Shown here piece after piece: positions 1 to 64,000 of a stretch of 64,000 nt of DNA; the stretch's first letter is position 1; every line of letters starts with the position of its first letter. The notes under the pieces are model-generated. The model saw only the letters and a program-made list of their open reading frames with translations, was not told the origin of the DNA and ran no database searches. The position numbers were made by a program, and so were the translations under genes. This DNA comes from Candidatus Gastranaerophilales bacterium (GTDB taxonomy: Bacteria > Cyanobacteriota > Vampirovibrionia > Gastranaerophilales > Gastranaerophilaceae): assembly GCA_944325735.1 (NCBI GenBank), contig CALVBI010000001.1:186001-250000 (forward strand), read 5' to 3'.

Positions 1-536
1 AAATCAAAATATTTTTTATCCAACACAAACGGTTTTTTACTATCAGGAATTTCAGACAAATTTACATTATTTTCACTTTTTTTAGCACGGCGTTTTCTTG
101 AACTTTTTTTAGTTTTTGGTCTTTCTGTAACTATATCTTCAATAATATTATCTTCAGATGAAATATTTTTATCATCATTTTTTATAACTTGTTCTGGTAA
201 ATCTTCTTTATTAGAAATATTTTCTACTGTATCTGCATTTGATTTTTTTATTCCATCTACATTAATATCAGAGGATTCAGGCTTTGGAGTTTTTGAATTA
301 GGAATTACATCTTCCGTCAAATTTGTTTTCTTTATACCGTTACCGCCATGACGTCTTATATAATATAAACCACCAATAACTATCGCAGCAGCAGCTGTTG
401 CAGCAAGAGTATATTTAATAATTTTTTGTTTTTTTTCTTTTTGACTATCAGTATTTTCTAATTTTAAATCTTGTTCTTTACTATTAGATACGGATGCAAA
501 ATTAACATAATTAAATTTAATATTCTGAATTTTCAT
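1..536 (-). CDS. Partial tagged single-pass membrane protein, unknown function (3' end outside window)
   Basis: An open frame runs from an ATG at 536 to the left edge, about 178 codons with no stop. It begins MKIQNIKFNYVNFAS, the same style of N-terminus seen on several unrelated proteins here. After a Lys/Gln-rich stretch there is one membrane segment near residues 50-65 (YTLAATAAAAIVIGGLYYI), then a long polar, Asp/Asn/Ser/Lys-rich tail with a basic block (KKSSRKRRAKK) near residues 150-160. No enzymatic domain is visible. It diverges from the 559-residue protein gene. I do not recognise the family; the reading frame, start and composition support a real gene. Confidence 0.7.
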   Translation of the reverse strand, partial: MKIQNIKFNYVNFASVSNSKEQDLKLENTDSQKEKKQKIIKYTLAATAAAAIVIGGLYYIRRHGGNGIKKTNLTEDVIPNSKTPKPESSDINVDGIKKSNADTVENISNKEDLPEQVIKNDDKNISSEDNIIEDIVTERPKTKKSSRKRRAKKSENNVNLSEIPDSKKPFVLDKKYFD

Positions 537-622
537 ATTCTAACTAAAGTATTAACAAAAAAATTTTTGCCACAATAGCAAAAAATATTTTTAGGATTTT
601 TTTATGAAAAGGAGAAAAAATT

Positions 623-2302
623 ATGAAAATATACAACATCACCCCATACAATTTGCAATACAAAAAAATAGATACAGATTCACAAAATACACAAATTAAA
701 AATCAACAAACTAAAAGCCAACAATATGAAAAACTTCCTTCAACAATGCAATTTTTGGCATTCACAGGCGGTTACAGTTTGGACTTATGGCAAACTATAA
801 AACAACTTGACAAACTTGCTCAAAAAAACTCATCTATTTATCCACCAAACATAAGAGAATGGGCTGGAATGATTTTAGATGAAGGAAATAAGACTAAAGA
901 AACACTCATTTCTATTCACAAAAAATATTTTGCAAATTTAAAAGAATGTTTTAGTCTAGACGAAATAAAAGCGAAATTTCCAGAATTTAAAAACGTAATT
1001 TCTTCAGACAATGCAAAAATTTCTAAAGGTTCATTTATAGACAAATTTCAAAAGGGTGAACTTGAATTTTTTGATAATGATGAAGATTTATCTGTCCAGT
1101 TAATTAAATTATACTGGGGAGAAGGATTTTCTCTTAATGACTTAAAAAAATATGCAGACGGTCAAGATTTATATTACACAATGACCAAATTGCAAATTCC
1201 GACAGCTAACAGAGATTATGGACACGTCCTAAAATTCTCAGATCCTGAATATAATGAAAGACTAACCCGTGAAATGACAGAAAAACGTTTGGCAGCTTTG
1301 GATAGAAAAGCACAAATGCAAGACGGTGAACCTGTATATATTAAACGAGGTCCGCTATCTGCTGAACATAGACAAAAAATTTCAGAAGGCTTAAAAAAAT
1401 TCTACCAGCAAAACCCTGAAAGAATTTATGATATGTCTGAAAGACAAAAAGAATTCTACCGCCAAAATCCTGAAAAATCAGAAGAATTAACCCTTGTGTT
1501 AAACAAGGCTTGGAATATTTTTGGTGCTGACAGAATTAAAGCTGCAATGAGCAAATTTATGAAATCAAAAGGAATAAAATCTTTTGACCCAGAAAGAAAT
1601 CCTATAGATATGCCTAAAGAACAATCTAAATTACTAAAACAATTCTGGGGAACAAATGAATGGGCAAGAAAATCTTTCTCAAAAAATATGGAATTCGCAT
1701 GGAAAAAAGTAAAAGAAGCCATGGATAAATTTTATCTTATAGACATCACTCCTGAAGGTTTTAAGACAAAATTTTATCAATGGGCTAAAGAAAAAAATCT
1801 AAATTTAGATCATCTTGATTTTAATTTCAAAATTTATAAATACAAACACGAACTTGATTCAGGCAACGGCGCAGAATTAAGCAAATATACTCCAAAATTT
1901 ATAGATGATTATTCAGAACAAGTTCATATTGACCAAAGCAGTGTAATGGCAAATACTTATATGCTTTCACTAATGAACATATCTAAAGAACTGAAAAATA
2001 TATCTAAAAAACCTAATATTTCATCAGAAACACAACAAACCATAGAATTATCAAGACATCTGATAAAAGAACTACTATTTGAACAAGGAGAAGGACTTCT
2101 AAGAAAAGTAAGAACATTTGATGCTGTAGAAATTCAAGACATTTACCGTTCTGTTTTAACTTTATTTTTAAAATTAGATAATGCGGATAAATTTATATCA
2201 CTATTTAAGAAAAACCTTGATAATGCATACATTACTGTCGAAAAACGTCAAGGAAAACCAATGATGATAGACAAAGATATGCTTATAGGCGTATTAAAAT
2301 AA
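623..2302 (+). CDS. Lineage-specific protein with NUMOD3-like motif, unknown function
   Basis: A 559-residue soluble protein with a good ribosome site (AAAAGGAGAAAAAATT before ATG). The N-terminus MKIYNITPYN is followed near residue 45 by FLAFTGGYSLDLWQT, a tag-plus-GGYSLDL style shared with other proteins of this presumed lineage. Around residues 245-262 the motif LSAEHRQKISEGLKKFY resembles the NUMOD3 DNA-binding motif of homing endonucleases, followed by a short imperfect repeat (KKFYQQNPER, KEFYRQNPEK). No nuclease active site (GIY-YIG, HNH) could be seen. The rest is charged and mostly helical. No operon partner: the next gene has its own promoter. Function unknown; the NUMOD3 resemblance is tentative. 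Confidence 0.75.
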   Translation: MKIYNITPYNLQYKKIDTDSQNTQIKNQQTKSQQYEKLPSTMQFLAFTGGYSLDLWQTIKQLDKLAQKNSSIYPPNIREWAGMILDEGNKTKETLISIHKKYFANLKECFSLDEIKAKFPEFKNVISSDNAKISKGSFIDKFQKGELEFFDNDEDLSVQLIKLYWGEGFSLNDLKKYADGQDLYYTMTKLQIPTANRDYGHVLKFSDPEYNERLTREMTEKRLAALDRKAQMQDGEPVYIKRGPLSAEHRQKISEGLKKFYQQNPERIYDMSERQKEFYRQNPEKSEELTLVLNKAWNIFGADRIKAAMSKFMKSKGIKSFDPERNPIDMPKEQSKLLKQFWGTNEWARKSFSKNMEFAWKKVKEAMDKFYLIDITPEGFKTKFYQWAKEKNLNLDHLDFNFKIYKYKHELDSGNGAELSKYTPKFIDDYSEQVHIDQSSVMANTYMLSLMNISKELKNISKKPNISSETQQTIELSRHLIKELLFEQGEGLLRKVRTFDAVEIQDIYRSVLTLFLKLDNADKFISLFKKNLDNAYITVEKRQGKPMMIDKDMLIGVLK

Positions 2303-2313
2303 TATAAAAATCC

Positions 2314-2342
2314 ACGACATTCCCTCAACTTTGTACTATAAT
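2314..2342 (+). promoter_or_regulatory. Candidate sigma70-type promoter for lpxA
   Basis: ACGACA and TATAAT lie 17 bp apart just downstream of the preceding stop codon. The transcript would carry a leader of about 90 nt before the lpxA ATG. The leader contains a 7-bp hairpin at 2374-2390 (GAGGC AAA GCCTC core) flanked by two copies of an AGAGGGTAAAAA block, the second of which serves as the lpxA ribosome site. Confidence 0.45.
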
Positions 2343-2438
2343 TGAAACATTAAGTAGAAGAGAGGGTAAAAAACGGAGGCAAAGCCTCTGACTAAAAAAA
2401 TAACAAGTAACACAAAAATTGATAAAGAGGGTAAAAAG

Positions 2439-3245
2439 ATGATAGACAAAACCGCAATTATTCACCCATCAGCAGTGATTGCAGAAGATGCAATTATCGG
2501 ACCATACGTAGTAATAGGTGAAAACGTTACAATCGGACACAGAACAAGAGTAATTTCTAATGCTCATATTGAATTTGCAGAAATCGGCGATGATTGTACA
2601 ATCTCACCATTTGCAACAATCGGCTCTGAACCGCAAGATTTGGGGTACAAAGGCGAAGCTACAAAAGTTGTAATCGGAGACGGTACAATTATCAAAGAAA
2701 ACGTAACAGTTCACAGAGGTGCAGCTTGCGGTGATTTTACTACAAGAATCGGTAAAAAATGTCTTTTAATGGTTGGCTCACACGTTGCTCATAACTGTGT
2801 TTTAGATGACCAAGTTATTTTAGCAAACTTGGTAACTTTAGGCGGACACGTTCATGTCGGCTTTGGAGCATTCGTAGGCGGAATGAGCGTATTCCATCAA
2901 AACATCAGAATAGGTGATATGGCAATTATCAGCGGTTTCTCTGCTTCACGCCAAGATATTCTTCCATATTCAAAAGGCGAAGGCAGACCACCTGTTCCAC
3001 GCGGATTAAACGTAATAGCTATGAAACGTCGCGGAGTTCCTCAAGAAATAAGAACTGCTACAAATGAAGCTTTCAAATTATTAATTTCAGAAGAATACAA
3101 CACATCACAAGCTATCGAAAAAATTAAAGCCGAAATTCCAATGAATGAATATATTGAAAAAATGATTGAATTCATTCAAACATCTAAACGAGGAGTGCTT
3201 TTAAAAACTCACAAATCAGGGCATGAATCATTACAAGATGAATAA
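2439..3245 (+). CDS. lpxA: Acyl-[ACP]-UDP-N-acetylglucosamine O-acyltransferase LpxA
   Basis: First step of lipid A synthesis: transfers a 3-hydroxyacyl chain from ACP to UDP-GlcNAc in the cytoplasm. The 268 residues match the usual family length. Residues 9-190 are hexapeptide (left-handed beta-helix) repeats such as IGPYVVIGENVTIG. PQDLGYKGE at 66-73 and HVAHNC at 115-120 are LpxA signatures; H118 corresponds to the catalytic histidine. The C-terminal part from about 195 is the helical domain, containing MKRRGVP. The ATG is preceded by AGAGGGTAAAAAG. The rest of the lipid A pathway is not in this window, but the ArnT-like gene at 41.2 kb fits the same outer-membrane picture. Confidence 0.93.
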   Translation: MIDKTAIIHPSAVIAEDAIIGPYVVIGENVTIGHRTRVISNAHIEFAEIGDDCTISPFATIGSEPQDLGYKGEATKVVIGDGTIIKENVTVHRGAACGDFTTRIGKKCLLMVGSHVAHNCVLDDQVILANLVTLGGHVHVGFGAFVGGMSVFHQNIRIGDMAIISGFSASRQDILPYSKGEGRPPVPRGLNVIAMKRRGVPQEIRTATNEAFKLLISEEYNTSQAIEKIKAEIPMNEYIEKMIEFIQTSKRGVLLKTHKSGHESLQDE

Positions 3246-3275
3246 ATTTTCTATAAACAGAATACTACAATAACT

Positions 3276-3334
3276 AAAAAGCATCATTATAAATCTCAAA
3301 TATTTTTGATATAAAATTATAATGATGCTTTTTT
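3276..3334 (+). terminator. Intrinsic terminator after lpxA
   Basis: Arms AAAAAGCATCATTATA and TATAATGATGCTTTTTT pair over about 15 bp around a long AT-rich loop, and the right arm ends in a T run. It lies between lpxA and the aminopeptidase gene, so the two are probably separate transcription units. Confidence 0.6.
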
Positions 3335-3358
3335 AAATTAATATAAATAGGAGAAATT

Positions 3359-4465
3359 ATGCAAAAAACAATTTGGGAAAAATATGCAGAAGTTTTAGTC
3401 GATTACTCAACTAACGTTCAAAAAGGCGATTTAGTACAAATAAGAGCAACAAGCATTTACGCAAAAGATTTGGTAAAAGCTGTTTATAAAAGAGTAATTC
3501 AAAAAGGTGCTCACCCGATTGTAAGAACATCTTTTGAAGATATGTCAGATATTTTTATTAAATACGCTTCAGATGAACAACTTGATTTCATCGACCCGAT
3601 TGTAAAAATGGAATATGAAACTATTGATAAATTCATTTCAATCGGAGCTCCTATGAATACAAAAAATATGGCTCGTGCTGATTTAACAAAACTTTCAAGA
3701 CGTTCAAAAGCATCTCAAGGATTATCAAAAACTCTTATGGAACGATCTGCTAAAGGTGAAGCAAGCTGGGTTGTAGCAGATGTACCAACACACGCATTGG
3801 CACAAGAGGCTAAAATGTCTTTTGATGAATATTCAGAATTTTTATTCAATTCCTGCTACTTAAACTTAGACGATCCTGTTGCAAAATTGCGTGAACTTGA
3901 TGAAAAACAAACCAGATTAGCTAATTATCTAAATAATGTCAAAAAAATAAGAATTGTCGGCGAAAAAACTGATATTACGTTCGGAGTCGAAGGCAGAAAA
4001 TGGATTAGCTGCTCAGGAATAAATAATTATCCTGACGGTGAAATATTTACATCTCCTGTAGAAAATGATATAAATGGCGAAATTTATTTTGATTTCCCTC
4101 AAAATTATCGAGGAAACTCTGCAACAGGAGTTCATTTATGGATTGAAAACGGACAGATTGTAAAATTTGAAGCCGATACAGGAAAAGATTACCTTGAAGC
4201 AATGTTCAACATGGACGAAGGTTCAAAAGGCATCGGAGAAATTGCAATCGGAACTAATGATGAAATTCAAGAAGTTACCGGAAATATCCTTTTTGATGAA
4301 AAAATCGGTGGTTCAATCCATATGGCAGTCGGAGCATCATACCCTGAGACAGGCGGGAAAAACGTTTCAGGACTTCACTGGGATATGATTAAAAACATGA
4401 AACATAATTCAGCAATATATGCAGATGATAAACTGATTTATGAGAACGGAAAATTTATCATATGA
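3359..4465 (+). CDS. Aminopeptidase, M29 family (AmpS/PepS type)
   Basis: Metal-dependent exo-aminopeptidase releasing N-terminal amino acids from peptides in the cytoplasm. The 368 residues fit the family, which is typically 360-415. The C-terminal active-site region is well conserved: GEIAIGTND, then GGSIHMAVGASYPETGG and SGLHWDMI, which carry the metal-binding Glu, His and Asp residues of M29. RBS is AGGAGAAATT. Its stop overlaps the start of the following acetyltransferase (ATGA), so they are translationally coupled. Confidence 0.9.
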   Translation: MQKTIWEKYAEVLVDYSTNVQKGDLVQIRATSIYAKDLVKAVYKRVIQKGAHPIVRTSFEDMSDIFIKYASDEQLDFIDPIVKMEYETIDKFISIGAPMNTKNMARADLTKLSRRSKASQGLSKTLMERSAKGEASWVVADVPTHALAQEAKMSFDEYSEFLFNSCYLNLDDPVAKLRELDEKQTRLANYLNNVKKIRIVGEKTDITFGVEGRKWISCSGINNYPDGEIFTSPVENDINGEIYFDFPQNYRGNSATGVHLWIENGQIVKFEADTGKDYLEAMFNMDEGSKGIGEIAIGTNDEIQEVTGNILFDEKIGGSIHMAVGASYPETGGKNVSGLHWDMIKNMKHNSAIYADDKLIYENGKFII

Positions 4466-5046
4466 TAGTAAGAAATTTTTTAAATAGCGATATTGAAAAA
4501 GCATCACAAATTACCCACACAGTCTGGGGTAATTTGTATGCTGATGAAAGTGCTGATTTACAAAAACTCATTTATGATTTTACACTTGAATATTACTATT
4601 TGAATAAAAATTTTTCCTTCGCACTTGATGATGACGGATTGTGCGGGCTAATCTTTGCTTCATCAAAAACAGATGAAAATTTAGTAATAGATAAATATAA
4701 GAATAAAATATCATCATTCAGTGAAAAAGACAGAAAAATAGCACTAAATCTCTTTGATTACGTGGAAAATACAGGCAAAGAGGTTAAAAAAGTTATGAAT
4801 AATGATGATTTGATGATGGGACTTTTCATAAGCAGAAAAAAAGGCGGCGGGAAAATGCTTCTGTCAAAACTCAAAGAATCCGCAATTGATAACGGAATAA
4901 AAAATATTTATCTTTGGACTGATACAACTTGTGATTTTGACTACTATCAAAAAAATAATTTTACGCTCGTTAAAGAATTTGAATGTATTGTAAATAACAA
5001 AAAAATCAATACATTAATTTTCAAAAAACCATTACAAAATAAATAA
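4462..5046 (+). CDS. GNAT-family N-acetyltransferase
   Basis: A 194-residue acetyl-CoA-dependent acyltransferase of unknown substrate. The N-terminal strand-helix IVRNFLNSDIEKASQIT is typical of GNAT. Motif A is degenerate (LFISRKKGGGKMLLSKL, around residues 120-136), replacing the usual Q/R-x-x-G-x-G/A loop with a Gly-rich stretch. The closing strand contains FDYYQKNNFTLVKEF (around 160-175), the usual GNAT end. It overlaps the aminopeptidase stop by four bases and is followed by a dispersed repeat. Confidence 0.8.
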   Translation: MIVRNFLNSDIEKASQITHTVWGNLYADESADLQKLIYDFTLEYYYLNKNFSFALDDDGLCGLIFASSKTDENLVIDKYKNKISSFSEKDRKIALNLFDYVENTGKEVKKVMNNDDLMMGLFISRKKGGGKMLLSKLKESAIDNGIKNIYLWTDTTCDFDYYQKNNFTLVKEFECIVNNKKINTLIFKKPLQNK

Positions 5047-5064
5047 TTAAATCAATTAGAAAAT

Positions 5065-5141
5065 AGCTGGATTGCTTCACAGTCGTTCGCAATGACAAAT
5101 TCTGCAGTCATTCTGAGGGCTTTGCCCGAAAGAATCCAGCT
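5065..5141. repeat. Dispersed palindromic repeat R1, copy A (complete)
   Basis: A 77-bp element bounded by perfect 9-bp inverted ends (AGCTGGATT ... AATCCAGCT). It has two arms: arm 1 runs from GCTGGATTGCTTC to CGCAATGAC, and arm 2 from GTCATTCTGAGGGC to GCCCGAAAGAATCCAGC. The arms meet at an inner inverted repeat (AATGAC / GTCATT), and arm 2 itself has a GGGC/GCCC hairpin. No coding capacity. It sits between the GNAT gene and the 3' end of holB, where it could also act as a bidirectional RNA hairpin. Confidence 0.85.
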
Positions 5142-5177
5142 TATAAGCAAAAAGTTGATATAATCTTAATTAATTAA

Positions 5178-6035
5178 TTATAATATCAATTTGAAACTTA
5201 ACGTTTCAATTATCGTTTGGATATTAATATTCAAGCGATATTCTTTTTTTGCTGTCTCAACTGCTTTTATATCAGAAATCAATTTTACTTTTAAAGCCAT
5301 GTTATCAAGATTTGATTTTAATAATGCTTCCAAGTAATTTTGCATTTGAGTAAAAACTTCTAAAGGATCAACCATTTTTGCAATATCAAGAATTTTGTCG
5401 TTGAAATCCAAAACTTCATTACGTTCCAATTCCAAATATCCGTCCATAGCATCTTTGACTAAAGAATAATCTCTATCCTCATCTTTCATAGATGGGACAT
5501 AAAAACATTGTGCCCTTGATACAACAGTTGTAATCACATCTGATTTATCTTTTGTGAGAAAGAAAAATGTAGTATTTGAAGGCGGTTCTTCAAAAGTTTT
5601 CAAAAGTGCATTTGCAGCATCTGATTGAAAATTCTGCTGATTTAACCCTTGCACGTTTCCTTCTTTATCTTTATCACAGAAAATTAAAACTCTATGGTAA
5701 TCAGAAGTTACAAGCAAATCATTTTTAATCATTCTTGCCTGATCTATTGAAATAACAGTTTTTGATGTATCATCAGTTGGTTTGTTATCAACTTTTGAGA
5801 TTGTCAAAACTGCGGGGTGATTATTTTCTCTAATCCATTTGCAATTCAAACACTGACAACTTTCAGTATGATCACCCGTACAATTTAACATTCTTGCAAT
5901 TTCAAGTGCCAAATCATACTGAGCTTGAATATCTGAACCATAGAATAAAATACAGTGCGCAATATTTTTTTGCCCTGCTTTTATTCCACTATTAAAATAT
6001 TTCATCAAAAACGGATATTCTTCTTTCAAATTCAT
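5178..6035 (-). CDS. holB: DNA polymerase III subunit delta prime
   Basis: Clamp-loader subunit: part of the complex that opens the sliding clamp during replication. The 285 residues carry an AAA+ fold with a degenerate ATP site (FYGSDIQAQYDLALEIA in place of a Walker A), as expected for delta prime. A four-cysteine zinc module lies at C52, C60, C62, C65 (NCTGDHTESCQCLNC). The sensor region reads TTFFFLTKDKSDVITTVVSR (about 155-175), ending in the SRC/SRAQ-type motif. RBS AAGGAAATC is well placed. It is upstream of a repeat, and holA lies upstream on the same strand, separated by repeat copy B. Confidence 0.88.
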   Translation of the reverse strand: MNLKEEYPFLMKYFNSGIKAGQKNIAHCILFYGSDIQAQYDLALEIARMLNCTGDHTESCQCLNCKWIRENNHPAVLTISKVDNKPTDDTSKTVISIDQARMIKNDLLVTSDYHRVLIFCDKDKEGNVQGLNQQNFQSDAANALLKTFEEPPSNTTFFFLTKDKSDVITTVVSRAQCFYVPSMKDEDRDYSLVKDAMDGYLELERNEVLDFNDKILDIAKMVDPLEVFTQMQNYLEALLKSNLDNMALKVKLISDIKAVETAKKEYRLNINIQTIIETLSFKLIL

Positions 6036-6088
6036 TTGAGATTTCCTTGTTTAAATTTATATTTTTAATTTTATTAATAATATAATTG

Positions 6089-6164
6089 GCTGGATTGCTT
6101 CACATTCGTTCGCAATGACAAAACATTTAGTCATTCTGAGGGCTTATGCCCGAAAGAATCCAGC
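6089..6164. repeat. Dispersed palindromic repeat R1, copy B (complete)
   Basis: Same two-arm architecture as copy A, about 76 bp, with ends GCTGGATT and AATCCAGC, inner AATGAC / GTCATT, and GGGCTTATGCCC hairpin in arm 2. The few differences from copy A fall in the arm loops and keep the palindromes intact. It fills the gap between holA and holB. Confidence 0.85.
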
Positions 6165-6178
6165 TGATAGAATTTATC

Positions 6179-7153
6179 TTATCTAAAGAGTGCATTTTCC
6201 ACCTCTTTTTCAACATCAAAGGCAAGACCTGACTTAATCCGATATTCAGCATCAGTCAAGTTTTCTTTTAATCTTACTAAATCTTTAAGATTAGTTTTTT
6301 TCAATTTTTGCAAATTCAATTTAACTACATATTCATGCATTCCTGTCATTCTAGACAATTCCATAGGCGTAGCACTTTGAGCCTTTGCTTTAAGAATTAT
6401 CCAGCGTCTTAGCATTGTCTGTAATGTAGATAAAATCTCTAGAGGATAGCGAGTATCAAGTAATTTTCGATACTCCAAAAGTGCTCTGTCTTTTTGGTTT
6501 TCCATCAAAAAGTCAGAAAATGCAAACAAATCTTCATTGGAAATACAAATTTCCCTCACCATAGGAACTGTCACTGTATCATTTGGATATGCGAAAAGTT
6601 TGAGTTTATCAAGCTCTCCGTCTATTTGACGAAGATTATTTCCTATTTGGGCAATTATTGCAGTAAGCGCATCTTTTTCAAATTTTATACCCTTTGACTT
6701 CCCTTGTTTAATAATCCAGCTTTCCAATTCAGCTGTTTTATAAGTTGGAATTAAAGGACATTCCATTGAATTAAATTTTTTCAGAAGTTTAAAAAACTTT
6801 TTACGGCTGTCGAGTTTTTTCCCCTCATTTCTCGGTAATTGTGCTACGAAAACGATGTCTAAATTTTCACTATTACCCTCTAGTGCATTTTCAATTTCTT
6901 TTATTTCTTTGTCTTCAAAAGATTTTGAAAAATAATCAAGGCAATTAATGACAATAAGCATTTTGCCAAACATCATAGGCTGAGAACGGAGTATTGAAAT
7001 TAAATCGGGAAATTTAGGGTTGTCGTAAGTTTTGAAAGACATTTCAAGAAAATTCTTATCGAGCCCTTTTTTTAATTTCCCGATTTCCTGTTCAATATTA
7101 TAATCTTCTTCACCGTAAAAAAAGTATACTGCCATAATTTTTTTATGATTCAA
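6179..7153 (-). CDS. holA: DNA polymerase III subunit delta
   Basis: Clamp-loader wrench subunit that opens the beta clamp. 324 residues, usual length about 330. The N-terminus AVYFFYGEEDYNIEQEI matches the HolA start (YLL-G-E-x-x-L/I), and the C-terminal helical domain (GNNLRQIDGELDKLKLFA near 175-190; LRRWIILKAKA near 245-255) is typical. The first ATG (MNHKKIMAV) overlaps the glucokinase stop by 11 bases; an alternative ATG four to six codons inside would start MAVYFFYG. Neither has a clear Shine-Dalgarno, so coupling to the upstream gene is likely. Confidence 0.88.
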   Translation of the reverse strand: MNHKKIMAVYFFYGEEDYNIEQEIGKLKKGLDKNFLEMSFKTYDNPKFPDLISILRSQPMMFGKMLIVINCLDYFSKSFEDKEIKEIENALEGNSENLDIVFVAQLPRNEGKKLDSRKKFFKLLKKFNSMECPLIPTYKTAELESWIIKQGKSKGIKFEKDALTAIIAQIGNNLRQIDGELDKLKLFAYPNDTVTVPMVREICISNEDLFAFSDFLMENQKDRALLEYRKLLDTRYPLEILSTLQTMLRRWIILKAKAQSATPMELSRMTGMHEYVVKLNLQKLKKTNLKDLVRLKENLTDAEYRIKSGLAFDVEKEVENALFR

Positions 7154-8096
7154 TTAAAAGACTTGCACCTATCACACCTGCATTATTACCAAGTTGAGCC
7201 GGTACAACTTCTACAACGGAACCTGCAACTTTCATTGCACGTTTCAATAATGTTTCTTTAAGCGGATTCATTAAGAAATCTCCAGCTTCAGCAACACCAC
7301 CGCCTACAATAATTCTTTCAGGGTTAAGCAAGTTTACAACACTTGCCATACCGATTCCGATATATTCACCCATAATTGTGAAAATTCTTTGAGCAACAGG
7401 ATCACCTGCTTTTGCAGCTTCGCAAACTATGTAAGGAGTAATTGCTCCACCATTTGCCATTTCTCTGAATTTAGCAGATTTTCCGCCTTTAATATATTCA
7501 TTTGCCATAGCAACAATTGAAGGTCCTGAAGCAAATGCTTCCAAACAGCCTGTATCACCACAACCGCAAAGAGGTCCGCCATTCATTTCTAATTTGATAT
7601 GACCGATTTCTCCTGCTGCATTTGATGCACCGCGTACAAGTTTTCCGTTTACAATCAAACCTGATCCGATACCTGTACCTACTGTGATACAAATAAGATT
7701 TTCACAACCTTTGCCTGCACCATAATTTAATTCACCTAAAGCGGCACATCTAACATCATTATCAACACGTGTTGGAATATGGAATTCATCTTCAATTAAT
7801 TTTGCAATAGGAACTTCAACCCAACCCGGAATATTTGGAGCATTTCTTACAATCCCTGCTTTGTAATCAACTTGACCAGGGAAACCAAATCCAATACCTT
7901 CAATATCTTTTGTAGACAATTTAGTTTCTGTCAACAAATCATGAATAGCTTGTTTTATATTATTTACTGTATATTCATAGCCTAATTCTGCACGTGTAGG
8001 CACCGAATTTGAATAGATAATACTTCCCTTGTCATCAACAAGAGCAATTTTAACATTAGTACCACCTACATCAATTCCAATTCTATTCTTTCCCAT
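7143..8096 (-). CDS. glk: ROK-family glucokinase
   Basis: ATP-dependent phosphorylation of glucose at entry to glycolysis. The 317 residues show the ROK phosphate motif DVGGTNVK (9-16), the substrate loop VDNDVRCAALGE (111-122), GEIGH with H166, and the structural zinc motif CGCGDTGC (C177, C179, C184). RBS AAAGGGAGATT is strong. It diverges from the PPi-phosphofructokinase gene, and the two carry matching upstream elements, suggesting shared control of upper glycolysis. Substrate could also be N-acetylmannosamine or another hexose in this family, but glucose is the usual annotation for this motif set. Confidence 0.88.
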   Translation of the reverse strand: MGKNRIGIDVGGTNVKIALVDDKGSIIYSNSVPTRAELGYEYTVNNIKQAIHDLLTETKLSTKDIEGIGFGFPGQVDYKAGIVRNAPNIPGWVEVPIAKLIEDEFHIPTRVDNDVRCAALGELNYGAGKGCENLICITVGTGIGSGLIVNGKLVRGASNAAGEIGHIKLEMNGGPLCGCGDTGCLEAFASGPSIVAMANEYIKGGKSAKFREMANGGAITPYIVCEAAKAGDPVAQRIFTIMGEYIGIGMASVVNLLNPERIIVGGGVAEAGDFLMNPLKETLLKRAMKVAGSVVEVVPAQLGNNAGVIGASLLIES

Positions 8097-8121
8097 TTTA
8101 TAATCTCCCTTTATCTGGCTG

Positions 8122-8167
8122 TAAATATTATATTACAAAAACATGCATTTTACATAATAAATATTAT
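8122..8167 (-). promoter_or_regulatory. Glucokinase upstream element (left copy of matched pair)
   Basis: Read on the minus strand, this stretch starts with a 21-base block ATAATATTTATTATGTAAAAT, of which 8147-8167 is an exact inverted copy of 8313-8333. It then continues with T-rich sequence, GTAATATAATATT and TAC before the glk ribosome site. The similarity to the element in front of the phosphofructokinase gene continues, with small gaps, beyond the exact block. TGTAA occurs twice in each copy. Likely a promoter/operator module. Confidence 0.6.
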
Positions 8168-8182
8168 GGATACATAAAAACA

Positions 8183-8301
8183 CATTCTGAAAAATGTTCA
8201 GAATGACTGAATAAGTAGTCATTGCGAGGCAACAGCCGAAGCAATCCAGCCTTTATTTTCTCATAAGCTGGATTCTTTCGGGCATAAGCCCTCAGAATGA
8301 C
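8183..8301. repeat. Dispersed repeat R1, copy C (inside-out composite)
   Basis: Here the R1 arms are in the opposite arrangement. GTCATTGCGAGG ... GCAATCCAGC (arm 1) comes first and GCTGGATTCTTTCGGGC ... CAGAATGAC (arm 2) second, so the GTCATT/AATGAC ends are outermost (8218-8301) and the CCAGC/GCTGG ends are inside. A further hairpin made of two facing arm-2 ends (ATTCTGA ... TCAGAAT) precedes it at 8184-8204. The composite lies between two outward-facing promoter elements. Confidence 0.75.
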
Positions 8302-8312
8302 AAAAGAACAAA

Positions 8313-8365
8313 ATAATATTTATTATGTAAAATATATTTTTTATTGTAATATATTATTGTAAACA
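8313..8365 (+). promoter_or_regulatory. Phosphofructokinase upstream element (right copy of matched pair)
   Basis: The plus-strand sequence begins with the 21-base block that also fronts the glucokinase gene, then ATATATTTTTTATTGTAATATATTATTGTAAAC, paralleling the glk side. TTATTGTAATATATTATTG may contain the -10 region. The element ends about 28 bp before the chosen ATG. Confidence 0.6.
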
Positions 8366-8392
8366 GTGTTACTTAAGAAAGGTAAGAGAAAT

Positions 8393-10075
8393 ATGGAAAA
8401 ACTTTCACCATTACAAATCGAAAGATTAAAGTACCAACCAAAACTTCCTGAATGCCTTGCTAACGGCATTAACAGTTTAGAAATGGTTGAAGGTTCCGCT
8501 ACTCAATCAGTAAGAGATCAGGAACAAATTCAAAATTTATTCAAAAACACTTATGGAAAACCTGTTGTTACATTCAAAAAAGCTTCTTCTGCTAAATCTT
8601 CAGAAGTAAGAAACGTTGGTGTAATCCTTTCAGGTGGTCAAGCTCCTGGCGGACACAACGTAATCGCAGGTTTATATGACGCTTTAAAACAAGCTAATTC
8701 TGCTAATAAATTATACGGATTCTTAGGCGGCCCATCAGGTATTATTGATGGAAAATATGTTGAATTCGATGACAAATTCATGGATGCTTATAGAAATACA
8801 GGCGGATTTGATATTATCGGATCAGGCAGAACTAAACTTGAAACTGAAGAACAATTCCAAAAATCTTTAGAAGTTTGTAAAAAATTAAATATTTCTGCTG
8901 TTGTAATCATCGGTGGAGATGATTCTAACACTAACGCTGCACTTTTAGCTGAATGGTTTGTAAAAAATAATACAGGTATTCAAGTTATCGGATGTCCTAA
9001 AACAATCGACGGCGACTTGAAAAATGACCAAATCGAAATTTCTTTCGGTTTCGATACAGCTACAAAAACTTATGCTGAACTTATCGGAAACATTGAACGT
9101 GACGCTAATTCAGCTAAAAAATATTGGCACTTTGTAAAAATCATGGGTAGAAGTGCTTCTCACGTTGCATTGGAAGCTGCTTTACAAACTCAACCTAACA
9201 TTACTTTAATTTCTGAAGAAGTTGAAGAAAAGAAAATGTCACTTGAAAGCATTATTAACTATATGTGCAACATAATCGTTAAACGTGCTGACATGGGTAA
9301 AAACTTTGGTATCGCAGTTATTCCTGAAGGTTTGATTGAATTCATTCCTGAAATGAAATCTATGATTTCAAACTTAAACGATATCATGGCTACATTAGAA
9401 AATGATCCTGATTTCGTAAATGCTACAACTATTCGTGATAAATTTGATATCGTAGAAAACAGACTTGACCCTGCTAATGCAAAAGTTTACAACTCATTAC
9501 CTGCATTAATCAAAGGTCAATTATTAGCTGATCGTGACCCACATGGTAACGTTCAAGTTTCTAAAATTGAAACTGAAAAATTGTTAATCGAAATGATTTC
9601 TACAAGATTAGATGAATTAAAATCTCAAGGTGAATACATCGGTAAATTTAATGCTCAATCTCACTTCTTCGGTTATGAAGGAAGATGTGCATTCCCATCA
9701 AACTTTGATGCTGATTACTGCTATTCATTAGGATTTAACGCATTTGCTTTAATCAATTTCGGTCTAACTGGTTACTTATCATCTGTAAGAAACTTAACTC
9801 AACCTGCTGATCAATGGGTTGCAGGCGGTGTTCCTCTTACAATGATGATGAACATGGAAAAACGTCATGGTGAAATGAAACCTGTTATTCAAAAAGCTCT
9901 AGTTAGACTAGACGGTCCTGTATTCAAACAATTAGAAGAAAACAGAGAAGACTGGGCATTGAATGACAGATATTTATTCCCAGGTGCTATCCAATACTTT
10001 GGACCATCTTGTGTTTGCGATGTTACAACTTGCACTTTACAATTAGAAAGATCAAAATCTTTAGCAGCTGTATAA
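8393..10075 (+). CDS. Pyrophosphate-dependent 6-phosphofructokinase (long type)
   Basis: Catalyses reversible phosphorylation of fructose 6-phosphate with PPi, the committed step region of glycolysis. With this start it is 560 residues, the size of the long PPi-PFK class. GGQAPGGHN lies near residue 82, GGDDSNT at 174-180 and [10 protein letters not shown] at 202-211; Asp in GGDDS and Lys in PKTIDGD are the residues that favour PPi over ATP. The ATG at 8393 is chosen because GAAAGGTAAGAG sits just before it; an in-frame GTG at 8366 would add nine residues without a ribosome site. A strong terminator follows. Confidence 0.92.
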
Positions 10076-10095
10076 TCAATACACAATATAGAATT

Positions 10096-10130
10096 AAAAA
10101 CCGCTCTTTTTATAAAGGGCGGTTTTTATT
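10096..10130 (+). terminator. Intrinsic terminator after phosphofructokinase gene
   Basis: AAAACCGCTCTTT and AAAGGGCGGTTTTT form a GC-centred stem with a short loop and a T run. It lies between convergent genes and could serve both strands. Confidence 0.85.
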
Positions 10131-10131
10131 T

Positions 10132-10341
10132 TTATTCAAAATTTAAAAGTTCAGGCAAATCAACATCTAAAGCCTTTGCAATCTTTTGCAAAGTCCAAAA
10201 CTGATATACAATTGTCCCATTTTCAATTTCATTAAGCTTGGATACTGCCATAAAAGTTCTTTTAGCTAACTCTTTTTGTGAAAGTCCTCGTTTTTCTCTG
10301 TAATATTTTATTTTTTCTCCTAATTTTTTAAATCCGCTCAT
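10132..10341 (-). CDS. Small XRE-family transcriptional regulator
   Basis: A 69-residue single-domain helix-turn-helix protein. The start MSGFKKLGEKIKYYREKRG is chosen because GGAGGGG lies directly upstream of its ATG; a longer upstream frame has no ribosome site. The HTH core is LSQKELAKRTFMAVSKLNEI (about 20-40), with ENGT and the closing LDVDLPELL of the XRE fold. It diverges from the histidine kinase gene, which begins about 100 bp away, so it may control that gene or itself. Confidence 0.82.
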   Translation of the reverse strand: MSGFKKLGEKIKYYREKRGLSQKELAKRTFMAVSKLNEIENGTIVYQFWTLQKIAKALDVDLPELLNFE

Positions 10342-10408
10342 AACCCCTCCTATTTTTTTCGGCTTTACATAAAAAATCACAACAACATATTGATATATAT
10401 TAAAGAAA

Positions 10409-10437
10409 TTGCCCACTTTTAGAGATTGAAATATAAT
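10409..10437 (+). promoter_or_regulatory. Promoter for a probably leaderless histidine kinase mRNA
   Basis: TTGCCC and TATAAT are 17 bp apart, and the TATAAT ends six bases before the ATG at 10444, so the expected transcription start falls on the start codon itself. No Shine-Dalgarno is present. Confidence 0.6.
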
Positions 10438-10443
10438 ATTTAT

Positions 10444-12102
10444 ATGAAAAAATTTGATATTTTCAGACAGTTTAGGGATGCTGTAATCATTGTGAATAGC
10501 AAACAAGAAGTTGTTTACAGAAACCACACTTTCAAAAGGTGGTTTTCTGATTTTGCAAATATCAAAAAATTTTCATATCACACAAGCTTTGACATCTGCC
10601 CACTTAATTCTGAAAATATCGAAATCTATTCTCCCATCTATCATGCAATCAATTCTAAAGAAGATTTTTTTGCTAGAATTTCTTATCAATCAGAATTAAA
10701 TAAAATTTTTTACTACGACTTGCAGGCAATAAAAAAAGGGAATTATACAATAATTTTCTTTAGTGACGTAAGTGCACAAAATAATCTTGATAACTCATTC
10801 AAAGAAAATGAAAAATTAAAAAACACAATAAATAAATTAATCGAAGAAAACAAAGATTTGCAAAAAGTAAAACAAAAAGCCCAAAGCCAAGCTATCCGAA
10901 TTGCTCTCATAAACAAGGTTTCCAATACAATCAGAGAAAGTATAGATATCTCAAAAATTCTTCAATCAACCCTAAAAGAATTAGCTATAATGTTCAGTGC
11001 ATACAAAGCCTATTACGCTAAAGCTGATGGGAATGAATTTGTCATTGAAGAAGTATTCGGAGAAAAGAAATCTAAAAATTTAAAAGCAATTCAATTTGAT
11101 GAAAAAACTACTGAAACTATCACTGCAAAAGAGATTTCGGCTAATAATGTTTTAATTGAATATCTTAATGCAAAACCATTTAAACAACCTGTACTCAGAG
11201 TAATAATCCCTCTGCATCATATGCAAAACATAACAGGGATAATAGTTTTACTTAGCCACCAAAAAAGAGAATTGACAGAAGAAATTGAAATTCTAGATGC
11301 AATCTCATCTCAACTATCAAACGCAATCACTCGTGCAGAACTTTATCAAAAGAATATTCAAACCGTTAACGAATTACAAAACACCCTAAAAGAACTTAAA
11401 GAAACCCAAATTCAACTGATAAATTCAGAAAAAATGGCATCTTTAGGTCAATTAGTTGCAGGCGTAGCACACGAAATTAACACCCCTGTAGCCTCAATTA
11501 AATCAAATAACGGAATAGTCGCAAAACTGCTTCCATCAATAGAAGACACCGAATTAAAAGAGATGCTTACAGACATAAATGAAATTGATAAAGAAGCAGT
11601 CACAAGAATAAGTAACATCGTCACTTCTCTGAAAAAATTTGTTCGCCTAGATGAAGCAGAATTGCAAGAAGCAAACATAAATAAAGAACTCGACCTTACA
11701 TTAGAACTCATAAGACACGAAACAAAAAACAGAATTGAAATAATAAAAAATTACGGCGAAATCCCCGCTATTAAATGCTTTCCAAACATGCTAAATCAAG
11801 TATTCACAAACATATTAATCAATGCTTGCCAAGCAATAGAAGGCAAAGGAAAAATTACAATTACAACCGAATACAAAGATAAAAAACTCATTGTCAAAAT
11901 CAAAGATACAGGAAAAGGTATTCCCAAAGATCAGCTCAGCAAGATATTTTCAGCAGGTTTTACAACCAAAGGAATAGGAGTCGGAACAGGACTCGGACTA
12001 GCCATTTGTTCAAAAATAATTGAAAAACATAAAGGTGAAATCATTGTAAATAGTGAGGTTGGCAAGGGTAGCGAGTTTATTATTACTATCTGCAGTGAGT
12101 AG
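10444..12102 (+). CDS. Soluble sensor histidine kinase (PAS-coiled coil-GAF-HisKA-HATPase)
   Basis: Autophosphorylating sensor kinase with no membrane segment, so it probably senses a cytoplasmic signal. In the 552 residues a PAS-like domain covers about 1-110, a Lys/Glu-rich coiled coil about 115-160, a GAF-like domain about 165-300, a second coiled coil to about 330, then the H-box LVAGVAHEINTP, N-box NILINACQAIEG, G1 DTGKGIP and G2 GVGTGLGLAI. The start MKKFDIF is favoured because a consensus -10 sits six bases upstream; an earlier in-frame ATG six codons upstream lies within the promoter. No response regulator is adjacent. Confidence 0.87.
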   Translation: MKKFDIFRQFRDAVIIVNSKQEVVYRNHTFKRWFSDFANIKKFSYHTSFDICPLNSENIEIYSPIYHAINSKEDFFARISYQSELNKIFYYDLQAIKKGNYTIIFFSDVSAQNNLDNSFKENEKLKNTINKLIEENKDLQKVKQKAQSQAIRIALINKVSNTIRESIDISKILQSTLKELAIMFSAYKAYYAKADGNEFVIEEVFGEKKSKNLKAIQFDEKTTETITAKEISANNVLIEYLNAKPFKQPVLRVIIPLHHMQNITGIIVLLSHQKRELTEEIEILDAISSQLSNAITRAELYQKNIQTVNELQNTLKELKETQIQLINSEKMASLGQLVAGVAHEINTPVASIKSNNGIVAKLLPSIEDTELKEMLTDINEIDKEAVTRISNIVTSLKKFVRLDEAELQEANINKELDLTLELIRHETKNRIEIIKNYGEIPAIKCFPNMLNQVFTNILINACQAIEGKGKITITTEYKDKKLIVKIKDTGKGIPKDQLSKIFSAGFTTKGIGVGTGLGLAICSKIIEKHKGEIIVNSEVGKGSEFIITICSE

Positions 12103-12419
12103 TATTTGTGAATTTTTATTACAAATTTGGTTTTAATATAATTGAAAGACACTAATTTTTAATTAAACAAACACACGTTTTTTTCTCAATTTTGCTCCTT
12201 TTAAAGACAAATAATAAAAAACATGTTATATTGTTAATATAAAGTGTTAGTTTTACCCTTAAAAAATTCGATACAACTGCACTTATAAAATCCCAAAAAA
12301 ATATAATTTAACAAAAATTAATATAAGTAGGTAAAAAAGGCAATATTTTATTCTCGAAATTTTTTATAAATGCATAAGGTGTAGTAGAATTTAATATTGT
12401 GTGTCGGAGGAAAAATTTA
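12103..12419 (+). other. Gene-free AT-rich stretch before the HEAT-repeat gene
   Basis: About 315 bp with no credible ORF, tRNA or strong hairpin. It is very AT-rich with T runs. TAGAAT near 12385 may be the -10 of the downstream gene. Nothing else is recognised. Confidence 0.4.
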
Positions 12420-13277
12420 ATGACAATTAGTGTGAACAGCAAGAAAAAACAAGTTAAAAAATCTTTTGAAGAATTATTGACAGATCTTAAAACAAGCAAT
12501 TCAGAAAAAGTTAGATATAACGCGGCACGTATCCTTGGTGAAATGGGCGATTCAAAAGCAGTTGAACCATTAATTGAAGTTTTAAAACATGATAAAAACG
12601 GTTCTGTAAGATTATATGCAGCACGTGCATTAGGAGAATTAGGCGACTCTGCAGCAACAGTTCACTTAATTGAATCTTTACGTGAAGACAGAAACGTAGA
12701 CGTAAGAGTTCGTGCAGCTCGTGCATTAGGTCGTTTAGGCGGTGCAATTGTTGTAGAACCTCTTGTTGAAGCTCTAAATGATGAAAATCCTCAAGTTTGT
12801 ATCACAGCAACAGATGCTTTAATCGAAATCGGTGATGTTGCAACAGATGCTTTAATCGCATCTTTAGACCACGAAAAAGTTAACGTAAGATGTGATGCAA
12901 CTCGTGCATTAGGCGAAATCGGAAACAAAAAAGCTGTTGATAAAGTAATTAATATGTTATATGACGAATGGGTAAACGTTAGAATTTATGCAGTAACTTC
13001 ATTAGGCAAATTAAATGATACAAAAGCTGTTCCTGCATTAATCGATGTAATGAAAAACCGTTCAGAAAACGAACTTGTAAGAGCTGGTGCAGCTGCAGCA
13101 TTAGGTGTACTTCGTGACCAAAGAGCATTACTTCCATTAAGAGAATTAATTATGGAAGCTGAAGAATTAGGTGAATTAGAAGACACAGCATTAAAATCAT
13201 TCAAAAAAATCATGGCTGCAAACTGGCAATCAATCCCAGGTGCTACAGCTCAGAAAAAACCTGCTGCAACATTCTAA
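12420..13277 (+). CDS. HEAT-repeat (PBS-lyase-like) scaffold protein
   Basis: A 285-residue solenoid of about seven to eight HEAT repeats of the phycobilisome-lyase type, e.g. VRYNAARILGEMGDSKAVEP, VRLYAARALGELGD, VRVRAARALGRLG, VRCDATRALGEIG. Such repeats bind proteins; in cyanobacteria relatives are CpcE/NblB-like, but no phycobiliprotein is expected here, so a general scaffold role is more likely. The ATG is chosen for the strong GGAGG seven to twelve bases upstream; an ATG 21 bp earlier lacks one. Codon use (GCA, TTA, GAA rich; even, regular) looks like a well-expressed gene, and a strong terminator follows. Confidence 0.88.
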   Translation: MTISVNSKKKQVKKSFEELLTDLKTSNSEKVRYNAARILGEMGDSKAVEPLIEVLKHDKNGSVRLYAARALGELGDSAATVHLIESLREDRNVDVRVRAARALGRLGGAIVVEPLVEALNDENPQVCITATDALIEIGDVATDALIASLDHEKVNVRCDATRALGEIGNKKAVDKVINMLYDEWVNVRIYAVTSLGKLNDTKAVPALIDVMKNRSENELVRAGAAAALGVLRDQRALLPLRELIMEAEELGELEDTALKSFKKIMAANWQSIPGATAQKKPAATF

Positions 13278-13314
13278 TAAAGCAGCTTAAAGAATTAAAA
13301 CAAAAAGGATTATA

Positions 13315-13346
13315 AAAAACACCTCTTAATATAAGAGGTGTTTTTT
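13315..13346. terminator. Bidirectional intrinsic terminator
   Basis: AAAAAACACCTCTT and AAGAGGTGTTTTTT pair perfectly around a short AT loop. It separates the convergent HEAT and XRE genes, with A and T runs on both sides. Confidence 0.88.
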
Positions 13347-13563
13347 ATTTATACTTTTCAAATTCATCTAAAAACTTTGCAGGAGTCATCCCAAAAGCAT
13401 GAGAAATATTTTCTAAAACATTAATTTTTATACCTTGTTTAAGATTTTCTATACGACACAAAATTGCAGGATCAATTTCTGCTTCTACTGCAAATTTATT
13501 CAGTGATAACCCGCTTTCCTGACGTTTTAATTTTATATATTTTCCTAAATCTGAATATTGCAT
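13345..13563 (-). CDS. Small XRE-family regulator next to prepilin gene
   Basis: A 72-residue single HTH domain: LGKYIKLKRQESGLSLNKFA (about 6-25), then EAEIDPAILCRIEN as the recognition helix region and GMTPAKFLDEFE at the end. Its ATG lies about 65 bp from the prepilin ATG on the other strand, with the promoter and inverted repeats between them, so autoregulation and control of the prepilin gene are plausible. Confidence 0.85.
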   Translation of the reverse strand: MQYSDLGKYIKLKRQESGLSLNKFAVEAEIDPAILCRIENLKQGIKINVLENISHAFGMTPAKFLDEFEKYK

Positions 13564-13580
13564 TTATTGAGATTATGCAA

Positions 13581-13614
13581 TATAATACTAATAGATTCAT
13601 TGAGAAATCTCAAT
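13581..13614 (+). promoter_or_regulatory. Prepilin promoter -10 and overlapping operator
   Basis: TATAAT at 13581-13586 is followed by the inverted repeat ATTGAGA AA TCTCAAT at 13599-13614, covering the expected transcription start. A further half site ATTGAGA occurs at 13566-13572, next to the start codon of the divergent XRE gene. The layout is that of a repressor blocking both promoters. Confidence 0.55.
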
Positions 13615-13627
13615 AGAAAGGAGTTCT

Positions 13628-14317
13628 ATGCATTCAGGTAAAGCATTTACACTGGCAGAAGTATTAATCACTCTTGGCATTATAGGAATTGTTGCAGCAA
13701 TGACATTACCTGCGGTTATCAATAAGACACAAAACAAAGAACTTGAAGTAGCTTTTAAAAAATCATATTCTCTTTTAAATCAGGTAACACAAAGAGTTAT
13801 TATAGAGGATTTCGGAGGTGTAGTTGATGCAAACAGTAGTTATTTAATTGCAAAAGACTTTTTAAAGTACTATAAAAATGCAGAACTTTGCTCAACAGGA
13901 AGCGGTAATGGCTGTCCAGATATTACCAATAAAAATATGTGTGAATTTATGCAAGAAAATTATAAAACATACAATGGAAATAGCAAAGCTGGCTGTGTAG
14001 GAAATGATGCTGTAACAAATACAATTGATAACACAACTATATATTTTGATTCAGCCAATCCAGGCGAAGTAAGCAATTACGGCAAGATGTTAATAGCAAT
14101 CGATGTCAACAGTTGGCAAAAAAAACCTAATAAATGGGGACACGATATGTTTATGTTTCAAATAGACAGTTCAGGGAAACTTCTTCCAATGGGAGCAGAT
14201 GGAACTTCATATCTTGAGAAATATTTTTGTTCTAAAACATCAACTGACAAGAGTAATGGATATGGATGCACTGTCAGAGCTGTAAGTGAACCTGATTATT
14301 TTAAAAAATTAAAATAA
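13628..14317 (+). CDS. Type IV prepilin-like protein (GspG/PilE style)
   Basis: A 229-residue secreted or surface pseudopilin. The N-terminus MHSGKAFTLAEVLITLGIIG is a class III signal with Glu at +5 (E11) and a long hydrophobic helix to about residue 31. The residue before the Phe at +1 is Ala, not the near-invariant Gly expected by prepilin peptidase. The mature part has Cys pairs (CSTGSGNGC near 90; GYGC near 215) and an IDVN...G motif. RBS GAAAGGAGTT is strong. No pilus assembly genes are near, as is common for dispersed pilin genes in this presumed lineage. Confidence 0.88.
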   Translation: MHSGKAFTLAEVLITLGIIGIVAAMTLPAVINKTQNKELEVAFKKSYSLLNQVTQRVIIEDFGGVVDANSSYLIAKDFLKYYKNAELCSTGSGNGCPDITNKNMCEFMQENYKTYNGNSKAGCVGNDAVTNTIDNTTIYFDSANPGEVSNYGKMLIAIDVNSWQKKPNKWGHDMFMFQIDSSGKLLPMGADGTSYLEKYFCSKTSTDKSNGYGCTVRAVSEPDYFKKLK

Positions 14318-15103
14318 CTATTTAAAATAATATTCAATCTCAGTTGATAAATCTAATTTTTTAGCGTTATCTTTGAATATTTTTGACTTCAAACCCATTT
14401 TAGCTAACCTGTATTTTAAACTTACAGCTAAAACTCCAAGTCCATATTTGCAAGATCTCATAAAGTTAATTGATGATGCTTCTTTAAAATATTTTGTAGG
14501 ACAAGAAACCTCACCTATTTTGAATTTGTTATAGAAAAGCAATGCAATCATTTCATTATCAAAGATAAAATCATCATTACATTCACCTAGTGGCAAAGTT
14601 TCCAATACTTCTTTTGTAAAACCTCTGAAACCTGTATGATACTCAGTTAAATTTTCACCTGTAAAAACATTTTCAAACCAAGTTAAAAATTTATTTGCAA
14701 CGAATTTATAAAATGGCATACCACCTTTTAAAGCAGAATTTCCTAGCATTCTTGATGCTAATACAGCATCATATTGACCAAACGCCATCATACAAACTAT
14801 TGCAGGAATAAGTTTTGGGGTATATTGATAATCAGGGTGAAGCATTACAATAATATCAGCCCCAGCTTTTAAAGCTGCCTTATAACAAGATTTTTGATTA
14901 CCGCCATAACCCTTATTTTCCTTATGTACAATAGTTGTTATGTTCAATTCTTTTGAAACTAATTTTGTATTATCCTGAGAATTATCATCTACCAAAATAA
15001 CCTCATCAACAAACGGCTTATAAATTTCTTCATAAGTCTGTTTTAAGGTTTTTTCTGCATTATATGCAGGCATAATTATTACTACTTTTTTATTATTAAT
15101 CAT
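14318..15103 (-). CDS. Family 2 glycosyltransferase (dolichyl-phosphate-mannose-synthase-like)
   Basis: Transfers a sugar from a nucleotide donor, probably to a lipid carrier or envelope glycan. 261 residues from this start. GT-A fold signatures: VVIIMPAYNAEKTL (near 7-20), VDEVILVDDNSQDNT (DD near 40), and ADIIVMLHPDYQY (about 85-97, with HPD in place of DxD). There is no C-terminal membrane anchor. The start MINNKKV is preferred over an ATG 18 bp upstream because a TATAAT lies six bases before it, giving a probable leaderless mRNA. Confidence 0.85.
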   Translation of the reverse strand: MINNKKVVIIMPAYNAEKTLKQTYEEIYKPFVDEVILVDDNSQDNTKLVSKELNITTIVHKENKGYGGNQKSCYKAALKAGADIIVMLHPDYQYTPKLIPAIVCMMAFGQYDAVLASRMLGNSALKGGMPFYKFVANKFLTWFENVFTGENLTEYHTGFRGFTKEVLETLPLGECNDDFIFDNEMIALLFYNKFKIGEVSCPTKYFKEASSINFMRSCKYGLGVLAVSLKYRLAKMGLKSKIFKDNAKKLDLSTEIEYYFK

Positions 15104-15140
15104 AAATCTATTATAAAACAAAAATTACAAACTAAAAAAT

Positions 15141-15172
15141 AGAGGCACCTTTTCAAGTGCCTCTAAGAATTT
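15141..15172 (-). terminator. Intrinsic terminator after hpf
   Basis: AGAGGCAC and GTGCCTCT form a perfect 8-bp stem with an eight-base loop. On the minus strand the second arm runs into a T tract, directly after the hpf stop codon. Confidence 0.85.
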
Positions 15173-15175
15173 TTT

Positions 15176-15538
15176 TTATTCTTCAACCGGTTCAGCCGGT
15201 TCTTCAATTTTTGCTTCAGTTCTAATAGAAGACTTATCAGAACCTATGCTTTTATCTTTAAATTTTTGTACTTGTCTAGCTAATTTGTCAGCTAATAAGT
15301 CAATACTTTCATACATAGAATCTGCAGCTTCTTCACAGCGTACAACGCCTGTTGACATTTTACAGCTGACTTCTGCAACGTGTTTTCCGGAAGCAGCAGG
15401 ATTTTTGATAACTGAAAGCACTACATCAATTCCTTGAATTTGATCATAGTGAGTAGCTACCTTACCAATTTTCTCTTTCACATATGCTTTAATAGCATCA
15501 GTGATTTCAATGTTTCTTCCGTTTACATAAATGTGCAT
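15176..15538 (-). CDS. hpf: Ribosome hibernation promoting factor (short HPF/RaiA)
   Basis: Binds the 30S decoding centre in stationary phase and protects idle ribosomes. The 120 residues begin MHIYVNGRNIEITDAIKAYV, the family opening, followed by VLSVIKNP and SMYESIDLLADKLARQVQKF (about 78-97). The C-terminal extension is short and acidic (EEPAEPVEE), so the long-form dimerisation domain is absent. RBS AGGAGGTTCCAC is near-consensus; a TATAAT on the minus strand near 15570 with TTTAAA 17 bp upstream is the likely promoter. Confidence 0.93.
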   Translation of the reverse strand: MHIYVNGRNIEITDAIKAYVKEKIGKVATHYDQIQGIDVVLSVIKNPAASGKHVAEVSCKMSTGVVRCEEAADSMYESIDLLADKLARQVQKFKDKSIGSDKSSIRTEAKIEEPAEPVEE

Positions 15539-15652
15539 GTGGAACCTCCTATAACATACTGCTTGTACATTATAACATATTTTTTTTGATTTTTAAAGCC
15601 TTTTTCAAGATTATTTCTAAAAAATAAAGTTTTTAATTTCTATAAAAGCGCT

Positions 15653-15856
15653 CTAATCTTCAATAATAAACTGTTGTAATTCTACATTAGGAGTTCCGAT
15701 AACTCTTACTAATTCAAGCACAGAAGCTTTCATTTGACATTTTTGAGATGACCCGCTGAAAAAATCTTTATAAAAACAACCTTCGCAGTTGCATCCTCTT
15801 TTATAACATTCAAGAGCCGTAGGCGTCCATCTTCTCACTGCAACAGCTCTTCCCAT
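15653..15856 (-). CDS. Small conserved cysteine-rich protein, unknown function
   Basis: 67 residues from the ATG at 15856: MGRAVAVRRWTPTALECYKR, then CNCEGCFY (C-x-C-x-x-C) and a later Cys in QKCQMKAS, followed by a short helix ASVLELVRVIG. Four to five cysteines suggest a zinc or iron-sulfur site. The frame stays open upstream to a TTG at 15910, which would add 18 residues (GEIVNKWRLYKLF), and a TTG six codons upstream has GTGGAG before it, so the start is uncertain. Family not recognised. It has a well-defined promoter and a folded leader. Confidence 0.7.
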   Translation of the reverse strand: MGRAVAVRRWTPTALECYKRGCNCEGCFYKDFFSGSSQKCQMKASVLELVRVIGTPNVELQQFIIED

Positions 15857-16020
15857 ATCCCTACTTCTAAACAATTTATATAATCTCCACTTGTTAACTA
15901 TCTCACCCAAGGTACGGAAAATCAGACAGAGTTAATCTGTCACAATCCCCTTATCAGAGGCTCTTTCCACCTCTCCACTCGTCCTTAATTACATTATAAA
16001 AAATAAGGGAATTATTTCAA
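15857..16020 (-). promoter_or_regulatory. Promoter and folded 5' leader of the cysteine-rich gene
   Basis: On the minus strand TTGAAA (16020-16015) and TATAAT (15998-15993) are 16 bp apart. The RNA would start near 15986 with about 75-130 nt before translation. The leader folds: GAGG ... CCTC around GGAAAGAG, and a longer hairpin GGGGATTGTGACAGA / TCTGTCTGATTTTCC whose inner 6 bp (GACAGA/TCTGTC) are perfect. It does not match a riboswitch consensus that I know. Confidence 0.5.
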
Positions 16021-16235
16021 GGGCAGAACATGAGATTGTGAATATTTGTAACAAACCCCGTAATTAGTACGATACAGCCGTTTTTCAAAAGTCAATCATG
16101 CTAAAGATTAAGCTATCACATGGTTTTCAGATTTTAAATCATGCAAACATGCTCATGGCATGGCTTTCCATGATTTAAGTTCGTATTAAGAATTGTAAAA
16201 CATTTAACATTCATGCCTGTTTTGGGCATGCCAAT
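16021..16235. other. Non-coding stretch with ten CATG tetramers
   Basis: No ORF, tRNA or promoter is evident in the gap downstream of the mntP stop. CATG occurs ten times in about 200 bp, nine of them in 135 bp, several as overlapping palindromic pairs (CATGG AAAG CCATG on the minus strand; CATGCC TGTTTT GGGCATG at 16215-16231). In sequence this AT-rich that density is far above chance. Confidence 0.55.
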
Positions 16236-16778
16236 TTAGAAAAAAATACTCTTAAAAGCAAGAATAATCAAAATCAAACCGCCAGAAATTTCAAGATATT
16301 TCGTGGGCAATTTCTTGAAAAAATTTCCTAACCAAAAACCTGCCATCGACATAAAAAATGACATAAAACCAATTAATAAAACAGATAATAAAAGCGGTGT
16401 TTTTGTCAAATTCAAACTTACCCCTGAGGCAAGCGCATCAATACTTGTAGCTATGCCAAGACTTATCAAACATTTTAAATCTATGCAGCAAATTTTTTCA
16501 TCTTTTTCTTGGAATGCTTCGTAAATAAATTTTGCACCAAGAATAAAAAATATAATAAAAACAAGCCATTTTGCGTAAGCTTGAATATAGCTGCTTATGA
16601 GCCCTGTGAAAACGTAACCGAAACACGGCATTAACCCTTGAGCTAATCCCATTGTAAAAGCAAGAGCCAAAGAGTTTTTAACTCTGTTATGGGTAAATAT
16701 CAAACCTTGTGAAAATGATACTACAAGACAATCAATTCCTAATGCTACGGCTAAGAATAATATTTCAACTAAATGCAA
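16236..16778 (-). CDS. mntP: MntP/YtaF-type putative manganese efflux pump
   Basis: Inner-membrane exporter, 180 residues with six predicted hydrophobic helices, the normal size for MntP. The paired acidic motifs of the family are visible as GIDCLVVSFSQG (about 14-25) and ATSIDALASGVSL (about 110-122), the second closest to the DAxxxG/S consensus. The acidic loop FQEKDEKICC lies between the two halves. Its start overlaps the upstream DUF4127 gene by 10 bp, so it is co-transcribed. Metal specificity is inferred from family only; YtaF-like members have other roles. Confidence 0.82.
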   Translation of the reverse strand: MHLVEILFLAVALGIDCLVVSFSQGLIFTHNRVKNSLALAFTMGLAQGLMPCFGYVFTGLISSYIQAYAKWLVFIIFFILGAKFIYEAFQEKDEKICCIDLKCLISLGIATSIDALASGVSLNLTKTPLLLSVLLIGFMSFFMSMAGFWLGNFFKKLPTKYLEISGGLILIILAFKSIFF

Positions 16779-18100
16779 ATTTCTACCTCAAATAATCTAT
16801 TCCAAGGGAATTTATAATCTATTTTATATTCTGACTTTAATTTGTCAAAAACAACATTCTCATAATGTCTCATTTCAGCGGTAATTTTATCAACATCAGA
16901 GGATTTTAAATTTTGACGAACATTTGCCTGATAAGCCCAGTCATCTAAAAATCTTACTGTTTGAAGTTTTTGGAACGCAGACCTATCAAAACTTTCAGCA
17001 AAATATTTTACTTTTGCACCGCAAATAAGACTACCTAAAGAATTTGCTGAAGTATTCCAAGCTGAATACCCATAAAAGTTTTCATTCAACTCATTTTCAA
17101 ATAACTTTTTAACAAAAGCATTATCAGCACCATTCGCAAATCTCACATCCGCAATCATGAAATTCTTATCAGGAGTTTTAAATTCTCCACCAAACGGTTC
17201 TGTAGAGACTTTCATGACGATTTCGCCCTGCTTATCTTTAAAGTTATTCACGTACAATAAAATATCTGCTTCACATGGCTCACATATGTCACAGCCTGCA
17301 AGATTTAATTGACCTTTTACAGATTTTTCAATAGATACATCTTCGTAATTCGAAATCAAATCCTTACAATCAGGCTCTAAAAATATCGGAGCAACTTTCA
17401 ATTTCCCTTTAATCGAACGAGCAAGCAAGGTAAGAGGAATTTCGTCAGCTCCTGTTTTTACAAAACCGCCTAATTTTTCTAATTCTCGTGCTTCCTGAAC
17501 GTTAAAGCCATATTCTGCACAATCATCTTTTGAAAAAATAAGTGTGTTAAATATTTTTTCTTTTTGCAATTCGAGGTAAATCTTATTTATTTCAAAATTT
17601 CTTTTACGAGTAGAGAGGTAATCATTTAAAATCTCCTCCGGAACTTCATTTTTGCAAATCGTACCGAATTTGTCCATGCAGAATGAATAATTAAAAATTT
17701 TTTTGCCCCATTTGTTCCAATATTCTTTTTCTTCCTCGTTTATATTGTTATTTGAAATTCTCATAATGCTTGAAAAAGCATAAATTTCAGCATGTTTGTC
17801 TTTCAAAATCTCTTTTAATTTTTCGATTCTTTCCTTAATTTTCTCAAAAGAATCATTCGAACGTCTGGAAAAAATAAGACCACCATAAGCTACAGTATCA
17901 AGAGACAAAATAATAGCATCAACTTTTGGTAAATCTTTGAGCCACTGAAAAATTTTATCCACATCAGCGTATTTAGTTAAATCGCCAAGCCATTCTCTTG
18001 CGGGCATATACAATCGGATATTACCGTCCATAGCACATATCTGCTCAGGAAGAGTATAACATACAGGTCTATTATCTATTGGTACAAAAGCTATGTTCAT
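16769..18100 (-). CDS. DUF4127 family protein
   Basis: 443 residues from the ATG at 18100. The start MNIAFVPIDNRPVCYTLPEQ and the block AIILSLDTVAYGGLIFSRRS (about 78-97) are characteristic of DUF4127, a family of unknown activity found near sugar-related genes. Further conserved-looking stretches are SIMRISNNNINEEEKEYW and ADVRFANGADNAF plus YSAWNTSANSLGS (about 345-357). Soluble, no signal peptide. The start is fixed by a promoter (TTGTTT, 16 bp, TATAAT) ending six bases before the ATG, so the mRNA is probably leaderless. Confidence 0.8.
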   Translation of the reverse strand: MNIAFVPIDNRPVCYTLPEQICAMDGNIRLYMPAREWLGDLTKYADVDKIFQWLKDLPKVDAIILSLDTVAYGGLIFSRRSNDSFEKIKERIEKLKEILKDKHAEIYAFSSIMRISNNNINEEEKEYWNKWGKKIFNYSFCMDKFGTICKNEVPEEILNDYLSTRKRNFEINKIYLELQKEKIFNTLIFSKDDCAEYGFNVQEARELEKLGGFVKTGADEIPLTLLARSIKGKLKVAPIFLEPDCKDLISNYEDVSIEKSVKGQLNLAGCDICEPCEADILLYVNNFKDKQGEIVMKVSTEPFGGEFKTPDKNFMIADVRFANGADNAFVKKLFENELNENFYGYSAWNTSANSLGSLICGAKVKYFAESFDRSAFQKLQTVRFLDDWAYQANVRQNLKSSDVDKITAEMRHYENVVFDKLKSEYKIDYKFPWNRLFEVEICI

Positions 18101-18106
18101 AAAACT

Positions 18107-18134
18107 ATTATATGTTAATATTGAATTTAAACAA
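18107..18134 (-). promoter_or_regulatory. Promoter for DUF4127-mntP operon
   Basis: On the minus strand TTGTTT and TATAAT are 16 bp apart and the -10 ends six bases before the DUF4127 start codon. The region overlaps the leader of the divergent menG gene, so the two units share about 47 bp of control DNA. Confidence 0.6.
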
Positions 18135-18147
18135 AAAGGTAACAATT

Positions 18148-18864
18148 ATGACACATAACAAATCTCAAAAAAATTATGAGGACAGCTACATAATAATTGA
18201 TAAAAATCCTGAAACAATTCATGTAATGTTCAATATGATCTCAAAAAAGTACGATTTCATGAACAATTTAATGTCATTCGGAACTCATAATTTTGTTAAA
18301 TATAAAAGTGTAAAAAATTTGGATATAAAACCGCACACAAAAATTATTGACCTATGCTGCGGAACAGGCGACCTTGCAAGAATTGCCAAAAAAATCCAAC
18401 CTAATGCTATTGTAACTGGAATTGATTTTTCAGAAGAAATGCTTAAAATTGCAAAAAATAAAACCCAAAATAGCAAAATTCAATACCTGCAAGGAGATGT
18501 CACAAATTTACCTTATGAAGACAATTCCTTTGATATAGTAACAATGGGATTTGGCCTAAGGAATATTTTGAATACTGAAAAAGCTGTAGAAGAAATTTAT
18601 AGAATTCTAAAACCAAACGGAAGTTTTCTCCACTTAGATTTTGGAAAAAATAACAATCTTGGGAAAATCTATGATAAGCTTACACCGAATTTGGCAAAAA
18701 TATTTACAGAAAATTATTTTTCTTACGAATACCTGATTAAATCAAAACAAAATTTTCCATCTCCTGAAGATTTAATCAAAGACTTTGAAAGCAAAGGGTT
18801 TAAATTGAAAAAACGTCAGGATTTTATATTCGGAATAATATCATCACAAATTATGACAAAATAG
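18148..18864 (+). CDS. menG: Demethylmenaquinone / ubiquinone methyltransferase (UbiE/MenG)
   Basis: SAM-dependent C-methyltransferase, last step of menaquinone synthesis. 238 residues. Family signatures: MISKKYDFMNNLMSFGTHNF (30-49), the SAM loop IDLCCGTGDLAR (67-78), GIDFSEEML, and GFGLRNI (about 133-139), the second UbiE signature. The ATG at 18148 is chosen because AAAGGTAAC precedes it; an ATG 36 bp upstream lies in the divergent promoter. No other quinone gene is near, so the actual substrate is inferred from family. Confidence 0.87.
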   Translation: MTHNKSQKNYEDSYIIIDKNPETIHVMFNMISKKYDFMNNLMSFGTHNFVKYKSVKNLDIKPHTKIIDLCCGTGDLARIAKKIQPNAIVTGIDFSEEMLKIAKNKTQNSKIQYLQGDVTNLPYEDNSFDIVTMGFGLRNILNTEKAVEEIYRILKPNGSFLHLDFGKNNNLGKIYDKLTPNLAKIFTENYFSYEYLIKSKQNFPSPEDLIKDFESKGFKLKKRQDFIFGIISSQIMTK

Positions 18865-18877
18865 GATTTAATAAAAA

Positions 18878-19903
18878 TTAAATCCTATATGAATTTCCGC
18901 CTTTGACAATATCACTGATTGCAATAAAGGTTTGATTTAAAATGTAATCTATTGCATCTTTTGTATCATAAGCAATATGTGGGGTAATTATTACATTATC
19001 AAGTTTTGCAAGATCTCGTAAAATTTTTATCTCCTCGACACATTTTAAATTATTATTCACCATCTTCGCAAAATTTTCACATCTGAAACTTACATCTTCA
19101 CAAGTAACCACATCTAATGCTGCTCCTTTAATTATCCCTTCAGATACAGCATCATACAAATCTTTCATGCATACTAATTCTCCTCTTGAAGCGTTTATCA
19201 AATAGGCAGTTTTTTTCATCAACTTAAACTGTCCTGCCGAAAACATATGATAATTATCCCCAGTGTAGGGCAAATGCAAAGTTATAATATCCGATTTTTT
19301 TAAAAGAGTATTAAAATCTACATACTCAATATCATGTCCATTAGTTTTTAATTCTTGTCTTTGGACTAAATCATAAGCTAAAACCTTCATTCCGAAAGCC
19401 TTAGCAACTTTGTATACAGCAAACCCGATATTACCTGTCCCCACAATCCCTAAAGTTAATTCAGACAAATCTCTGCCGATAAAATCCCTGCAATCAATAT
19501 TTCCGTCCAGAAAAAATCTTGAAGCCGGAATAATATTCCTAACTAATGCTAAAATTAATCCTATTATAAATTGTGCAACAGATTTTGCACCATAGGCTTC
19601 TACATTTATGACTGAAATATTTTTTTCCTCTGCTGAACTTTTGTCAATATGATCAATTCCTGTTGATCTCGTAGAAATAATTCTCAAATTTTTAAAAGCA
19701 TTTATGACGTTTTTTGTCACTTGAGAATTTACAAAAACACTTATTACTGAAGTACTATCCAATAATTCTTCCGGTAAAAACTTGATTGTTTCTTCTGTTA
19801 AACTGTCATTATAAAAAGTAATCTCAAAATTTTCTAACTCATGAGTTCCAAAAAAATTTTTTTCACTATCACGATAATCAAAAACTAACATTTTTATTGT
19901 CAT
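18878..19903 (-). CDS. D-2-hydroxyacid dehydrogenase, D-lactate dehydrogenase type
   Basis: NAD-dependent reduction of a 2-oxoacid, most likely pyruvate to D-lactate in fermentation. 341 residues. The Rossmann motif is GIVGTGNIGFAVYKVAKAFG (about 149-168); the catalytic Arg lies in NASRGELV (about 235), Glu in the ALDVVTCED region and His in ITPHIAYDT (about 310). The insertion around the lactate-type loop and length support LdhA over phosphoglycerate dehydrogenase. RBS AAGGGGAA is good. Divergent from hsp20, convergent with menG. Confidence 0.86.
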   Translation of the reverse strand: MTIKMLVFDYRDSEKNFFGTHELENFEITFYNDSLTEETIKFLPEELLDSTSVISVFVNSQVTKNVINAFKNLRIISTRSTGIDHIDKSSAEEKNISVINVEAYGAKSVAQFIIGLILALVRNIIPASRFFLDGNIDCRDFIGRDLSELTLGIVGTGNIGFAVYKVAKAFGMKVLAYDLVQRQELKTNGHDIEYVDFNTLLKKSDIITLHLPYTGDNYHMFSAGQFKLMKKTAYLINASRGELVCMKDLYDAVSEGIIKGAALDVVTCEDVSFRCENFAKMVNNNLKCVEEIKILRDLAKLDNVIITPHIAYDTKDAIDYILNQTFIAISDIVKGGNSYRI

Positions 19904-20103
19904 AAATTCCCCTTATATTTTTTATCTGTTTACTTTGCATAACATATCCTAAAAAGCATAAAAGCTCTCCTTATGAATTATTTACTCAACAATCGTTTAT
20001 TCTATTACACGAAAGTACATAATCTAAGAATAATTAATTAATAAAAAGTTGAATGAAAACGAAAATAAAAAAGTTTATTCTAAAAATGTGAAAGGAGTTA
20101 AAT

Positions 20104-20586
20104 ATGAAACACGACTTAATAATTCGCGAGCCTGAATTATATTTCGACAGTATCCATAATGAATTAAACAATTTTTTACGCGATACCCTGCTTATACATT
20201 CAATGGCAAACCCTCTTAATATAAAAAAGACATCAATTTGGCGTCCTGCAATAGAAGTCAAGCAAAATGACAAAAACTACAAAGTAAAAGTCCAACTGCC
20301 TGGAGTCAATAAAGATGATATAGAAGTAGAACTCGATAATGATTTTATGACAATCTCCGCTGAAATTAAGGAAGAAGCGGAAGAAAAAGAAGAAAAAGCC
20401 AAAAATGAACGCTACCATACATCAGAATTTCGATACGGAAGGTACCAAAGAACAATCTCTTTTGATCAGCCGATAAAAATTGATGAAACTACTGCTGTAT
20501 ATGATAAAGGAATTTTAAAAATTACAATTCCAAAAGTTCAAACAGAAAATAAAGAACCTAAAAAATTAGAAATCAAAGAAAAATAA
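20104..20586 (+). CDS. Small heat-shock protein Hsp20
   Basis: ATP-independent holdase chaperone. 160 residues. The alpha-crystallin domain runs about 47-150: RPAIEVKQNDKNYKVKVQLP, GVNKDDIEVELDNDFMTISA, and GILKITIPK near 140, which includes the IxI/V-type strand. The variable N-terminal arm (about 1-45) and a Lys/Glu-rich insertion (EEAEEKEEKAKNE) are normal. RBS GAAAGGAGTTAA is strong. A structured RNA lies directly downstream; read-through or a separate promoter cannot be decided here. Confidence 0.92.
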   Translation: MKHDLIIREPELYFDSIHNELNNFLRDTLLIHSMANPLNIKKTSIWRPAIEVKQNDKNYKVKVQLPGVNKDDIEVELDNDFMTISAEIKEEAEEKEEKAKNERYHTSEFRYGRYQRTISFDQPIKIDETTAVYDKGILKITIPKVQTENKEPKKLEIKEK

Positions 20587-20640
20587 TCATATAAAAAAGT
20601 CTGTGTAATAAAAAACTGCACAAGACTAAACAAAACTTCG

Positions 20641-20929
20641 TATCTCAAAGCCGAATCATCCGAGATATTTTCGGGTTCGGGGGGACGTGTCATAAAACAT
20701 TATGAAAATGCATTCACGTTCTAATTTCGAAGCAGATGATAGTGATAATCTGCATAACTTCCCGAAGAAATAGCGGCGGGATACGGACGGTTACCCGATA
20801 GGGAAAAAGATTATGAATGACATAAATTGATTGTCTGATGATAAAACACCCTTTTCTCTTCAACTCCGTAACAACAACGGATATAGCGAAAAGCATAATC
20901 TAAAACCTAAATGACGGTAATCGATAACC
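20641..20929 (+). ncRNA. Putative structured non-coding RNA, family unknown
   Basis: A gene-free island that is clearly richer in G and C than its surroundings and packed with complementary segments. Hairpins include CCGAA/TTCGG with CCGA/TCGG (20651-20680), ACGTG/CACGT (20685-20719), GAAGCAGAT/ATCTGC..CTTC (20729-20761), CGGG/CCCG (near 20777-20795) and TCCGT/ACGGA (20865-20881). AGATTATG (20808-20815) pairs exactly with CATAATCT (20894-20901) to close a long-range domain. A terminator follows immediately. I could not match it to tmRNA, RNase P RNA, SRP RNA or a riboswitch. The strand is inferred from the terminator. Confidence 0.55.
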
Positions 20930-20970
20930 AAGACACGGGGTGTAGATATAGTGGCATTCCGTGTCTTTTT
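20930..20970 (+). terminator. Intrinsic terminator of the structured RNA
   Basis: AAGACACGG and CCGTGTCTT form a perfect 9-bp stem, with a T run after the right arm. The loop is 20 nt. Confidence 0.8.
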
Positions 20971-21099
20971 ATATACAAATATAGGTTTTATGTATAAAAA
21001 TATATTGAATTAAATTTCCTTAATAAACTAACAAAAAACAAAATTATCATTTTTTATAAACTAAAGCATTTTAAGAAGTAAATAATAAGAAATTTTTGT

Positions 21100-22074
21100 A
21101 TGCAAATATATAATAGTACAATAAATCCATATAATACACCGAACTTTAAAGGTAAAATTATTGATTCGCACGTTCACTGTGGCAAATGGACAAACGATTT
21201 ATTTTCAACAAATGATGTACTTGAATTTTTTAATAGAAAATTTAATAACGGTAAAGATACTATTGATAGAGTAATAATATCTAATCTTGATTGTATTATA
21301 AATAATAAAAACAAAACTCCTTATATGGATGAATTAGGTGGGAATCTTAAATTACTTAAAAAATGTTTAAACAATGATAAACTTATCCCATTTGTTGTAT
21401 GCCAACCAGGACATGGAGCAGCAGAAAATATTGAATTATTGTTAAATAGATACCCAGATTTAATTAAAGGATTAAAATTCCACCCTGCTTGCCTTGATTT
21501 ACCTGCAAATGATGTAAAATATATTCCTTATATGAAACTTGCTGAAAAATATAATAAACCTTGCCTATTTCACAGCGAAGTTATAACAGATAAAAACAAT
21601 AATTTTATAAGAACTGGAGTATCTGATCCTGAATATATTTATGAAACAGCAAGACAATTTCCTAATGTTCCTGTTATCTTAGGGCATATGGGATTAGGTG
21701 GCGATAAAGCTCATGAAGCAGGGATTAAAACCCTTATTAATTCAATTGAACGAGGTGATGCAAAGTTATACGCAGACTTAGCTTGGGTTGATTGGGATAA
21801 GCCAACAAAACCTCATATTGTAGAAGTTGTTGATAAACTTTTACATAGCTCAAAAGGAGATAAAACTGAAAGATTATTATTTGGAACAGATGCACCATTA
21901 GGAGTTTTTGGAGAAAAAGCATTAAAACAAAAAAACTCTTATGACATGAATATTAAAAATATAAAACAAGCCATTAAAGACAATTTTGGTAATGATGCAA
22001 ATAAACTAATTAGTCGTATATTCTACAGAAATAGTAAAAAATTACTCAACCAAAATTTTGATAAAATATCTTAA
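21100..22074 (+). CDS. Tagged amidohydrolase-superfamily TIM-barrel hydrolase
   Basis: A 324-residue metal-dependent hydrolase of the amidohydrolase-2 type; substrate unknown. The N-terminal tag MQIYNSTINP...NFKG precedes the barrel, which opens with IDSHVHCG (H24, H26). Other family positions are GLKFHPACL (near 127-135), LFHSEV (near 158-163), PVILGHMGLGG (near 192-202) and LLFGTDAPLG (near 256-265) with the catalytic Asp. There is no signal peptide. A paralog with a changed metal motif lies about 6 kb downstream. Confidence 0.82.
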   Translation: MQIYNSTINPYNTPNFKGKIIDSHVHCGKWTNDLFSTNDVLEFFNRKFNNGKDTIDRVIISNLDCIINNKNKTPYMDELGGNLKLLKKCLNNDKLIPFVVCQPGHGAAENIELLLNRYPDLIKGLKFHPACLDLPANDVKYIPYMKLAEKYNKPCLFHSEVITDKNNNFIRTGVSDPEYIYETARQFPNVPVILGHMGLGGDKAHEAGIKTLINSIERGDAKLYADLAWVDWDKPTKPHIVEVVDKLLHSSKGDKTERLLFGTDAPLGVFGEKALKQKNSYDMNIKNIKQAIKDNFGNDANKLISRIFYRNSKKLLNQNFDKIS

Positions 22075-22108
22075 TTTTAATCTAATTTTTCACTAACTGA
22101 AAAAAAAT

Positions 22109-23434
22109 TTATTCACTTACAAAATTTATAAGTTTTTTAATGTCTTTATTCCAAATCCCGTTCCAATTTCTTATAATAACATCAGCAGGACTTATGCCGT
22201 TTAATGTGTATTCTTTTATTGGATCAAGATATTTTTCTTCACCTGTATCCATCTCTATTAAAGATTTTTCAGCAATATATAAAATTTCTTTTGCAATATC
22301 TTTAACTAAATATTTTCCAATTTTTGAATTCAAAGAACTTTTTGGAACATTATATCTTAGTTCAGAAAAATCCCTATATTCAAAATCTTTAAATAATTCT
22401 TCAATTTCTTGCATAGCACTATGATTATATAAAATACCTTTATAAATCGCTAAGATTGAATATTGCAAATTTTTTCCAACACAATCATGGTTTCTGATTT
22501 CTATAAAATTGCGCATTCTAACTTCAGGGAAATATAAATTTGCATGAAGCATAAAATCATTTATATCAGCTTGAAAATCTTCATAACCTGATTGCATAAA
22601 CTGATTAAAATCTATTTTTCCATTTATCGGAATTGCACCAGATTCTCTGTTAATAAAAATCATTGGAGATTCAAATACATAATCCAAATATTCTTCAAAA
22701 GAAAATTTATCATCAATTTGCCCGACAAAACCGCATCTGTCATTATCTGTATTTAACCAGCTTAATGCTCTAAAACTTTTATATCCTGTCTCTACCCCTC
22801 CTCTTATAGGAGAATTTGCAAACATAGCTGTCATAAAAGGAGTTAATTTATTTGCTACACGGAATTTGTCAATTGCATCTTCTTCACTTTCAAAATCAAT
22901 GCAACATTGAACCCCTGCTGTTTCACGCATCATAACATCAGATAAAATTCCCCACAAATACTTTGCCATAATGTGATAACGTTTTTTAGGAATAAGATTT
23001 ATTGACTTATGAGTAGATAATGGAGATACCCCGTAATTTAAAAGTGTAATTCCCATTTTATCCAAGATAGGAGACATTTTTTTGTTCAAGTCGTCAACTT
23101 TATTTTTAATATCATCAATAGTTTTTTCAGGTTTCAAACTCAATTCAATCTGAGATCCCGGCTCAAGCGTTACAGTATCATGCTCTTGTTTTAGTCCAAT
23201 GATATTGTAATCATCAGTAATATAATCCCAATTTTCTTCCTTAGCAAAATTTCTCAAAAAATTGCATACACCATTATCCGAAGAATAATCAACAGCTTTT
23301 GACGTCACAGAAAAAATAGGCAGTCTTTCATATTCAATACCAATTCTGAATTGTTCTCGTGATTTACAACCGCTTTTGAACAATTTTAAAATTTCTTTTT
23401 TGTCTAATTTTTCCTGTGTTTGAATGTTACTCAC
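22109..23434 (-). CDS. Glutamate-cysteine ligase, GCS2 (plant/alphaproteobacterial) type
   Basis: ATP-dependent condensation of glutamate and cysteine to gamma-glutamylcysteine, the first step of glutathione-like thiol synthesis. 441 residues. RIGIEYERLPIF (about 26-37) is the Glu-binding opening of the GCS2 fold; TLEPGSQIELSLKP (about 95-108) and AGVQCCIDFESEED (about 176-189) are further family blocks, and MRNFIEIRNHD (about 309-319) is in the active site. The start is GTG with GGGGG seven bases upstream; the apparent ATG two bases upstream is out of frame. No glutathione synthetase is nearby. Confidence 0.85.
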   Translation of the reverse strand: MSNIQTQEKLDKKEILKLFKSGCKSREQFRIGIEYERLPIFSVTSKAVDYSSDNGVCNFLRNFAKEENWDYITDDYNIIGLKQEHDTVTLEPGSQIELSLKPEKTIDDIKNKVDDLNKKMSPILDKMGITLLNYGVSPLSTHKSINLIPKKRYHIMAKYLWGILSDVMMRETAGVQCCIDFESEEDAIDKFRVANKLTPFMTAMFANSPIRGGVETGYKSFRALSWLNTDNDRCGFVGQIDDKFSFEEYLDYVFESPMIFINRESGAIPINGKIDFNQFMQSGYEDFQADINDFMLHANLYFPEVRMRNFIEIRNHDCVGKNLQYSILAIYKGILYNHSAMQEIEELFKDFEYRDFSELRYNVPKSSLNSKIGKYLVKDIAKEILYIAEKSLIEMDTGEEKYLDPIKEYTLNGISPADVIIRNWNGIWNKDIKKLINFVSE

Positions 23435-23524
23435 ATTAACCCCCTATCCAATTATAACATCCACAAAATTAACAAAAAAAAATTATTAAAACATTTACCT
23501 GTGTGTGGTATTATTATAGGTAAG

Positions 23525-24367
23525 ATGAACTACTTCGAACGGGCAAAATACTTTAGAACTAAAAAAAGACTTGGTCAAAACTTTCTTATTGACGGGCAGA
23601 CAATCGCTGATATCATTGACTTTGCAGAGATTAAACCTGATGATACAGTAATTGAAATCGGACCCGGAGTTGGGTTTGTAACAGAACAATTAGTAAAGCA
23701 TGCCAAACGAGTTATTGCAATTGAACTTGATGAAGAAGCAATAAAAGAATTACAAAAACTTGATGCTCCAAATCTTGAAATAATCCATAATGATATTTTG
23801 AAACAAGATTTGTCAGAATTATGTGAAGGCAAAGTAAAAGTCGTTGCAAATATTCCATACTACATCACAAGTCCTATTATTGCTCATTTACTTGGTGAAG
23901 TAGACGATTTAAATAACAAAAACAGAAATAAAATAACTGATATTTTACTAATGGTGCAAGAAGAAGTAGCTAGAAGAATGGCTGCAAATGAAAATTCTTC
24001 AGGAAAACAATATGGGCTTTTGACAATTCTTTCACAATTTTGGGCAGATGTAAAAATCATGAAATTAGTCGGAAGACGCTCTTTTTATCCTGCTCCAAAA
24101 GTTAATTCCGCATTAGTAAAACTTGATGTGAGAGAAAAACCTCTGCTTGAATTAACAGATTATTCTCATTTTAGAAAAACTGTTAAAGCAGGATTTTCAC
24201 AACGAAGAAAAAATATTAAAAATTGCCTTTTATCTGCAGGATTTTCAAAAGAGAATATTCAAAACGCTCTTGCAAAATTAAATCTTGATGAAAATGTAAG
24301 AGGTGAAAAACTCTCAATAGAAACTTTCGGGAAATTGTCGGAGGCATTGATAAACAATGGAAATTAA
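23525..24367 (+). CDS. rsmA: 16S rRNA dimethyladenosine transferase KsgA/RsmA
   Basis: Dimethylates two adjacent adenosines near the 3' end of 16S rRNA during 30S maturation. 280 residues from this ATG. KKRLGQNFLID (13-23) is the family N-terminus, EIGPGVGFVTEQL the SAM site, IAIELDEEAI the acidic loop, and NIPYYITSPII the catalytic NxPY motif (about 106-116). An upstream in-frame ATG would add 35 unrelated residues and is rejected; GGTAAG sits before the chosen start. Overlaps ispE by 11 bp. Confidence 0.93.
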   Translation: MNYFERAKYFRTKKRLGQNFLIDGQTIADIIDFAEIKPDDTVIEIGPGVGFVTEQLVKHAKRVIAIELDEEAIKELQKLDAPNLEIIHNDILKQDLSELCEGKVKVVANIPYYITSPIIAHLLGEVDDLNNKNRNKITDILLMVQEEVARRMAANENSSGKQYGLLTILSQFWADVKIMKLVGRRSFYPAPKVNSALVKLDVREKPLLELTDYSHFRKTVKAGFSQRRKNIKNCLLSAGFSKENIQNALAKLNLDENVRGEKLSIETFGKLSEALINNGN

Positions 24368-25166
24368 AATTCAATGTCCCGCAAAAATTAATTTAACTCT
24401 AAAAGTCTTAGGCAAAAGAGAAGACGGATTTCATAACATTGAAAGCATTATGCAGACAATCAGCCTCTATGATTATTTAACTATTAACGCTGAAAAATCA
24501 GATAAATTTGAAATAAATCTATCAGGTAATAATAATGAAATCCCGTACAATGAAAAAAATCTGGTATATAAAGCTGCAAAATTATTTATAAACAATACAA
24601 ATTTGCGACCACATAAAATTGAAATTTATATAGATAAAAATATCCCTGTCGCAGCAGGTTTGGCTGGTGGCAGCACAGATGCAGCAGGAACTTTATACGG
24701 ATTGAACAGAATTTTTGACGAGCCTTTATCAAAAGAAAAATTGCATGAACTTTGTGCACAATTAGGATCTGATTTAAATTTCTGTCTTGAAGGCGGAAGA
24801 CAAATGACAAAAGGCAGAGGAGAAATTTTAGAAAAACTTCCTTTTGAAAAATTTTCAATTTCCTTGATTAAACCTAAAAATTTAGGCATAAGTGCAAAAG
24901 AAGCATATACAAAATATTCTCAAAAGAACTCTCAAAATTTCCAATCAAAATACGGCTCAAAAGATAGTTTTAAAAACGATCTTGAATGGGCTTTAATAGA
25001 TGATTATAAAGAATTACAAAATATAAAAGACTTATACCCAGAATCGATTATGTCAGGTTCTGGTTCTACTTATTTTAGTGTTAATAGGGAGTTTTACCCC
25101 ACAAATGATTATTGGACTGCAAATAACCTTGTAAGTACAAAACAAGGGATTTGTGTCGCAAATTAA
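24357..25166 (+). CDS. ispE: 4-diphosphocytidyl-2-C-methyl-D-erythritol kinase
   Basis: GHMP kinase of the non-mevalonate isoprenoid pathway. 269 residues. IQCPAKINLTLKVLGKREDG (4-23) with catalytic Lys in PAKINL, the ATP loop PVAAGLAGGSTDAAG (about 97-111), and SGSGSTYFSV near the C-terminus are all diagnostic. The overlap with rsmA is a common gene order. A strong terminator begins at its stop codon. Confidence 0.94.
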   Translation: MEIKIQCPAKINLTLKVLGKREDGFHNIESIMQTISLYDYLTINAEKSDKFEINLSGNNNEIPYNEKNLVYKAAKLFINNTNLRPHKIEIYIDKNIPVAAGLAGGSTDAAGTLYGLNRIFDEPLSKEKLHELCAQLGSDLNFCLEGGRQMTKGRGEILEKLPFEKFSISLIKPKNLGISAKEAYTKYSQKNSQNFQSKYGSKDSFKNDLEWALIDDYKELQNIKDLYPESIMSGSGSTYFSVNREFYPTNDYWTANNLVSTKQGICVAN

Positions 25167-25199
25167 AAGACCTTCCTGACAGTTGGAAGGTCTTTTTTT
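25165..25199. terminator. Intrinsic terminator after ispE
   Basis: AAAAGACCTTCC and GGAAGGTCTTTT form a perfect 12-bp stem with an eight-base loop and T run. A-rich on its left, so it may also stop transcription from the opposite strand gene. Confidence 0.9.
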
Positions 25200-25230
25200 A
25201 TTATAAAGGAGACGTAATTTTAGTTGATAT

Positions 25231-26838
25231 TTATGCTGCTTTTTGAGCTGCTTTTGCTTGTTGCATTGCCGCATCACGTTCTTCTTTTGTTTTGTAGAAT
25301 TGACTTCTATTACCGTTGCAATCAGTATAGAAATATCTTACAGTACCATCTTGAGCTTTTCCTGTGTATTTTGTTTGAGGTTTAAAGTCTTCCGGTTTAG
25401 TAGCTTTAACTTTGACTTTAGCATCACAGTCTACATTATATTTTTTACCGTTTAATTCTGTGTACAATCTCATTACAGATGGTTGAGTATTTAATGTGAA
25501 ATCAGTGATACCATGTCTTTTTTTCAATTCGTGAACAACTTCAATTTCTTCTTTTGGAGTTAATTTAGAACCATCTTCATGTGTATATTTTGATTGTACA
25601 ATACCACGCCAGTATTCACCTTTTTGAACTTTATAATCACAGTATTCTTCATATTCTTCACCAGGTGTCAATGGACATGTATCTGGAACATCATCAATTA
25701 CAGGATTAGGAGTTGGCTCATCAATAGGAGGTTTTTCTGGTACTGGCTCTGGCACTGGAGTTTTTCCTTCACCAGGAGTATAAATCTTAGCTTCTTTACC
25801 TCCTCTGTCTTTGATAAATCCCATAGTTGCCAAACCGATACCTAGACCTAGACCTGCACCCCAGCCTGCTCCTCGTTTTGCATCTAATCCATTTGTATGA
25901 GGAATTTTTTCTGATTTAGTCTGATGTTGAGTATCTGTATCAAATTGGTCTACTAGAATATTACCATTTTCATCTTTAACAATAACGTGATTGTTATTTA
26001 CAACAGTTTGAGTCATATTAACAGTATCCACTACTGTTTGGCTTAAAAAGCCTGCTGCACCTGCTGCTGCGCCCAAGCCTGCACCTAGACCTGTTACACC
26101 TGCAACGTACAAGCCTCTATATAAATTTGTGTTATCTTTTTCATAACCTAAATTTGATTTTTTAGCGATATTTTTAATTACGCTTGCTTTTACATTTTCT
26201 TTTTCTGCAACTTCACGTCTTTCTTTAAGACTTAAATAATGATTTTCTGCTTCGCCTTCTTCAGTATGAGTATTTGCGAATTTTAATGCAGTTTGTTTAA
26301 ATTTATCACTTGAGAAGTTACCATTTTCGTCATAGAACAAATCTTTATGACTTTCAATGTATTTACGTGTTTTCTTTTGACCAAAAAGACCTTTTCTTAA
26401 ATATTCATTTTCCGGTAATTGAGCATCAGCTTTTTGTTTTGCTTCTTTTTTGCTTAAGCCTTCATTTCTGTATTGTTCAATTAACTGTTTTCTTTCTTCT
26501 TTACGAGCTTTTTCAGCAGCATCATAAGCATCTTTGTCCATAAATACTTGAGTAGCATCTGAATTTTCTTTATATTGCTGATCTTTTACATAATTTTTAG
26601 CCATTTTTTCAGCTTCTTTTTCAGATTCTACTTTTTTACCTTCAACGGTACCGAAACTTAAGTAAGCTTGTTTTGCTTCTTCAATTGCTTTTTTACGAGC
26701 ATCCTTAGTTGTCAATTCTCTTTGAATTTCAGCATTCAATTTTGCTTTTTCAGCTTTTTCTTTTTCAACTGGATTTGTTGTTGATTGAGCTTGAGTATTT
26801 TTTACATTGACAACATCAACTTTTTTTACGTCTGTCAT
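25231..26838 (-). CDS. LysM-like repeat protein with glycine-zipper segments, lineage-specific
   Basis: 535 residues, unknown role, probably envelope-associated. Residues 1-225 are Lys/Glu/Ala-rich and helical, likely coiled coil. Two Gly/Ala-rich hydrophobic segments follow (AGVTGLGAGLGAAAGAAG about 233-250; GWGAGLGLGIGLATMGF about 325-341), then a Pro-rich linker (PVPEPVPEKPPIDEPTP). The C-terminal part contains YKVQKGEYWRGIVQSKY (about 407-423), which resembles LysM, in which the Asp/Asn-rich second helix is replaced by THEDGSKLTPKEEIEVVHEL. RBS AAAGGGAAGAAAA. The LysM call rests on one motif. Confidence 0.72.
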   Translation of the reverse strand: MTDVKKVDVVNVKNTQAQSTTNPVEKEKAEKAKLNAEIQRELTTKDARKKAIEEAKQAYLSFGTVEGKKVESEKEAEKMAKNYVKDQQYKENSDATQVFMDKDAYDAAEKARKEERKQLIEQYRNEGLSKKEAKQKADAQLPENEYLRKGLFGQKKTRKYIESHKDLFYDENGNFSSDKFKQTALKFANTHTEEGEAENHYLSLKERREVAEKENVKASVIKNIAKKSNLGYEKDNTNLYRGLYVAGVTGLGAGLGAAAGAAGFLSQTVVDTVNMTQTVVNNNHVIVKDENGNILVDQFDTDTQHQTKSEKIPHTNGLDAKRGAGWGAGLGLGIGLATMGFIKDRGGKEAKIYTPGEGKTPVPEPVPEKPPIDEPTPNPVIDDVPDTCPLTPGEEYEEYCDYKVQKGEYWRGIVQSKYTHEDGSKLTPKEEIEVVHELKKRHGITDFTLNTQPSVMRLYTELNGKKYNVDCDAKVKVKATKPEDFKPQTKYTGKAQDGTVRYFYTDCNGNRSQFYKTKEERDAAMQQAKAAQKAA

Positions 26839-26986
26839 TTTTCTTCCCTTTCTAATTTTCCCCGTGACAAGAAAATTAAAATTTTAAATATCCCCTATGC
26901 TTTTATAAAAAATTTTTAGAATACAAAATTGCATGATTTGAATAAAACATCTTAATATTTGTTAACAAAAATCCCCGATAAGACTA

Positions 26987-27015
26987 TTCACACCACAAAA
27001 ATTATGATGTACTAT
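26987..27015 (+). promoter_or_regulatory. Promoter for a probably leaderless ABC ATPase mRNA
   Basis: TTCACA and TACTAT are 17 bp apart, and TACTAT ends six bases before the ATG at 27022. There is no Shine-Dalgarno before that ATG. Confidence 0.5.
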
Positions 27016-27021
27016 ATGCAT

Positions 27022-27972
27022 ATGCAAGTGTTAGATGTAAGAAATTTAAATTTAGGTTTTAATTGCGAATGCGGTTTTAGACAAGCATTATATGATGTTA
27101 ATTTCTCACTTGAAACAGGGAAAATGCATGCACTTGTTGGAGAATCAGGCTGCGGAAAAACTATGAGTGCAATGAGTATATTGCAATTATTACCTAAAAA
27201 TGCAAAAATTACTGACGGTGAAATTTTATATAACGGCAAAGATTTGTTGAAAACCTCAAAAAAAGATTTACAACATCTTAGAGGGGATAAAATTGCTCTA
27301 ATCCCACAAGACCCAATGACATCTTTAAATCCTTTATACACAGTCGGAAACCAATTATTAGAAGTTATAAAAATTCACCAAAATTTAAAAGGAAAAGAAG
27401 CTTACAAAAAAGCAATAGAAGCTTTAGAAGCAGTTCAAATTCCCTGTGCAGAAGAACGAATGAAAGCTTATCCGCACGAATTTTCAGGCGGAATGAAACA
27501 GCGTGCAATAATTGCAATGGCTCTATGTTGCAATGCTGAAATTCTAATAGCAGATGAGCCTACAACGGCACTTGATGTGACTATTCAAGCACAAATTATG
27601 AAACTTTTAAAAGAAATTCAACAAGAGAGAAACACCTCAATTCTTTTAATTACACATGACCTTGCTCTAGTAGGGGAAAATGCAGATTACATATCAGTTA
27701 TGTATGCAGGCAGAATAGTAGAAACTGCGCCATCAAAAGAATTTTTTGCAAACCCGAAACATCCATATTCAATAGCCCTTTTAAAATCATTACCATCTAA
27801 TAAAAATTCAAAATTAGAAACAATTAAAGGTCAACCTCCTACAATTCAACAAGATATTTCAGGATGCAAATTTCACCCAAGATGCCCTAAATGTATTGAT
27901 ATTTGCACACAAGAAATTCCAAAACTGGATAATGTCGGCATAAACCACTATTCAGCTTGCTTTTGCAATTAA
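27022..27972 (+). CDS. Oligopeptide/dipeptide ABC transporter ATPase (OppD/DppD type), orphan
   Basis: Nucleotide-binding subunit powering peptide import. 316 residues. Walker A GESGCGKT (about 38-45), Q-loop IPQDPM, signature FSGGMKQR (about 155), Walker [14 protein letters not shown]-loop ITHDLAL, and the C-terminal oligo_HPY module [11 protein letters not shown] (about 288-298) which can bind an iron-sulfur cluster in relatives. The start MQVLDVRNL is chosen for homology and promoter spacing; earlier in-frame ATGs would add a random-looking leader. No permease or binding protein is adjacent, which is unusual. Confidence 0.88.
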
Positions 27973-29099
27973 TTTTTTTTAACTTGAGACGGATGAACAT
28001 CAATATTTTTCGGTTTAATATTTAACTTTTCTTGCTTATTAGTATTTGAAAAAGATTTTGCAACTAAAGCTAAAATTCCAACAGCTACAACACCTGCTGT
28101 AATCCACAAACCTTTTTTGCCCGAAAAAGCTGATTTTTTCACTTTATCTGCAACAGTTTCATTAACTGGTTTGTTAAACCATTTTTTATTAATAAATAAT
28201 TCTTCTGCATTGTCATAAAAAATATTATTTAAAGCTTTTTCAGCATCTTCAGGTTTATCTTTATAAAATTCTTTTACAGTTTCTTCTACAAAATCAGCAA
28301 ATTTACCATATTTTTCTTTATCCCCCATTTCTGCAATCGGTGCATCAGAGCCGAAAAGAATTCTATCAGAACCTATTTTTTCTAACGCTTGTTTAATAGT
28401 ATTTTTGTTTTGCTCAGCATTATCAAACAAGCCTGTAAGCCAAGATATATCGACATAAAGATTTGATCTGCTATTTTTTAGAGAATCGTAAATATTATCA
28501 ATAGTTTTAGACATTTGTTCAGGAGATGCCATTAAATCAATATGATATAATACCACAGGATGTTTTGGGTGTGTCTCTGCAAGTTTTATAATTTCAAGCG
28601 GATCTGATTTTCCATCAGTTGTTGAATGAAAAATACAAGGTAAACCTTTTTTTTCAGCGACATCAAAATACTTTGAATATATTTCAAAATTATCCTTTAT
28701 AGATTTATTTGTCAATGTTGGATGAAATTTCATTCCATAAAAATTTCCACTTTCAACTAATTTTTCAATATTAGTACTATCTTTTGCAATTCCAGGCTGA
28801 CAAGATATTAATGGATAAATTTTTACTTTATCATTACCTTTAATTAATTCGATATCTTTTGCAGCATTCAATTCAGACTGAAAAAATTCACTTCCTTCAG
28901 GATTTAAGCCAGATACTGAACTGACTAAAACTTTTTTGACATTATTACATTCAACTGTATCTATAATATCTTGAGAATTATAACTTTGCTTACAATGATG
29001 CAAATTATCAAACATACTGCCGACATGAGCTTGCACATCAAACTTTTTACGACTATTACCAAATGTTTGACCAGAGATATTAACAGATTGAATTTTCAT
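27969..29099 (-). CDS. Tagged amidohydrolase-like protein with C-terminal membrane anchor
   Basis: 376 residues, paralogous to the amidohydrolase at 21.1 kb. Tag MKIQSVNISGQTFG, then the barrel opening FDVQAHVGS (20-28), where the paralog has DSHVHCG: the first metal His is Gln (Q23), the second is kept (H25). GMKFHPTLT, IFHSTTDG, VVLYHIDL and ILFGSDAPIAEMG follow at the normal spacing. After about residue 320 come a membrane helix (LWITAGVVAVGILALVAKSF) and a Lys-rich tail. RBS AAAGGGGC. It overlaps the end of the ABC ATPase gene by four bases in convergent orientation. Confidence 0.8.
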   Translation of the reverse strand: MKIQSVNISGQTFGNSRKKFDVQAHVGSMFDNLHHCKQSYNSQDIIDTVECNNVKKVLVSSVSGLNPEGSEFFQSELNAAKDIELIKGNDKVKIYPLISCQPGIAKDSTNIEKLVESGNFYGMKFHPTLTNKSIKDNFEIYSKYFDVAEKKGLPCIFHSTTDGKSDPLEIIKLAETHPKHPVVLYHIDLMASPEQMSKTIDNIYDSLKNSRSNLYVDISWLTGLFDNAEQNKNTIKQALEKIGSDRILFGSDAPIAEMGDKEKYGKFADFVEETVKEFYKDKPEDAEKALNNIFYDNAEELFINKKWFNKPVNETVADKVKKSAFSGKKGLWITAGVVAVGILALVAKSFSNTNKQEKLNIKPKNIDVHPSQVKKN

Positions 29100-29111
29100 A
29101 ATTTGCCCCTT

Positions 29112-29774
29112 TTACATAAAAAACCATAAAATAATTTTTGCATATTTAGCAATAAAGACCGCAGCGAAACTAAAAACTAAATCATAAATAATCTTAATAC
29201 CGCTTTGAGCTAATATCCAGCCCTGAATAAATTCACTACCTTCATGTTTTACTCCGGCAATAAAAAGCATATATAAAATACCAATCAAGTGGATAGTTAA
29301 AACCCCAACAAATACTGCATGTAATATATTTCTGTTTGAATAACCGCTTTTTAAAATAGAACCTGCAAAAAATACAGCCGGTAAATACCCAAAAATATAG
29401 CCAAATCCATATTCAAAAATATATTTAGGCCCACCGCCTAATGCAAAAACAGGTATCACAAATAATCCTAGTAAAATATACAATAATATACTTGTAAGCC
29501 CATACCTTCTACCTAAAAAAGCACCCACAAACATTACAACAGGGATTTGAGGTATCAATTTGTAAGTATAAATATAATCACTCAATGATAATTGCTCTCC
29601 TTTAAACAATCCCATAGGTATTACAAAATGATTTACATTAAATTGAATAAAAGTTGATAAAATAATTAGAAAAGTACAACATAAAATAAGTAGTATACTT
29701 CCAAAAGATAATCTTATACCTTCAATTTGTTTTTTTATAACTCTTATGCGAGGTTTGGGTGTATTTTCTGTCAT
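29112..29774 (-). CDS. bioY: BioY-type biotin (or related vitamin) transporter substrate-binding subunit
   Basis: ECF-transporter S component. 220 residues with five to six membrane helices. PQIPVVMFVGAFLGRRYG (about 75-92) and YILLGLFVIPVFALGGG (about 98-114) match the BioY core, as does the GYIFGYLPAVFFAG block (about 127-140). The N-terminal region (TENTPKPRIRVIKKQ) is a basic cytoplasmic extension. The start overlaps rimI by four bases. No ECF ATPase pair is close, so it may share one encoded elsewhere. Confidence 0.82.
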   Translation of the reverse strand: MTENTPKPRIRVIKKQIEGIRLSFGSILLILCCTFLIILSTFIQFNVNHFVIPMGLFKGEQLSLSDYIYTYKLIPQIPVVMFVGAFLGRRYGLTSILLYILLGLFVIPVFALGGGPKYIFEYGFGYIFGYLPAVFFAGSILKSGYSNRNILHAVFVGVLTIHLIGILYMLFIAGVKHEGSEFIQGWILAQSGIKIIYDLVFSFAAVFIAKYAKIILWFFM

Positions 29775-30292
29775 AAAATATCAATTTTCCCCTTTAAAAC
29801 AGAAATATTCTTTTCATATCCTGACTTAAATTTATCGTAAAAAATATTTTCTGTCCACATAATTAATGCATCTTCATTATTATCCTGATAATAACCTTTT
29901 CTAACGCCTAAAGATTTAAAACCATATTTTTCATACAAAGCAATAGCAGGCTTATTACCTACACGAACTTCCAAAGTAATATATTTTGCCATATTACGGT
30001 AGCATTCATCAATAATTGTTGTAAGCAAAGCTTCTCCGATATGTTTGCGTCTATAATCAGGAGAAACTGCAATATTTGTAATATGTGCTTCTTCCAAAAT
30101 CTGCCAACAACCGCAATAACCGATTAATTGTCCATCTGTATTAAATACACTGAAATATTTGGCCAAATCATTTGACAGCTCACTCATAAAAGAATCTTTA
30201 GACCAATGATGCTCACCATAAGCTTTTGCCTCAATAGCAATCACATCATCAAGATCAGTTTTTTGCATCGGTTTTATTTTAACACTGAACAT
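29771..30292 (-). CDS. rimI: Ribosomal-protein-alanine N-acetyltransferase RimI
   Basis: GNAT enzyme acetylating the N-terminus of ribosomal protein S18. 173 residues. YGEHHWSKDSFMSELSND (about 28-45) matches the RimI substrate region, HITNIAVSPDYRRKHIGEAL (about 75-94) is motif A with the acetyl-CoA loop, and NKPAIALYEKYGFKSLGVRK closes the fold, followed by the YYQDNNEDALIM ending typical of RimI. Upstream TAAAAT ends six bases before the ATG, another possible leaderless start. Coupled to bioY by overlap. Confidence 0.9.
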   Translation of the reverse strand: MFSVKIKPMQKTDLDDVIAIEAKAYGEHHWSKDSFMSELSNDLAKYFSVFNTDGQLIGYCGCWQILEEAHITNIAVSPDYRRKHIGEALLTTIIDECYRNMAKYITLEVRVGNKPAIALYEKYGFKSLGVRKGYYQDNNEDALIMWTENIFYDKFKSGYEKNISVLKGKIDIL

Positions 30293-30350
30293 ATATTGAT
30301 TTTAGCATAGAAAAACAATGGCAAATGCTTTATTAAATTTTATTTACCTA

Positions 30351-30379
30351 TTGATAAAAAGTGAAAAATATGCTAAAAT
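30351..30379 (+). promoter_or_regulatory. Promoter for the GGDEF-domain gene
   Basis: TTGATA and TAAAAT are 17 bp apart, giving a leader of about 45 nt before the ATG at 30429 with its AGAGGATAGAG ribosome site. Confidence 0.55.
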
Positions 30380-30428
30380 ACACTCGGAATGCTATAAATC
30401 CGATAATATTGTTAAAGAGGATAGAGAA

Positions 30429-31301
30429 ATGAAAAATATTGTTGTCTATACAGATAAAAATGAATCAAAACTGGCAGATGTATTAGCTCAGATTGATGAT
30501 ACAAACGTAAGAATTGAAAGTGCAGAAAACCTTAAAGATTATGAATCTTTAAATCCTGGTCTTGTAGTTATAGAAAGTGTTCCAAACATTAAAGACGTAC
30601 TTATGACAACAAAATTTAAAGCACCTACATTATTTATCGGGGATGTATTTAAAGGAACTACTGTAAGAGCAGTTATATTTGATTTTATTAAAACTCCTGT
30701 TGATAACATGGAACTTGTAATCAGAGCTAATGCTCTTTTAAAATATAAAGAATTACGTGACAAATTAAAAGTTGTATCTACAACAGATGAATTAACAGGT
30801 CTTCACAACAGAAAATATATGCAAGAAAGATTAGATCAAGAAATTTCTCGTGCAAGACGTTATGGCACAAAACTTTCTTGTCTGTTATTTGACTTAGACT
30901 TTTTCAAAGTTGTAAATGATATTTACGGCTATGAATGGGGCGATGTACTATTACGTTCTATCGCAGATAAATTAAAACAGCTTATCAGAAAAGAAGATAT
31001 ATTAACTCGTTACGGAGATGAAGAATTCTTACTTATCCTGCCTAACACTTCTGAAGAAAATGCATTTTTATTTGCAGAAAGATTTAGAAAAGATATTGAA
31101 AAAATGGAATTTATTCCTGCAGGCGAAGAAGAAAGACATCCTATTACAATTTCCGGCGGAATAGCTACTTATCCTTGTATTGAAAATACAGAAGAAGATG
31201 CAAATACAATAATCCGTTATGCAGAACACGCTTTATATAACGCTAAAAAACGCGGAAAAAATAAGATTGTTCAATTTTCACAATTAAACTTAGGTGAGTA
31301 A
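30429..31301 (+). CDS. Receiver-like plus GGDEF-domain protein (variant active site)
   Basis: 290 residues. The N-terminal 1-120 folds like a receiver-domain relative (NIVVYTDKNESKLADVLAQI) but lacks a clear phospho-acceptor Asp motif. The GGDEF domain begins TDELTGLHNRKYMQERLDQE (about 121-140), with metal Asp in DLDFFKVVND (about 162-171). The signature reads RYGDEEF, where RYGGDEF is normal, so the second Gly is replaced by Asp. No RxxD inhibitory site is obvious. It may be a weak diguanylate cyclase or a c-di-GMP/GTP sensor. Confidence 0.85.
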   Translation: MKNIVVYTDKNESKLADVLAQIDDTNVRIESAENLKDYESLNPGLVVIESVPNIKDVLMTTKFKAPTLFIGDVFKGTTVRAVIFDFIKTPVDNMELVIRANALLKYKELRDKLKVVSTTDELTGLHNRKYMQERLDQEISRARRYGTKLSCLLFDLDFFKVVNDIYGYEWGDVLLRSIADKLKQLIRKEDILTRYGDEEFLLILPNTSEENAFLFAERFRKDIEKMEFIPAGEEERHPITISGGIATYPCIENTEEDANTIIRYAEHALYNAKKRGKNKIVQFSQLNLGE

Positions 31302-31302
31302 A

Positions 31303-31782
31303 TTAATTGTTTTGAGGATTAAAATAAAAATTACAAATACTGATTAACAAACAAATAAATAAAAATATCATTATATTTCTAAAAGTTTTTGTTAAACCTA
31401 TATCAGTGTAATTAAATTCATTTTCATCAGAATTTAAATAGTTATTAAATTTAATCCCCATATCTTTTGCTTCATGCAATGTTGGGAAATTAAACTGGAC
31501 AAATATATTATTATCACGCTCTTTATCCATATCAATAAGATACATTAAAGAATCATGTCGCATCCTAGCAGTAAATGAAGTATAGTGAGGAATTGAAAGA
31601 GAACTTAATTTTGCTGTTTTTATGTATTCTTTATTAAAAATAGAAACACGTTTATATGTACAGCTATTTTGCAACTTATCACATGAAAAATATCCTTTAC
31701 AAGGATAAAAAATTGCGACACTCAAAAATAATATAAATACAAAAATAATACATATATTATTAAAAATTAAACTCTTTTTCAT
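31303..31782 (-). CDS. Hypothetical two-helix membrane protein
   Basis: 159 residues. One hydrophobic helix at the N-terminus (NICIIFVFILFLSVAIFY, about 9-26) and one near the C-terminus (NIMIFLFICLLISICNFYF, about 136-154), with a soluble middle domain containing two Cys (CKGYFSCDKLQNSC). The topology suggests a periplasmic domain with disulfides. Family not recognised. Four bases after the upstream gene, so co-transcribed. Confidence 0.7.
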   Translation of the reverse strand: MKKSLIFNNICIIFVFILFLSVAIFYPCKGYFSCDKLQNSCTYKRVSIFNKEYIKTAKLSSLSIPHYTSFTARMRHDSLMYLIDMDKERDNNIFVQFNFPTLHEAKDMGIKFNNYLNSDENEFNYTDIGLTKTFRNIMIFLFICLLISICNFYFNPQNN

Positions 31783-31785
31783 AAT

Positions 31786-32535
31786 CTAACCTTTATTATT
31801 AACCCCATAACCAAACATTGCAAAATCATATTTTACAGGGTCTTCCGAATCAAATTTGCGAAGATTTTTTGTAATTTCAAGAACTGATTTAAAATCATTG
31901 GCATTTCTTGTTAAAAGTTCCATTTCCCTTGATAATCGTGCTACATGCGTATCTAATGGAATTAATAATTCTGAAGTTTTCATAAAATTCCAAATTCCAA
32001 AGTCCACAGGTCCCTTTCTTACCATCCACCTAAGATACATACACATACGCTTCATTGCACTGCCTTTTCTTGCATTTGGAAGCATAAATTTGAAACCTTG
32101 AGAATTATTATCTTTTGCATTTGCATAAAAATAATCAGTAATAGGTATAAACATATTATCATCTATTTGATTTTCATAACCGTATTTAAAAAGCTCTTCT
32201 AAGCTGCTATTTTTAGAATACAAATCACGCATTATTGTAAAAATTTGCGCAAAATCTTCAGGTTTACCAAAACGATAATTAAAATCTCCTAAAATTTTCG
32301 GCTCAAAATTCAAAATAAAATTCAACGGTTCATTTTGAGCAATATTAAATAAGATATCCAATTTTTTCAAAAAAACTTCTCTCCTGCCATAAGCTACAAG
32401 AGATGCAATAAATCCTGCAATTTCAATATCCCTTTTTTCACGGAATTTATGTGGAATTCTTACAGGATCATCTTTTATAAAATCAATATTCTCATATTTT
32501 TCAACCAATTTATCAATTTCAGATTTTGTTATCAT
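31786..32535 (-). CDS. TIGR02757/DUF2400 family protein
   Basis: 249 residues, a conserved bacterial family of unknown activity. The diagnostic opening is DPVRIPHKFREKRDIEIAGF (about 22-41) with ASLVAYGRRE directly after. MCMYLRWMVRKGPVDFGIWN (about 179-198) is the other strong block; its helix-hairpin-helix-like end (LIPLDTHVARLSRE) recalls DNA glycosylase folds. It overlaps tadA by 17 bp. Confidence 0.85.
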   Translation of the reverse strand: MITKSEIDKLVEKYENIDFIKDDPVRIPHKFREKRDIEIAGFIASLVAYGRREVFLKKLDILFNIAQNEPLNFILNFEPKILGDFNYRFGKPEDFAQIFTIMRDLYSKNSSLEELFKYGYENQIDDNMFIPITDYFYANAKDNNSQGFKFMLPNARKGSAMKRMCMYLRWMVRKGPVDFGIWNFMKTSELLIPLDTHVARLSREMELLTRNANDFKSVLEITKNLRKFDSEDPVKYDFAMFGYGVNNKG

Positions 32536-32950
32536 TGCGCAAACCTTTAAAATACTCTTTTAATATTTTATCACATTCTTCTTCCATAATTCCGCCATAG
32601 ACTTTCATTTTGGAATTTGCAAGCTTTCTTACATCAATTACGGAACCTAAAGCTCCATAATTATTATCATAAGATCCAAAATAAACAGCTTTTATTCTTG
32701 CCGAAACTATCGCCCAAGCACACATAGGACAAGGCTCTAAGGTTACATACATTTCGCAATCATCTAAACGCCATCTGCCTAATTTCTGTTCAGCCTCTCT
32801 AATCGCTAAAATTTCTGCATGGGCTGTGACATCATTTGTAATCTCTTTTTGATTAAAAGTTTCAGCTATAACCTCTCCATCTTTTACAATCAAAGCCCCG
32901 ACAGGAATTTCTCCGTTTGCCTTATTTGCAAGTTCTATAGCTCTTTTCAT
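32519..32950 (-). CDS. tadA: tRNA-specific adenosine deaminase TadA
   Basis: Deaminates A34 to inosine in tRNA-Arg. 143 residues. Zinc site HAE (H44, E46) and PCPMC (C74, C77) are intact; IPVGALIVKDGEVI and NDVTAHAEILAI are family blocks. It sits in an overlapping run behind the two-component genes (four-base overlap with the kinase stop), which is an unusual neighbour for it. Confidence 0.93.
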   Translation of the reverse strand: MKRAIELANKANGEIPVGALIVKDGEVIAETFNQKEITNDVTAHAEILAIREAEQKLGRWRLDDCEMYVTLEPCPMCAWAIVSARIKAVYFGSYDNNYGALGSVIDVRKLANSKMKVYGGIMEEECDKILKEYFKGLRNDNKI

Positions 32951-34623
32951 TCAACTACCTCTGATACATTTGAAAGATTGAGGGTTAATTCTACACAGAA
33001 ACCGCAAGTTTTGTCACTATGTAATGAAATTTCTCCATTCATAGCTTCTACCAAACCTTTTACGATAAATAACCCCAAACCTGTACCACGTGTAGTTCTT
33101 GTCGTATTATCATCAAGGCGAATAAATTTTTCAAACAATTTATTTAATTTTTTAGGAGGAATAACTTCACAATCATTTTTTACAAATATTTTCGCTTTAT
33201 TATCTTGAACATCAGCATCTACAACAATTTGTGAGCCTTCTGTTGCATATTTCGCAGCATTTTCAAGCAGGTTTACAAATACCTGTAATAATCTGTCTTT
33301 ATCAGCTTCTACAAGCGGGAAATCCTCACTTACATTGAATATAATCTCTTTATTATCTTTATTTTTTATCAATATCCTTGATTCTTCTAACAATTCAGGA
33401 ATATATACCTGCTCAACTTTAGTTCTCAAACGCATTCCCTCAATATCAGGAATTGTCAATAAATCCTCAATTAAACGTTTTAATCGTTCGGACTGCTCTT
33501 TTATAATTCTCAAAGATTTTTGCCTTGTTTCTTCATCAATTTTTATATCCTGACGCATCAAGCGAGATGTGTAACCTTGAATACTTGTCAAAGGAGTTCT
33601 CAATTCATGGCTTACAGTATCAATAAGATTTGAACGAAATTCATTCAATTGCTTTAATTCAATGTTATTCTTTTTCAACTGAATATAAGATTTATGAATT
33701 TCTGTTGCCATACGGTTAAATTCAAAAGCCAAAAATATAATTTCGTGAGGAGTAAAAGCTGTAGTCAAAAGTCTTATCTGACGTTCATAATTACCTTTCG
33801 AAATAGCTATAATCCCTTTGAATAATTGTCTTATGTTGATATACAAATAATATGTATACAAAGCAACGACAAAAATAATTGTAAATGTTGCAAACAAACA
33901 GGATAAAATAATTTTTAAACTGTTATTTGTAATAGCTTTTTGAGTAACTTTTTCAGTTGTATTAACTATAATTGTAATTTTAGGATCGTCTTTTGAAACA
34001 TATACCAAAGGTTGATTTTTTGTATCACCAAAAATTACAGGTTTATTTTTTCTAAGTTTGTCAGGTAAAAGAGAAATAGTCTTTTTATAAGCATCTTCGG
34101 TATAATTATGTTCCGCTAACAAATCACCGTCATTTGTTAATACATAAATTTGTCTTTTATCATCTGCAATTGATCTAAACAGTTCATCTCTAATAGCATC
34201 TAATTTATAAGTTGCTACAAGATACTGGTTATCATTTATTTTCAAAGGAACTGTAGCTTTTTTATTAATCTTATTCCTTTCATGGATTTCATCTAATTGT
34301 GCTTTAGTTGCAATTTTCAACTCTTCACAATCTGGAAGAGTTTTCACAACTGACTTTAGATAATCACTTTTTGCTTTTTTAGTCGGAAAATAATTTAAAG
34401 AATAGACAATTTGCTCCAAGTTACTGGATACAGTTTTGTTAAAAAAATCAATCTCATCAGATACCATATTAGCAATCAAAACAGCTGATTCTCTAAGCTG
34501 ATATCTCATTGATTGCTGGTTAATATTATTTATGATAAATCCACTAATTGACATTGGAACTACAACCGCAAAAATAAATACGATTGCAATTTGTTCTACA
34601 ATTTTCAAATGTTTACCAAACAT
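32947..34623 (-). CDS. Membrane sensor histidine kinase (HAMP-HisKA-HATPase)
   Basis: 558 residues. A first membrane helix at about 9-32 and a second at about 240-262 enclose an extracytoplasmic sensor domain of about 210 residues (PAS/Cache-like). After a HAMP-type linker come the H-box DTVSHELRTPLTSIQGY (about 338), N-box NLLENAAKYA, and G boxes RGTGLGLFIVKGL. Partner of the adjacent response regulator (six-base gap). The kinase resembles the NblS/PhoR class. Confidence 0.9.
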   Translation of the reverse strand: MFGKHLKIVEQIAIVFIFAVVVPMSISGFIINNINQQSMRYQLRESAVLIANMVSDEIDFFNKTVSSNLEQIVYSLNYFPTKKAKSDYLKSVVKTLPDCEELKIATKAQLDEIHERNKINKKATVPLKINDNQYLVATYKLDAIRDELFRSIADDKRQIYVLTNDGDLLAEHNYTEDAYKKTISLLPDKLRKNKPVIFGDTKNQPLVYVSKDDPKITIIVNTTEKVTQKAITNNSLKIILSCLFATFTIIFVVALYTYYLYINIRQLFKGIIAISKGNYERQIRLLTTAFTPHEIIFLAFEFNRMATEIHKSYIQLKKNNIELKQLNEFRSNLIDTVSHELRTPLTSIQGYTSRLMRQDIKIDEETRQKSLRIIKEQSERLKRLIEDLLTIPDIEGMRLRTKVEQVYIPELLEESRILIKNKDNKEIIFNVSEDFPLVEADKDRLLQVFVNLLENAAKYATEGSQIVVDADVQDNKAKIFVKNDCEVIPPKKLNKLFEKFIRLDDNTTRTTRGTGLGLFIVKGLVEAMNGEISLHSDKTCGFCVELTLNLSNVSEVVE

Positions 34624-34629
34624 AATTTT

Positions 34630-35340
34630 CTAACCTTCACCGAACGGAGTCAGTTTATACCCTACATTTGTAACTGTATGTAAGTATTTTGGATGTTTTG
34701 TGTCAGGCTCTATTTTATTTCTCAAACCGCCTACATGAACCCTCAACATTCTTACATCTTCATTACTGTCATATCCCCATACCTCATCTAACAATGTAGC
34801 AAGAGTTACGGGATTATTAAAATGCTGCATTAAACAATATAAAATTTCAAATTCTGTTGGAGTTAATTTTACTTTTTTATTCACAATTACTGCCTCAAGA
34901 GTTTCAGGAAAAATTTCAATATCCCCAGCATTCAATACTTCATCTGACAAAACTGTCTTATCTTCAATCTGATTTCTTCTCAAAAGCACTCTGATTCTCA
35001 ATAGAACTTCCTGAATATCAAAAGGTTTTACCAAATAATCATCTGCACCGCAGTCAAAACCTTCAGTTTTATCATCAATAGTACCTTTAGCAGTAAGCAT
35101 TAAAATAGGAATAGCAAGTTTTGCTTGACGGATATTTTTACAAACATCAAAACCATTCATCTTAGGCATCATAACGTCCAACAAAATCAGATCATAAGTA
35201 TTATTCAATGCTTTATTTAAAGCTTCCATACCGTCTTTTGCAGTATCTACAAAATATCCGCTGGCTCTAACATCAAATTCCAAAAGTTCTCTGATTTCAT
35301 CGTCATCATCAGCTATCAAAATACGTTTTTCAATAGTCAT
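34630..35340 (-). CDS. OmpR/PhoB-family response regulator
   Basis: 236 residues. Receiver domain with DDDDE acidic pocket (11-15), phospho-acceptor in LILLDVMMPKMNGFD (about 53-67), and KPFD switch Lys (about 107). Winged-helix output with KLTPTEFEILYCLMQHFNNP and VRMLRVHVGGLRNKIEPD. It heads the run regulator-kinase-tadA-TIGR02757-membrane protein. Similar to RpaB-type regulators of cyanobacteria by general layout, not proven. Confidence 0.92.
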   Translation of the reverse strand: MTIEKRILIADDDDEIRELLEFDVRASGYFVDTAKDGMEALNKALNNTYDLILLDVMMPKMNGFDVCKNIRQAKLAIPILMLTAKGTIDDKTEGFDCGADDYLVKPFDIQEVLLRIRVLLRRNQIEDKTVLSDEVLNAGDIEIFPETLEAVIVNKKVKLTPTEFEILYCLMQHFNNPVTLATLLDEVWGYDSNEDVRMLRVHVGGLRNKIEPDTKHPKYLHTVTNVGYKLTPFGEG

Positions 35341-35548
35341 AAAAAATCCTCTTTTAGCAAATTAAAAACCTTTTTATAATTTTATAAAAATACGCATTAT
35401 TTTGCAATTAATTATAAAGAAATAAAAACTAAATAAAAAATAATAAATCACCATATTTCACTATTTAATCCTTATACCTAAAGGGGATTATTTTACATAG
35501 AAAAAGATTTACAATTTACATATAACATATTTGTGGAGTAATTTTAAC

Positions 35549-35857
35549 ATGTTAATGGGAAATGATTGCCAAGATTGCGGTAAGTACAATCGCTTGGAAA
35601 TGAAAAATGTGAATAAAGACATTCTTGATTGGCTTGAAGATGTCATCGAAGAAAACAACAGCCGTATCGAACGAAAAGAATGGAAAAGCAAATATAACAG
35701 TTATGTTGTATATGATTACGAACCTTTTTGTACAGACGGATTTGAAATTAATTTAGTGATTACATCTCACAATGCTGCATATTTGAATTTCATAAAGTAT
35801 TTGTACGACGAAAAAATAAGCACAATCGAATATTTAAACAGTTGTATAGGTGTTTAA
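35549..35857 (+). CDS. Small hypothetical protein, acidic/aromatic
   Basis: 102 residues from the ATG at 35549 (MLMGNDCQDCGKYNRLEM). A CxxC pair near the N-terminus (C8, C11) is followed by a helix rich in Glu/Asp and a strand-rich half (NSYVVYDYEPFCTDGFEINL). GGAG lies ten bases before the ATG. A strong terminator follows. Family not recognised. Confidence 0.65.
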   Translation: MLMGNDCQDCGKYNRLEMKNVNKDILDWLEDVIEENNSRIERKEWKSKYNSYVVYDYEPFCTDGFEINLVITSHNAAYLNFIKYLYDEKISTIEYLNSCIGV

Positions 35858-35860
35858 TAA

Positions 35861-35899
35861 AAATAGACCGAATATTAAATATATTCGGTCTATTTTTTT
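35861..35899. terminator. Bidirectional intrinsic terminator
   Basis: AAATAGACCGAATAT and ATATTCGGTCTATTT pair perfectly around a five-base loop and run into T residues. It separates convergent genes. Confidence 0.9.
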
Positions 35900-35915
35900 A
35901 TTAATTTTCTTTATT

Positions 35916-36200
35916 TTAACCCTGAGCAGTTTCTTGTTCTTTTGCAAAACATTCTTTACAATAAACTTCTTTACCTGGAATTGGTTTAAAAGGAACTTGA
36001 GTTTGAGCTCCGCATTTTGAACAAACAGCTTCATACATTCTTCTTTGTTTTCTGTGATTTTTTCTGCGAGCTTTTCTGCATTCCGGACATCTTTTTGGTT
36101 TGTTTACCAAACCTTTTTCAGCATAAAATTCCTGTTCACCTGCAGTGAAGACGAATTCTGCGCCGCAATCTTCACATACAAGTTTTTCGTCTTGGTACAT
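35916..36200 (-). CDS. Double zinc-ribbon protein
   Basis: 94 residues with two Cys4 modules. The first is VCEDCGAEFVFTAGEQEFYA with CPECRK about 20 residues later, a probable zinc-ribbon of the zf-trcl type. The second, AVCSKCGAQTQVPF with YCKECF, is the CxCx-type ribbon often found on RNA- or ribosome-linked proteins. A basic linker (RKARRKNHRKQRR) joins them, suggesting nucleic-acid binding. RBS AGGAGAAG. Confidence 0.82.
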   Translation of the reverse strand: MYQDEKLVCEDCGAEFVFTAGEQEFYAEKGLVNKPKRCPECRKARRKNHRKQRRMYEAVCSKCGAQTQVPFKPIPGKEVYCKECFAKEQETAQG

Positions 36201-36320
36201 TGTTCTTCTCCTGATTTTAAGTGGTACGTTAAAGAAACCTCTTGCAAAATTCCTTTAATTCATACATTATACACTATTTTCGAAATTATGCAACTGTCTT
36301 TTTTTTATCTCGTTAAAAAA

Positions 36321-38312
36321 TTAAATACTTGTAGACAATGAAGGTGCAATACTTATAAATTGACGTACCAAATCTGGATCCCACTGTTTACCTGCACCGT
36401 CTTTTAGAATTTCACAAGCTTTTTCTACACTCATACCTTTTCTGTAAGGTCTATCTGAAATTAATGCATGGTAAGTATCCGCAACAGCTACAATTCTTGC
36501 TGCAAGAGGAATTTGATCTCCTTTTAATTTTTCAGGATAACCACTGCCATCTAAATGTTCATGGTGATATTTTACAATAGGAATTAAATCTCTCAAAGCA
36601 TCATTTGGTCTTAACACTTTTTCTGCACCGATTACAGGGTGTTGTTTCATAATTTCCCATTCTTCACCCTCTAACTTACCAGGTTTTTTCAGTACATTTT
36701 CAGGAATACCGATTTTACCGACATCATGTAATAATGCACCTAATTTAATTCTTTGGACTTCATCTTCAGGTAAATTTATTGCACGAGCAAGAGCTTCTGA
36801 ATATCTTGAAACAGAAGTTGAATGACCTTTTGTGTAAGGATCTTTTGCATCAATTGCTCCCGCTAAAGAATTCGCAAGTTCCATTAAATGATTTTGAGAC
36901 ACAATTTGTTCATTATTGAATTTATGAACAAGTTCTTCTTCAAAATCAATACCTAATTGAGAATGGCGTTTTGCAACAACTTCCGCAAAAGAATTTAGAG
37001 CATCATCATCCCAGAAGTTAAAATCTGATGAACTGATAATTGCTGACATACCCTCTTTATAACCTTTTGCCTGAGAGATGTACATCGCTTGCTCTGCTAA
37101 AATTAACAATTTTTCCTGATCTCTGCTGCATTCAGGATAAGTTGCGATACCTACAGAAACTTTTACAGGTCCAACATCATCAACAAAACAGCAAGACAGA
37201 CAATATGTGATATATTCTGCAAGATATTTTGCATCAGGTGTATTCGTATCAGGAAGCATAATTGCGATTTCGTCTCCGCCATAACGACCTGCTTTATCAG
37301 TACTTCTGATATTTTGTTTAACTTTGTCTGCTAAAAGTTTGATAACTTCATCACCTTTGGCATGACCTAATTCTCTATTAATTTTAGAAATATTATTGAC
37401 ATCAAGCATGATAATTGAAAGATTAGTTTCATTTTCTTCTGCTCTTTTCAATTCTGATTTTAATATTTCTTGGAAACCTCTGTGAGTATACAAACCTGTC
37501 AAAGTATCGGTATTGGCAAATTTATTTGTCTGTTCCAAAAGCTCGATATTATGCATAAACAATGCACAATAATTTGCGATAAATGAGAACAATCCAATAC
37601 GATTTTCAAAAATATCCTTTCCGATTACCATAACCCCTTTGCATCCGCTTACAGACATCAAAGGAAGAACTAAAGATGATGTTTTTTGCAAATAAGGAAT
37701 ATTCAAAAAGCTGTTATCATCTTTAATTACAGGTGTACAGTTATTAAAACATTCAATTACAGGGTTGTCTTGATCAGATAAGAATATCTTTGACGTATAT
37801 GAACTACCCAAATTATTGAACAATTTTAAATTAATACATTTTGATTTTTCATGAAAAATTCCAAATGCTGTATACAAACTGTTCAATTTTTCCGTAAACA
37901 ATTCATGCACAGCTACAAAAAGATCATGAACATTAGACTTATCTGAAAGTGCACTATTTAAGTTATTTACAAGCTCTGTATAATCAATTACCTTATGAGA
38001 ACTTGCATTTGCGTTATTCATAAAACCTGAATACATTCTGTTTGATGTTTTATTCGTATTAAAGTTATTAATACGAGCTACAATACTTGACGTTTCAGAT
38101 TTAATCGGATTTATAACTTTTTCTTTAGGCTTTTCTTCTTCTTTTTTTGCAGGTGTTTTTATTTCAGTTTTTACAGGTGATAAATTTTCTAAAGCAGGTT
38201 TTTTAAGCGAATTTAACTGTTTCGATAATGGATTTGAAACAGCTTTATTCACTTTCTTATTAGGCGTTTTAGCCTTTATATCTTCCGTTAATTTTTCCTG
38301 ATTTTCGTTCAA
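36321..38312 (-). CDS. GAF-GGDEF-HD-GYP c-di-GMP signalling protein
   Basis: 663 residues. A long Lys/Pro-rich, disordered head (1-100), GAF-like domain (about 115-255), GGDEF domain with intact RYGGDEIA (about 345) and HD-GYP phosphodiesterase domain with HDVGKIGIPENVLKKPGKL (about 529-547), HHEHLDGSGYPEKL (about 592-605) and ADTYHALISDRPYRKG. Cyclase and phosphodiesterase motifs both look active, so it may make, break or sense c-di-GMP. The start is TTG with GCAGGTG ahead of it. Confidence 0.88.
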   Translation of the reverse strand: MNENQEKLTEDIKAKTPNKKVNKAVSNPLSKQLNSLKKPALENLSPVKTEIKTPAKKEEEKPKEKVINPIKSETSSIVARINNFNTNKTSNRMYSGFMNNANASSHKVIDYTELVNNLNSALSDKSNVHDLFVAVHELFTEKLNSLYTAFGIFHEKSKCINLKLFNNLGSSYTSKIFLSDQDNPVIECFNNCTPVIKDDNSFLNIPYLQKTSSLVLPLMSVSGCKGVMVIGKDIFENRIGLFSFIANYCALFMHNIELLEQTNKFANTDTLTGLYTHRGFQEILKSELKRAEENETNLSIIMLDVNNISKINRELGHAKGDEVIKLLADKVKQNIRSTDKAGRYGGDEIAIMLPDTNTPDAKYLAEYITYCLSCCFVDDVGPVKVSVGIATYPECSRDQEKLLILAEQAMYISQAKGYKEGMSAIISSSDFNFWDDDALNSFAEVVAKRHSQLGIDFEEELVHKFNNEQIVSQNHLMELANSLAGAIDAKDPYTKGHSTSVSRYSEALARAINLPEDEVQRIKLGALLHDVGKIGIPENVLKKPGKLEGEEWEIMKQHPVIGAEKVLRPNDALRDLIPIVKYHHEHLDGSGYPEKLKGDQIPLAARIVAVADTYHALISDRPYRKGMSVEKACEILKDGAGKQWDPDLVRQFISIAPSLSTSI

Positions 38313-38707
38313 AAGTTACACCTGCTTACACACATTTTCTATAAAACAACTGATAAATCATTTTTGCCGAATTTGATGTTTTGTTTTACATTCCTTAAAC
38401 TATTTTATTATAATTCCGATGAAAAACAATACGCCATTTAGACGGCATAATTTACTGTTTATAATAAACAGCACAATATAAGTTAAATTAATAAATACCA
38501 CACAAATTTTACTACATTTGTAGTATAACTCATATTTTAATTCTTTGGTACCCTTTTATTACAATTTTTTACACAAATTAATGTTCATGATATACTTAAC
38601 AAAAAAAATACCCGTTTGCAGGAAGTTTTTCTTTTTGGAGTGCAGATAATTTTTGGGTTCAATTCGAAAAAGAAAAGGTTACTTTACTTTTTTATAAGGG
38701 GACATTT
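38313..38707 (+). promoter_or_regulatory. Intergenic region: promoter, two palindromes and 105-nt leader of the transporter gene
   Basis: Nearly 400 bp without a gene. TTTACA (38568-38573) and TATACT (38591-38596) are 17 bp apart and give the transporter mRNA a leader of roughly 105 nt. Upstream are a 17-base perfect palindrome CTGTTTAT A ATAAACAG (38455-38471) and a hairpin TACTAC ATTT GTAGTA (38511-38526). A TATAAT on the minus strand at 38412-38407 may serve the divergent GGDEF/HD-GYP gene. Confidence 0.5.
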
Positions 38708-40039
38708 ATGTTAAGTGATTTAGTACAAAACCACGGAATGATTATCTCAGGTGCAATTCTTTTGATTGCCTATATTTTTATTGCGACAGAAAAAATTCAA
38801 AAATCAGTAGTTGCACTTGTCGGAGCTTCATTAACTATGATTTTGGGACTTTTACCTTTTCATGGAAAAATTAATCCTGAAACCGGGAATTACATACGCT
38901 CAGTATTTGATTATATAGAATTTGAAGTTATATTCCTGCTTATCGGTATGATGATTATTGTACATATAGCAAGCAGAAGCGGTGTATTCAAATGGATGGC
39001 AATAGAAATTTTAAAAGCTACAAAAGGACACCCAAAACTTGTTTTATTTGCACTGGCGGCTTTTACAGCGATAGCCTCTGCATTTTTAGACAACGTAACA
39101 ACTGTTGTACTCATCATGCCTGTCACATTTGTCATAGCTAAAGAATTTGAATGTGATCCGATACCGTTTTTAATCACAGAAGTTCTTGCATCAAACATCG
39201 GTGGTACAGCGACATTAATAGGTGACCCCCCAAATATTATTATAGGTGCAAAAGCAGGATTAAGTTTCATGGATTTTGTAAACGAACTTACAGGAATTAT
39301 TACAATAATCTTTATTGCAAGTATCGGAATTTTAATATTTATGTTCAGAAAATCCCTAAAAGCAACTAAAGAAAAAATGGAACATATTGCAAATCTTGAT
39401 AACACAAAAACAATTACGGATAAAAAACTAATGCTAAGATCAATGATTACATTAGCATTAGTAATTTTAGGTTTTGTAACACATGATATGACACATATTC
39501 CTGCATATGTATTTGCAGTGACTGGTGCATCTTTTTTACTTCTATTTGAAAAACCAAAAGAAATTTATCGAGATGTAGAATGGCTCACAATCTTTTTCTT
39601 TGTCGGTTTATTCATTATCATAGGCGGATTTGAAGCAAACGGCGGAATAGGATTTTTAGCAGATAAACTTATTGAATTCACACAAGGTAGTCTGACAGCT
39701 GCTACAATGTTTATTTTGTGGGGCTCTGGAATTCTATCAGGAATTGTCGATAATATTCCATATACAGCCACAATGGCACCTTTAATCGCTCAAGTTCAAC
39801 ACACACTGCCTTATGCAGGAGAAGGACATCACCCTCTTTGGTGGGCACTATCTTTTGGTGCATGTCTTGGCGGGAATTTAACTATCATAGGAGCAGCAGC
39901 AAACGTAATTGTAAGTGAAACATCTGCAACAAAAGGACATCCGATTTCATTTATGAGATTTATGAAATACGGTGCACTTATCACTTTTATTTCACTTTTG
40001 CTTAGCTCAATTTATTTATACATAAAATATTTGCATTAA
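38708..40039 (+). CDS. ArsB/NhaD-type (SLC13 superfamily) ion transporter
   Basis: 443 residues with 11-13 membrane helices. TLIGDPPNIIIGAKAG (about 172-187) is the ion-binding helical hairpin motif of the IT superfamily, and GGNLTIIGAAANVIVSE (about 381-397) is its second half. Relatives are Na+/H+ antiporters (NhaD), arsenite pumps and P-protein. DVEWLTIFFFVGLFIIIGG is also family-typical. RBS AAGGGGACATTT. The substrate cannot be decided from sequence; Na+/H+ exchange is most likely. Confidence 0.85.
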   Translation: MLSDLVQNHGMIISGAILLIAYIFIATEKIQKSVVALVGASLTMILGLLPFHGKINPETGNYIRSVFDYIEFEVIFLLIGMMIIVHIASRSGVFKWMAIEILKATKGHPKLVLFALAAFTAIASAFLDNVTTVVLIMPVTFVIAKEFECDPIPFLITEVLASNIGGTATLIGDPPNIIIGAKAGLSFMDFVNELTGIITIIFIASIGILIFMFRKSLKATKEKMEHIANLDNTKTITDKKLMLRSMITLALVILGFVTHDMTHIPAYVFAVTGASFLLLFEKPKEIYRDVEWLTIFFFVGLFIIIGGFEANGGIGFLADKLIEFTQGSLTAATMFILWGSGILSGIVDNIPYTATMAPLIAQVQHTLPYAGEGHHPLWWALSFGACLGGNLTIIGAAANVIVSETSATKGHPISFMRFMKYGALITFISLLLSSIYLYIKYLH

Positions 40040-40299
40040 GACGCTTTATCTTTTATTGAATTTGCCAATTTGATTAAGTTATTTTCAAAATTATCAATAG
40101 CATTAATCATTTCTGACAGTAACACAGCTATATCAGTAAAAGTATGTATTGATTCATCAGAAAAATCCTGTGTAAAATCAGTATTAGAGATATATTGTCT
40201 GAATTCCGAAATCATAAGATTAAATTGCTTTAAATCATTATTCAGCTTAATCAAATCAAATGCAAGTATTTGATGTATTAATTTGTCCTTATTTTCCAT
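40036..40299 (-). CDS. Small hypothetical helical protein
   Basis: 87 residues, MENKDKLIHQILAFDLIKLN, wholly helical with heptad-like Leu/Ile spacing (LNNDLKQFNLMISEFRQYI; FTDIAVLLSEMINAIDNF), so probably a small coiled coil. RBS AAAGGGAT. Divergent from a small HTH gene with an inverted repeat between them, and convergent with the transporter gene (four-base overlap). Function unknown. Confidence 0.65.
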   Translation of the reverse strand: MENKDKLIHQILAFDLIKLNNDLKQFNLMISEFRQYISNTDFTQDFSDESIHTFTDIAVLLSEMINAIDNFENNLIKLANSIKDKAS

Positions 40300-40337
40300 A
40301 TATCCCTTTACATTATTATGCTTTAATTCATTAGATT

Positions 40338-40371
40338 ATGCTATATATCATAATAATAACATATATAGCAT
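40338..40371. promoter_or_regulatory. Perfect 11-bp inverted repeat between divergent small genes
   Basis: ATGCTATATAT and ATATATAGCAT are separated by 12 bp. The site is 18 bp upstream of a TATAAT (40389-40394) that ends seven bases before the start codon of the HTH gene. Candidate operator for the neighbouring HTH protein. Confidence 0.5.
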
Positions 40372-40401
40372 TGTAATGCAACTAAAATTATAATGTTTAT
40401 T

Positions 40402-40614
40402 ATGAATATCCGAAACGAAATAAATAGTATTGTTTCCAAAAAAGGACAAACTTTTAAAAAAGTTTGTGAAATCATTAGTGAAAAAACTAATAATCCAACA
40501 TTCAATAGCAACAATCTCTCATCAAAAATATCCAGAAAAACTATTACAATTAGAGATGTTGAATTAATATTAAAAGAACTTGGTTACAGAATTGAATTTG
40601 TTGAAGACAAATAA
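40402..40614 (+). CDS. Small HTH-type (phage-repressor-like) protein
   Basis: 70 residues, MNIRNEINSIVSKKGQTFKK. The layout TFKKVCEIISEKTNNPTFN, SNNLSSKISRKTI (recognition helix) and ELILKELGYRIEFVE is that of small Cro/C1-like proteins of the kind found as orphan phage or plasmid repressors. The second ATG is preferred because a TATAAT lies seven bases upstream of it; the earlier ATG falls inside the promoter. Confidence 0.72.
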   Translation: MNIRNEINSIVSKKGQTFKKVCEIISEKTNNPTFNSNNLSSKISRKTITIRDVELILKELGYRIEFVEDK

Positions 40615-40624
40615 ACTAAAAAAT

Positions 40625-41161
40625 TTAAAACCAATCGATTAAAGGTCTGATTTCACCGCATTCAAGCTCATATTGCTCTGCTTCAGGACTTCTCAATATG
40701 GTATCAATACGCAAACGTTCTTTAATCGGATTTTGCAAAAGGACTTCGCCAGTTTCTCTATCGAAAACCTTACTGTAATTCAATCCCTTATTCACGCAGT
40801 AAGGCAATCTTATTCTGTTTGCTTCCTCATCATACCAAGCAAGTCCATGAGCTCTGCATACAATCCCGCGATATTTATATACACAACACATATTATCGAT
40901 TAAAAACGGACATTTATACCATTTTGGCTTTTCTTTTTTCAATCGTTTAATTTCTTCTTTTATTTTATGCTTTACCCCAAAAGGAAGCTCTACAAATCCT
41001 GACATCAAATATTCTAACTCAAGTCGCGAAAATGGATATTGACCAATTTCACAACAAGCAGAACAGCCCGGCCTACATTTTATAAACTCGCACTGTTCTT
41101 CAAAATAACGCTCAAATCTTTTATCTAATTTTTCAAGAAATTTTTCGTATCTTTTTAACAT
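40625..41161 (-). CDS. YkgJ-family cysteine-cluster protein
   Basis: 178 residues. CRPGCSACCEIGQYPF (about 29-44) carries C-x3-C-x2-CC, and later cysteines occur in YKCPFLIDNMCCVYKYRGIVC (about 98-118), together the putative zinc/Fe-S cluster of PF03692. YKYRGIVCRAHG is the family's most typical stretch. Function of the family is unknown. Adjacent to the GT39 gene with one-base overlap, so co-transcribed. Confidence 0.85.
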   Translation of the reverse strand: MLKRYEKFLEKLDKRFERYFEEQCEFIKCRPGCSACCEIGQYPFSRLELEYLMSGFVELPFGVKHKIKEEIKRLKKEKPKWYKCPFLIDNMCCVYKYRGIVCRAHGLAWYDEEANRIRLPYCVNKGLNYSKVFDRETGEVLLQNPIKERLRIDTILRSPEAEQYELECGEIRPLIDWF

Positions 41162-42837
41162 TAATGAACTTTCACAAGTGAATACTTTCTTCCATCTAAT
41201 ATTATATCAAAATCAAGAGTTTTATCCACTTGTGGCATTTGTTTTTCCCTTACGACTACAACAACATCTCTATCATCAAGAATATGCCCTAGTTTTGCCA
41301 TTTCTTCTTTATCGTCTTGAGAAATAAAATACACTCTGCTTTTTGTATTTTTATCTACAGGAGAACCGTAATAATATAAAACAGAATACTTACGTTCATT
41401 ATTTAAAACAACAATTTTTTTGTTATTCTCTTTTGCATATTTTGCAAATTGCATCAAATCATTTTGACCAAATTCATAGTCCATATTATAAAATAGTTTT
41501 GTACCAAATGCTGATGTAATTATTATTAAAAGAGCATAGCAGGCAAATACACCCTTTCTGCAATTTTTCACAGCACACAAAATACTTGAAATACCAAAAA
41601 TAATTACAAGACTTATACAAAACCATTTTATGATAAGCAAATCAGAATATACTTGAGCAGGAAGCACATATTTTGCAAAACAAGTCACAACACCTGCAAA
41701 AATACAAATTCCGCCTAAAATATAAACCGATAAATTTACAGGCTTTTTATATTTTTCATCAAATACATAACCTTCCCACAATGCACCCATAATAAATGCT
41801 GTAAAGAAATATACAGGCAAAATATATGTAATCAATTTTGTACTTGATGATGAGAAAAATAACATTGTAACCGCAAATGCAATTACGTTAAACAATAAAA
41901 ATTTATGTCTGTCAGATAAATTCTCAACAGCAAATTTTTTAAATGATTTAAGTTTAGTAATTCCAACAGCAATTGCAGAGAATACCCAAGGAATTAATCC
42001 CCATAATACAGTAATAAAATAGAAATAAAAAGGTTGTTCTCTATTGATTTCATTGGAATTCAAAAATCTTTCCAAATGATGTTTTATAATATATTCTCTA
42101 AAAAATAGAGGATCGTGAATCTTGAACATAATCAAATGCCAAGGTACAACAATTAAAAAGAACAATAAAAATCCAGGTAAAATATACTGTGGTCTAAATA
42201 CCTGTTTAAAAGTTTTGTTTGCAATAGTTACAAAAAACATAACAGCAAACGGAACTACAAATCCAGGAATTCCCTTAGCCATAACAGCCAAACCTGAAAA
42301 GATATAAAATAACCACCAGAAATATTTTTTATTTTTATCCTGAACAAACTGTGTCAAAAATCCAAACATTACAGAAAATCCGACACAAGTTGTAACTACA
42401 ATATCTAATATTGCAAATTTAGCTAACATTACAAATTCAAGAGTAGTAGCAAGAATTACGGCAGAAATAAATCCAAATCTTCTTGATACAATCTTTTTAC
42501 CAGTAAAATAAACAATTAAAGCAGATAATGTTCCATACAAAGCTACAGGAAATCTTGCAGTGAATTCATTTATCTTTCCAAAAATTGCGAACGACAAACA
42601 TTCACCCCAAAAATAAAGAGGAGGCTTTTCAAAAAAATATTCCCCGTTCAAATACAAAGTCAAAAAATCCTTGCTGTGAAACATATCTCTAGCCATTGAA
42701 ACATAACGAGTTTCATCAACGTCCATCAAAGCATAATTACCTATGTTAAAGAAAAATACAAAATAACAAATAAGTAACAAGCCTAAAAATAGGAATAAAT
42801 CACTATGTTTCTTTATAAAATTTATTGTTTTTTCCAT
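41161..42837 (-). CDS. ArnT-like family 39 glycosyltransferase
   Basis: Integral membrane transferase using a polyprenyl-phosphate sugar donor; ArnT adds 4-amino-4-deoxy-arabinose to lipid A on the periplasmic side. 558 residues with 11-13 helices. The periplasmic loop 1 motif YALMDVDETRYVSMARDMF (about 34-52) with acidic DVDE, and FFEKPPLYFW (about 66-75), match ArnT and related PMT enzymes. The ATG at 42837 is chosen for AGGAGAGAAATT; an earlier one would add six residues. The other arn genes are absent here, so the sugar and acceptor are open. Confidence 0.83.
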   Translation of the reverse strand: MEKTINFIKKHSDLFLFLGLLLICYFVFFFNIGNYALMDVDETRYVSMARDMFHSKDFLTLYLNGEYFFEKPPLYFWGECLSFAIFGKINEFTARFPVALYGTLSALIVYFTGKKIVSRRFGFISAVILATTLEFVMLAKFAILDIVVTTCVGFSVMFGFLTQFVQDKNKKYFWWLFYIFSGLAVMAKGIPGFVVPFAVMFFVTIANKTFKQVFRPQYILPGFLLFFLIVVPWHLIMFKIHDPLFFREYIIKHHLERFLNSNEINREQPFYFYFITVLWGLIPWVFSAIAVGITKLKSFKKFAVENLSDRHKFLLFNVIAFAVTMLFFSSSSTKLITYILPVYFFTAFIMGALWEGYVFDEKYKKPVNLSVYILGGICIFAGVVTCFAKYVLPAQVYSDLLIIKWFCISLVIIFGISSILCAVKNCRKGVFACYALLIIITSAFGTKLFYNMDYEFGQNDLMQFAKYAKENNKKIVVLNNERKYSVLYYYGSPVDKNTKSRVYFISQDDKEEMAKLGHILDDRDVVVVVREKQMPQVDKTLDFDIILDGRKYSLVKVH

Positions 42838-42909
42838 AATTTCTCTCCTAATCACTTTTTCTATTCTAGCATAAACAAAACTGCCCTAAAAACTAATATT
42901 ATTAACAAC

Positions 42910-42937
42910 TTGAAATTTAGATAAAATAAGTTATAAT
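42910..42937 (+). promoter_or_regulatory. Promoter for leaderless carbonic anhydrase mRNA
   Basis: TTGAAA and TATAAT are 16 bp apart; TATAAT ends seven bases before the ATG at 42945. No Shine-Dalgarno exists between them. Confidence 0.6.
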
Positions 42938-42944
42938 ATCACTT

Positions 42945-43520
42945 ATGAAAGAAAAAGCACAAAAAGAACTGGATAAATTATTACAAGGAAACAAAAATTT
43001 CGTAAACGGGACTCCTACAACTAAAAATATGAGTCTTGAAACATTACAAAAATACGCATTTCATCAAGAACCTTATGCTTGTGTACTTACCTGTTCAGAT
43101 TCAAGAGTAGTACCTGAAATTATTTTTGACTGCGGAATAGGTGAATTGTTTGTTGTTCGAGTAGCGGGAATGACTACAGGACCAAATATTATCGAAAGCA
43201 TTGAATACGCTGTAAAAAAACTGCAAGTTCCGCTTTTAATACTTTTAGGTCACGATGACTGCGGCGTGATGAAATACGCAAAAGAGCATTATCCTGAGCC
43301 TATGAAAGATTTTTCATCAATTCTTAAATGTGTATATCCTGTACTTGATAAAGATGAAGATATCTCATGTCACAATTTCTTTGCTCAAGAACATACAAAA
43401 TGGGTTGAAAATTATTTGATGAAACATTCTGTAATTATTAATGAAGCGGTCAAAAATGAAAAATTACGAATAGCAAAATGTCATTTTGATCATTCAACAG
43501 GACTTGTAAACCTTTTATAA
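42945..43520 (+). CDS. Beta-class carbonic anhydrase
   Basis: Zinc enzyme interconverting CO2 and bicarbonate. 191 residues. Zinc ligands C50, H103, C106 and the catalytic dyad D52-R54 are in CVLTCSDSRVVPEI and LLGHDDCGVM. GELFVVRVAGM and the family block around it are intact. Sits alone between two transcription units with its own promoter and terminator. Confidence 0.93.
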   Translation: MKEKAQKELDKLLQGNKNFVNGTPTTKNMSLETLQKYAFHQEPYACVLTCSDSRVVPEIIFDCGIGELFVVRVAGMTTGPNIIESIEYAVKKLQVPLLILLGHDDCGVMKYAKEHYPEPMKDFSSILKCVYPVLDKDEDISCHNFFAQEHTKWVENYLMKHSVIINEAVKNEKLRIAKCHFDHSTGLVNLL

Positions 43521-43523
43521 AAT

Positions 43524-43556
43524 AAAAAATGCGTCATTTAAGACGCATTTTTTTAT
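43524..43556. terminator. Intrinsic terminator after carbonic anhydrase gene
   Basis: AAAAAATGCGTC and GACGCATTTTTT form a perfect 12-bp stem with a six-base loop. It lies between convergent genes. Confidence 0.9.
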
Positions 43557-43804
43557 TAATTATTCAAGTTCCCATTTCCCCATAATTCATCATATTTTCT
43601 TTGATTTTTTTCATGGTATCTCGGTGAAATTTTTCTTTGGGTATTTACTATATCTGCATCAATTTGTCTTGCTATTAAAATCATACGATTTTTCATATCT
43701 TTCTTACGCTGTTTTGCCATATAAACTAAAAATGCAATAATACCTGCAGTCATAATCCCTGCATATGCAGTAACTTTTAAAATACTTTTCAAATTTTTAT
43801 CCAT
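43556..43804 (-). CDS. Small single-pass membrane protein
   Basis: 82 residues: membrane helix VTAYAGIMTAGIIAFLVYMA (about 11-30), then a basic region (KQRKKDMKNR) and a polar tail. Topology by positive-inside: C-terminus cytoplasmic. RBS AGGAG. It follows the glycosidase-like gene by 18 bp, so probably one operon. Family unknown. Confidence 0.65.
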   Translation of the reverse strand: MDKNLKSILKVTAYAGIMTAGIIAFLVYMAKQRKKDMKNRMILIARQIDADIVNTQRKISPRYHEKNQRKYDELWGNGNLNN

Positions 43805-43822
43805 AATTAAACTCCTAAATTT

Positions 43823-45193
43823 TCACATACCTAACGCATAAGCAAAAAGTTCTCCAACCATTTTGTTGTATAATCTCCCATCATCTTTGGCAAAAAGATT
43901 TTCCCAATGACTCAAAGCGCTGCCATCAGTAGAATATGAAGGATTAGTCATCATAAGATGATGAGTATTTGTATCATATCTTAGTGGAAACAAATCATCC
44001 ATTTGCATAAAACTCGGCAATTTATCACTCGCCTGATAAAACCCGAAAAGAGCTGTATTAATTCTATTTAATTTTTGATCATATGAAAGCCCACCTGTAT
44101 AATTATCATTTGTAACTTCGACTCCTGGAGCATAATCTCTTGAATAACTCAAATTTGCAGACAATTCTTTAACTGCCTCAAAGTTATCTCCTGTAATATA
44201 ATCAGTTCCGGCATTAAGTCCCATATTTTCAAATCTTTCAAAATCATCAGAACTTTTTTCACCGACAAAACTAATATCAGTTTTTCCTGAACGCAATCTT
44301 ATTTCATTCAAAATATACTGCATCTGTTGATATTCAGGCAAAGCCCCGACACCTGTATAATTTCCCATATCATAACCGCCAATATGTTTTGCAGAATCTA
44401 TAAACATACATTCAAAACCTAAATTCATAAGTTTTACACATTCATTAATATAAATTTCCACATGTTCAGAATTACCCCAATTAAAAGTTTCATCATCTTT
44501 ATAATCTCTAGCGATTTTTATTTGATCTGCGGAAATTACATGACGAAACCCGACTTTTATTCCCCGAAAATGAGCTAAATCTACAAATGCTTTTAATTGT
44601 TGCTCAGGTGAAATTTTATCTGCAATAGAATAATCTATTACATTATCACTGTATGATGTATTTAATCTTAGTCCATATATAGAATTCTCTACAAAAGGCC
44701 CTTTTTCATAAGCATCACCATAAATATTCTGCCAAATTTGAGATAAAATAATACAATTTGCCCAACTTTTTGCTGACGGTGGTATTGCACAAAGAAATTT
44801 TATACAACTCAAAATTCCACTGCAAGTACAGCCATTATCCATAGTTGCAATTGCTCTGTCATTAATTTCAATATAATTTGCAAAACGCCCCCAATTATCA
44901 CCATAATTCGGAGTTTTTATCTCATCCGGGAAATTATCATAGAATTTTCCGTCCTCGACAAGTGTCATAATAATATTCACAGCTTGTTTTACAGACAGTT
45001 TTAAAACATCAGATGGTACAACATTCCCAAGCCAACGCTTATTATAAGCACTGCCAATCCCATGGAAAGCAATATAACTACTAAAAGAATCCTGAATTAA
45101 TTTTGTATCTTCACCCAGAGCTTTTAATAAATTATTTACGGCATTTTTTCCCATAACATGATTATTTATAACCAATTTAGGAAAAATTTTCAT
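43823..45193 (-). CDS. Glycosidase-like TIM-barrel protein, uncertain family
   Basis: 456 residues, unknown. Several stretches look like alpha-amylase-type barrels: AHFRGIKVGFRHVISADQIK (about 207-226), CMFIDSAKHIGGYD (about 262-275, Asp266 where the nucleophile lies) and ISFVGEKSSDD (about 307-317, Glu312 where the acid/base lies). The order and spacing fit, but the usual regions I and IV are not clear, and two Cys cluster at GCTCSGILSC (121-130). No signal peptide. RBS CAGGGA. Treat as GH13-like by inference only; it begins MKIFPKL, loosely like the tagged proteins. Confidence 0.6.
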   Translation of the reverse strand: MKIFPKLVINNHVMGKNAVNNLLKALGEDTKLIQDSFSSYIAFHGIGSAYNKRWLGNVVPSDVLKLSVKQAVNIIMTLVEDGKFYDNFPDEIKTPNYGDNWGRFANYIEINDRAIATMDNGCTCSGILSCIKFLCAIPPSAKSWANCIILSQIWQNIYGDAYEKGPFVENSIYGLRLNTSYSDNVIDYSIADKISPEQQLKAFVDLAHFRGIKVGFRHVISADQIKIARDYKDDETFNWGNSEHVEIYINECVKLMNLGFECMFIDSAKHIGGYDMGNYTGVGALPEYQQMQYILNEIRLRSGKTDISFVGEKSSDDFERFENMGLNAGTDYITGDNFEAVKELSANLSYSRDYAPGVEVTNDNYTGGLSYDQKLNRINTALFGFYQASDKLPSFMQMDDLFPLRYDTNTHHLMMTNPSYSTDGSALSHWENLFAKDDGRLYNKMVGELFAYALGM

Positions 45194-45218
45194 TCCCTGA
45201 AATATTAATTAAATTTTT

Positions 45219-45857
45219 TTATAATCCGCCATACATTTTTGAAAGAGGTTCTTTTTTATCAGGAGGAATAATTAACATTCCACTATATGGGTGATTAGGG
45301 TCTTGTATCATTCCTATTTTGTCAGTATAAAATCTTCTAGCCTCAGGCATTGCATTTAATCTGATATTGCCGACACATTGAGCCTCATCACTTCGTCTTT
45401 GAGCAATTTGAAGTAATCTTATTCCAACACCTTTGTAATAATCTAAACCTTTTTTATAAAAAGGAGTTTTAGGATTTGAATAGTTGAATAAATCATCCAC
45501 TAAAACATGACTTGGATCTTCCTTATACATGAATTTATCATAATTAAAATATTTCTTAATTTTTACTAAAAATTCTCCAATCAATTCATCGTTATTATTT
45601 TTCAAATAATAACGTTCATTTCCGCAATCAAAACGCTTAAAAACATTTACAAATTCATCTGTACCTTTTGTAGCATTTTTTAATAGAACATGCCCAATAA
45701 ACCCCTCACCCATCATTCCAATATTCATATGAGTAAGTCGTTGAATATCTCCTGCACCTGTAAAAGAAGGTTTGTTTAATTTTACATTTCCATTACCTGA
45801 TTGCAAATTTCCGCATTGATAGCGATACATATAATTGTTTTGAATATTAATAGCCAT
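45219..45857 (-). CDS. Tagged protein with GNAT-like C-terminal half
   Basis: 212 residues. The first 40 are Asn/Gln/Tyr-rich (MAINIQNNYMYRYQ) and end in KPSFTGAGD, the F-x-G tag style. The C-terminal half has GIRLLQIAQRRSDEAQCVGN followed by NAMPEARRFYTDKIGMIQD, which resembles the acetyl-CoA-binding helix and final strand of GNAT enzymes, though the R/Q-x-x-G-x-G loop is reduced to YKGVGIRLL. Upstream TATAAA is seven bases before the ATG, possibly leaderless. Confidence 0.7.
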   Translation of the reverse strand: MAINIQNNYMYRYQCGNLQSGNGNVKLNKPSFTGAGDIQRLTHMNIGMMGEGFIGHVLLKNATKGTDEFVNVFKRFDCGNERYYLKNNNDELIGEFLVKIKKYFNYDKFMYKEDPSHVLVDDLFNYSNPKTPFYKKGLDYYKGVGIRLLQIAQRRSDEAQCVGNIRLNAMPEARRFYTDKIGMIQDPNHPYSGMLIIPPDKKEPLSKMYGGL

Positions 45858-45974
45858 AGTGATTTTTATAACTGATGTGAATTTTTAAAATTGCCTAAAA
45901 ATAAAATTTTTATTAACAAAAGTTTATAAATCCATTTTTAGTGATAAAATTAAGAATTGAAAGAGAGGCATAAA

Positions 45975-46484
45975 ATGATTAATGAAAAATTAGAAAAAGC
46001 ATTTAACGACCAAATTAACAAAGAATTATATTCAGAATATCTATATCTTTCAATGCAAGCATATTTTGAAAGATTAAATCTTAAAGGTTTTGTAAACTGG
46101 ATGTCTGTACAAGTTCAAGAAGAACATGCACACGCATTAGGAATGTTTGATTATTTAAACCAACGCGGTGGAAATGTTCAATTAGAAGCTATTGATAAAC
46201 CTGAAACTGATTGGGAATCTCCTCTTGCTGTATTTGAACAAGTTTTGGAACACGAAGAATATGTTACATCAAGAATTAACGCTCTAATGGATGTAGCGGA
46301 AGAAACAAAAGATCGTGCAGCAATGTCATTCTTAAACTGGTACTTAAAAGAACAAGTTGAAGAAGAAGATAACGTAGGTAATGTATTAGCTACATTAAAA
46401 CTTATCGGAGATGACAAAAAAGCTCTATTAATGCTTGATAAAGACTTAGCGACAAGAACATTTGTACAACCTGTTATAGGATAG
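45975..46484 (+). CDS. ftnA: Ferritin (FtnA type, non-haem)
   Basis: Iron-storage protein assembling into a 24-mer. 169 residues. Ferroxidase residues E17, E50 and H53 are in NKELYSEYLYLS and QEEHAHALGM; a third helix carries the later Glu (ILKEQVEEEDNV region, about 125-136). The ATG at 45975 has AGAGAGG ahead; an earlier in-frame ATG at 45957 would add six residues. Confidence 0.93.
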   Translation: MINEKLEKAFNDQINKELYSEYLYLSMQAYFERLNLKGFVNWMSVQVQEEHAHALGMFDYLNQRGGNVQLEAIDKPETDWESPLAVFEQVLEHEEYVTSRINALMDVAEETKDRAAMSFLNWYLKEQVEEEDNVGNVLATLKLIGDDKKALLMLDKDLATRTFVQPVIG

Positions 46485-46516
46485 AAGTAAAGAAGACAAG
46501 AGGTCAGGAAGTCAAG
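46485..46516. repeat. Dispersed purine-rich repeat R2, intergenic copy
   Basis: The stretch AAGACAAGAGGTCAGGAAGT continues to CAAG. It shares CAGGAAGTCAAG exactly with a segment inside the KS-dehydratase gene at 58899. Both are built of AAGNCAAG-like units. Confidence 0.5.
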
Positions 46517-46575
46517 CTATTTTCGCTTTTTTAAAAACACACTTCTTATCTAATTGTTTGAACAATTTTTTAATT

Positions 46576-47052
46576 ATGATTACATATAAAAAAGTTGAAA
46601 AACAAAATATAAAAGAACTTGCAAGTCTGGCTTATGCTATTTGGCATGAATACTGGACTTGCATTCTTTCTTCTGAACAAATTGATTACATGGTAGAAAA
46701 TTTTCAATCAGAACAAGCTATAAATAAGCAAATTGAAAACGAAAATTACACATATTATTTTATAATCCAAGATGGTCAAAAAGCAGGATATTTTGGAATA
46801 TCAGACAAAAAAGATTACTTATTTTTATCAAAATTATACATACAAAAAGATTTTAGACATAAAGGGCTTGGAACAAAGGCCTTTAAAGAAATAAAACAGC
46901 TCGCAAACGGAAAAAAAATTCAACTCACAGTGAACAAACATAATATAAATTCAATTAATGCCTATAAAAAATGGGGATTTAAAACAATAGATTCAGTTGT
47001 AACCGATATTGGCTCAGGTTTTGTAATGGACGATTATATTATGGAAGCATAA
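46576..47052 (+). CDS. GNAT-family N-acetyltransferase
   Basis: 158 residues, unknown substrate. Motif A is complete: LFLSKLYIQKDFRHKGLGTK (about 75-94), followed by NKHNINSINAYKKWGFKTID, the standard GNAT ending. No Shine-Dalgarno precedes the chosen ATG; an in-frame TTG 18 bp upstream is less likely. Own transcription unit with terminator. Confidence 0.85.
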   Translation: MITYKKVEKQNIKELASLAYAIWHEYWTCILSSEQIDYMVENFQSEQAINKQIENENYTYYFIIQDGQKAGYFGISDKKDYLFLSKLYIQKDFRHKGLGTKAFKEIKQLANGKKIQLTVNKHNINSINAYKKWGFKTIDSVVTDIGSGFVMDDYIMEA

Positions 47053-47089
47053 ACCAGCTTATTCTGCAACTGACTTTAAAATAAATGTA

Positions 47090-47119
47090 AGCCCCTGTAA
47101 AATACAGAGGCTGTTTTTT
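47090..47119 (+). terminator. Intrinsic terminator after GNAT gene
   Basis: AGCCCCTGT and ACAGAGGCT pair with one mismatch around a five-base loop, followed by GTTTTTTG. Confidence 0.8.
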
Positions 47120-47163
47120 GTATAAGAAGGTGTGTAGAAAAGATTCGCATTTATGATTAAGTT

Positions 47164-48213
47164 TCAGCTGTTAACTGTTTTTGTACCCGCATTTCTGTAG
47201 CCGATACCTGCCCTATAACCTGATATAAAATACATAAACGGCAATGCAGGCTCAATCCATTTAAAACCTGATAAAATCCCTGCAGTTGCTATATCATCAG
47301 CGTGCAGAGCAATATCTAAAGCTTCAGGTCTGCGTTCATTATACAATCCTTTTTTATTATTTTTTTCACCAAATAACGGATTAATACAATGTTTGCTCAC
47401 AAAATTTGCAATATAACTTCCGCCAATAATTCCTGTTGCCGTAATTCCTGCAAGTATTACAGCTAATTTTTTCATAGGAGTAAGCGGTTTAATTTTCTTT
47501 GCTTTTTCTAACTTTTCAGAAAGAAAAAGGGCACTACCGGCACCTACATTACATAGGAAGATATTTGCAAGATACTGGTATAAGCCCTCTTTGACCTTAT
47601 CGGCCGTTCCTTTTCTAGTGATTTTATGTGTAGTTTTATCCGCTATAATACCGCCTGTCACACCACCGACTACCGGTATAAGACCTAAAAGAGACAACCT
47701 TTTTATTTCAGAAAAAATCTCCTTTGAATTTAGATTTTTCTTTTCAGGCAAAATTACACTGAAAAGTTCTTTTTTCGCAGGAGATTCAGGAAGTTTATTG
47801 ATTAGTGTATCTATTTGTTTTGGAGATAATTCTTTTAATTTAGCAGTACGCAAAATCCCTAAGATTTGTTCATCTTTAATCTTCGTTTTTTTAATAAATG
47901 CCTCAACAGCCTCTGTATGAACTTTTTGCAATTCTGAGAAATGCACTCTTTCCATTAACCCGTTAAAAATCTTTTTCCCGCCAATTTTTAATCCTCTTGT
48001 ACCCAGTAATGATGCACCAATTGTACTTGAGATTACTATTGCGTTTTGAATAAATTTTTGTTTTGCATGTTTTTTATCTTTTTTAGCATTCCGAAAAGAA
48101 TCAACTACTCCATAAGCACCACCTGCTCCGATCAATAATGCAGGCATCTTTTGATCCAATTTATTCAAAATCATAGGCTGGTCTACATATTTACAGAGTG
48201 TTGAGATTTTCAT
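47164..48213 (-). CDS. Multi-pass membrane protein of unknown function behind a DtxR-type operator
   Basis: 349 residues. Hydrophobic segments at about 25-38, 57-72, 185-202 (LSLLGLIPVVGGVTGGIIAD), 225-240 and 260-280, separated by basic loops (KKDKKHAKQK; KLEKAKKIKPL). N-terminus MKISTLCKYV. No family recognised; the style (basic loops, ALLIGAGGAYG) suggests a lineage-specific protein. It is the only gene directly preceded by the 16-bp palindrome and a TTGACA promoter, implying metal-dependent expression. RBS AAGGATT. Confidence 0.7.
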   Translation of the reverse strand: MKISTLCKYVDQPMILNKLDQKMPALLIGAGGAYGVVDSFRNAKKDKKHAKQKFIQNAIVISSTIGASLLGTRGLKIGGKKIFNGLMERVHFSELQKVHTEAVEAFIKKTKIKDEQILGILRTAKLKELSPKQIDTLINKLPESPAKKELFSVILPEKKNLNSKEIFSEIKRLSLLGLIPVVGGVTGGIIADKTTHKITRKGTADKVKEGLYQYLANIFLCNVGAGSALFLSEKLEKAKKIKPLTPMKKLAVILAGITATGIIGGSYIANFVSKHCINPLFGEKNNKKGLYNERRPEALDIALHADDIATAGILSGFKWIEPALPFMYFISGYRAGIGYRNAGTKTVNS

Positions 48214-48227
48214 ATTAATCCTTATTT

Positions 48228-48270
48228 GTTAGTCTAGACTAACTTTATATTAAATAATTATTTTTGTCAA
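48228..48270 (-). promoter_or_regulatory. TTGACA promoter with overlapping DtxR/MntR-like palindrome
   Basis: On the minus strand TTGACA (48270-48265) is followed 15-17 bp later by TATAAA/TAAAGT. GTTAGTCTAGACTAAC, a perfect 16-bp palindrome at 48243-48228, covers the expected transcription start. The TTAG-N-CTAG-N-CTAA form resembles operators of the DtxR/MntR family, and a gene for such a regulator ends 67 bp away. Confidence 0.65.
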
Positions 48271-48309
48271 GAGGAATTAAAAAAATTTTTGACTATAAAA
48301 TTTATTCGG

Positions 48310-48717
48310 TTATTTATACAATTTTTTCAAATCTATATCTGATTTTTTAATATAATCGGTTAACTTCACCATATTTTCAAACAATTTATCAGATACAATA
48401 TGTTCCATTTTGCAAGCTGTTTCAAGTGCTTCTTCTTTTTCTACTCCCAAAACTTCCATAAAAAATTTCGATAAATTTTCATGTTTCATCAAAATATTTT
48501 TAGCAATAGTTTCTCCTGCATCCGTCAAAGTAATAGGGGCATAAGGAGCGTAATTAATAAGTTTTTTTTCGGCTAAAATATTCAAAGCTCCTGTCACAGA
48601 TGCTTTTTTAACATCCAAAGCAGAAGCAATAGCAGTAACTTTAGCTTGACCGTTTTTCAATACTTGATTATAAATTTCTTCAATATAATCTTCCAAACTT
48701 ACAGACAATTTTTCCAT
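48310..48717 (-). CDS. DtxR/MntR-family metal-dependent regulator
   Basis: 135 residues: the short (MntR-like) form without an SH3 domain. Winged HTH at about 1-62 (MEKLSVSLEDYIEEIY, DVKKASVTGALNILAEKKLI as recognition region), then the dimerisation/metal domain with KHENLSKFF (His78) and CKMEHIVSDKL (Glu/His about 103-104). Likely Mn or Fe sensor repressing metal-uptake or efflux genes. It is the last gene of the overlapping run that starts with the pigment cluster; its start overlaps the phosphatase stop by one base. Confidence 0.88.
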   Translation of the reverse strand: MEKLSVSLEDYIEEIYNQVLKNGQAKVTAIASALDVKKASVTGALNILAEKKLINYAPYAPITLTDAGETIAKNILMKHENLSKFFMEVLGVEKEEALETACKMEHIVSDKLFENMVKLTDYIKKSDIDLKKLYK

Positions 48718-49361
48718 TACAAACTCCTAATTAAATTTATTATATCACAAGGGTTGTCTATAATGAAATCAGCACCTTCAAGATCTTTACGATCCCTAAA
48801 TCCCCATAATACTCCTATGCATCTCAAATCTGAATTTTTAGCAGTTTCGACATCAACCTCAGAATCTCCGACATAAATTGTAGAATATTTGTCTGCTCCC
48901 AATTCTTTCATAGCTTTAAACACCCCATCAGGAGCGGGTTTTTTAGGAACATCATCAGCTTGACCTATAGCTACATCGATTAAATCACCAAAATATTTTT
49001 TACATAATCCTTTAACGGCAGAGTCGAATTTGTTAGACACTACGCCTATTTTGACACCATCATCATGTAATGTTTTCAGTATCTTTAAGATACCATTGTA
49101 GGGAACAGTATTATTGCACATATTTTCAGAATAATTTTTTTTGAAAATGCAAAGACATTCATCAACATTTTCACAATTATCAGGTACAGCTCTTTCAATG
49201 AGTTTTTTCACTCCATTACCCACAAAACACCTGATTTCTTCAAGTGATCTTTTAGGGTAACCAAATTCTGAAAGTGCAAAATTTGTTGCATCTTTCAAGT
49301 CTTCCAAAGTATTTAATAAAGTTCCGTCCAAGTCAAAAATTACAGTTTTAATCATACTCAA
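48717..49361 (-). CDS. HAD-family phosphatase, phosphoglycolate-phosphatase-like
   Basis: 214 residues. Motif I VIFDLDGTLLNTLEDL (8-23), motif II VVSNKF (about 107), Lys in the VPKKPAPDGV stretch (about 148) and motif IV YVGDSEVDVETAKN (about 163-176) are complete. Gph or a related sugar-phosphate phosphatase; substrate not determinable. It overlaps the acyltransferase start by four bases. Confidence 0.87.
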   Translation of the reverse strand: MSMIKTVIFDLDGTLLNTLEDLKDATNFALSEFGYPKRSLEEIRCFVGNGVKKLIERAVPDNCENVDECLCIFKKNYSENMCNNTVPYNGILKILKTLHDDGVKIGVVSNKFDSAVKGLCKKYFGDLIDVAIGQADDVPKKPAPDGVFKAMKELGADKYSTIYVGDSEVDVETAKNSDLRCIGVLWGFRDRKDLEGADFIIDNPCDIINLIRSL

Positions 49362-50302
49362 ATTTTATCACAGAAAAAATCATAAAAATGGTAGAATTGA
49401 AGCGGATATTTCTTAGTCAAAGCTTCTAAAAATTCAACATATTCTGATTTCAATTTTTCCAATTTTTCTTTTCTCGTACCTTCAGATATAAATTTTTTCA
49501 AATGAATACAATATTTTCCGTTTTTCTCCAAAGTACAGACTATAAAATAAATAGGAGAATTAAGCATAAGCCCGAATTTAAAAGCTCCAATCGGGAACGA
49601 AACTTTTTTACCTAAAAAATCAGATTGGAATACAGCATCTTTATTATGGGCAGAAACCCTATCTCCTGCAATAAAAAGGACTTCCCCTTTATCCAGTTTG
49701 TCTTTAATCTCTATCGATGTTGTAACATCAATATTTTCAACAGGATAAGCAGTAATAGGATTATTTGAAGAAATTGAATTTAAAAAATTCTTGAATATAC
49801 TGCATTGATTTCCTTCCAAAAACAAATTCACTCTTGTATCGTCAATAACTTCACCTGAGCGGAAAAATGTTCTCATAGCATTGACATTCCCAAGATGTGA
49901 ACATAAAAAATAAATACCTTTTTTATCCAGCAAATCATCATAAAAAACTTTCTTTTCTGCTTCATCAGCAAAAAATATATTCTTAAAACTGAAATTGTCC
50001 GTAAACATTTCAATTTTATCCACAAGACTGTATGAGTAATTTAAAAAATGTCTGAATGATGAGAATATATCACCTTTACCTGTCGCAATTTTCAAATATT
50101 TTTGAGAGCATTTTCTAATTTCAGGTGCACCTAAAAAAGCAAAAAGAGTTACAAAAAATACAATGAATTTAACAGGAGCCTTACCTGCGATATTGTAAAT
50201 ATACCATAACAGCATTAGCCTTTTACGCCCTGCTGCTTGTTCTTTTACCTCATACCATTTTAATTCGTTATTCTCTGAATTCTCTGACAAATTACACTCC
50301 AA
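49358..50302 (-). CDS. LpxL/COG4261-like acyltransferase of the aryl-polyene cluster
   Basis: 314 residues, membrane-associated. LCSHLGNVNAMRTFF (about 133-147) is the acyltransferase motif of the lauroyltransferase superfamily (His followed by a polar residue five positions later), and IAGDRVSAHN and SFPIGAFKFGLMLNSPIYFI (about 235-254) are family blocks. In known APE clusters a COG4261-type acyltransferase is fused to a glycosyltransferase (ApeJ); here the glycosyltransferase half is missing. Role inferred: moving an acyl or polyene chain onto a membrane lipid. Confidence 0.75.
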   Translation of the reverse strand: MECNLSENSENNELKWYEVKEQAAGRKRLMLLWYIYNIAGKAPVKFIVFFVTLFAFLGAPEIRKCSQKYLKIATGKGDIFSSFRHFLNYSYSLVDKIEMFTDNFSFKNIFFADEAEKKVFYDDLLDKKGIYFLCSHLGNVNAMRTFFRSGEVIDDTRVNLFLEGNQCSIFKNFLNSISSNNPITAYPVENIDVTTSIEIKDKLDKGEVLFIAGDRVSAHNKDAVFQSDFLGKKVSFPIGAFKFGLMLNSPIYFIVCTLEKNGKYCIHLKKFISEGTRKEKLEKLKSEYVEFLEALTKKYPLQFYHFYDFFCDKI

Positions 50303-50314
50303 TCAATTTATATT

Positions 50315-51367
50315 TTAGCATTTTACACACGATAAAAGAGTATAATCGTGAATTCCGATATTTTCATGTTTTTTATCGAGCTTTAATCCGGCTTTTTCAA
50401 TAAGTTCAATCATTCTTTTTTCAGAATACATCTTACTTTTACCGTTAGCCATACAAGTAAAATACAATGAGATATGAACAAGTGAATATGTAGCACCATC
50501 AAATAATTGTCTATCTGTGAAAGGTTCTAAAATAAATATTTTTGTATCGTCAGTCATAGCATTTTTTATATTCTTTAAAATTGTAATAATCTGCTCTTCT
50601 GAAAAACAGTCTAAAAACTGACTCATAAATACCGCACCTGAAATTTTTGGGAATTGAGATTTCAAAACATCAACACCATGAAATTTTAATCTGTCATTAT
50701 GCAAATGATTTTTAGCAACCTCAATATTTTCAGGCAGGTCAATCATATTGACAATACAATCTTTATTGAATTCCAAACAAGCTCTCTCAAATTTGCCTGT
50801 ATTCCCGCCGATGTCAAAAATTTGAGCTGGCTCATCTTCAAAAATAATTTTTAAAACTTCTTCAAAACATCTATCAGAATAGTAATGGTCAAAATCAAAC
50901 CAACTTTTTTTCATATCACTCGGCAATTTATGAAGCGCATTATAAATAGTTTCATAATCCCCAATAAATTTATGACACCCGACAGGTTCTTCTTTTGCAA
51001 AAGATTCTCCAAGTTCAGATGCACCAAGATAACATACATCTTTTACAAAATTGAAATTAACCTTTGTCATTTCGTTATGTAAAAATACTGAAGCGACTAA
51101 AGAATTTGCAAACTTATCACCTGTTTTAATAACAATACCGCAAGCTGATGCAACTTCTAACAAAGTTTCTGCAGTGTATTTTGATACATTACAATTTTCA
51201 ATAATTTGCTCAACAGTAGACGGATTTTCATCCAAAAAGTCCAAAATCCCAAAATTTAACATTGCTCCTACAGCTTGAAAAGTCAATGGTGCAAATGCAA
51301 TTTTTTGAGCTTCTGATAAAGCCTTAACTTGTGGTGATATGTGTCTTTTAATTCTTCTATACTTCAT
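50315..51367 (-). CDS. SAM-dependent O-methyltransferase of the aryl-polyene cluster
   Basis: 350 residues. An N-terminal winged-helix dimerisation domain (about 15-100; GILDFLDENPSTVEQIIENC) precedes a class I methyltransferase fold: IFDIGGNTGKFERACLEF (about 189-206) is the SAM loop, MIDLPENIEVAK the acidic loop, VFMSQFLDCF and FILEPFTD later strands. This layout matches plant/polyketide O-methyltransferases and the ApeB-type enzyme. It would methylate the aryl hydroxyl of the pigment head. Twelve bases separate it from the next gene. Confidence 0.85.
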   Translation of the reverse strand: MKYRRIKRHISPQVKALSEAQKIAFAPLTFQAVGAMLNFGILDFLDENPSTVEQIIENCNVSKYTAETLLEVASACGIVIKTGDKFANSLVASVFLHNEMTKVNFNFVKDVCYLGASELGESFAKEEPVGCHKFIGDYETIYNALHKLPSDMKKSWFDFDHYYSDRCFEEVLKIIFEDEPAQIFDIGGNTGKFERACLEFNKDCIVNMIDLPENIEVAKNHLHNDRLKFHGVDVLKSQFPKISGAVFMSQFLDCFSEEQIITILKNIKNAMTDDTKIFILEPFTDRQLFDGATYSLVHISLYFTCMANGKSKMYSEKRMIELIEKAGLKLDKKHENIGIHDYTLLSCVKC

Positions 51368-51385
51368 TTTTGTACCTTAATTATA

Positions 51386-53560
51386 TTAAATTTCAATTCT
51401 CTCTGCTGTTTCCTTTATTAATATTAAACTAAAAATATAAGAACACAAAAGTCCAAGTGCTAATACAATTCCCAAAGAACTAATCAGCTTAAAACCTGCA
51501 CAGGCAAGAAGTGAAAAAGAAAATACACTTGTCAGACAAGATAATAACACAGCATCACCTGCTTTTCCCGCATTATTGTATCTGAATACCGAATAATCAA
51601 GTCCAAAACCGATTATAAGAAATATAGCAAGCAAATGGAAAAGGTTTACAGGGCAATTGAATACACCAAGCACTCCAAATACAAATGCTACAGCCAAAAT
51701 TGACGGTAAAATAATCTTTAACCCGCTTTTGTAATCATATATTTTTGAAAGAATTAAATACAAAATTCCGAAAATAGGTAATAGCAGACCTAGACAAATT
51801 TTTCTGCATTTTCTAATTTGAGCTGAAATATCTTTTTGGAAATTTATTAAACGTGCATTATTAATCTCCCCGCCATCGTAATCATAGACAACGATTATGG
51901 AAGTATTTTTATCAATTAAAAAATTATTTTTCAAAAATTCAAAATCATTATTTAAAGTCAAAAATCCGTTTTTATAATCCTGATTAATTAACTTTATACG
52001 CTGTGCAGGCGGCAAAAAAACAGCATAACTGTTAATTCTATCTTTATATAACTGTTTTCTAAGAGCCTGATTGCTTTTTTGTCTTTTAACAGATGGGACA
52101 TAACGACTTATTGATTGGTATTCGATATTTTCTGAATCAAGCTTATCTTCTATTGCTTCTTCTTTTTGGAGTAAATCCTCAAGATTTTCCCCTTTAACAA
52201 CAAAAATTGAAGTATCACCATTTGTACCTGCCAACTCACCAAATAGTTTTTCTGCATTCATAAGATGTTTTGGCGGTACATACATATTTTTTATATTGTC
52301 ATCAAAATGTGTTCTGAAAAGTCCTACTATTGCGACTATACAAGCTGTATAAACAGCTATTTTACCCCATTTTTGAGGAATATTAAAAGGTTTTATTTCT
52401 CGCTTTTCAAACGCAAAATTTTTAGGTAACAAAGGATAAAAAAGCACAACAAAAAGATATACAACCGTAAGACCGGTAATTGTGAAAACAGAAATTTGTT
52501 TTAGTAATACAAAATTTGCAAATAACAAAACAATAAATGCGCTCACTGTCGTAAGCAGACTTACAGTTAAGCTCTTGAAAATCTCTCCAATTGTATCTTC
52601 GCCTTTGTCTGAGACAAAGTAATGCAAAGAATAATCGACACAAATACCTATCAAAGTAGTCGAAAATACAAATGTTAGAATATGTATATCTTTAAAAATT
52701 AAAGACGTCATACAATATCCAGAAAAAATTCCTAACCCAATACTCAAAATAATCGGCAATAATGGCTTGAATGACCTGAAATACCAGAATACAAGCCCAA
52801 TTACAAATAACGTAGATAATATACAAATTAAATTAATCTCAAATATTGAATGACTGCTCGCATAATAAGAATGAATCGGTGCACCTGTAAGATAAATCTT
52901 TACACCGTCTTTTGACAATTCATCTTTTATTGAAATAAGTTTTTTCACTTCATCATTCAAAATTGTAGGAGCAAGCGCAATATCACTATCTACATCAAGC
53001 ATTATAATACTGAAAAATTTTGAATCTTCTCCATCTTTACTATACTCAAACGGCGTAAAATTACTTACCTGCTTATTTGGAGATAAACTCATTACAAAAT
53101 CTGTTAAAAGCAAAAACGGATCTTCTTCAATAGAACCTACAGGAGGCATAATCGGATTATACAAAGTTTCAAGTCCGCTTTCTTCGACAATATCGTATTG
53201 CTTATTTTTTAAATTGATACGCATTTTCCCTGAAAGCAGATTATTATGATATTTTTCGTAATTTGTCAAAACTGCATTTACATTCATATCAGATGTATAC
53301 ATCTTTGATTTATCAAGTTTTGAATAAAGAGTTTTTGCAATCTTTTCAGACTTTTCAGGGCTGTCGCTTTCTACAATTACATTAATTTTTGCAGAAAACT
53401 TACTGCTTAAATCAACCAAAATATTGTCCTGCAAAGATGAAAAAATTGCTTTTAAAATGTTAGTTTCCGTATGTGCAGGCCTGAAAAATACCAGTAATCC
53501 TAAGATTACAAGAATAAAAATAAATAATATTCTAAAAGTTTTTTCTAATTTGTTTCGCAT
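51386..53560 (-). CDS. MMPL/RND-type lipid exporter of the aryl-polyene cluster (ApeM-like)
   Basis: 724 residues with two repeats of one plus five helices. First block: helix at about 10-28, periplasmic domain, then helices about 233-385 (NLICILSTLFVIGLVFWYF and following, with GICVDYSLHYFVS about 307-319). Second block: helices about 590-720 with LLAIFLIIGFGLDYSVFRYN (about 642-661). The GxxxDY motifs are the proton-relay sites of MMPL proteins. Expected to extract the pigment lipid from the inner membrane and hand it to the LolA-like protein. Overlaps the LolA gene by 16 bases. Confidence 0.9.
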   Translation of the reverse strand: MRNKLEKTFRILFIFILVILGLLVFFRPAHTETNILKAIFSSLQDNILVDLSSKFSAKINVIVESDSPEKSEKIAKTLYSKLDKSKMYTSDMNVNAVLTNYEKYHNNLLSGKMRINLKNKQYDIVEESGLETLYNPIMPPVGSIEEDPFLLLTDFVMSLSPNKQVSNFTPFEYSKDGEDSKFFSIIMLDVDSDIALAPTILNDEVKKLISIKDELSKDGVKIYLTGAPIHSYYASSHSIFEINLICILSTLFVIGLVFWYFRSFKPLLPIILSIGLGIFSGYCMTSLIFKDIHILTFVFSTTLIGICVDYSLHYFVSDKGEDTIGEIFKSLTVSLLTTVSAFIVLLFANFVLLKQISVFTITGLTVVYLFVVLFYPLLPKNFAFEKREIKPFNIPQKWGKIAVYTACIVAIVGLFRTHFDDNIKNMYVPPKHLMNAEKLFGELAGTNGDTSIFVVKGENLEDLLQKEEAIEDKLDSENIEYQSISRYVPSVKRQKSNQALRKQLYKDRINSYAVFLPPAQRIKLINQDYKNGFLTLNNDFEFLKNNFLIDKNTSIIVVYDYDGGEINNARLINFQKDISAQIRKCRKICLGLLLPIFGILYLILSKIYDYKSGLKIILPSILAVAFVFGVLGVFNCPVNLFHLLAIFLIIGFGLDYSVFRYNNAGKAGDAVLLSCLTSVFSFSLLACAGFKLISSLGIVLALGLLCSYIFSLILIKETAERIEI

Positions 53561-54069
53561 TTAAAAGAAATATCCGTAACCCCGTTTTTTATAGTGGATA
53601 TTTTTATGTTTTGTATATCCTCTTTACCTTTTATAATAATATCATGTAATTGAGATGAGGCAACTGAACCCTTTTTAGGCTTTAGACCAATAGTCCATAA
53701 GCCGTTAATTTTTTCATAGTACAAATCAAAATTCTTATCTAAATAAGAATAATTTTTATTTGAAATAGCGACAATAATATCATTAATTTGTTTGTTTTGA
53801 GAAGATGTATAAGATACAGTAGATCTAATCGGGTATAGTGTTTCAAAAATCGCACCTTTATTTTTTATAAACTGGAAGTTTCCGCCTGATTTCAAAACAG
53901 TTTCCCCAATTCTTTTTTCTTGGATAAATTTGCAGTATGCATCCCCTAACTTTGGCATCTGCTGAGCTATCGCTTTGCTTGTAGAAAGATGATTAAATAC
54001 ATCTTCGGCAGCAAAACACAAATTTATTCCGCATAATATTAAAATCAATAATATTAAAAATTTACGCAT
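53545..54069 (-). CDS. LolA-like periplasmic lipid carrier of the aryl-polyene cluster (ApeL-like)
   Basis: 174 residues from the ATG at 54069. Signal peptide KFLILLILILCGINLCFA with cleavage before AEDVF. The mature part is a LolA-type half-barrel: FIQEKRIGETVLKSGGNFQF and IKNKGAIFETLYPIRSTVSY are the outer-membrane-carrier family pattern. Shuttles the lipid or polyene across the periplasm. The shorter start is chosen because it begins the signal peptide; the longer frame would put 15 polar residues ahead of it. Overlaps the thioesterase stop by eight bases. Confidence 0.84.
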   Translation of the reverse strand: MRKFLILLILILCGINLCFAAEDVFNHLSTSKAIAQQMPKLGDAYCKFIQEKRIGETVLKSGGNFQFIKNKGAIFETLYPIRSTVSYTSSQNKQINDIIVAISNKNYSYLDKNFDLYYEKINGLWTIGLKPKKGSVASSQLHDIIIKGKEDIQNIKISTIKNGVTDISFKCETN

Positions 54070-54475
54070 AAGCCTCCATTTTTTCAACAAATCTTTTTGG
54101 AGCAGTATATACACTCTCTCTTGTCGCTGTATCTACACATATTTGCATACTTTTGGCTTTAAAGATTTTTTCTCCGCTTTCACAATCATAAATTTCATAC
54201 TTGATATTCAAAGCAGGTTCATAATCTACAATAGTTGATACAACTTTTAATTTTTGCATAAATTTTGCCGATTTAATAAATTTCAAATCCATAGTTGCAA
54301 CAGGATAAGCAACTCCATCAATTCTCATATCATCATAGGTATAACCTATTTTTGAGAGCAAATCACATCTAGCAACCTCTAAATATTTCACATAATTGCC
54401 ATGCCAGACAACATTCATAGGATCTAAATCATAAAAAGGTACATCAATAAAAGTTTCTGCAAAAATATTTTTCAT
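54062..54475 (-). CDS. Hot-dog acyl thioesterase of the aryl-polyene cluster (ApeK-like)
   Basis: 137 residues from the ATG at 54475, 4HBT family. VPFYDLDPMNVVWHGNYVKY (about 10-29) contains catalytic Asp in DLDPM and the HGNYVKYLE helix start. It would release or edit ACP-bound intermediates. A TATAAT on the minus strand lies six bases before this ATG, so an internal promoter with a leaderless start is possible. A longer frame (22 more residues) overlaps the ligase gene and is rejected. Confidence 0.87.
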   Translation of the reverse strand: MKNIFAETFIDVPFYDLDPMNVVWHGNYVKYLEVARCDLLSKIGYTYDDMRIDGVAYPVATMDLKFIKSAKFMQKLKVVSTIVDYEPALNIKYEIYDCESGEKIFKAKSMQICVDTATRESVYTAPKRFVEKMEAYA

Positions 54476-54482
54476 AGCACTA

Positions 54483-55781
54483 TTATAAAACAAAAGTCCC
54501 TGAAGAAAAAATAACTTCATCTTTCGTAAACTTATACTCAACAGATTTATCAGTTTTGCATAAAGTCAATCGGACTTTCATATCAGGCTTAATTATTGAT
54601 GAAAACTTAACTTTTTTAACCTTTTGCGGAACAAAATCAAGATGAAAAACATCTTTGATAAATTCTTTTGCAAAAAATAATTGAACAACACCCGGTAAAA
54701 TAGGCATTTGAGGGAAATGCCCTTCAAAGAAGTTGCTGTTTTTAGGAAAAATCAAATCCAAATAAGCATTATCGCCATTAATATTAAAGTCAACAACATA
54801 AGGATACGTCACATTAGTATTAAAAATTTCCTTAATTCTTGCTAAATCAGTTTTCCCTCTTTCATTTACGGGCAAATCATACAAAAATCTCCATTTCTTT
54901 GGCAGCACTCTTTCATATTTCGCCATTGCGAGCGTATGCGAAGCAATCCAGCTATTTTTAATCTTCTTTACTAACTCAAGTTTTCCGTTTTCTTCTAAAA
55001 ATTTACGGCCTTTTTCGTTCAATACAACTGCTGCACACAATTTATCATCAAGCTTTAAGCAATATGATTTTTCAATAAATTCATCAGAATTTAAAATATT
55101 TTCTATCTCATTTAAAGAAATACGTTTCTCTTGAATTTTAACAATCCTGTCTTTACGACCTTTTACCCTAAAACCATCATCAAAAAATTCAAGTTCGTCA
55201 CTCAATTCCAATTCATCTTCATCAAAATACGGTGATGAAATTTTCCCGTCATAGTAATGGACATTTTCAAAAAAACGTAAATTATCTTTAGCAGACTGCC
55301 TGTATGCAATTACTCCAGCCTCTGTGCTTCCGTAAATTTCTGTCACAGCCTCTGAAATTCCTTGCAAATAGTCAAACAATTCATCATTTAAAGGAGCTCC
55401 AGCAGAAAAAATCATCTTTGGCTTACGTTTGAATTTGAAATTATATTTTGCAAGCTTTTCCAAAAAAGACGGTGTCGACACAAACACATAATTCTCGTAA
55501 TCTTTAATATCTTCAGGATACAAAACTCTTTCACTGTCAACAACACAGCCTAAAACTTTAGGCAGCATAACCGTAAAAGTAGTGCCATACATATAATCAG
55601 GATTTACTGTTGATACAAATACAGTATCATCAGAAAAATTAAACAATTTTGCTAAATCCTGCCCTTCTTTCAAAACGCATTCATAGCTTTTTTCTATAAT
55701 TTTCGGCTCGCCTGTGGAACCTGATGTATTAAAAATAAACGTTTTTTTACCCTCTTCTTTGATTATCTTATAATTTGTCAT
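54483..55781 (-). CDS. Acyl-AMP ligase fused to hot-dog dehydratase (ApeH-ApeI fusion), N-terminally short ligase
   Basis: 432 residues. Residues 1-325 are an ANL-type adenylating enzyme: P-loop NTSGSTGEPK (18-27), EIYGSTEAG (148-156), GRKDRIVKI (208-216) and the final LPVNERGKTD with Lys310. Residues about 330-432 are a FabZ/ApeI-type dehydratase with FFEGHFPQMPILPGV (351-365, catalytic His355). It should activate the aryl starter and dehydrate intermediates. The ligase starts only 17 residues before its P-loop, where relatives have roughly 90 or more. Residues 277-287 are translated from a dispersed repeat, and the first codons lie in a 64-bp tandem repeat. Confidence 0.85.
   Translation of the reverse strand: MTNYKIIKEEGKKTFIFNTSGSTGEPKIIEKSYECVLKEGQDLAKLFNFSDDTVFVSTVNPDYMYGTTFTVMLPKVLGCVVDSERVLYPEDIKDYENYVFVSTPSFLEKLAKYNFKFKRKPKMIFSAGAPLNDELFDYLQGISEAVTEIYGSTEAGVIAYRQSAKDNLRFFENVHYYDGKISSPYFDEDELELSDELEFFDDGFRVKGRKDRIVKIQEKRISLNEIENILNSDEFIEKSYCLKLDDKLCAAVVLNEKGRKFLEENGKLELVKKIKNSWIASHTLAMAKYERVLPKKWRFLYDLPVNERGKTDLARIKEIFNTNVTYPYVVDFNINGDNAYLDLIFPKNSNFFEGHFPQMPILPGVVQLFFAKEFIKDVFHLDFVPQKVKKVKFSSIIKPDMKVRLTLCKTDKSVEYKFTKDEVIFSSGTFVL
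54923..54952. repeat. R1 repeat arm 1 embedded in the ligase coding sequence
   Basis: CCATTGCGAGCG TAT GCGAAGCAATCCAGC is arm 1 of R1 (compare GTCATTGCGAGG ... GAAGCAATCCAGC in copy C). On the coding strand it reads in frame as SWIASHTLAMA, next to the conserved Lys-Tyr-Glu-Arg stretch before the last ligase motif. Confidence 0.75.
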
Positions 55782-55945
55782 ATCCCCAGTCAGTCGCTGT
55801 GCTCCCTTTTTTACCCTCTTCGTTGATTATCTTATAATTTGTCATATCCCAGTCAGTCGCTGTGCTCCCTTTTTTTACCCTGTTCGCTTATTGTCTTATA
55901 ATTTCCTATATCTCTGTCAGTCGCTATGCTCCCCTTTTTGCCCTC
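55743..55945. repeat. Tandem 64-bp repeat over the apeG-ligase gene junction
   Basis: Landmarks such as TTATAATTT recur at 55768, 55832 and 55896, a 64-base period. On the coding strand each unit holds the end of the membrane-protein gene (GGGAGCACAGCGACTGA), the seven-base gap CTGGGAT, a start codon and the first codons of the ligase (ATGACAAATTATAAGATAAT), then GAGGGTAAAAAA. The first copy has ATG changed to ATA, the second keeps ATG, the third is the real start. Confidence 0.88.
55768..55845 (-). other. Possible overlapping upstream mini-ORF (25 codons)
   Basis: The middle repeat copy provides ATG at 55845 with the same GGGAT context as the real ligase start. It reads MTNYKIINEEGKKGSTATDW and ends at a TAA at 55768, overlapping the ligase start at 55781 in another frame. 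It could lower or couple ligase translation. No homology is expected. Confidence 0.35.
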
Positions 55946-56381
55946 TGTCATATTTTGCTCTCAAAATAATTCTTACAATATATTCTACCCCGAACATCAA
56001 ACCTAGGGCAATATATGAAATACAAGCGTTATACAAGGTCCAAATTTTCGGCGACATAAAAACTGTTGCAAAAGAAATTGACAAATTTATGAATAAAAAA
56101 ACACACCATACATAAGTAAGTTTTCTTGTATAATTTCTGGAGAATTCTGACAATTCACCGTCCATTTTTTTTGCAATTTTTTGTATTACTGTCTCTTTGC
56201 AAAAAAGCGATGAGAAAAATACACAAAAAATAAAACTGTTCACAATGACAGGGTAAAATTTTAAAACATACACTTTGCTAAAATGAAAAAGGCAAACAAT
56301 AAACAAAGTTCCGACAAACGGCAATAAAGGTTTGATTTTCTTTATATAACCCATTTGCCCGCCTGACATCTTGCCTTCCAA
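55917..56381 (-). CDS. Four-helix membrane protein of the aryl-polyene cluster (COG4648/ApeG-like)
   Basis: 154 residues with four membrane helices (about 19-33, 35-55, 88-105, 113-137). KPLLPFVGTLFIVCLFHFSKVY (shortened here: LPFVGTLFIVCLF) and CVFFSSLFCKETVIQKIAKKM followed by TRKLTYVWCVFLFINLSISF match COG4648-type proteins seen in APE clusters, whose role is unknown. It ends in the hydrophilic tail DRGQKGEHSD, which is part of the tandem repeat. Nine bases follow the ACP gene. Confidence 0.72.
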   Translation of the reverse strand: MEGKMSGGQMGYIKKIKPLLPFVGTLFIVCLFHFSKVYVLKFYPVIVNSFIFCVFFSSLFCKETVIQKIAKKMDGELSEFSRNYTRKLTYVWCVFLFINLSISFATVFMSPKIWTLYNACISYIALGLMFGVEYIVRIILRAKYDRGQKGEHSD

Positions 56382-56390
56382 TCTGTCAGT

Positions 56391-56642
56391 TTACAGCAAT
56401 TCTTCAATAGCAGATACAACATCGTCAATTGTTCTAATTTGCTTAAAGTTTTCAGGAGAAATCTTTTTCTCAGTGAATTCTTGCAATTTTACAGCCAAAT
56501 CAACCGCATCAATGCTATCAAGTTCCAAATCTTCAAACAAATTTGCATCTAATACAAGTTTTTCAGGCTCAATTTCAAAATCATCAGCCAGAATACTTTT
56601 TAATCTATCAAAAATTTGTTCTCTTGTGTATTTTTTAGCCAT
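56391..56642 (-). CDS. Acyl carrier protein, second copy (ApeF-like)
   Basis: 83 residues. The phosphopantetheine attachment Ser43 is in LELDSIDAVDLAVKL, with the usual acidic helix II. It carries the growing polyene or the starter. Two adjacent ACP genes are the norm in APE clusters. Confidence 0.88.
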   Translation of the reverse strand: MAKKYTREQIFDRLKSILADDFEIEPEKLVLDANLFEDLELDSIDAVDLAVKLQEFTEKKISPENFKQIRTIDDVVSAIEELL

Positions 56643-56897
56643 TTAACTAACCTTACTTCTTATAAAATCAGCAATTGTTTTAACTGAATAAAAATATTTT
56701 TTATTTTCTTCCTTGTTGTCGCTCAAATCAACATTATACTTTTTCTTTAATGCCATACCGAGTTCTAAAGCATCAATGCTGTCAAGACCAAGCCCGCTGA
56801 TAAATAACGGTTCATCGTCTTTAATATCATCGACAGTTATATCCTCTAATTCAAGCGACTCAATGATTAGAGTTTTAATTTCATTTTCCAAGCACAT
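56643..56897 (-). CDS. Acyl carrier protein, first copy (ApeE-like)
   Basis: 84 residues. Attachment Ser40 lies in GLGLDSIDALELGMAL. It directly abuts the second ACP gene. Sequence divergence from its neighbour outside the DSIDA motif suggests separate tasks, e.g. starter versus extender loading. Confidence 0.88.
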   Translation of the reverse strand: MCLENEIKTLIIESLELEDITVDDIKDDEPLFISGLGLDSIDALELGMALKKKYNVDLSDNKEENKKYFYSVKTIADFIRSKVS

Positions 56898-56930
56898 CTT
56901 AATTCACCTATATTAATATTTATAACTTAA

Positions 56931-57725
56931 TTAATTAGTAAAGTCAAATTTGATTTTTTCAGAAATAGCTTTTCTCAGCTTAATTTCTGATTTTTCATCA
57001 AAGTCAGACAATTTTATGGGATTTAGCTGACTTATTGTATAAGTAATTAATCTGTCAGAAGCATCATATATCGGCTGCCCCTTTTGCAAAAACGGATAAT
57101 CGCATTTAATAGTTACGGGCACAATATCTGCACCTGATGCAATTTGCAAAGCTGCTGCACCTTTATGAATTTTCAAATCTTCACCCTCAACTGTCCTTGT
57201 ACCTGTTGGAAAAATTATAATATTATAGCCGTCATTTAATACTTCAGTAGAAATTTTTTTAAATTCATCTAATTCAACATTATTCGGGATATAAACGTTT
57301 TTTATAATGTTTTTTAAGAATATATTATTCAACAACTCTTTTTTCGCCAAACATAAAGAATTATCATAAAGCCCGATAAGTATCATAATATCAATAAATG
57401 TCGGGTGAGTAGAAACTATTATTTTTCCTCTTACCTGCTCAAAATTTTTTAAATCAATTTTGATAAGCCCAAGTTTAACAAAAAGATTTGTATAAAAATG
57501 CCAAAGTTTATGGATTAATCTTGAAAATCTTTCACGTTTTCTTTTGTCTTCTTTTTCATTTTTTATCGAATTTTCACTATCACTATGAGAAGCAGAATCC
57601 TCAGTTTTTTCAAATTTCATAAAAATTTGCAGCAGAGGCAATACTACAAAACCCAGAAAAAATGAGCAAACTCCGAATATAGAAAATAACAATACAACGC
57701 CAAAACCTCTTAAAAATCTAATCAT
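56931..57725 (-). CDS. PlsC-type lysophospholipid acyltransferase of the aryl-polyene cluster (ApeD-like)
   Basis: 264 residues. N-terminal membrane helices (about 8-36), an acidic/Ser-rich loop (about 40-62), then the acyltransferase motifs STHPTFID (H107, D112), FPTGTRTVEG (about 170-179) and GADIVPVTI. It would attach the polyene or a fatty acid to a glycerol-type acceptor. Its start overlaps the KS-partner gene by eight bases. Confidence 0.87.
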   Translation of the reverse strand: MIRFLRGFGVVLLFSIFGVCSFFLGFVVLPLLQIFMKFEKTEDSASHSDSENSIKNEKEDKRKRERFSRLIHKLWHFYTNLFVKLGLIKIDLKNFEQVRGKIIVSTHPTFIDIMILIGLYDNSLCLAKKELLNNIFLKNIIKNVYIPNNVELDEFKKISTEVLNDGYNIIIFPTGTRTVEGEDLKIHKGAAALQIASGADIVPVTIKCDYPFLQKGQPIYDASDRLITYTISQLNPIKLSDFDEKSEIKLRKAISEKIKFDFTN

Positions 57726-58302
57726 TTACCCTCTCCATAATGTATAAAGGACAAATATATCGACCGCCCTTTAAAAATTCGGTAAAACTGTTAGATTTCA
57801 ATTTGTCATTATTGCTTTTTAGCCTTACTCGCTCACCGTCTTTTTCATCTATTAATATTGAAACACTCTCATATCTGTCAACTGATTCTGCATAACAAAA
57901 AAGAGTTTTCCCTCCATTCATTACAGCATCTAAAAGTCCACAAGCAAAAGTATCTTCCCCTGCAGCAACAGAATTATAAGAATGATGCAAATTCTTCAAA
58001 AGTGAAAAAAATCCGATTGTAGAATTATGTACAGAAAAACTAAAACCTGTCGGAGATATTTCATTTTCTTCATTTTTTTGTTTTATAAGTTTCAAAACTC
58101 TTTCTAATTCGCCATATCGAGAAGCATAACACAATTTCAAATCATCACTTCCATCATAGCACTCTAACATTGTACTCAATGCAATTTTACCAACAGGAGA
58201 TAATTTTCTCCTCATAAGCATCGGCACTTGTGACAAATCAATATTTTCACCGACAGAATAAGAAATCTTTTTTATAAAAAATTCCAGATTAATTCCATTC
58301 AT
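57718..58302 (-). CDS. Inactive ketosynthase-like partner (ApeC-like, Ketoacyl-synt_2)
   Basis: 194 residues, shorter than a full ketosynthase. CYASRYGELERVLKLIKQ (about 58-75) and SPTGFSFSVHNSTIGFFSLL (about 82-101) match PF13723. The position of the catalytic Cys reads SVHNS, so it lacks the Cys nucleophile and probably serves as chain-length-factor-like partner of the first KS. It starts the left arm; the first gene of the right arm starts 14 bp away on the other strand. Confidence 0.82.
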   Translation of the reverse strand: MNGINLEFFIKKISYSVGENIDLSQVPMLMRRKLSPVGKIALSTMLECYDGSDDLKLCYASRYGELERVLKLIKQKNEENEISPTGFSFSVHNSTIGFFSLLKNLHHSYNSVAAGEDTFACGLLDAVMNGGKTLFCYAESVDRYESVSILIDEKDGERVRLKSNNDKLKSNSFTEFLKGGRYICPLYIMERVND

Positions 58303-58316
58303 GCTAACATATTATC
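58303..58316. promoter_or_regulatory. Fourteen-base gap between the two divergent arms of the pigment cluster
   Basis: The start codons of the apeC-like and KS-dehydratase genes are only 14 bp apart (GCTAACATATTATC). Neither has a Shine-Dalgarno. Promoters for both arms must lie inside the opposite coding region; -10-like AT blocks flank the gap on both strands (e.g. GTAATATAAAT read leftwards). The two arms therefore cannot be regulated fully independently. Confidence 0.4.
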
Positions 58317-59882
58317 ATGAATGAGATTTATATTACAGATGCCTGTGCATTATTTGCTGATAAACTAACGCCTGATGAGAAAATTGTTAAAGGCAGTAAA
58401 TTTTATTTCGGCAAATTGGAAAAAGATTTTGAACAAATACAAGAACCTAATTATAATTTGAGATGCAACAGACTTTTGAAATTTCTTGTTGACAAACTTG
58501 ATTTGTCAGAATATGAAAAATCAGAAATCGGGATTGTAATAGGAACTACAAATTCAGGAATAGAAGAATACGAAACAACAGAAAACAAACACCACGCAGG
58601 ACTTGGAAACCCTGCTGAATTTTTAAAATGGTATTTAGGCACAACAAACTATGCAGCCAGCGTATCAACAGCCTGCACATCAGGGATTAAAGCCTTTGCA
58701 ACAGCAATAAGGCTTTTAGAAAATAATATCTGCAAAGCTGTAATCGCAGGCGGAGTGGATACATTAGCAAGTATGCCGACATACGGGTTTCACGCTCTTG
58801 AAGTTTTATCACATGAAAAAACAAATCCATTTTCCAAAAACCGCAACGGCATAAGTCTTGGAGAAGGCGGAGCACTGTTTTTGCTAACGCAAAAGAAGGC
58901 AGGAAGTCAAGATGACAAGAAGGCAAGCGATTATATCCAACTGTTAGGAATCGGAGAAACCTCTGACGCTTATCATTCTGCAACACCTGACCCTGAAGGT
59001 ACTCAAGCATCAATCGCAATTCAAAAAGCTCTTGATGAAGCAAAATTGTCATCTGATGACATTGATTATATAAATCTCCATGGTACAGGTACAATTTCAA
59101 ATGATTTAATGGAAGCAAACGCTATTTATAAAATTTTCCAAGATAAAGTCCCTGCAAGTTCAACAAAACCAATCACAGGTCATTGTCTTGGTGCAGCTGC
59201 ATCTATTGAGACTTTCATCTGCTACGAAATTTTGAAAGGCAAAAGAAAATTACCGATACACAATTTTGACGGTGAATATGACGATAAATTACCTAAAATT
59301 AATTTAGTAAATGAAAATTCCGAATATGGAGAAATAAATACCTGCATGTGCACATCATTCGGCTTTGGCGGAACAAATGCAGTAATCATATTAGGAAAAG
59401 AAAATAAAAAAAATAAAGATGTAAAATACAATTTATCAAATATTTTACCTCACGAAAAACCAATGATTTTAATTGACGACATCTTGCAAATTGATATGAA
59501 AAACCAATTTGCAAAAGCCTCTGTCACAATAAATGAAGATAAAGTATTTTTTGATAAAGAAATTAACGGGATTTCCCCGCTTGTCGGAATTGAATTTATG
59601 GCTCAGACCATCGGATGTTATGCATATTTTAAAGCCGGAGAAACAATTCCTAAAATCGGATTTCTACTTGGAACACGATTATATGAAAATTCATTAGAAA
59701 AATTTGAAAACGGTAAAACATATACTATCACAGCAAAAGAAATTTACGGGGACAACGAACTTGTTTCATTCGAATGTTTAATTTATAATGATAATAAAGT
59801 GGTGGCTAAAGCGGTTATTAATGCATTTCAACCGGCAGATGCAGAAAAATATATAACTGAAACGGGAACGAGCGGTAATTAA
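58317..59882 (+). CDS. Ketosynthase fused to hot-dog dehydratase (ApeO-ApeP fusion)
   Basis: 521 residues. KS residues about 1-360: active Cys120 in VSTACTSGIKAF, His255 in LHGTGT, His289 in TGHCLGAAAS, and SFGFGGTNAVIILG at the end. Residues about 373-521 are an ApeP-type dehydratase beginning ILPHEKPMILIDDILQ. It elongates and dehydrates the polyene chain. In known systems KS and DH are separate genes. Residues 193-205 (KKAGSQDDKKASD) come from a repeat-like DNA stretch and lie in a KS surface loop. Confidence 0.88.
   Translation: MNEIYITDACALFADKLTPDEKIVKGSKFYFGKLEKDFEQIQEPNYNLRCNRLLKFLVDKLDLSEYEKSEIGIVIGTTNSGIEEYETTENKHHAGLGNPAEFLKWYLGTTNYAASVSTACTSGIKAFATAIRLLENNICKAVIAGGVDTLASMPTYGFHALEVLSHEKTNPFSKNRNGISLGEGGALFLLTQKKAGSQDDKKASDYIQLLGIGETSDAYHSATPDPEGTQASIAIQKALDEAKLSSDDIDYINLHGTGTISNDLMEANAIYKIFQDKVPASSTKPITGHCLGAAASIETFICYEILKGKRKLPIHNFDGEYDDKLPKINLVNENSEYGEINTCMCTSFGFGGTNAVIILGKENKKNKDVKYNLSNILPHEKPMILIDDILQIDMKNQFAKASVTINEDKVFFDKEINGISPLVGIEFMAQTIGCYAYFKAGETIPKIGFLLGTRLYENSLEKFENGKTYTITAKEIYGDNELVSFECLIYNDNKVVAKAVINAFQPADAEKYITETGTSGN
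58891..58927. repeat. R2-like purine repeat inside the KS-dehydratase gene
   Basis: AAGGCAGGAAGTCAAGATGA followed by CAAGAAGGCAAG shares CAGGAAGTCAAG with an intergenic copy at 46504. It is translated in frame as a Lys/Gly/Asp-rich loop. Confidence 0.5.
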
Positions 59883-59921
59883 AAATTTTAAAAAGTTTTA
59901 TAAAAAGGATAGGTTAGCGAA

Positions 59922-60680
59922 GTGACTGAAAAAGATTTAAAAAATTCTGCGGAAATTGATCCAAAGGGCAAAAAAAAAGTATTAGTAACAGGTTCAAGCA
60001 GAGGTATAGGAAAAGAAATAGCACTATATCTAGCTAAAAACGGTTATGATATTGATGTTCATTACGCTCACAACAAAGAAAAAGCACAAGAAACAGCTGA
60101 CGAAATCAAAGCTCTTGGACGTGAAGCACAAATTTTAAAATTTGATATTAAAAACAGAGAAGAATGCGCATCAGTTTTAGCTGACAAACTTTATTACGGC
60201 ATCGTATTAAATGCAGGTATTGCAAAAGATAACGTTTTCCCGACTCTTGAAGGTGATGAATGGGACGATGTAATTAACACAAATCTTACAGGCTTTTACA
60301 ATGTCTTAAAACCTCTTGTAATGCCTATGATTTCAAACAGAATTAAAGGAAGAATTATTACATTATCATCAATATCAGGACTTTGCGGAAACCGCGGTCA
60401 GGTAAATTATTCCGCATCAAAAGCAGGTATAATCGGAGCTACAAAAGCACTCTCGCTTGAACTTGCAAAACGAGGAATTACTGTGAATTGTATAGCCCCA
60501 GGGGTTATAGAAACCGATATGATAAAAGATGTCCCTGTAGATGAAATCAAAAAATTAATACCTATGAAAAGACTAGGACAAGCTCGTGAAGTCGCAAGCC
60601 TTGCAAATTATCTAATGAGTGAAGACGCTTCATACATAACCGGTCAAGTAATTTCCGTAAACGGAGGTATGTATTTATGA
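59922..60680 (+). CDS. 3-ketoacyl-ACP reductase (ApeQ/FabG-like)
   Basis: 252 residues, NAD(P)H-dependent SDR. TGSSRGIGKEIA (23-34) is the cofactor loop, NAG in VLNAGIAKD, and the catalytic Ser-Tyr-Lys is in LSSISGLCGNRGQVNYSASK (about 147-166). The start is GTG with AAAAGGATAGG about 12 bases upstream; the first 18 residues are a polar extension relative to other FabG. Reduces the ketone before dehydration. Overlaps the next KS gene by four bases. Confidence 0.9.
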   Translation: MTEKDLKNSAEIDPKGKKKVLVTGSSRGIGKEIALYLAKNGYDIDVHYAHNKEKAQETADEIKALGREAQILKFDIKNREECASVLADKLYYGIVLNAGIAKDNVFPTLEGDEWDDVINTNLTGFYNVLKPLVMPMISNRIKGRIITLSSISGLCGNRGQVNYSASKAGIIGATKALSLELAKRGITVNCIAPGVIETDMIKDVPVDEIKKLIPMKRLGQAREVASLANYLMSEDASYITGQVISVNGGMYL

Positions 60681-61900
60681 AAAGAGTTGTAGTCACAGGA
60701 ATGTCTTTGACAAGCCCTTTAGGAAGTGATATTAATACCGCATTTGAAAGCTTACAAAAATTGGAAAACTGCGTTGAATATAACAAAGATTTAGACCAAT
60801 ACAAAAGATTAAATACAAGACTTTCAGCAAAAACAAAAGGCTTTGAAATTCCTCCAAATTACAACAGAAAAGTTCTTCGTACAATGGGTCCCCTTTCGGT
60901 TATGGCAGTAAGAACAGCAGAACTCGCTCTTGAAGATGCAGGTCTTTTAGGAAACGAAATTATAACAAACGGCCAGACAGGTGTCAGCTACGGTTCATCT
61001 TCAGGCTCTTTAGATGCAATTATTGATTTTTATGGAATGCAAGTTGACAAAATTGTAAGAGGTCTAAATTCAGGCTCTTATGTAAAAATGATGCCTCAAA
61101 CAACAGCTGTTAATATTTCATTGTATTTTAAAACCATAGGGCGTCTTGTTCCCTGCTCAACTGCCTGCACTTCAGGTTCTATGGGAATAGGATATGCTTA
61201 TGAAACAATAAAAAACGGATATGAAACAGTTATGATTGCAGGTGGAGGAGAAGAACTTCACGCAACTGAAATTGCGATTTTTGATACTCTCTACGCAACA
61301 AGCCAAAAAAATGATACACCGAAACTAACTCCATCACCTTTTGACAAAAACAGAGATGGTCTAGTAATTGGTGAAGGTGCAGGAACTCTTATTTTAGAAG
61401 AATATGAGCACGCTAAAAAACGTGGAGCAAAAATTTATGCAGAAATTATAGGCTTCGGCACAAACACAGACGGTACTCATATTACAAACCCAAACAGAAA
61501 AACAATGGGGATAGCACTTGAACTTGCACTAAAAGATGCAAACCTCTCACCTGATAAAATCGGTTACGTTAATGCCCATGGAACAGCAACCCTACAAGGT
61601 GACATCGCCGAAACTTATGCAACAGAACAAATTTTCAAAAGACAAGTTCCGATAAGCTCAACCAAAAGCTACACAGGTCACACTCTAGGTGCTTGCGGTG
61701 CAATTGAAGCAATTTTAAGTATCGAAATGATGAACAGAGGCTGGTTCCACCCAACAATAAACCTTAATGAAATCGATCCTGAATGCGGAGATTTGGATTA
61801 CATCAAAGGACAAGGCAGAGAAATTACAACAGATTATGTAATGTCAAATAATTTTGCCTTTGGCGGAATTAATACATCATTGATATTCAAAAAAATCTGA
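60677..61900 (+). CDS. Beta-ketoacyl-ACP synthase (ApeR/FabF-like)
   Basis: 407 residues. Active Cys164 in CSTACTSGSMG, His in NAHGTATLQGD (about 299) and TGHTLGACGAIE (about 334). VVVTGMSLTSPLG and FAFGGINTSLIF are the family ends. In APE pathways this KS is a homodimer that starts chain growth from the aryl thioester. It is the last cluster gene on the right arm and ends over the antisense start of a small tagged gene. Confidence 0.9.
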   Translation: MKRVVVTGMSLTSPLGSDINTAFESLQKLENCVEYNKDLDQYKRLNTRLSAKTKGFEIPPNYNRKVLRTMGPLSVMAVRTAELALEDAGLLGNEIITNGQTGVSYGSSSGSLDAIIDFYGMQVDKIVRGLNSGSYVKMMPQTTAVNISLYFKTIGRLVPCSTACTSGSMGIGYAYETIKNGYETVMIAGGGEELHATEIAIFDTLYATSQKNDTPKLTPSPFDKNRDGLVIGEGAGTLILEEYEHAKKRGAKIYAEIIGFGTNTDGTHITNPNRKTMGIALELALKDANLSPDKIGYVNAHGTATLQGDIAETYATEQIFKRQVPISSTKSYTGHTLGACGAIEAILSIEMMNRGWFHPTINLNEIDPECGDLDYIKGQGREITTDYVMSNNFAFGGINTSLIFKKI

Positions 61901-62077
61901 TTCATTTTCTTTATTCAATTTTTTTGCGAGCAAACTAGCCGCCTCATAAAAAACAATCGGTAAAGAACAGTAACCTGATACAATTAATGCATCTTTTATC
62001 GGAGTTTGTTTTTTCAAAGGCTTTATTTGTGACGCTTTTGGGGTAACATTATTAATTTTTACTGTCGGTACTTTCAT
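61877..62077 (-). CDS. Small tagged membrane-linked protein, unknown
   Basis: 66 residues: MKVPTVKINNVTPKASQIKP, then a hydrophobic segment (DALIVSGYCSLPIVFYEAASLL, shortened: ALIVSGYCSLPIVFYEA, about 29-45) and a polar Lys/Asn/Glu tail. The MK-x-I/V-N style N-terminus matches other tagged proteins. AAGAGA lies 12 bases before the ATG. It overlaps the end of the KS gene by 24 bases in antisense. Real gene likely but not certain. Confidence 0.5.
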   Translation of the reverse strand: MKVPTVKINNVTPKASQIKPLKKQTPIKDALIVSGYCSLPIVFYEAASLLAKKLNKENESDFFEYQ

Positions 62078-62187
62078 AAAAATATTCTCTTATTTTTTAT
62101 GAATAAATACATTAGACACAAGGACAGAAATTTTGTTATTTTTATATTATAATGAAATTCAGCTGATTATATAAATAGGAAACAAGT

Positions 62188-63804
62188 ATGATAACAACAG
62201 ATAAATTGACCGTAAGATTCGGATCTCAAACATTATTTGAAAATGTAAGCATAAAATTTACCCCAGGGAACTGCTATGGCGTCATAGGTGCAAACGGAGC
62301 AGGAAAAAGTACATTACTAAAAGTTATAACAGGTGACATTGAGCCGACATCAGGTGAAGTACATATCACTAAAGGACAAAGAATAGCTGTTCTTCGTCAA
62401 GACCACTTCGCATTCGATGATTATAAAGTTATTGATACCGTAATTATGGGTCATAAAAAACTGTATGATATTATGCTGGAACGTGATGCTTTATATGCAA
62501 AACCTGACTTTAACGATGAAGACGGGATTAAAGTTGCACATTTAGAAGAACAATTCGCGGAACTTGACGGCTGGCAGGCAGAAGCTATGGCAGCATCGTT
62601 GTTATCAGATTTAGGAATTCCTGATGAATTACACTATGAACAAATGTCTGAGCTTGCAGGCAGTGAAAAAGTTCGTGTATTGCTTGCTCAAGCATTATTC
62701 GGCAACCCTGATATTTTGTTACTTGACGAACCTACAAACCACTTGGATTTAAATACAATTTCTTGGCTTGAAGAATTTTTAATCAATTTCCAAAACCTTG
62801 TAATCGTTGTATCACACGATAGAAAATTCTTGGATAATGTCTGCACACATATGGCAGATATTGATTACAAAAATATTCAGCTCTACACAGGTAACTACAC
62901 ATTCTGGTCACAAGCAAGCCAGTTGATTAAGAAACAAAAAGAAGAACAAAATAAGAAAACCGAAGAAAAAATGGAAGAATTAAAAGCCTTTATTGCCCGT
63001 TTCAGTGCTAACGCATCAAAGGCAAAACAGGCTACATCAAGAAAAAATATGCTTGATAAATTGTCTTTAGAAGAAATTAAACCATCATCAAGACAATACC
63101 CGAGAATTAGATTTACCTACAACAAAATCCCAGGTAAAGATGTTCTTCATGTAAAAAATTTATACAAATCAGTTGATGGAGAATTGCTGATTAAGAATTT
63201 AAGTTTTGAAATTAATCAAGGTGAAAAAGTCGCATTTATTGCACGTGATCCTTTTATAATTTCAAATCTTTTTGATATTTTGGAAGACCGCGTAAAACCT
63301 GACAGCGGAGAAGTTACTTGGGGTGTTACCGCAACTCATTCATATTTCCCAAAAGATAACAACTTTTATTTTGAAAACAATCTTACAATTATGCAATGGC
63401 TCGCACAATATTCTCCGGATCAGCATGTAAACTTCTTACGCGGATATTTGGGCAGAATGCTATTTTCAGGCGATGATGCCGATAAAAAAGTAAACGTTTT
63501 ATCAGGCGGAGAAAAGGTTAGATGTCTGTTTGCAAAAATGATGATAGCTGAAGCAAACGTAATGATTTTTGACGAACCTACAAACCACCTTGATTTGGAA
63601 GCTATTACAGCATTGAATAACGCAATGATTGATTTCCCTGGTACAATCTTATTCACATCTCAAGATTATCAATTAATCCAGACTGTTGCAGATAGAATAA
63701 TCGAAATATCTCCAAAGGGTTACATCAATATGCGTAACAAATATGATGAATACTTGAAAAATCCTGTAGTAATCAAAAAACGTCAAGAAATCTACGGAGC
63801 ATAG
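62188..63804 (+). CDS. ABC-F ATPase, YbiT/Uup-like translation factor
   Basis: 538 residues, two ABC domains and no membrane part; ABC-F proteins bind the ribosomal E site. First domain: GANGAGKST (34-42), LLLDEPTNHLD, and signature ELAGSEKVRVLLAQ, where LSGGEK is usual. A charged linker (KKQKEEQNKKTEEKMEELKA) separates the domains. Second: NLSFEINQGEKVAFIARDPF (Walker A degenerate), signature VLSGGEKVRCLFAK, FDEPTNHLD. RBS AGGAAACAAGT. Confidence 0.9.
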   Translation: MITTDKLTVRFGSQTLFENVSIKFTPGNCYGVIGANGAGKSTLLKVITGDIEPTSGEVHITKGQRIAVLRQDHFAFDDYKVIDTVIMGHKKLYDIMLERDALYAKPDFNDEDGIKVAHLEEQFAELDGWQAEAMAASLLSDLGIPDELHYEQMSELAGSEKVRVLLAQALFGNPDILLLDEPTNHLDLNTISWLEEFLINFQNLVIVVSHDRKFLDNVCTHMADIDYKNIQLYTGNYTFWSQASQLIKKQKEEQNKKTEEKMEELKAFIARFSANASKAKQATSRKNMLDKLSLEEIKPSSRQYPRIRFTYNKIPGKDVLHVKNLYKSVDGELLIKNLSFEINQGEKVAFIARDPFIISNLFDILEDRVKPDSGEVTWGVTATHSYFPKDNNFYFENNLTIMQWLAQYSPDQHVNFLRGYLGRMLFSGDDADKKVNVLSGGEKVRCLFAKMMIAEANVMIFDEPTNHLDLEAITALNNAMIDFPGTILFTSQDYQLIQTVADRIIEISPKGYINMRNKYDEYLKNPVVIKKRQEIYGA

Positions 63805-63825
63805 GATTCTAGATTTTTAATAATA

Positions 63826-63854
63826 TTGACTTTTTTTGCTTATAAACTTATAAT
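63826..63854 (+). promoter_or_regulatory. Near-consensus promoter at right end
   Basis: TTGACT and TATAAT with exactly 17 bp between. The RNA would start near 63861 and carry a 75-nt leader with a hairpin (AGGG TAAG CCCT, 63863-63874) and an inverted pair CTTTCAA / TTGAAAG whose right arm overlaps the ribosome site. Confidence 0.75.
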
Positions 63855-63935
63855 TTTTTGAAAGGGTAAGCCCTATTCTCCAACTTTCAAGGCACAAACT
63901 CAAAATTTGCTGAAACTTTGAAAGGAGGTGATAAA

Positions 63936-64000
63936 GTGGTTATAAATACAGAAGAACTAGCAATAATCCTGTTAATACTGCTAGTTCTAATAACCAAATA
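63936..64000 (+). CDS. Short hydrophobic ORF, cut by window edge (toxin- or small-membrane-peptide-like)
   Basis: GTG with AAAGGAGGTGATAAA directly upstream, a near-perfect ribosome site. The 21 visible codons read MVINTEELAIILLILLVLIT and Lys, a membrane helix after a short polar head. The pattern resembles type I toxin or holin-like peptides, but the C-terminus is outside the window. It has its own strong promoter. Confidence 0.6.
   Translation, partial: MVINTEELAIILLILLVLITK
63938..63995. repeat. Nested inverted repeat inside the short hydrophobic ORF
   Basis: AGAACTAGCA (63953-63962) pairs perfectly with TGCTAGTTCT (63979-63988), and outside it GGTTAT (63938-63943) pairs with ATAACC (63990-63995). 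The mRNA hairpin starts two bases after the GTG. Confidence 0.7.

What the first reader, a model, noticed from the sequence alone, without database searches (positions are those of the whole stretch)
55743..55945. Gene junction triplicated in tandem: stop codon, spacer and start codon repeated every 64 bp
The unit contains the tail of the ApeG-like gene, a seven-base gap and the first ~13 codons of the ligase. Removing two units from the 135-bp gap restores a seven-base spacing like that of neighbouring genes. The shared GAGGGtAAAAA block at both unit ends explains the duplication by slippage or unequal recombination. One copy keeps an ATG and opens a 25-codon ORF overlapping the ligase start. 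Copy number may vary between strains and tune ligase translation.
Basis: seen in the sequence. Interest (0 to 1): 0.7.

Follow-up and report, generated by a model that had tools for sequence, protein, structure and literature searches.

The report
Mobile mini-repeat invading gene start sites
The triple repeat is not a copied gene junction but a tandemly amplified copy of an apparently undescribed ~52-bp hairpin element that, in one genus of gut bacteria (Candidatus Gastranaerophilales), has spread to dozens of ribosome-binding sites and, in frame, into conserved enzyme genes.

Summary
In detail: three units of 63/64/64 bp at 55755-55945 (- strand), each opening with GAGGGTAAAAA, plus a fourth copy of that block. 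The unit is a dispersed, mobile-looking element: an 11-bp SD-like repeat, a hairpin (GGAGGC..GCCTCT or GGGAGC..GCGACT) and ~30 A/T-rich bases. A covariance model finds 294 copies in 26 of 33 congeneric genomes (8 in this genome, 5 of them in this window) and almost none outside the genus. Fourteen congeners have an empty ligase junction; the nearest relative has one unit. About 79% of sampled arrays end within a few nt of a start codon, always in sense; lpxA (14 species empty, 15 filled) shows insertion into the native Shine-Dalgarno. Others lie in frame (63 nt) inside ispD, rdgB, priA, carbonic anhydrase and hydrogenase genes. In ispD the target GAGGTTATAAA is duplicated. At the ligase the element displaced the native start codon and supplies the new one. 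Copy number then varies (0-5 units). It works like Rickettsia palindromic elements but lacks their size and terminal inverted repeats. The mobilising enzyme and any regulatory effect are unknown.

The parts
55883..55945 (-). Unit 1 (63 bp), oldest/most diverged unit; left repeat mutated to GAGGGCAAAAA, so the upstream gene's stop (GGG TAA in G015) reads CAA and the gene runs on by 8 codons
   Evidence: 80% identical to the other units (51/64)
55819..55882 (-). Unit 2 (64 bp); left repeat CAGGGTAAAAA; its ATG at 55845-55843 opens a 25-codon ORF ending at 55768
   Evidence: 61/65 identical to unit 3
55755..55818 (-). Unit 3 (64 bp), carries the present ligase start codon (55781-55779); hairpin GGGAGC-ACA-GCGACT at 55806-55792
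   Evidence: 63/64 identical to the single unit of G015
55744..55754 (-). Terminal direct repeat GAGGGTAAAAA, read as codons of the ligase (EGKK)
55949..55951 (-). Native ligase start codon (ATGACAGA...), now disconnected from the ligase frame
   Evidence: ortholog junctions
54483..55781 (-). AMP-binding ligase with ApeI-like C-terminal domain (aryl-polyene-type cluster); first ~13 codons derive from the element
55917..56381 (-). Upstream small membrane-protein gene (ApeG-like position between two acyl carrier proteins and the ligase); no Pfam or NCBIfam match
2362..2437 (+). Single copy (65-bp unit) between promoter and lpxA ATG (2439); repeats at 2362-2372 and 2427-2437
59905..59974 (+). Decayed copy overlapping the GTG start and N-terminus of fabG-like gene (59922)
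   Evidence: 38.2 bits, E 0.0012 genome-wide

Best explanation
The triplication is a tandem array of a short, non-autonomous, mobile palindromic element. One unit inserted at the start of the ligase gene in an ancestor shared with G015, at a GA(GGG)TAAAAA-like sequence overlapping the native start, and pushed the native start codon out of frame (64 nt). An ATG carried by the element became the new ligase start. Further units were gained or lost by recombination between the 11-bp repeats, or a second element entered an existing repeat. In general the element enters SD-like GAGGNTANAAA sequences, mostly real ribosome-binding sites, and duplicates about 11 bp; the SD copy left beside the ATG keeps the gene translatable. 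Inside genes only frame-keeping copies are seen. Shown: the family, empty and filled sites, target duplication in ispD, sense bias before starts, frame keeping, hairpin covariation. Inferred: a transposition-like DNA process with an enzyme acting in trans, and the route by which tandem copies arise.
For: Dispersed family: 294 model matches in 26/33 genus genomes at E<=0.01, none in 7; 8 in own genome at that level; 17/117 genomes of the order, 3 of 37 genera. Empty versus filled: ligase 14 empty, G015 one unit, here three; lpxA 14 empty / 15 filled among 29 species, promoter TACTATAAT kept and the native GAGAGGATAAAAAgATG split; ispD 26 of 29 lack it (e.g. AAAGAGGTTATAAAATATAC), with 1, 2 and 3 units in G040, G022, G007, flanked by GAGGTTATAAA on both sides. 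Left and right repeats of an array agree more than shuffled pairs (1.90 versus 2.46 +- 0.07 differences, 0/2000). Context: 80 of 101 arrays end right before a start codon, in sense, in front of about 35 different genes; random positions 2.2%. In genes: 8/8 repeat spacings are multiples of 3, in leaders 40/28/25; ispD, rdgB (3 species), priA, carbonic anhydrase, hydrogenase. Hairpin: AG/CT in 35 and GA/GA in 30 copies, 2 others among those scored.
Against: No transposase could be tied to it: Y1 transposases occur in only 6 of 33 genomes, one of which has no element. No terminal inverted repeats. At the ligase itself the closest empty sites (GATAAAAA, GAAAATAAA) lack the full GAGGGTAAAAA, so target duplication is not proven at this locus; in the carbonic anhydrase and one rdgB site the two repeats differ. 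The context sample was drawn from the better-scoring hits and includes orthologous sites. All genomes are draft or metagenome assemblies.
Confidence: 0.87

Rival explanations
1. Slippage or unequal recombination simply triplicated the native gene junction.
For: Tandem units bounded by an 11-bp direct repeat; units 2 and 3 nearly identical; fits the later amplification step.
Against: Fourteen congeners lack anything like the unit; the same unit sits at unrelated loci; unit 1 (80% identical) is more diverged than the G000-G015 flanks (96%).
Confidence: 0.06
2. The unit is a conserved cis-regulatory leader RNA (riboswitch-like or protein-binding), multiplied for dosage, not a mobile element.
For: 80 of 101 arrays lie between promoter and start codon in sense; hairpin covariation.
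Against: Present/absent polymorphism between sister species at the same gene, in-frame copies inside enzymes, one antisense copy in a gene (L076), no common pathway among host genes, no Rfam match.
Confidence: 0.05
3. The element spreads through RNA (reverse-transcribed leader or mRNA-directed insertion), which would explain the sense orientation at Shine-Dalgarno sites.
For: Only sense copies before start codons; hairpins; some arrays begin with 5'-truncated units.
Against: An antisense, in-frame copy in a TupA-like gene and a directional DNA target explain orientation equally well; no reverse transcriptase was sought.
Confidence: 0.1
4. Assembly or chimera artefact.
For: Several arrays end exactly at contig ends (L068, L082, L085, L212), as tandem repeats break short-read assemblies.
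Against: Same units recovered in independent assemblies and inside long contigs; own window is inside a 740-kb contig.
Confidence: 0.02

Closest known systems
Rickettsia palindromic elements (RPE)
   Same: Short palindromic element, dispersed, found between genes and in frame inside conserved enzyme genes (PMC2229807, PMC10969869).
   Different: RPE are 105-146 bp with ~12-bp terminal inverted repeats and no established target duplication (PMC2229807); here ~52 bp, no terminal inverted repeats, ~11-bp duplication, strong preference for Shine-Dalgarno sites, tandem arrays, different phylum.
Bacterial MITEs (ERIC/RU-1, RUP, Correia/NEMIS)
   Same: Small, non-autonomous, often transcribed with neighbouring genes, can fuse to genes.
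   Different: No terminal inverted repeats or TA ends, much shorter, almost exclusively just before start codons in sense.
YPAL/RU-2 of Yersinia
   Same: Internal rather than terminal inverted repeats, target duplications, empty/filled sites known (PMC2229807).
   Different: 168 bp, not A+T-rich, duplications of 3-26 bp at dyad-symmetry targets, not RBS.
REP/BIME with RAYT (IS200/IS605-like Y1) transposases
   Same: Small hairpin units, often clustered.
   Different: REPs are extragenic without a duplicated target; no Y1 enzyme follows this element.
PARCEL repeats
   Same: Palindromic DNA units that are read as tandem in-frame peptide repeats (PMC2996958).
   Different: 25-residue amphipathic repeats in membrane proteins; here 21 residues in unrelated enzymes, mainly non-coding leaders.

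Membership tests
Rickettsia palindromic elements | In-frame insertion into conserved protein genes at several loci | tested here: met
   ispD, rdgB, priA, carbonic anhydrase, hydrogenase
Rickettsia palindromic elements | 105-146 bp with ~12-bp terminal inverted repeats | tested here: not met
   ~52 bp between repeats; ends CGGAGG.../...GACGAA are not complementary
Rickettsia palindromic elements | Sequence relationship to the named RPE families | not tested
   RPE sequences were not fetched; occurrence essentially confined to one genus of Gastranaerophilales
MITE | Terminal inverted repeats matching a transposase | tested here: not met
   no candidate enzyme found
MITE | Target-site duplication of fixed length | tested here: inconclusive
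   ~11 bp, clear in ispD and by left-right agreement, imperfect at the ligase, carbonic anhydrase and one rdgB site
MITE | Empty and filled orthologous sites | tested here: met
   ligase, lpxA, ispD, rdgB
REP/RAYT | Co-occurring Y1 (PF01797) transposase | tested here: not met
   6 of 33 genomes, not following the element
Known structured RNA (Rfam 15) | Covariance-model match | tested here: not met
   10 loci scanned, only one chance-level 21-bit hit below gathering score

The most novel reading that the evidence does not exclude
A mobile element specialised for translation-initiation sites: it recognises a Shine-Dalgarno plus A-rich spacer, duplicates it so that the gene keeps its RBS, can donate a start codon and a new N-terminus, and has a frame-neutral 63-nt unit for the cases where it lands inside a gene, moved by a machinery not yet known.
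Probability: 0.4. Interest if true: 0.8.

Novelty: new variant of a known kind. Interest (0 to 1): 0.64.

Why it matters
Mobile DNA that survives inside essential protein genes has been a long-standing curiosity known mainly from Rickettsia. Here a second, unrelated lineage shows it with many closely related species carrying empty, single and multiple copies at the same sites, so insertion, expansion and effect can be followed step by step. The preference for ribosome-binding sites would be an unusual 'safe harbour' strategy: the target duplication leaves the gene with a working Shine-Dalgarno. It also shows a concrete route by which a gene gets a new start codon and N-terminus, and warns that annotated starts and leaders in these genomes are often element sequence.

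Tried and rejected
Junction duplication as origin: rejected by 14 empty ligase junctions. Y1/RAYT mobiliser: present in 6 of 33 genomes only, and in one without elements. Known structured RNA: no Rfam match. Phage carriage: two exact hairpin patterns found nothing in viral contigs. A second helix in the A/T-rich part: 67% of cells paired, not clearly supported, so not claimed. RNAalifold with no imposed structure found only 4 pairs because half the copies have tandem G-A/A-G in the middle of the stem. Element as a protein-coding repeat by origin: leader copies are open in the coding frame only slightly more often than shuffled ones (20/43 versus 31%). An AlphaFold model of the ispD product with three units has low confidence overall; the insert (residues 30-91) has pLDDT below 50 while most of the core folds, which is compatible with a disordered loop but proves nothing. 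Literature searches for such an element in Gastranaerophilales/Melainabacteria found none.

Full report
Setting. The window lies in a 740-kb contig of a 1.94-Mb genome. The best named relatives of the ligase locus are Candidatus Gastranaerophilales metagenome genomes. The genes around the finding are an aryl-polyene-type cluster: two acyl carrier proteins, a small membrane protein without a family match, an AMP-binding ligase with an ApeI-like C-terminal domain, a methyltransferase, an RND-type transporter, ketosynthases and a fabG.

Observation. The array is real as described: units of 63, 64 and 64 bp on the - strand (55945-55755) plus a fourth GAGGGTAAAAA (55754-55744).

The unit is a family. 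A plain similarity search of the own genome already hit a second place, 2362-2437 of this window, in front of lpxA. Relatives showed the same unit at many other places. 25 units were aligned (runs of A in a few of them were shortened by hand) and a 74-position covariance model built with one 6-bp stem. At E<=0.01 it finds 294 matches in 26 of 33 genomes of the genus and none in the other 7; 8 in this genome: three in the ligase array, lpxA, fabG, flgC, one on contig 3, and priA. In 117 genomes of the order, matches occur in 13 genomes of this genus and in 4 others of the same family, each with one to three.

Anatomy. Repeat RAGGGTAAAAA; 0-5 bases; hairpin; about 30 A/T-rich bases; repeat again. 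The hairpin stem is either GGAGGC/GCCTCT or GGGAGC/GCGACT: the inner two pairs are A-T,G-C in 35 copies and G-A,A-G (tandem GA mismatches, which are stable in hairpins; general knowledge) in 30, with 2 others among those scored. Rarer arms such as GGCAC/GTGCC and GGAGGT/ACCTCT keep pairing. Longer hairpins (72-79, 109-121 nt units) exist.

Empty sites. Ligase: 14 congeners have no unit; the ligase ATG follows or overlaps the end of the upstream gene (G018 GCAAAATATGACAGATAAAAAAATTTTTATTTTT; G004, G005, G007, G020 similar); G015 has exactly one unit, this genome three. lpxA: the promoter TTTGTACTATAATTG is kept in nearly all 29 species; 14 have a simple leader such as GAGAGGATAAAAAGATG (G042) and 15 have one to five units within the Shine-Dalgarno. 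ispD: 26 of 29 species have the uninterrupted KEVIKYT-type sequence; G040, G022 and G007 have one, two and three 63-nt units, every boundary being GAGGTTATAAA, the variant of this target rather than the family consensus. That is the clearest target-site duplication. rdgB: insertions at the same codon region in G019, G042 and G011, empty in others. Across arrays the left and right repeats resemble each other more than shuffled pairs do.

Where copies lie. Of 101 arrays sampled, 80 end within a few bases of a start codon (most 0-5 nt) in sense orientation, before roughly 35 different genes (lpxA, flagellar genes, ssb, rdgB, deoB, leuD and others named here from their N-terminal sequence only); a random position does so 2.2% of the time (one array counted by the script as leader, L215, is really inside a hydrogenase gene and is counted here as coding). 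About eleven lie in frame inside genes, and in all eight measurable cases the repeat spacing is a multiple of three, against 40 of 93 in leaders. One copy in G042 is antisense but in frame within a TupA-like gene, so orientation is not absolute. Several of the remaining arrays are cut by contig ends.

What happened at the ligase. From the native ATG (55951) the frame passes unit 1 and is lost in unit 2; in G015 it is lost in its single 64-nt unit. The only usable in-frame ATG before the conserved TSGSTG motif is inside the gene-proximal unit (55781). So the element supplies the start codon and about 13 codons of the protein. Related units in G004 do the same for the acyltransferase of the same cluster (MENNKIIAADGVKWYEVKEQ) and sit before the methyltransferase in G004 and G042. 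Unit 1 is only 80% identical to units 2 and 3, while the flanks of G000 and G015 are 96% identical; either the common ancestor had two different units and G015 lost one, or this lineage received a second insertion. Units 2 and 3 (61/65) fit recent duplication.

Mechanism. Best supported: a non-autonomous DNA element that enters SD-like sequences with an ~11-bp duplication, followed by changes in copy number between direct repeats. Transposition itself, the enzyme and the present activity are inferred. Y1 transposases do not follow the element. Effects on expression are untested.

Known relatives. RPEs of Rickettsia are the nearest in behaviour (PMC2229807, PMC10969869) but two defining traits, size and terminal inverted repeats, are not met, so it is filed as a new variant of small palindromic mobile elements rather than as an RPE. 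No description in this lineage was found in the held literature, which is not a complete search.

Noticed in passing
window 5061-5122 and 6084-6145: Two copies (87% identical) of another dispersed REP-like repeat (GGATTGCTTCACA.TCGTTCGCAATGACA ... GTCATTCTGAGGGCTT); a similar REP-like stretch (GTCATTCTGAGG...CTCAGAATGAC) lies in the lpxA leader of G045.
   Followed up: no
window 59905-59974: Decayed copy of the element overlaps the GTG start and first codons of the fabG-like gene, so its annotated N-terminus is probably element-derived.
   Followed up: partly
L149 (own genome C1:176877-176947): priA carries an in-frame copy (YGSAATDRSIGNNEIVGAGDEKG) in its C-terminal part, where the E. coli-type protein has a shorter segment.
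   Followed up: partly
L096 5447-5520 and 6567-6704; L181 805-878: In G004 and G042 related units sit at other junctions of the same polyene cluster; in G004 one gives the acyltransferase its start codon.
   Followed up: partly
L101, L206, L214: Long variants (109-121 nt) whose hairpin loop is expanded; might point to a larger progenitor.
   Followed up: no
L066, L071, L086 upstream of rdgB: A different GC-rich palindromic repeat (ctcccTC..GGGGaaggattaagg) directly abuts the element arrays.
   Followed up: no
L068, L082, L085, L212: Arrays stop at contig ends, so true unit numbers are probably higher than assembled.
   Followed up: no
L027/L006 (G010 ligase start): G010 has a 21-nt longer ligase start (ATGACAGAGGATAGAATAATTAGTACAGAAGGTAAAAAAACT) that could be a remnant of a short unit or chance.
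   Followed up: no
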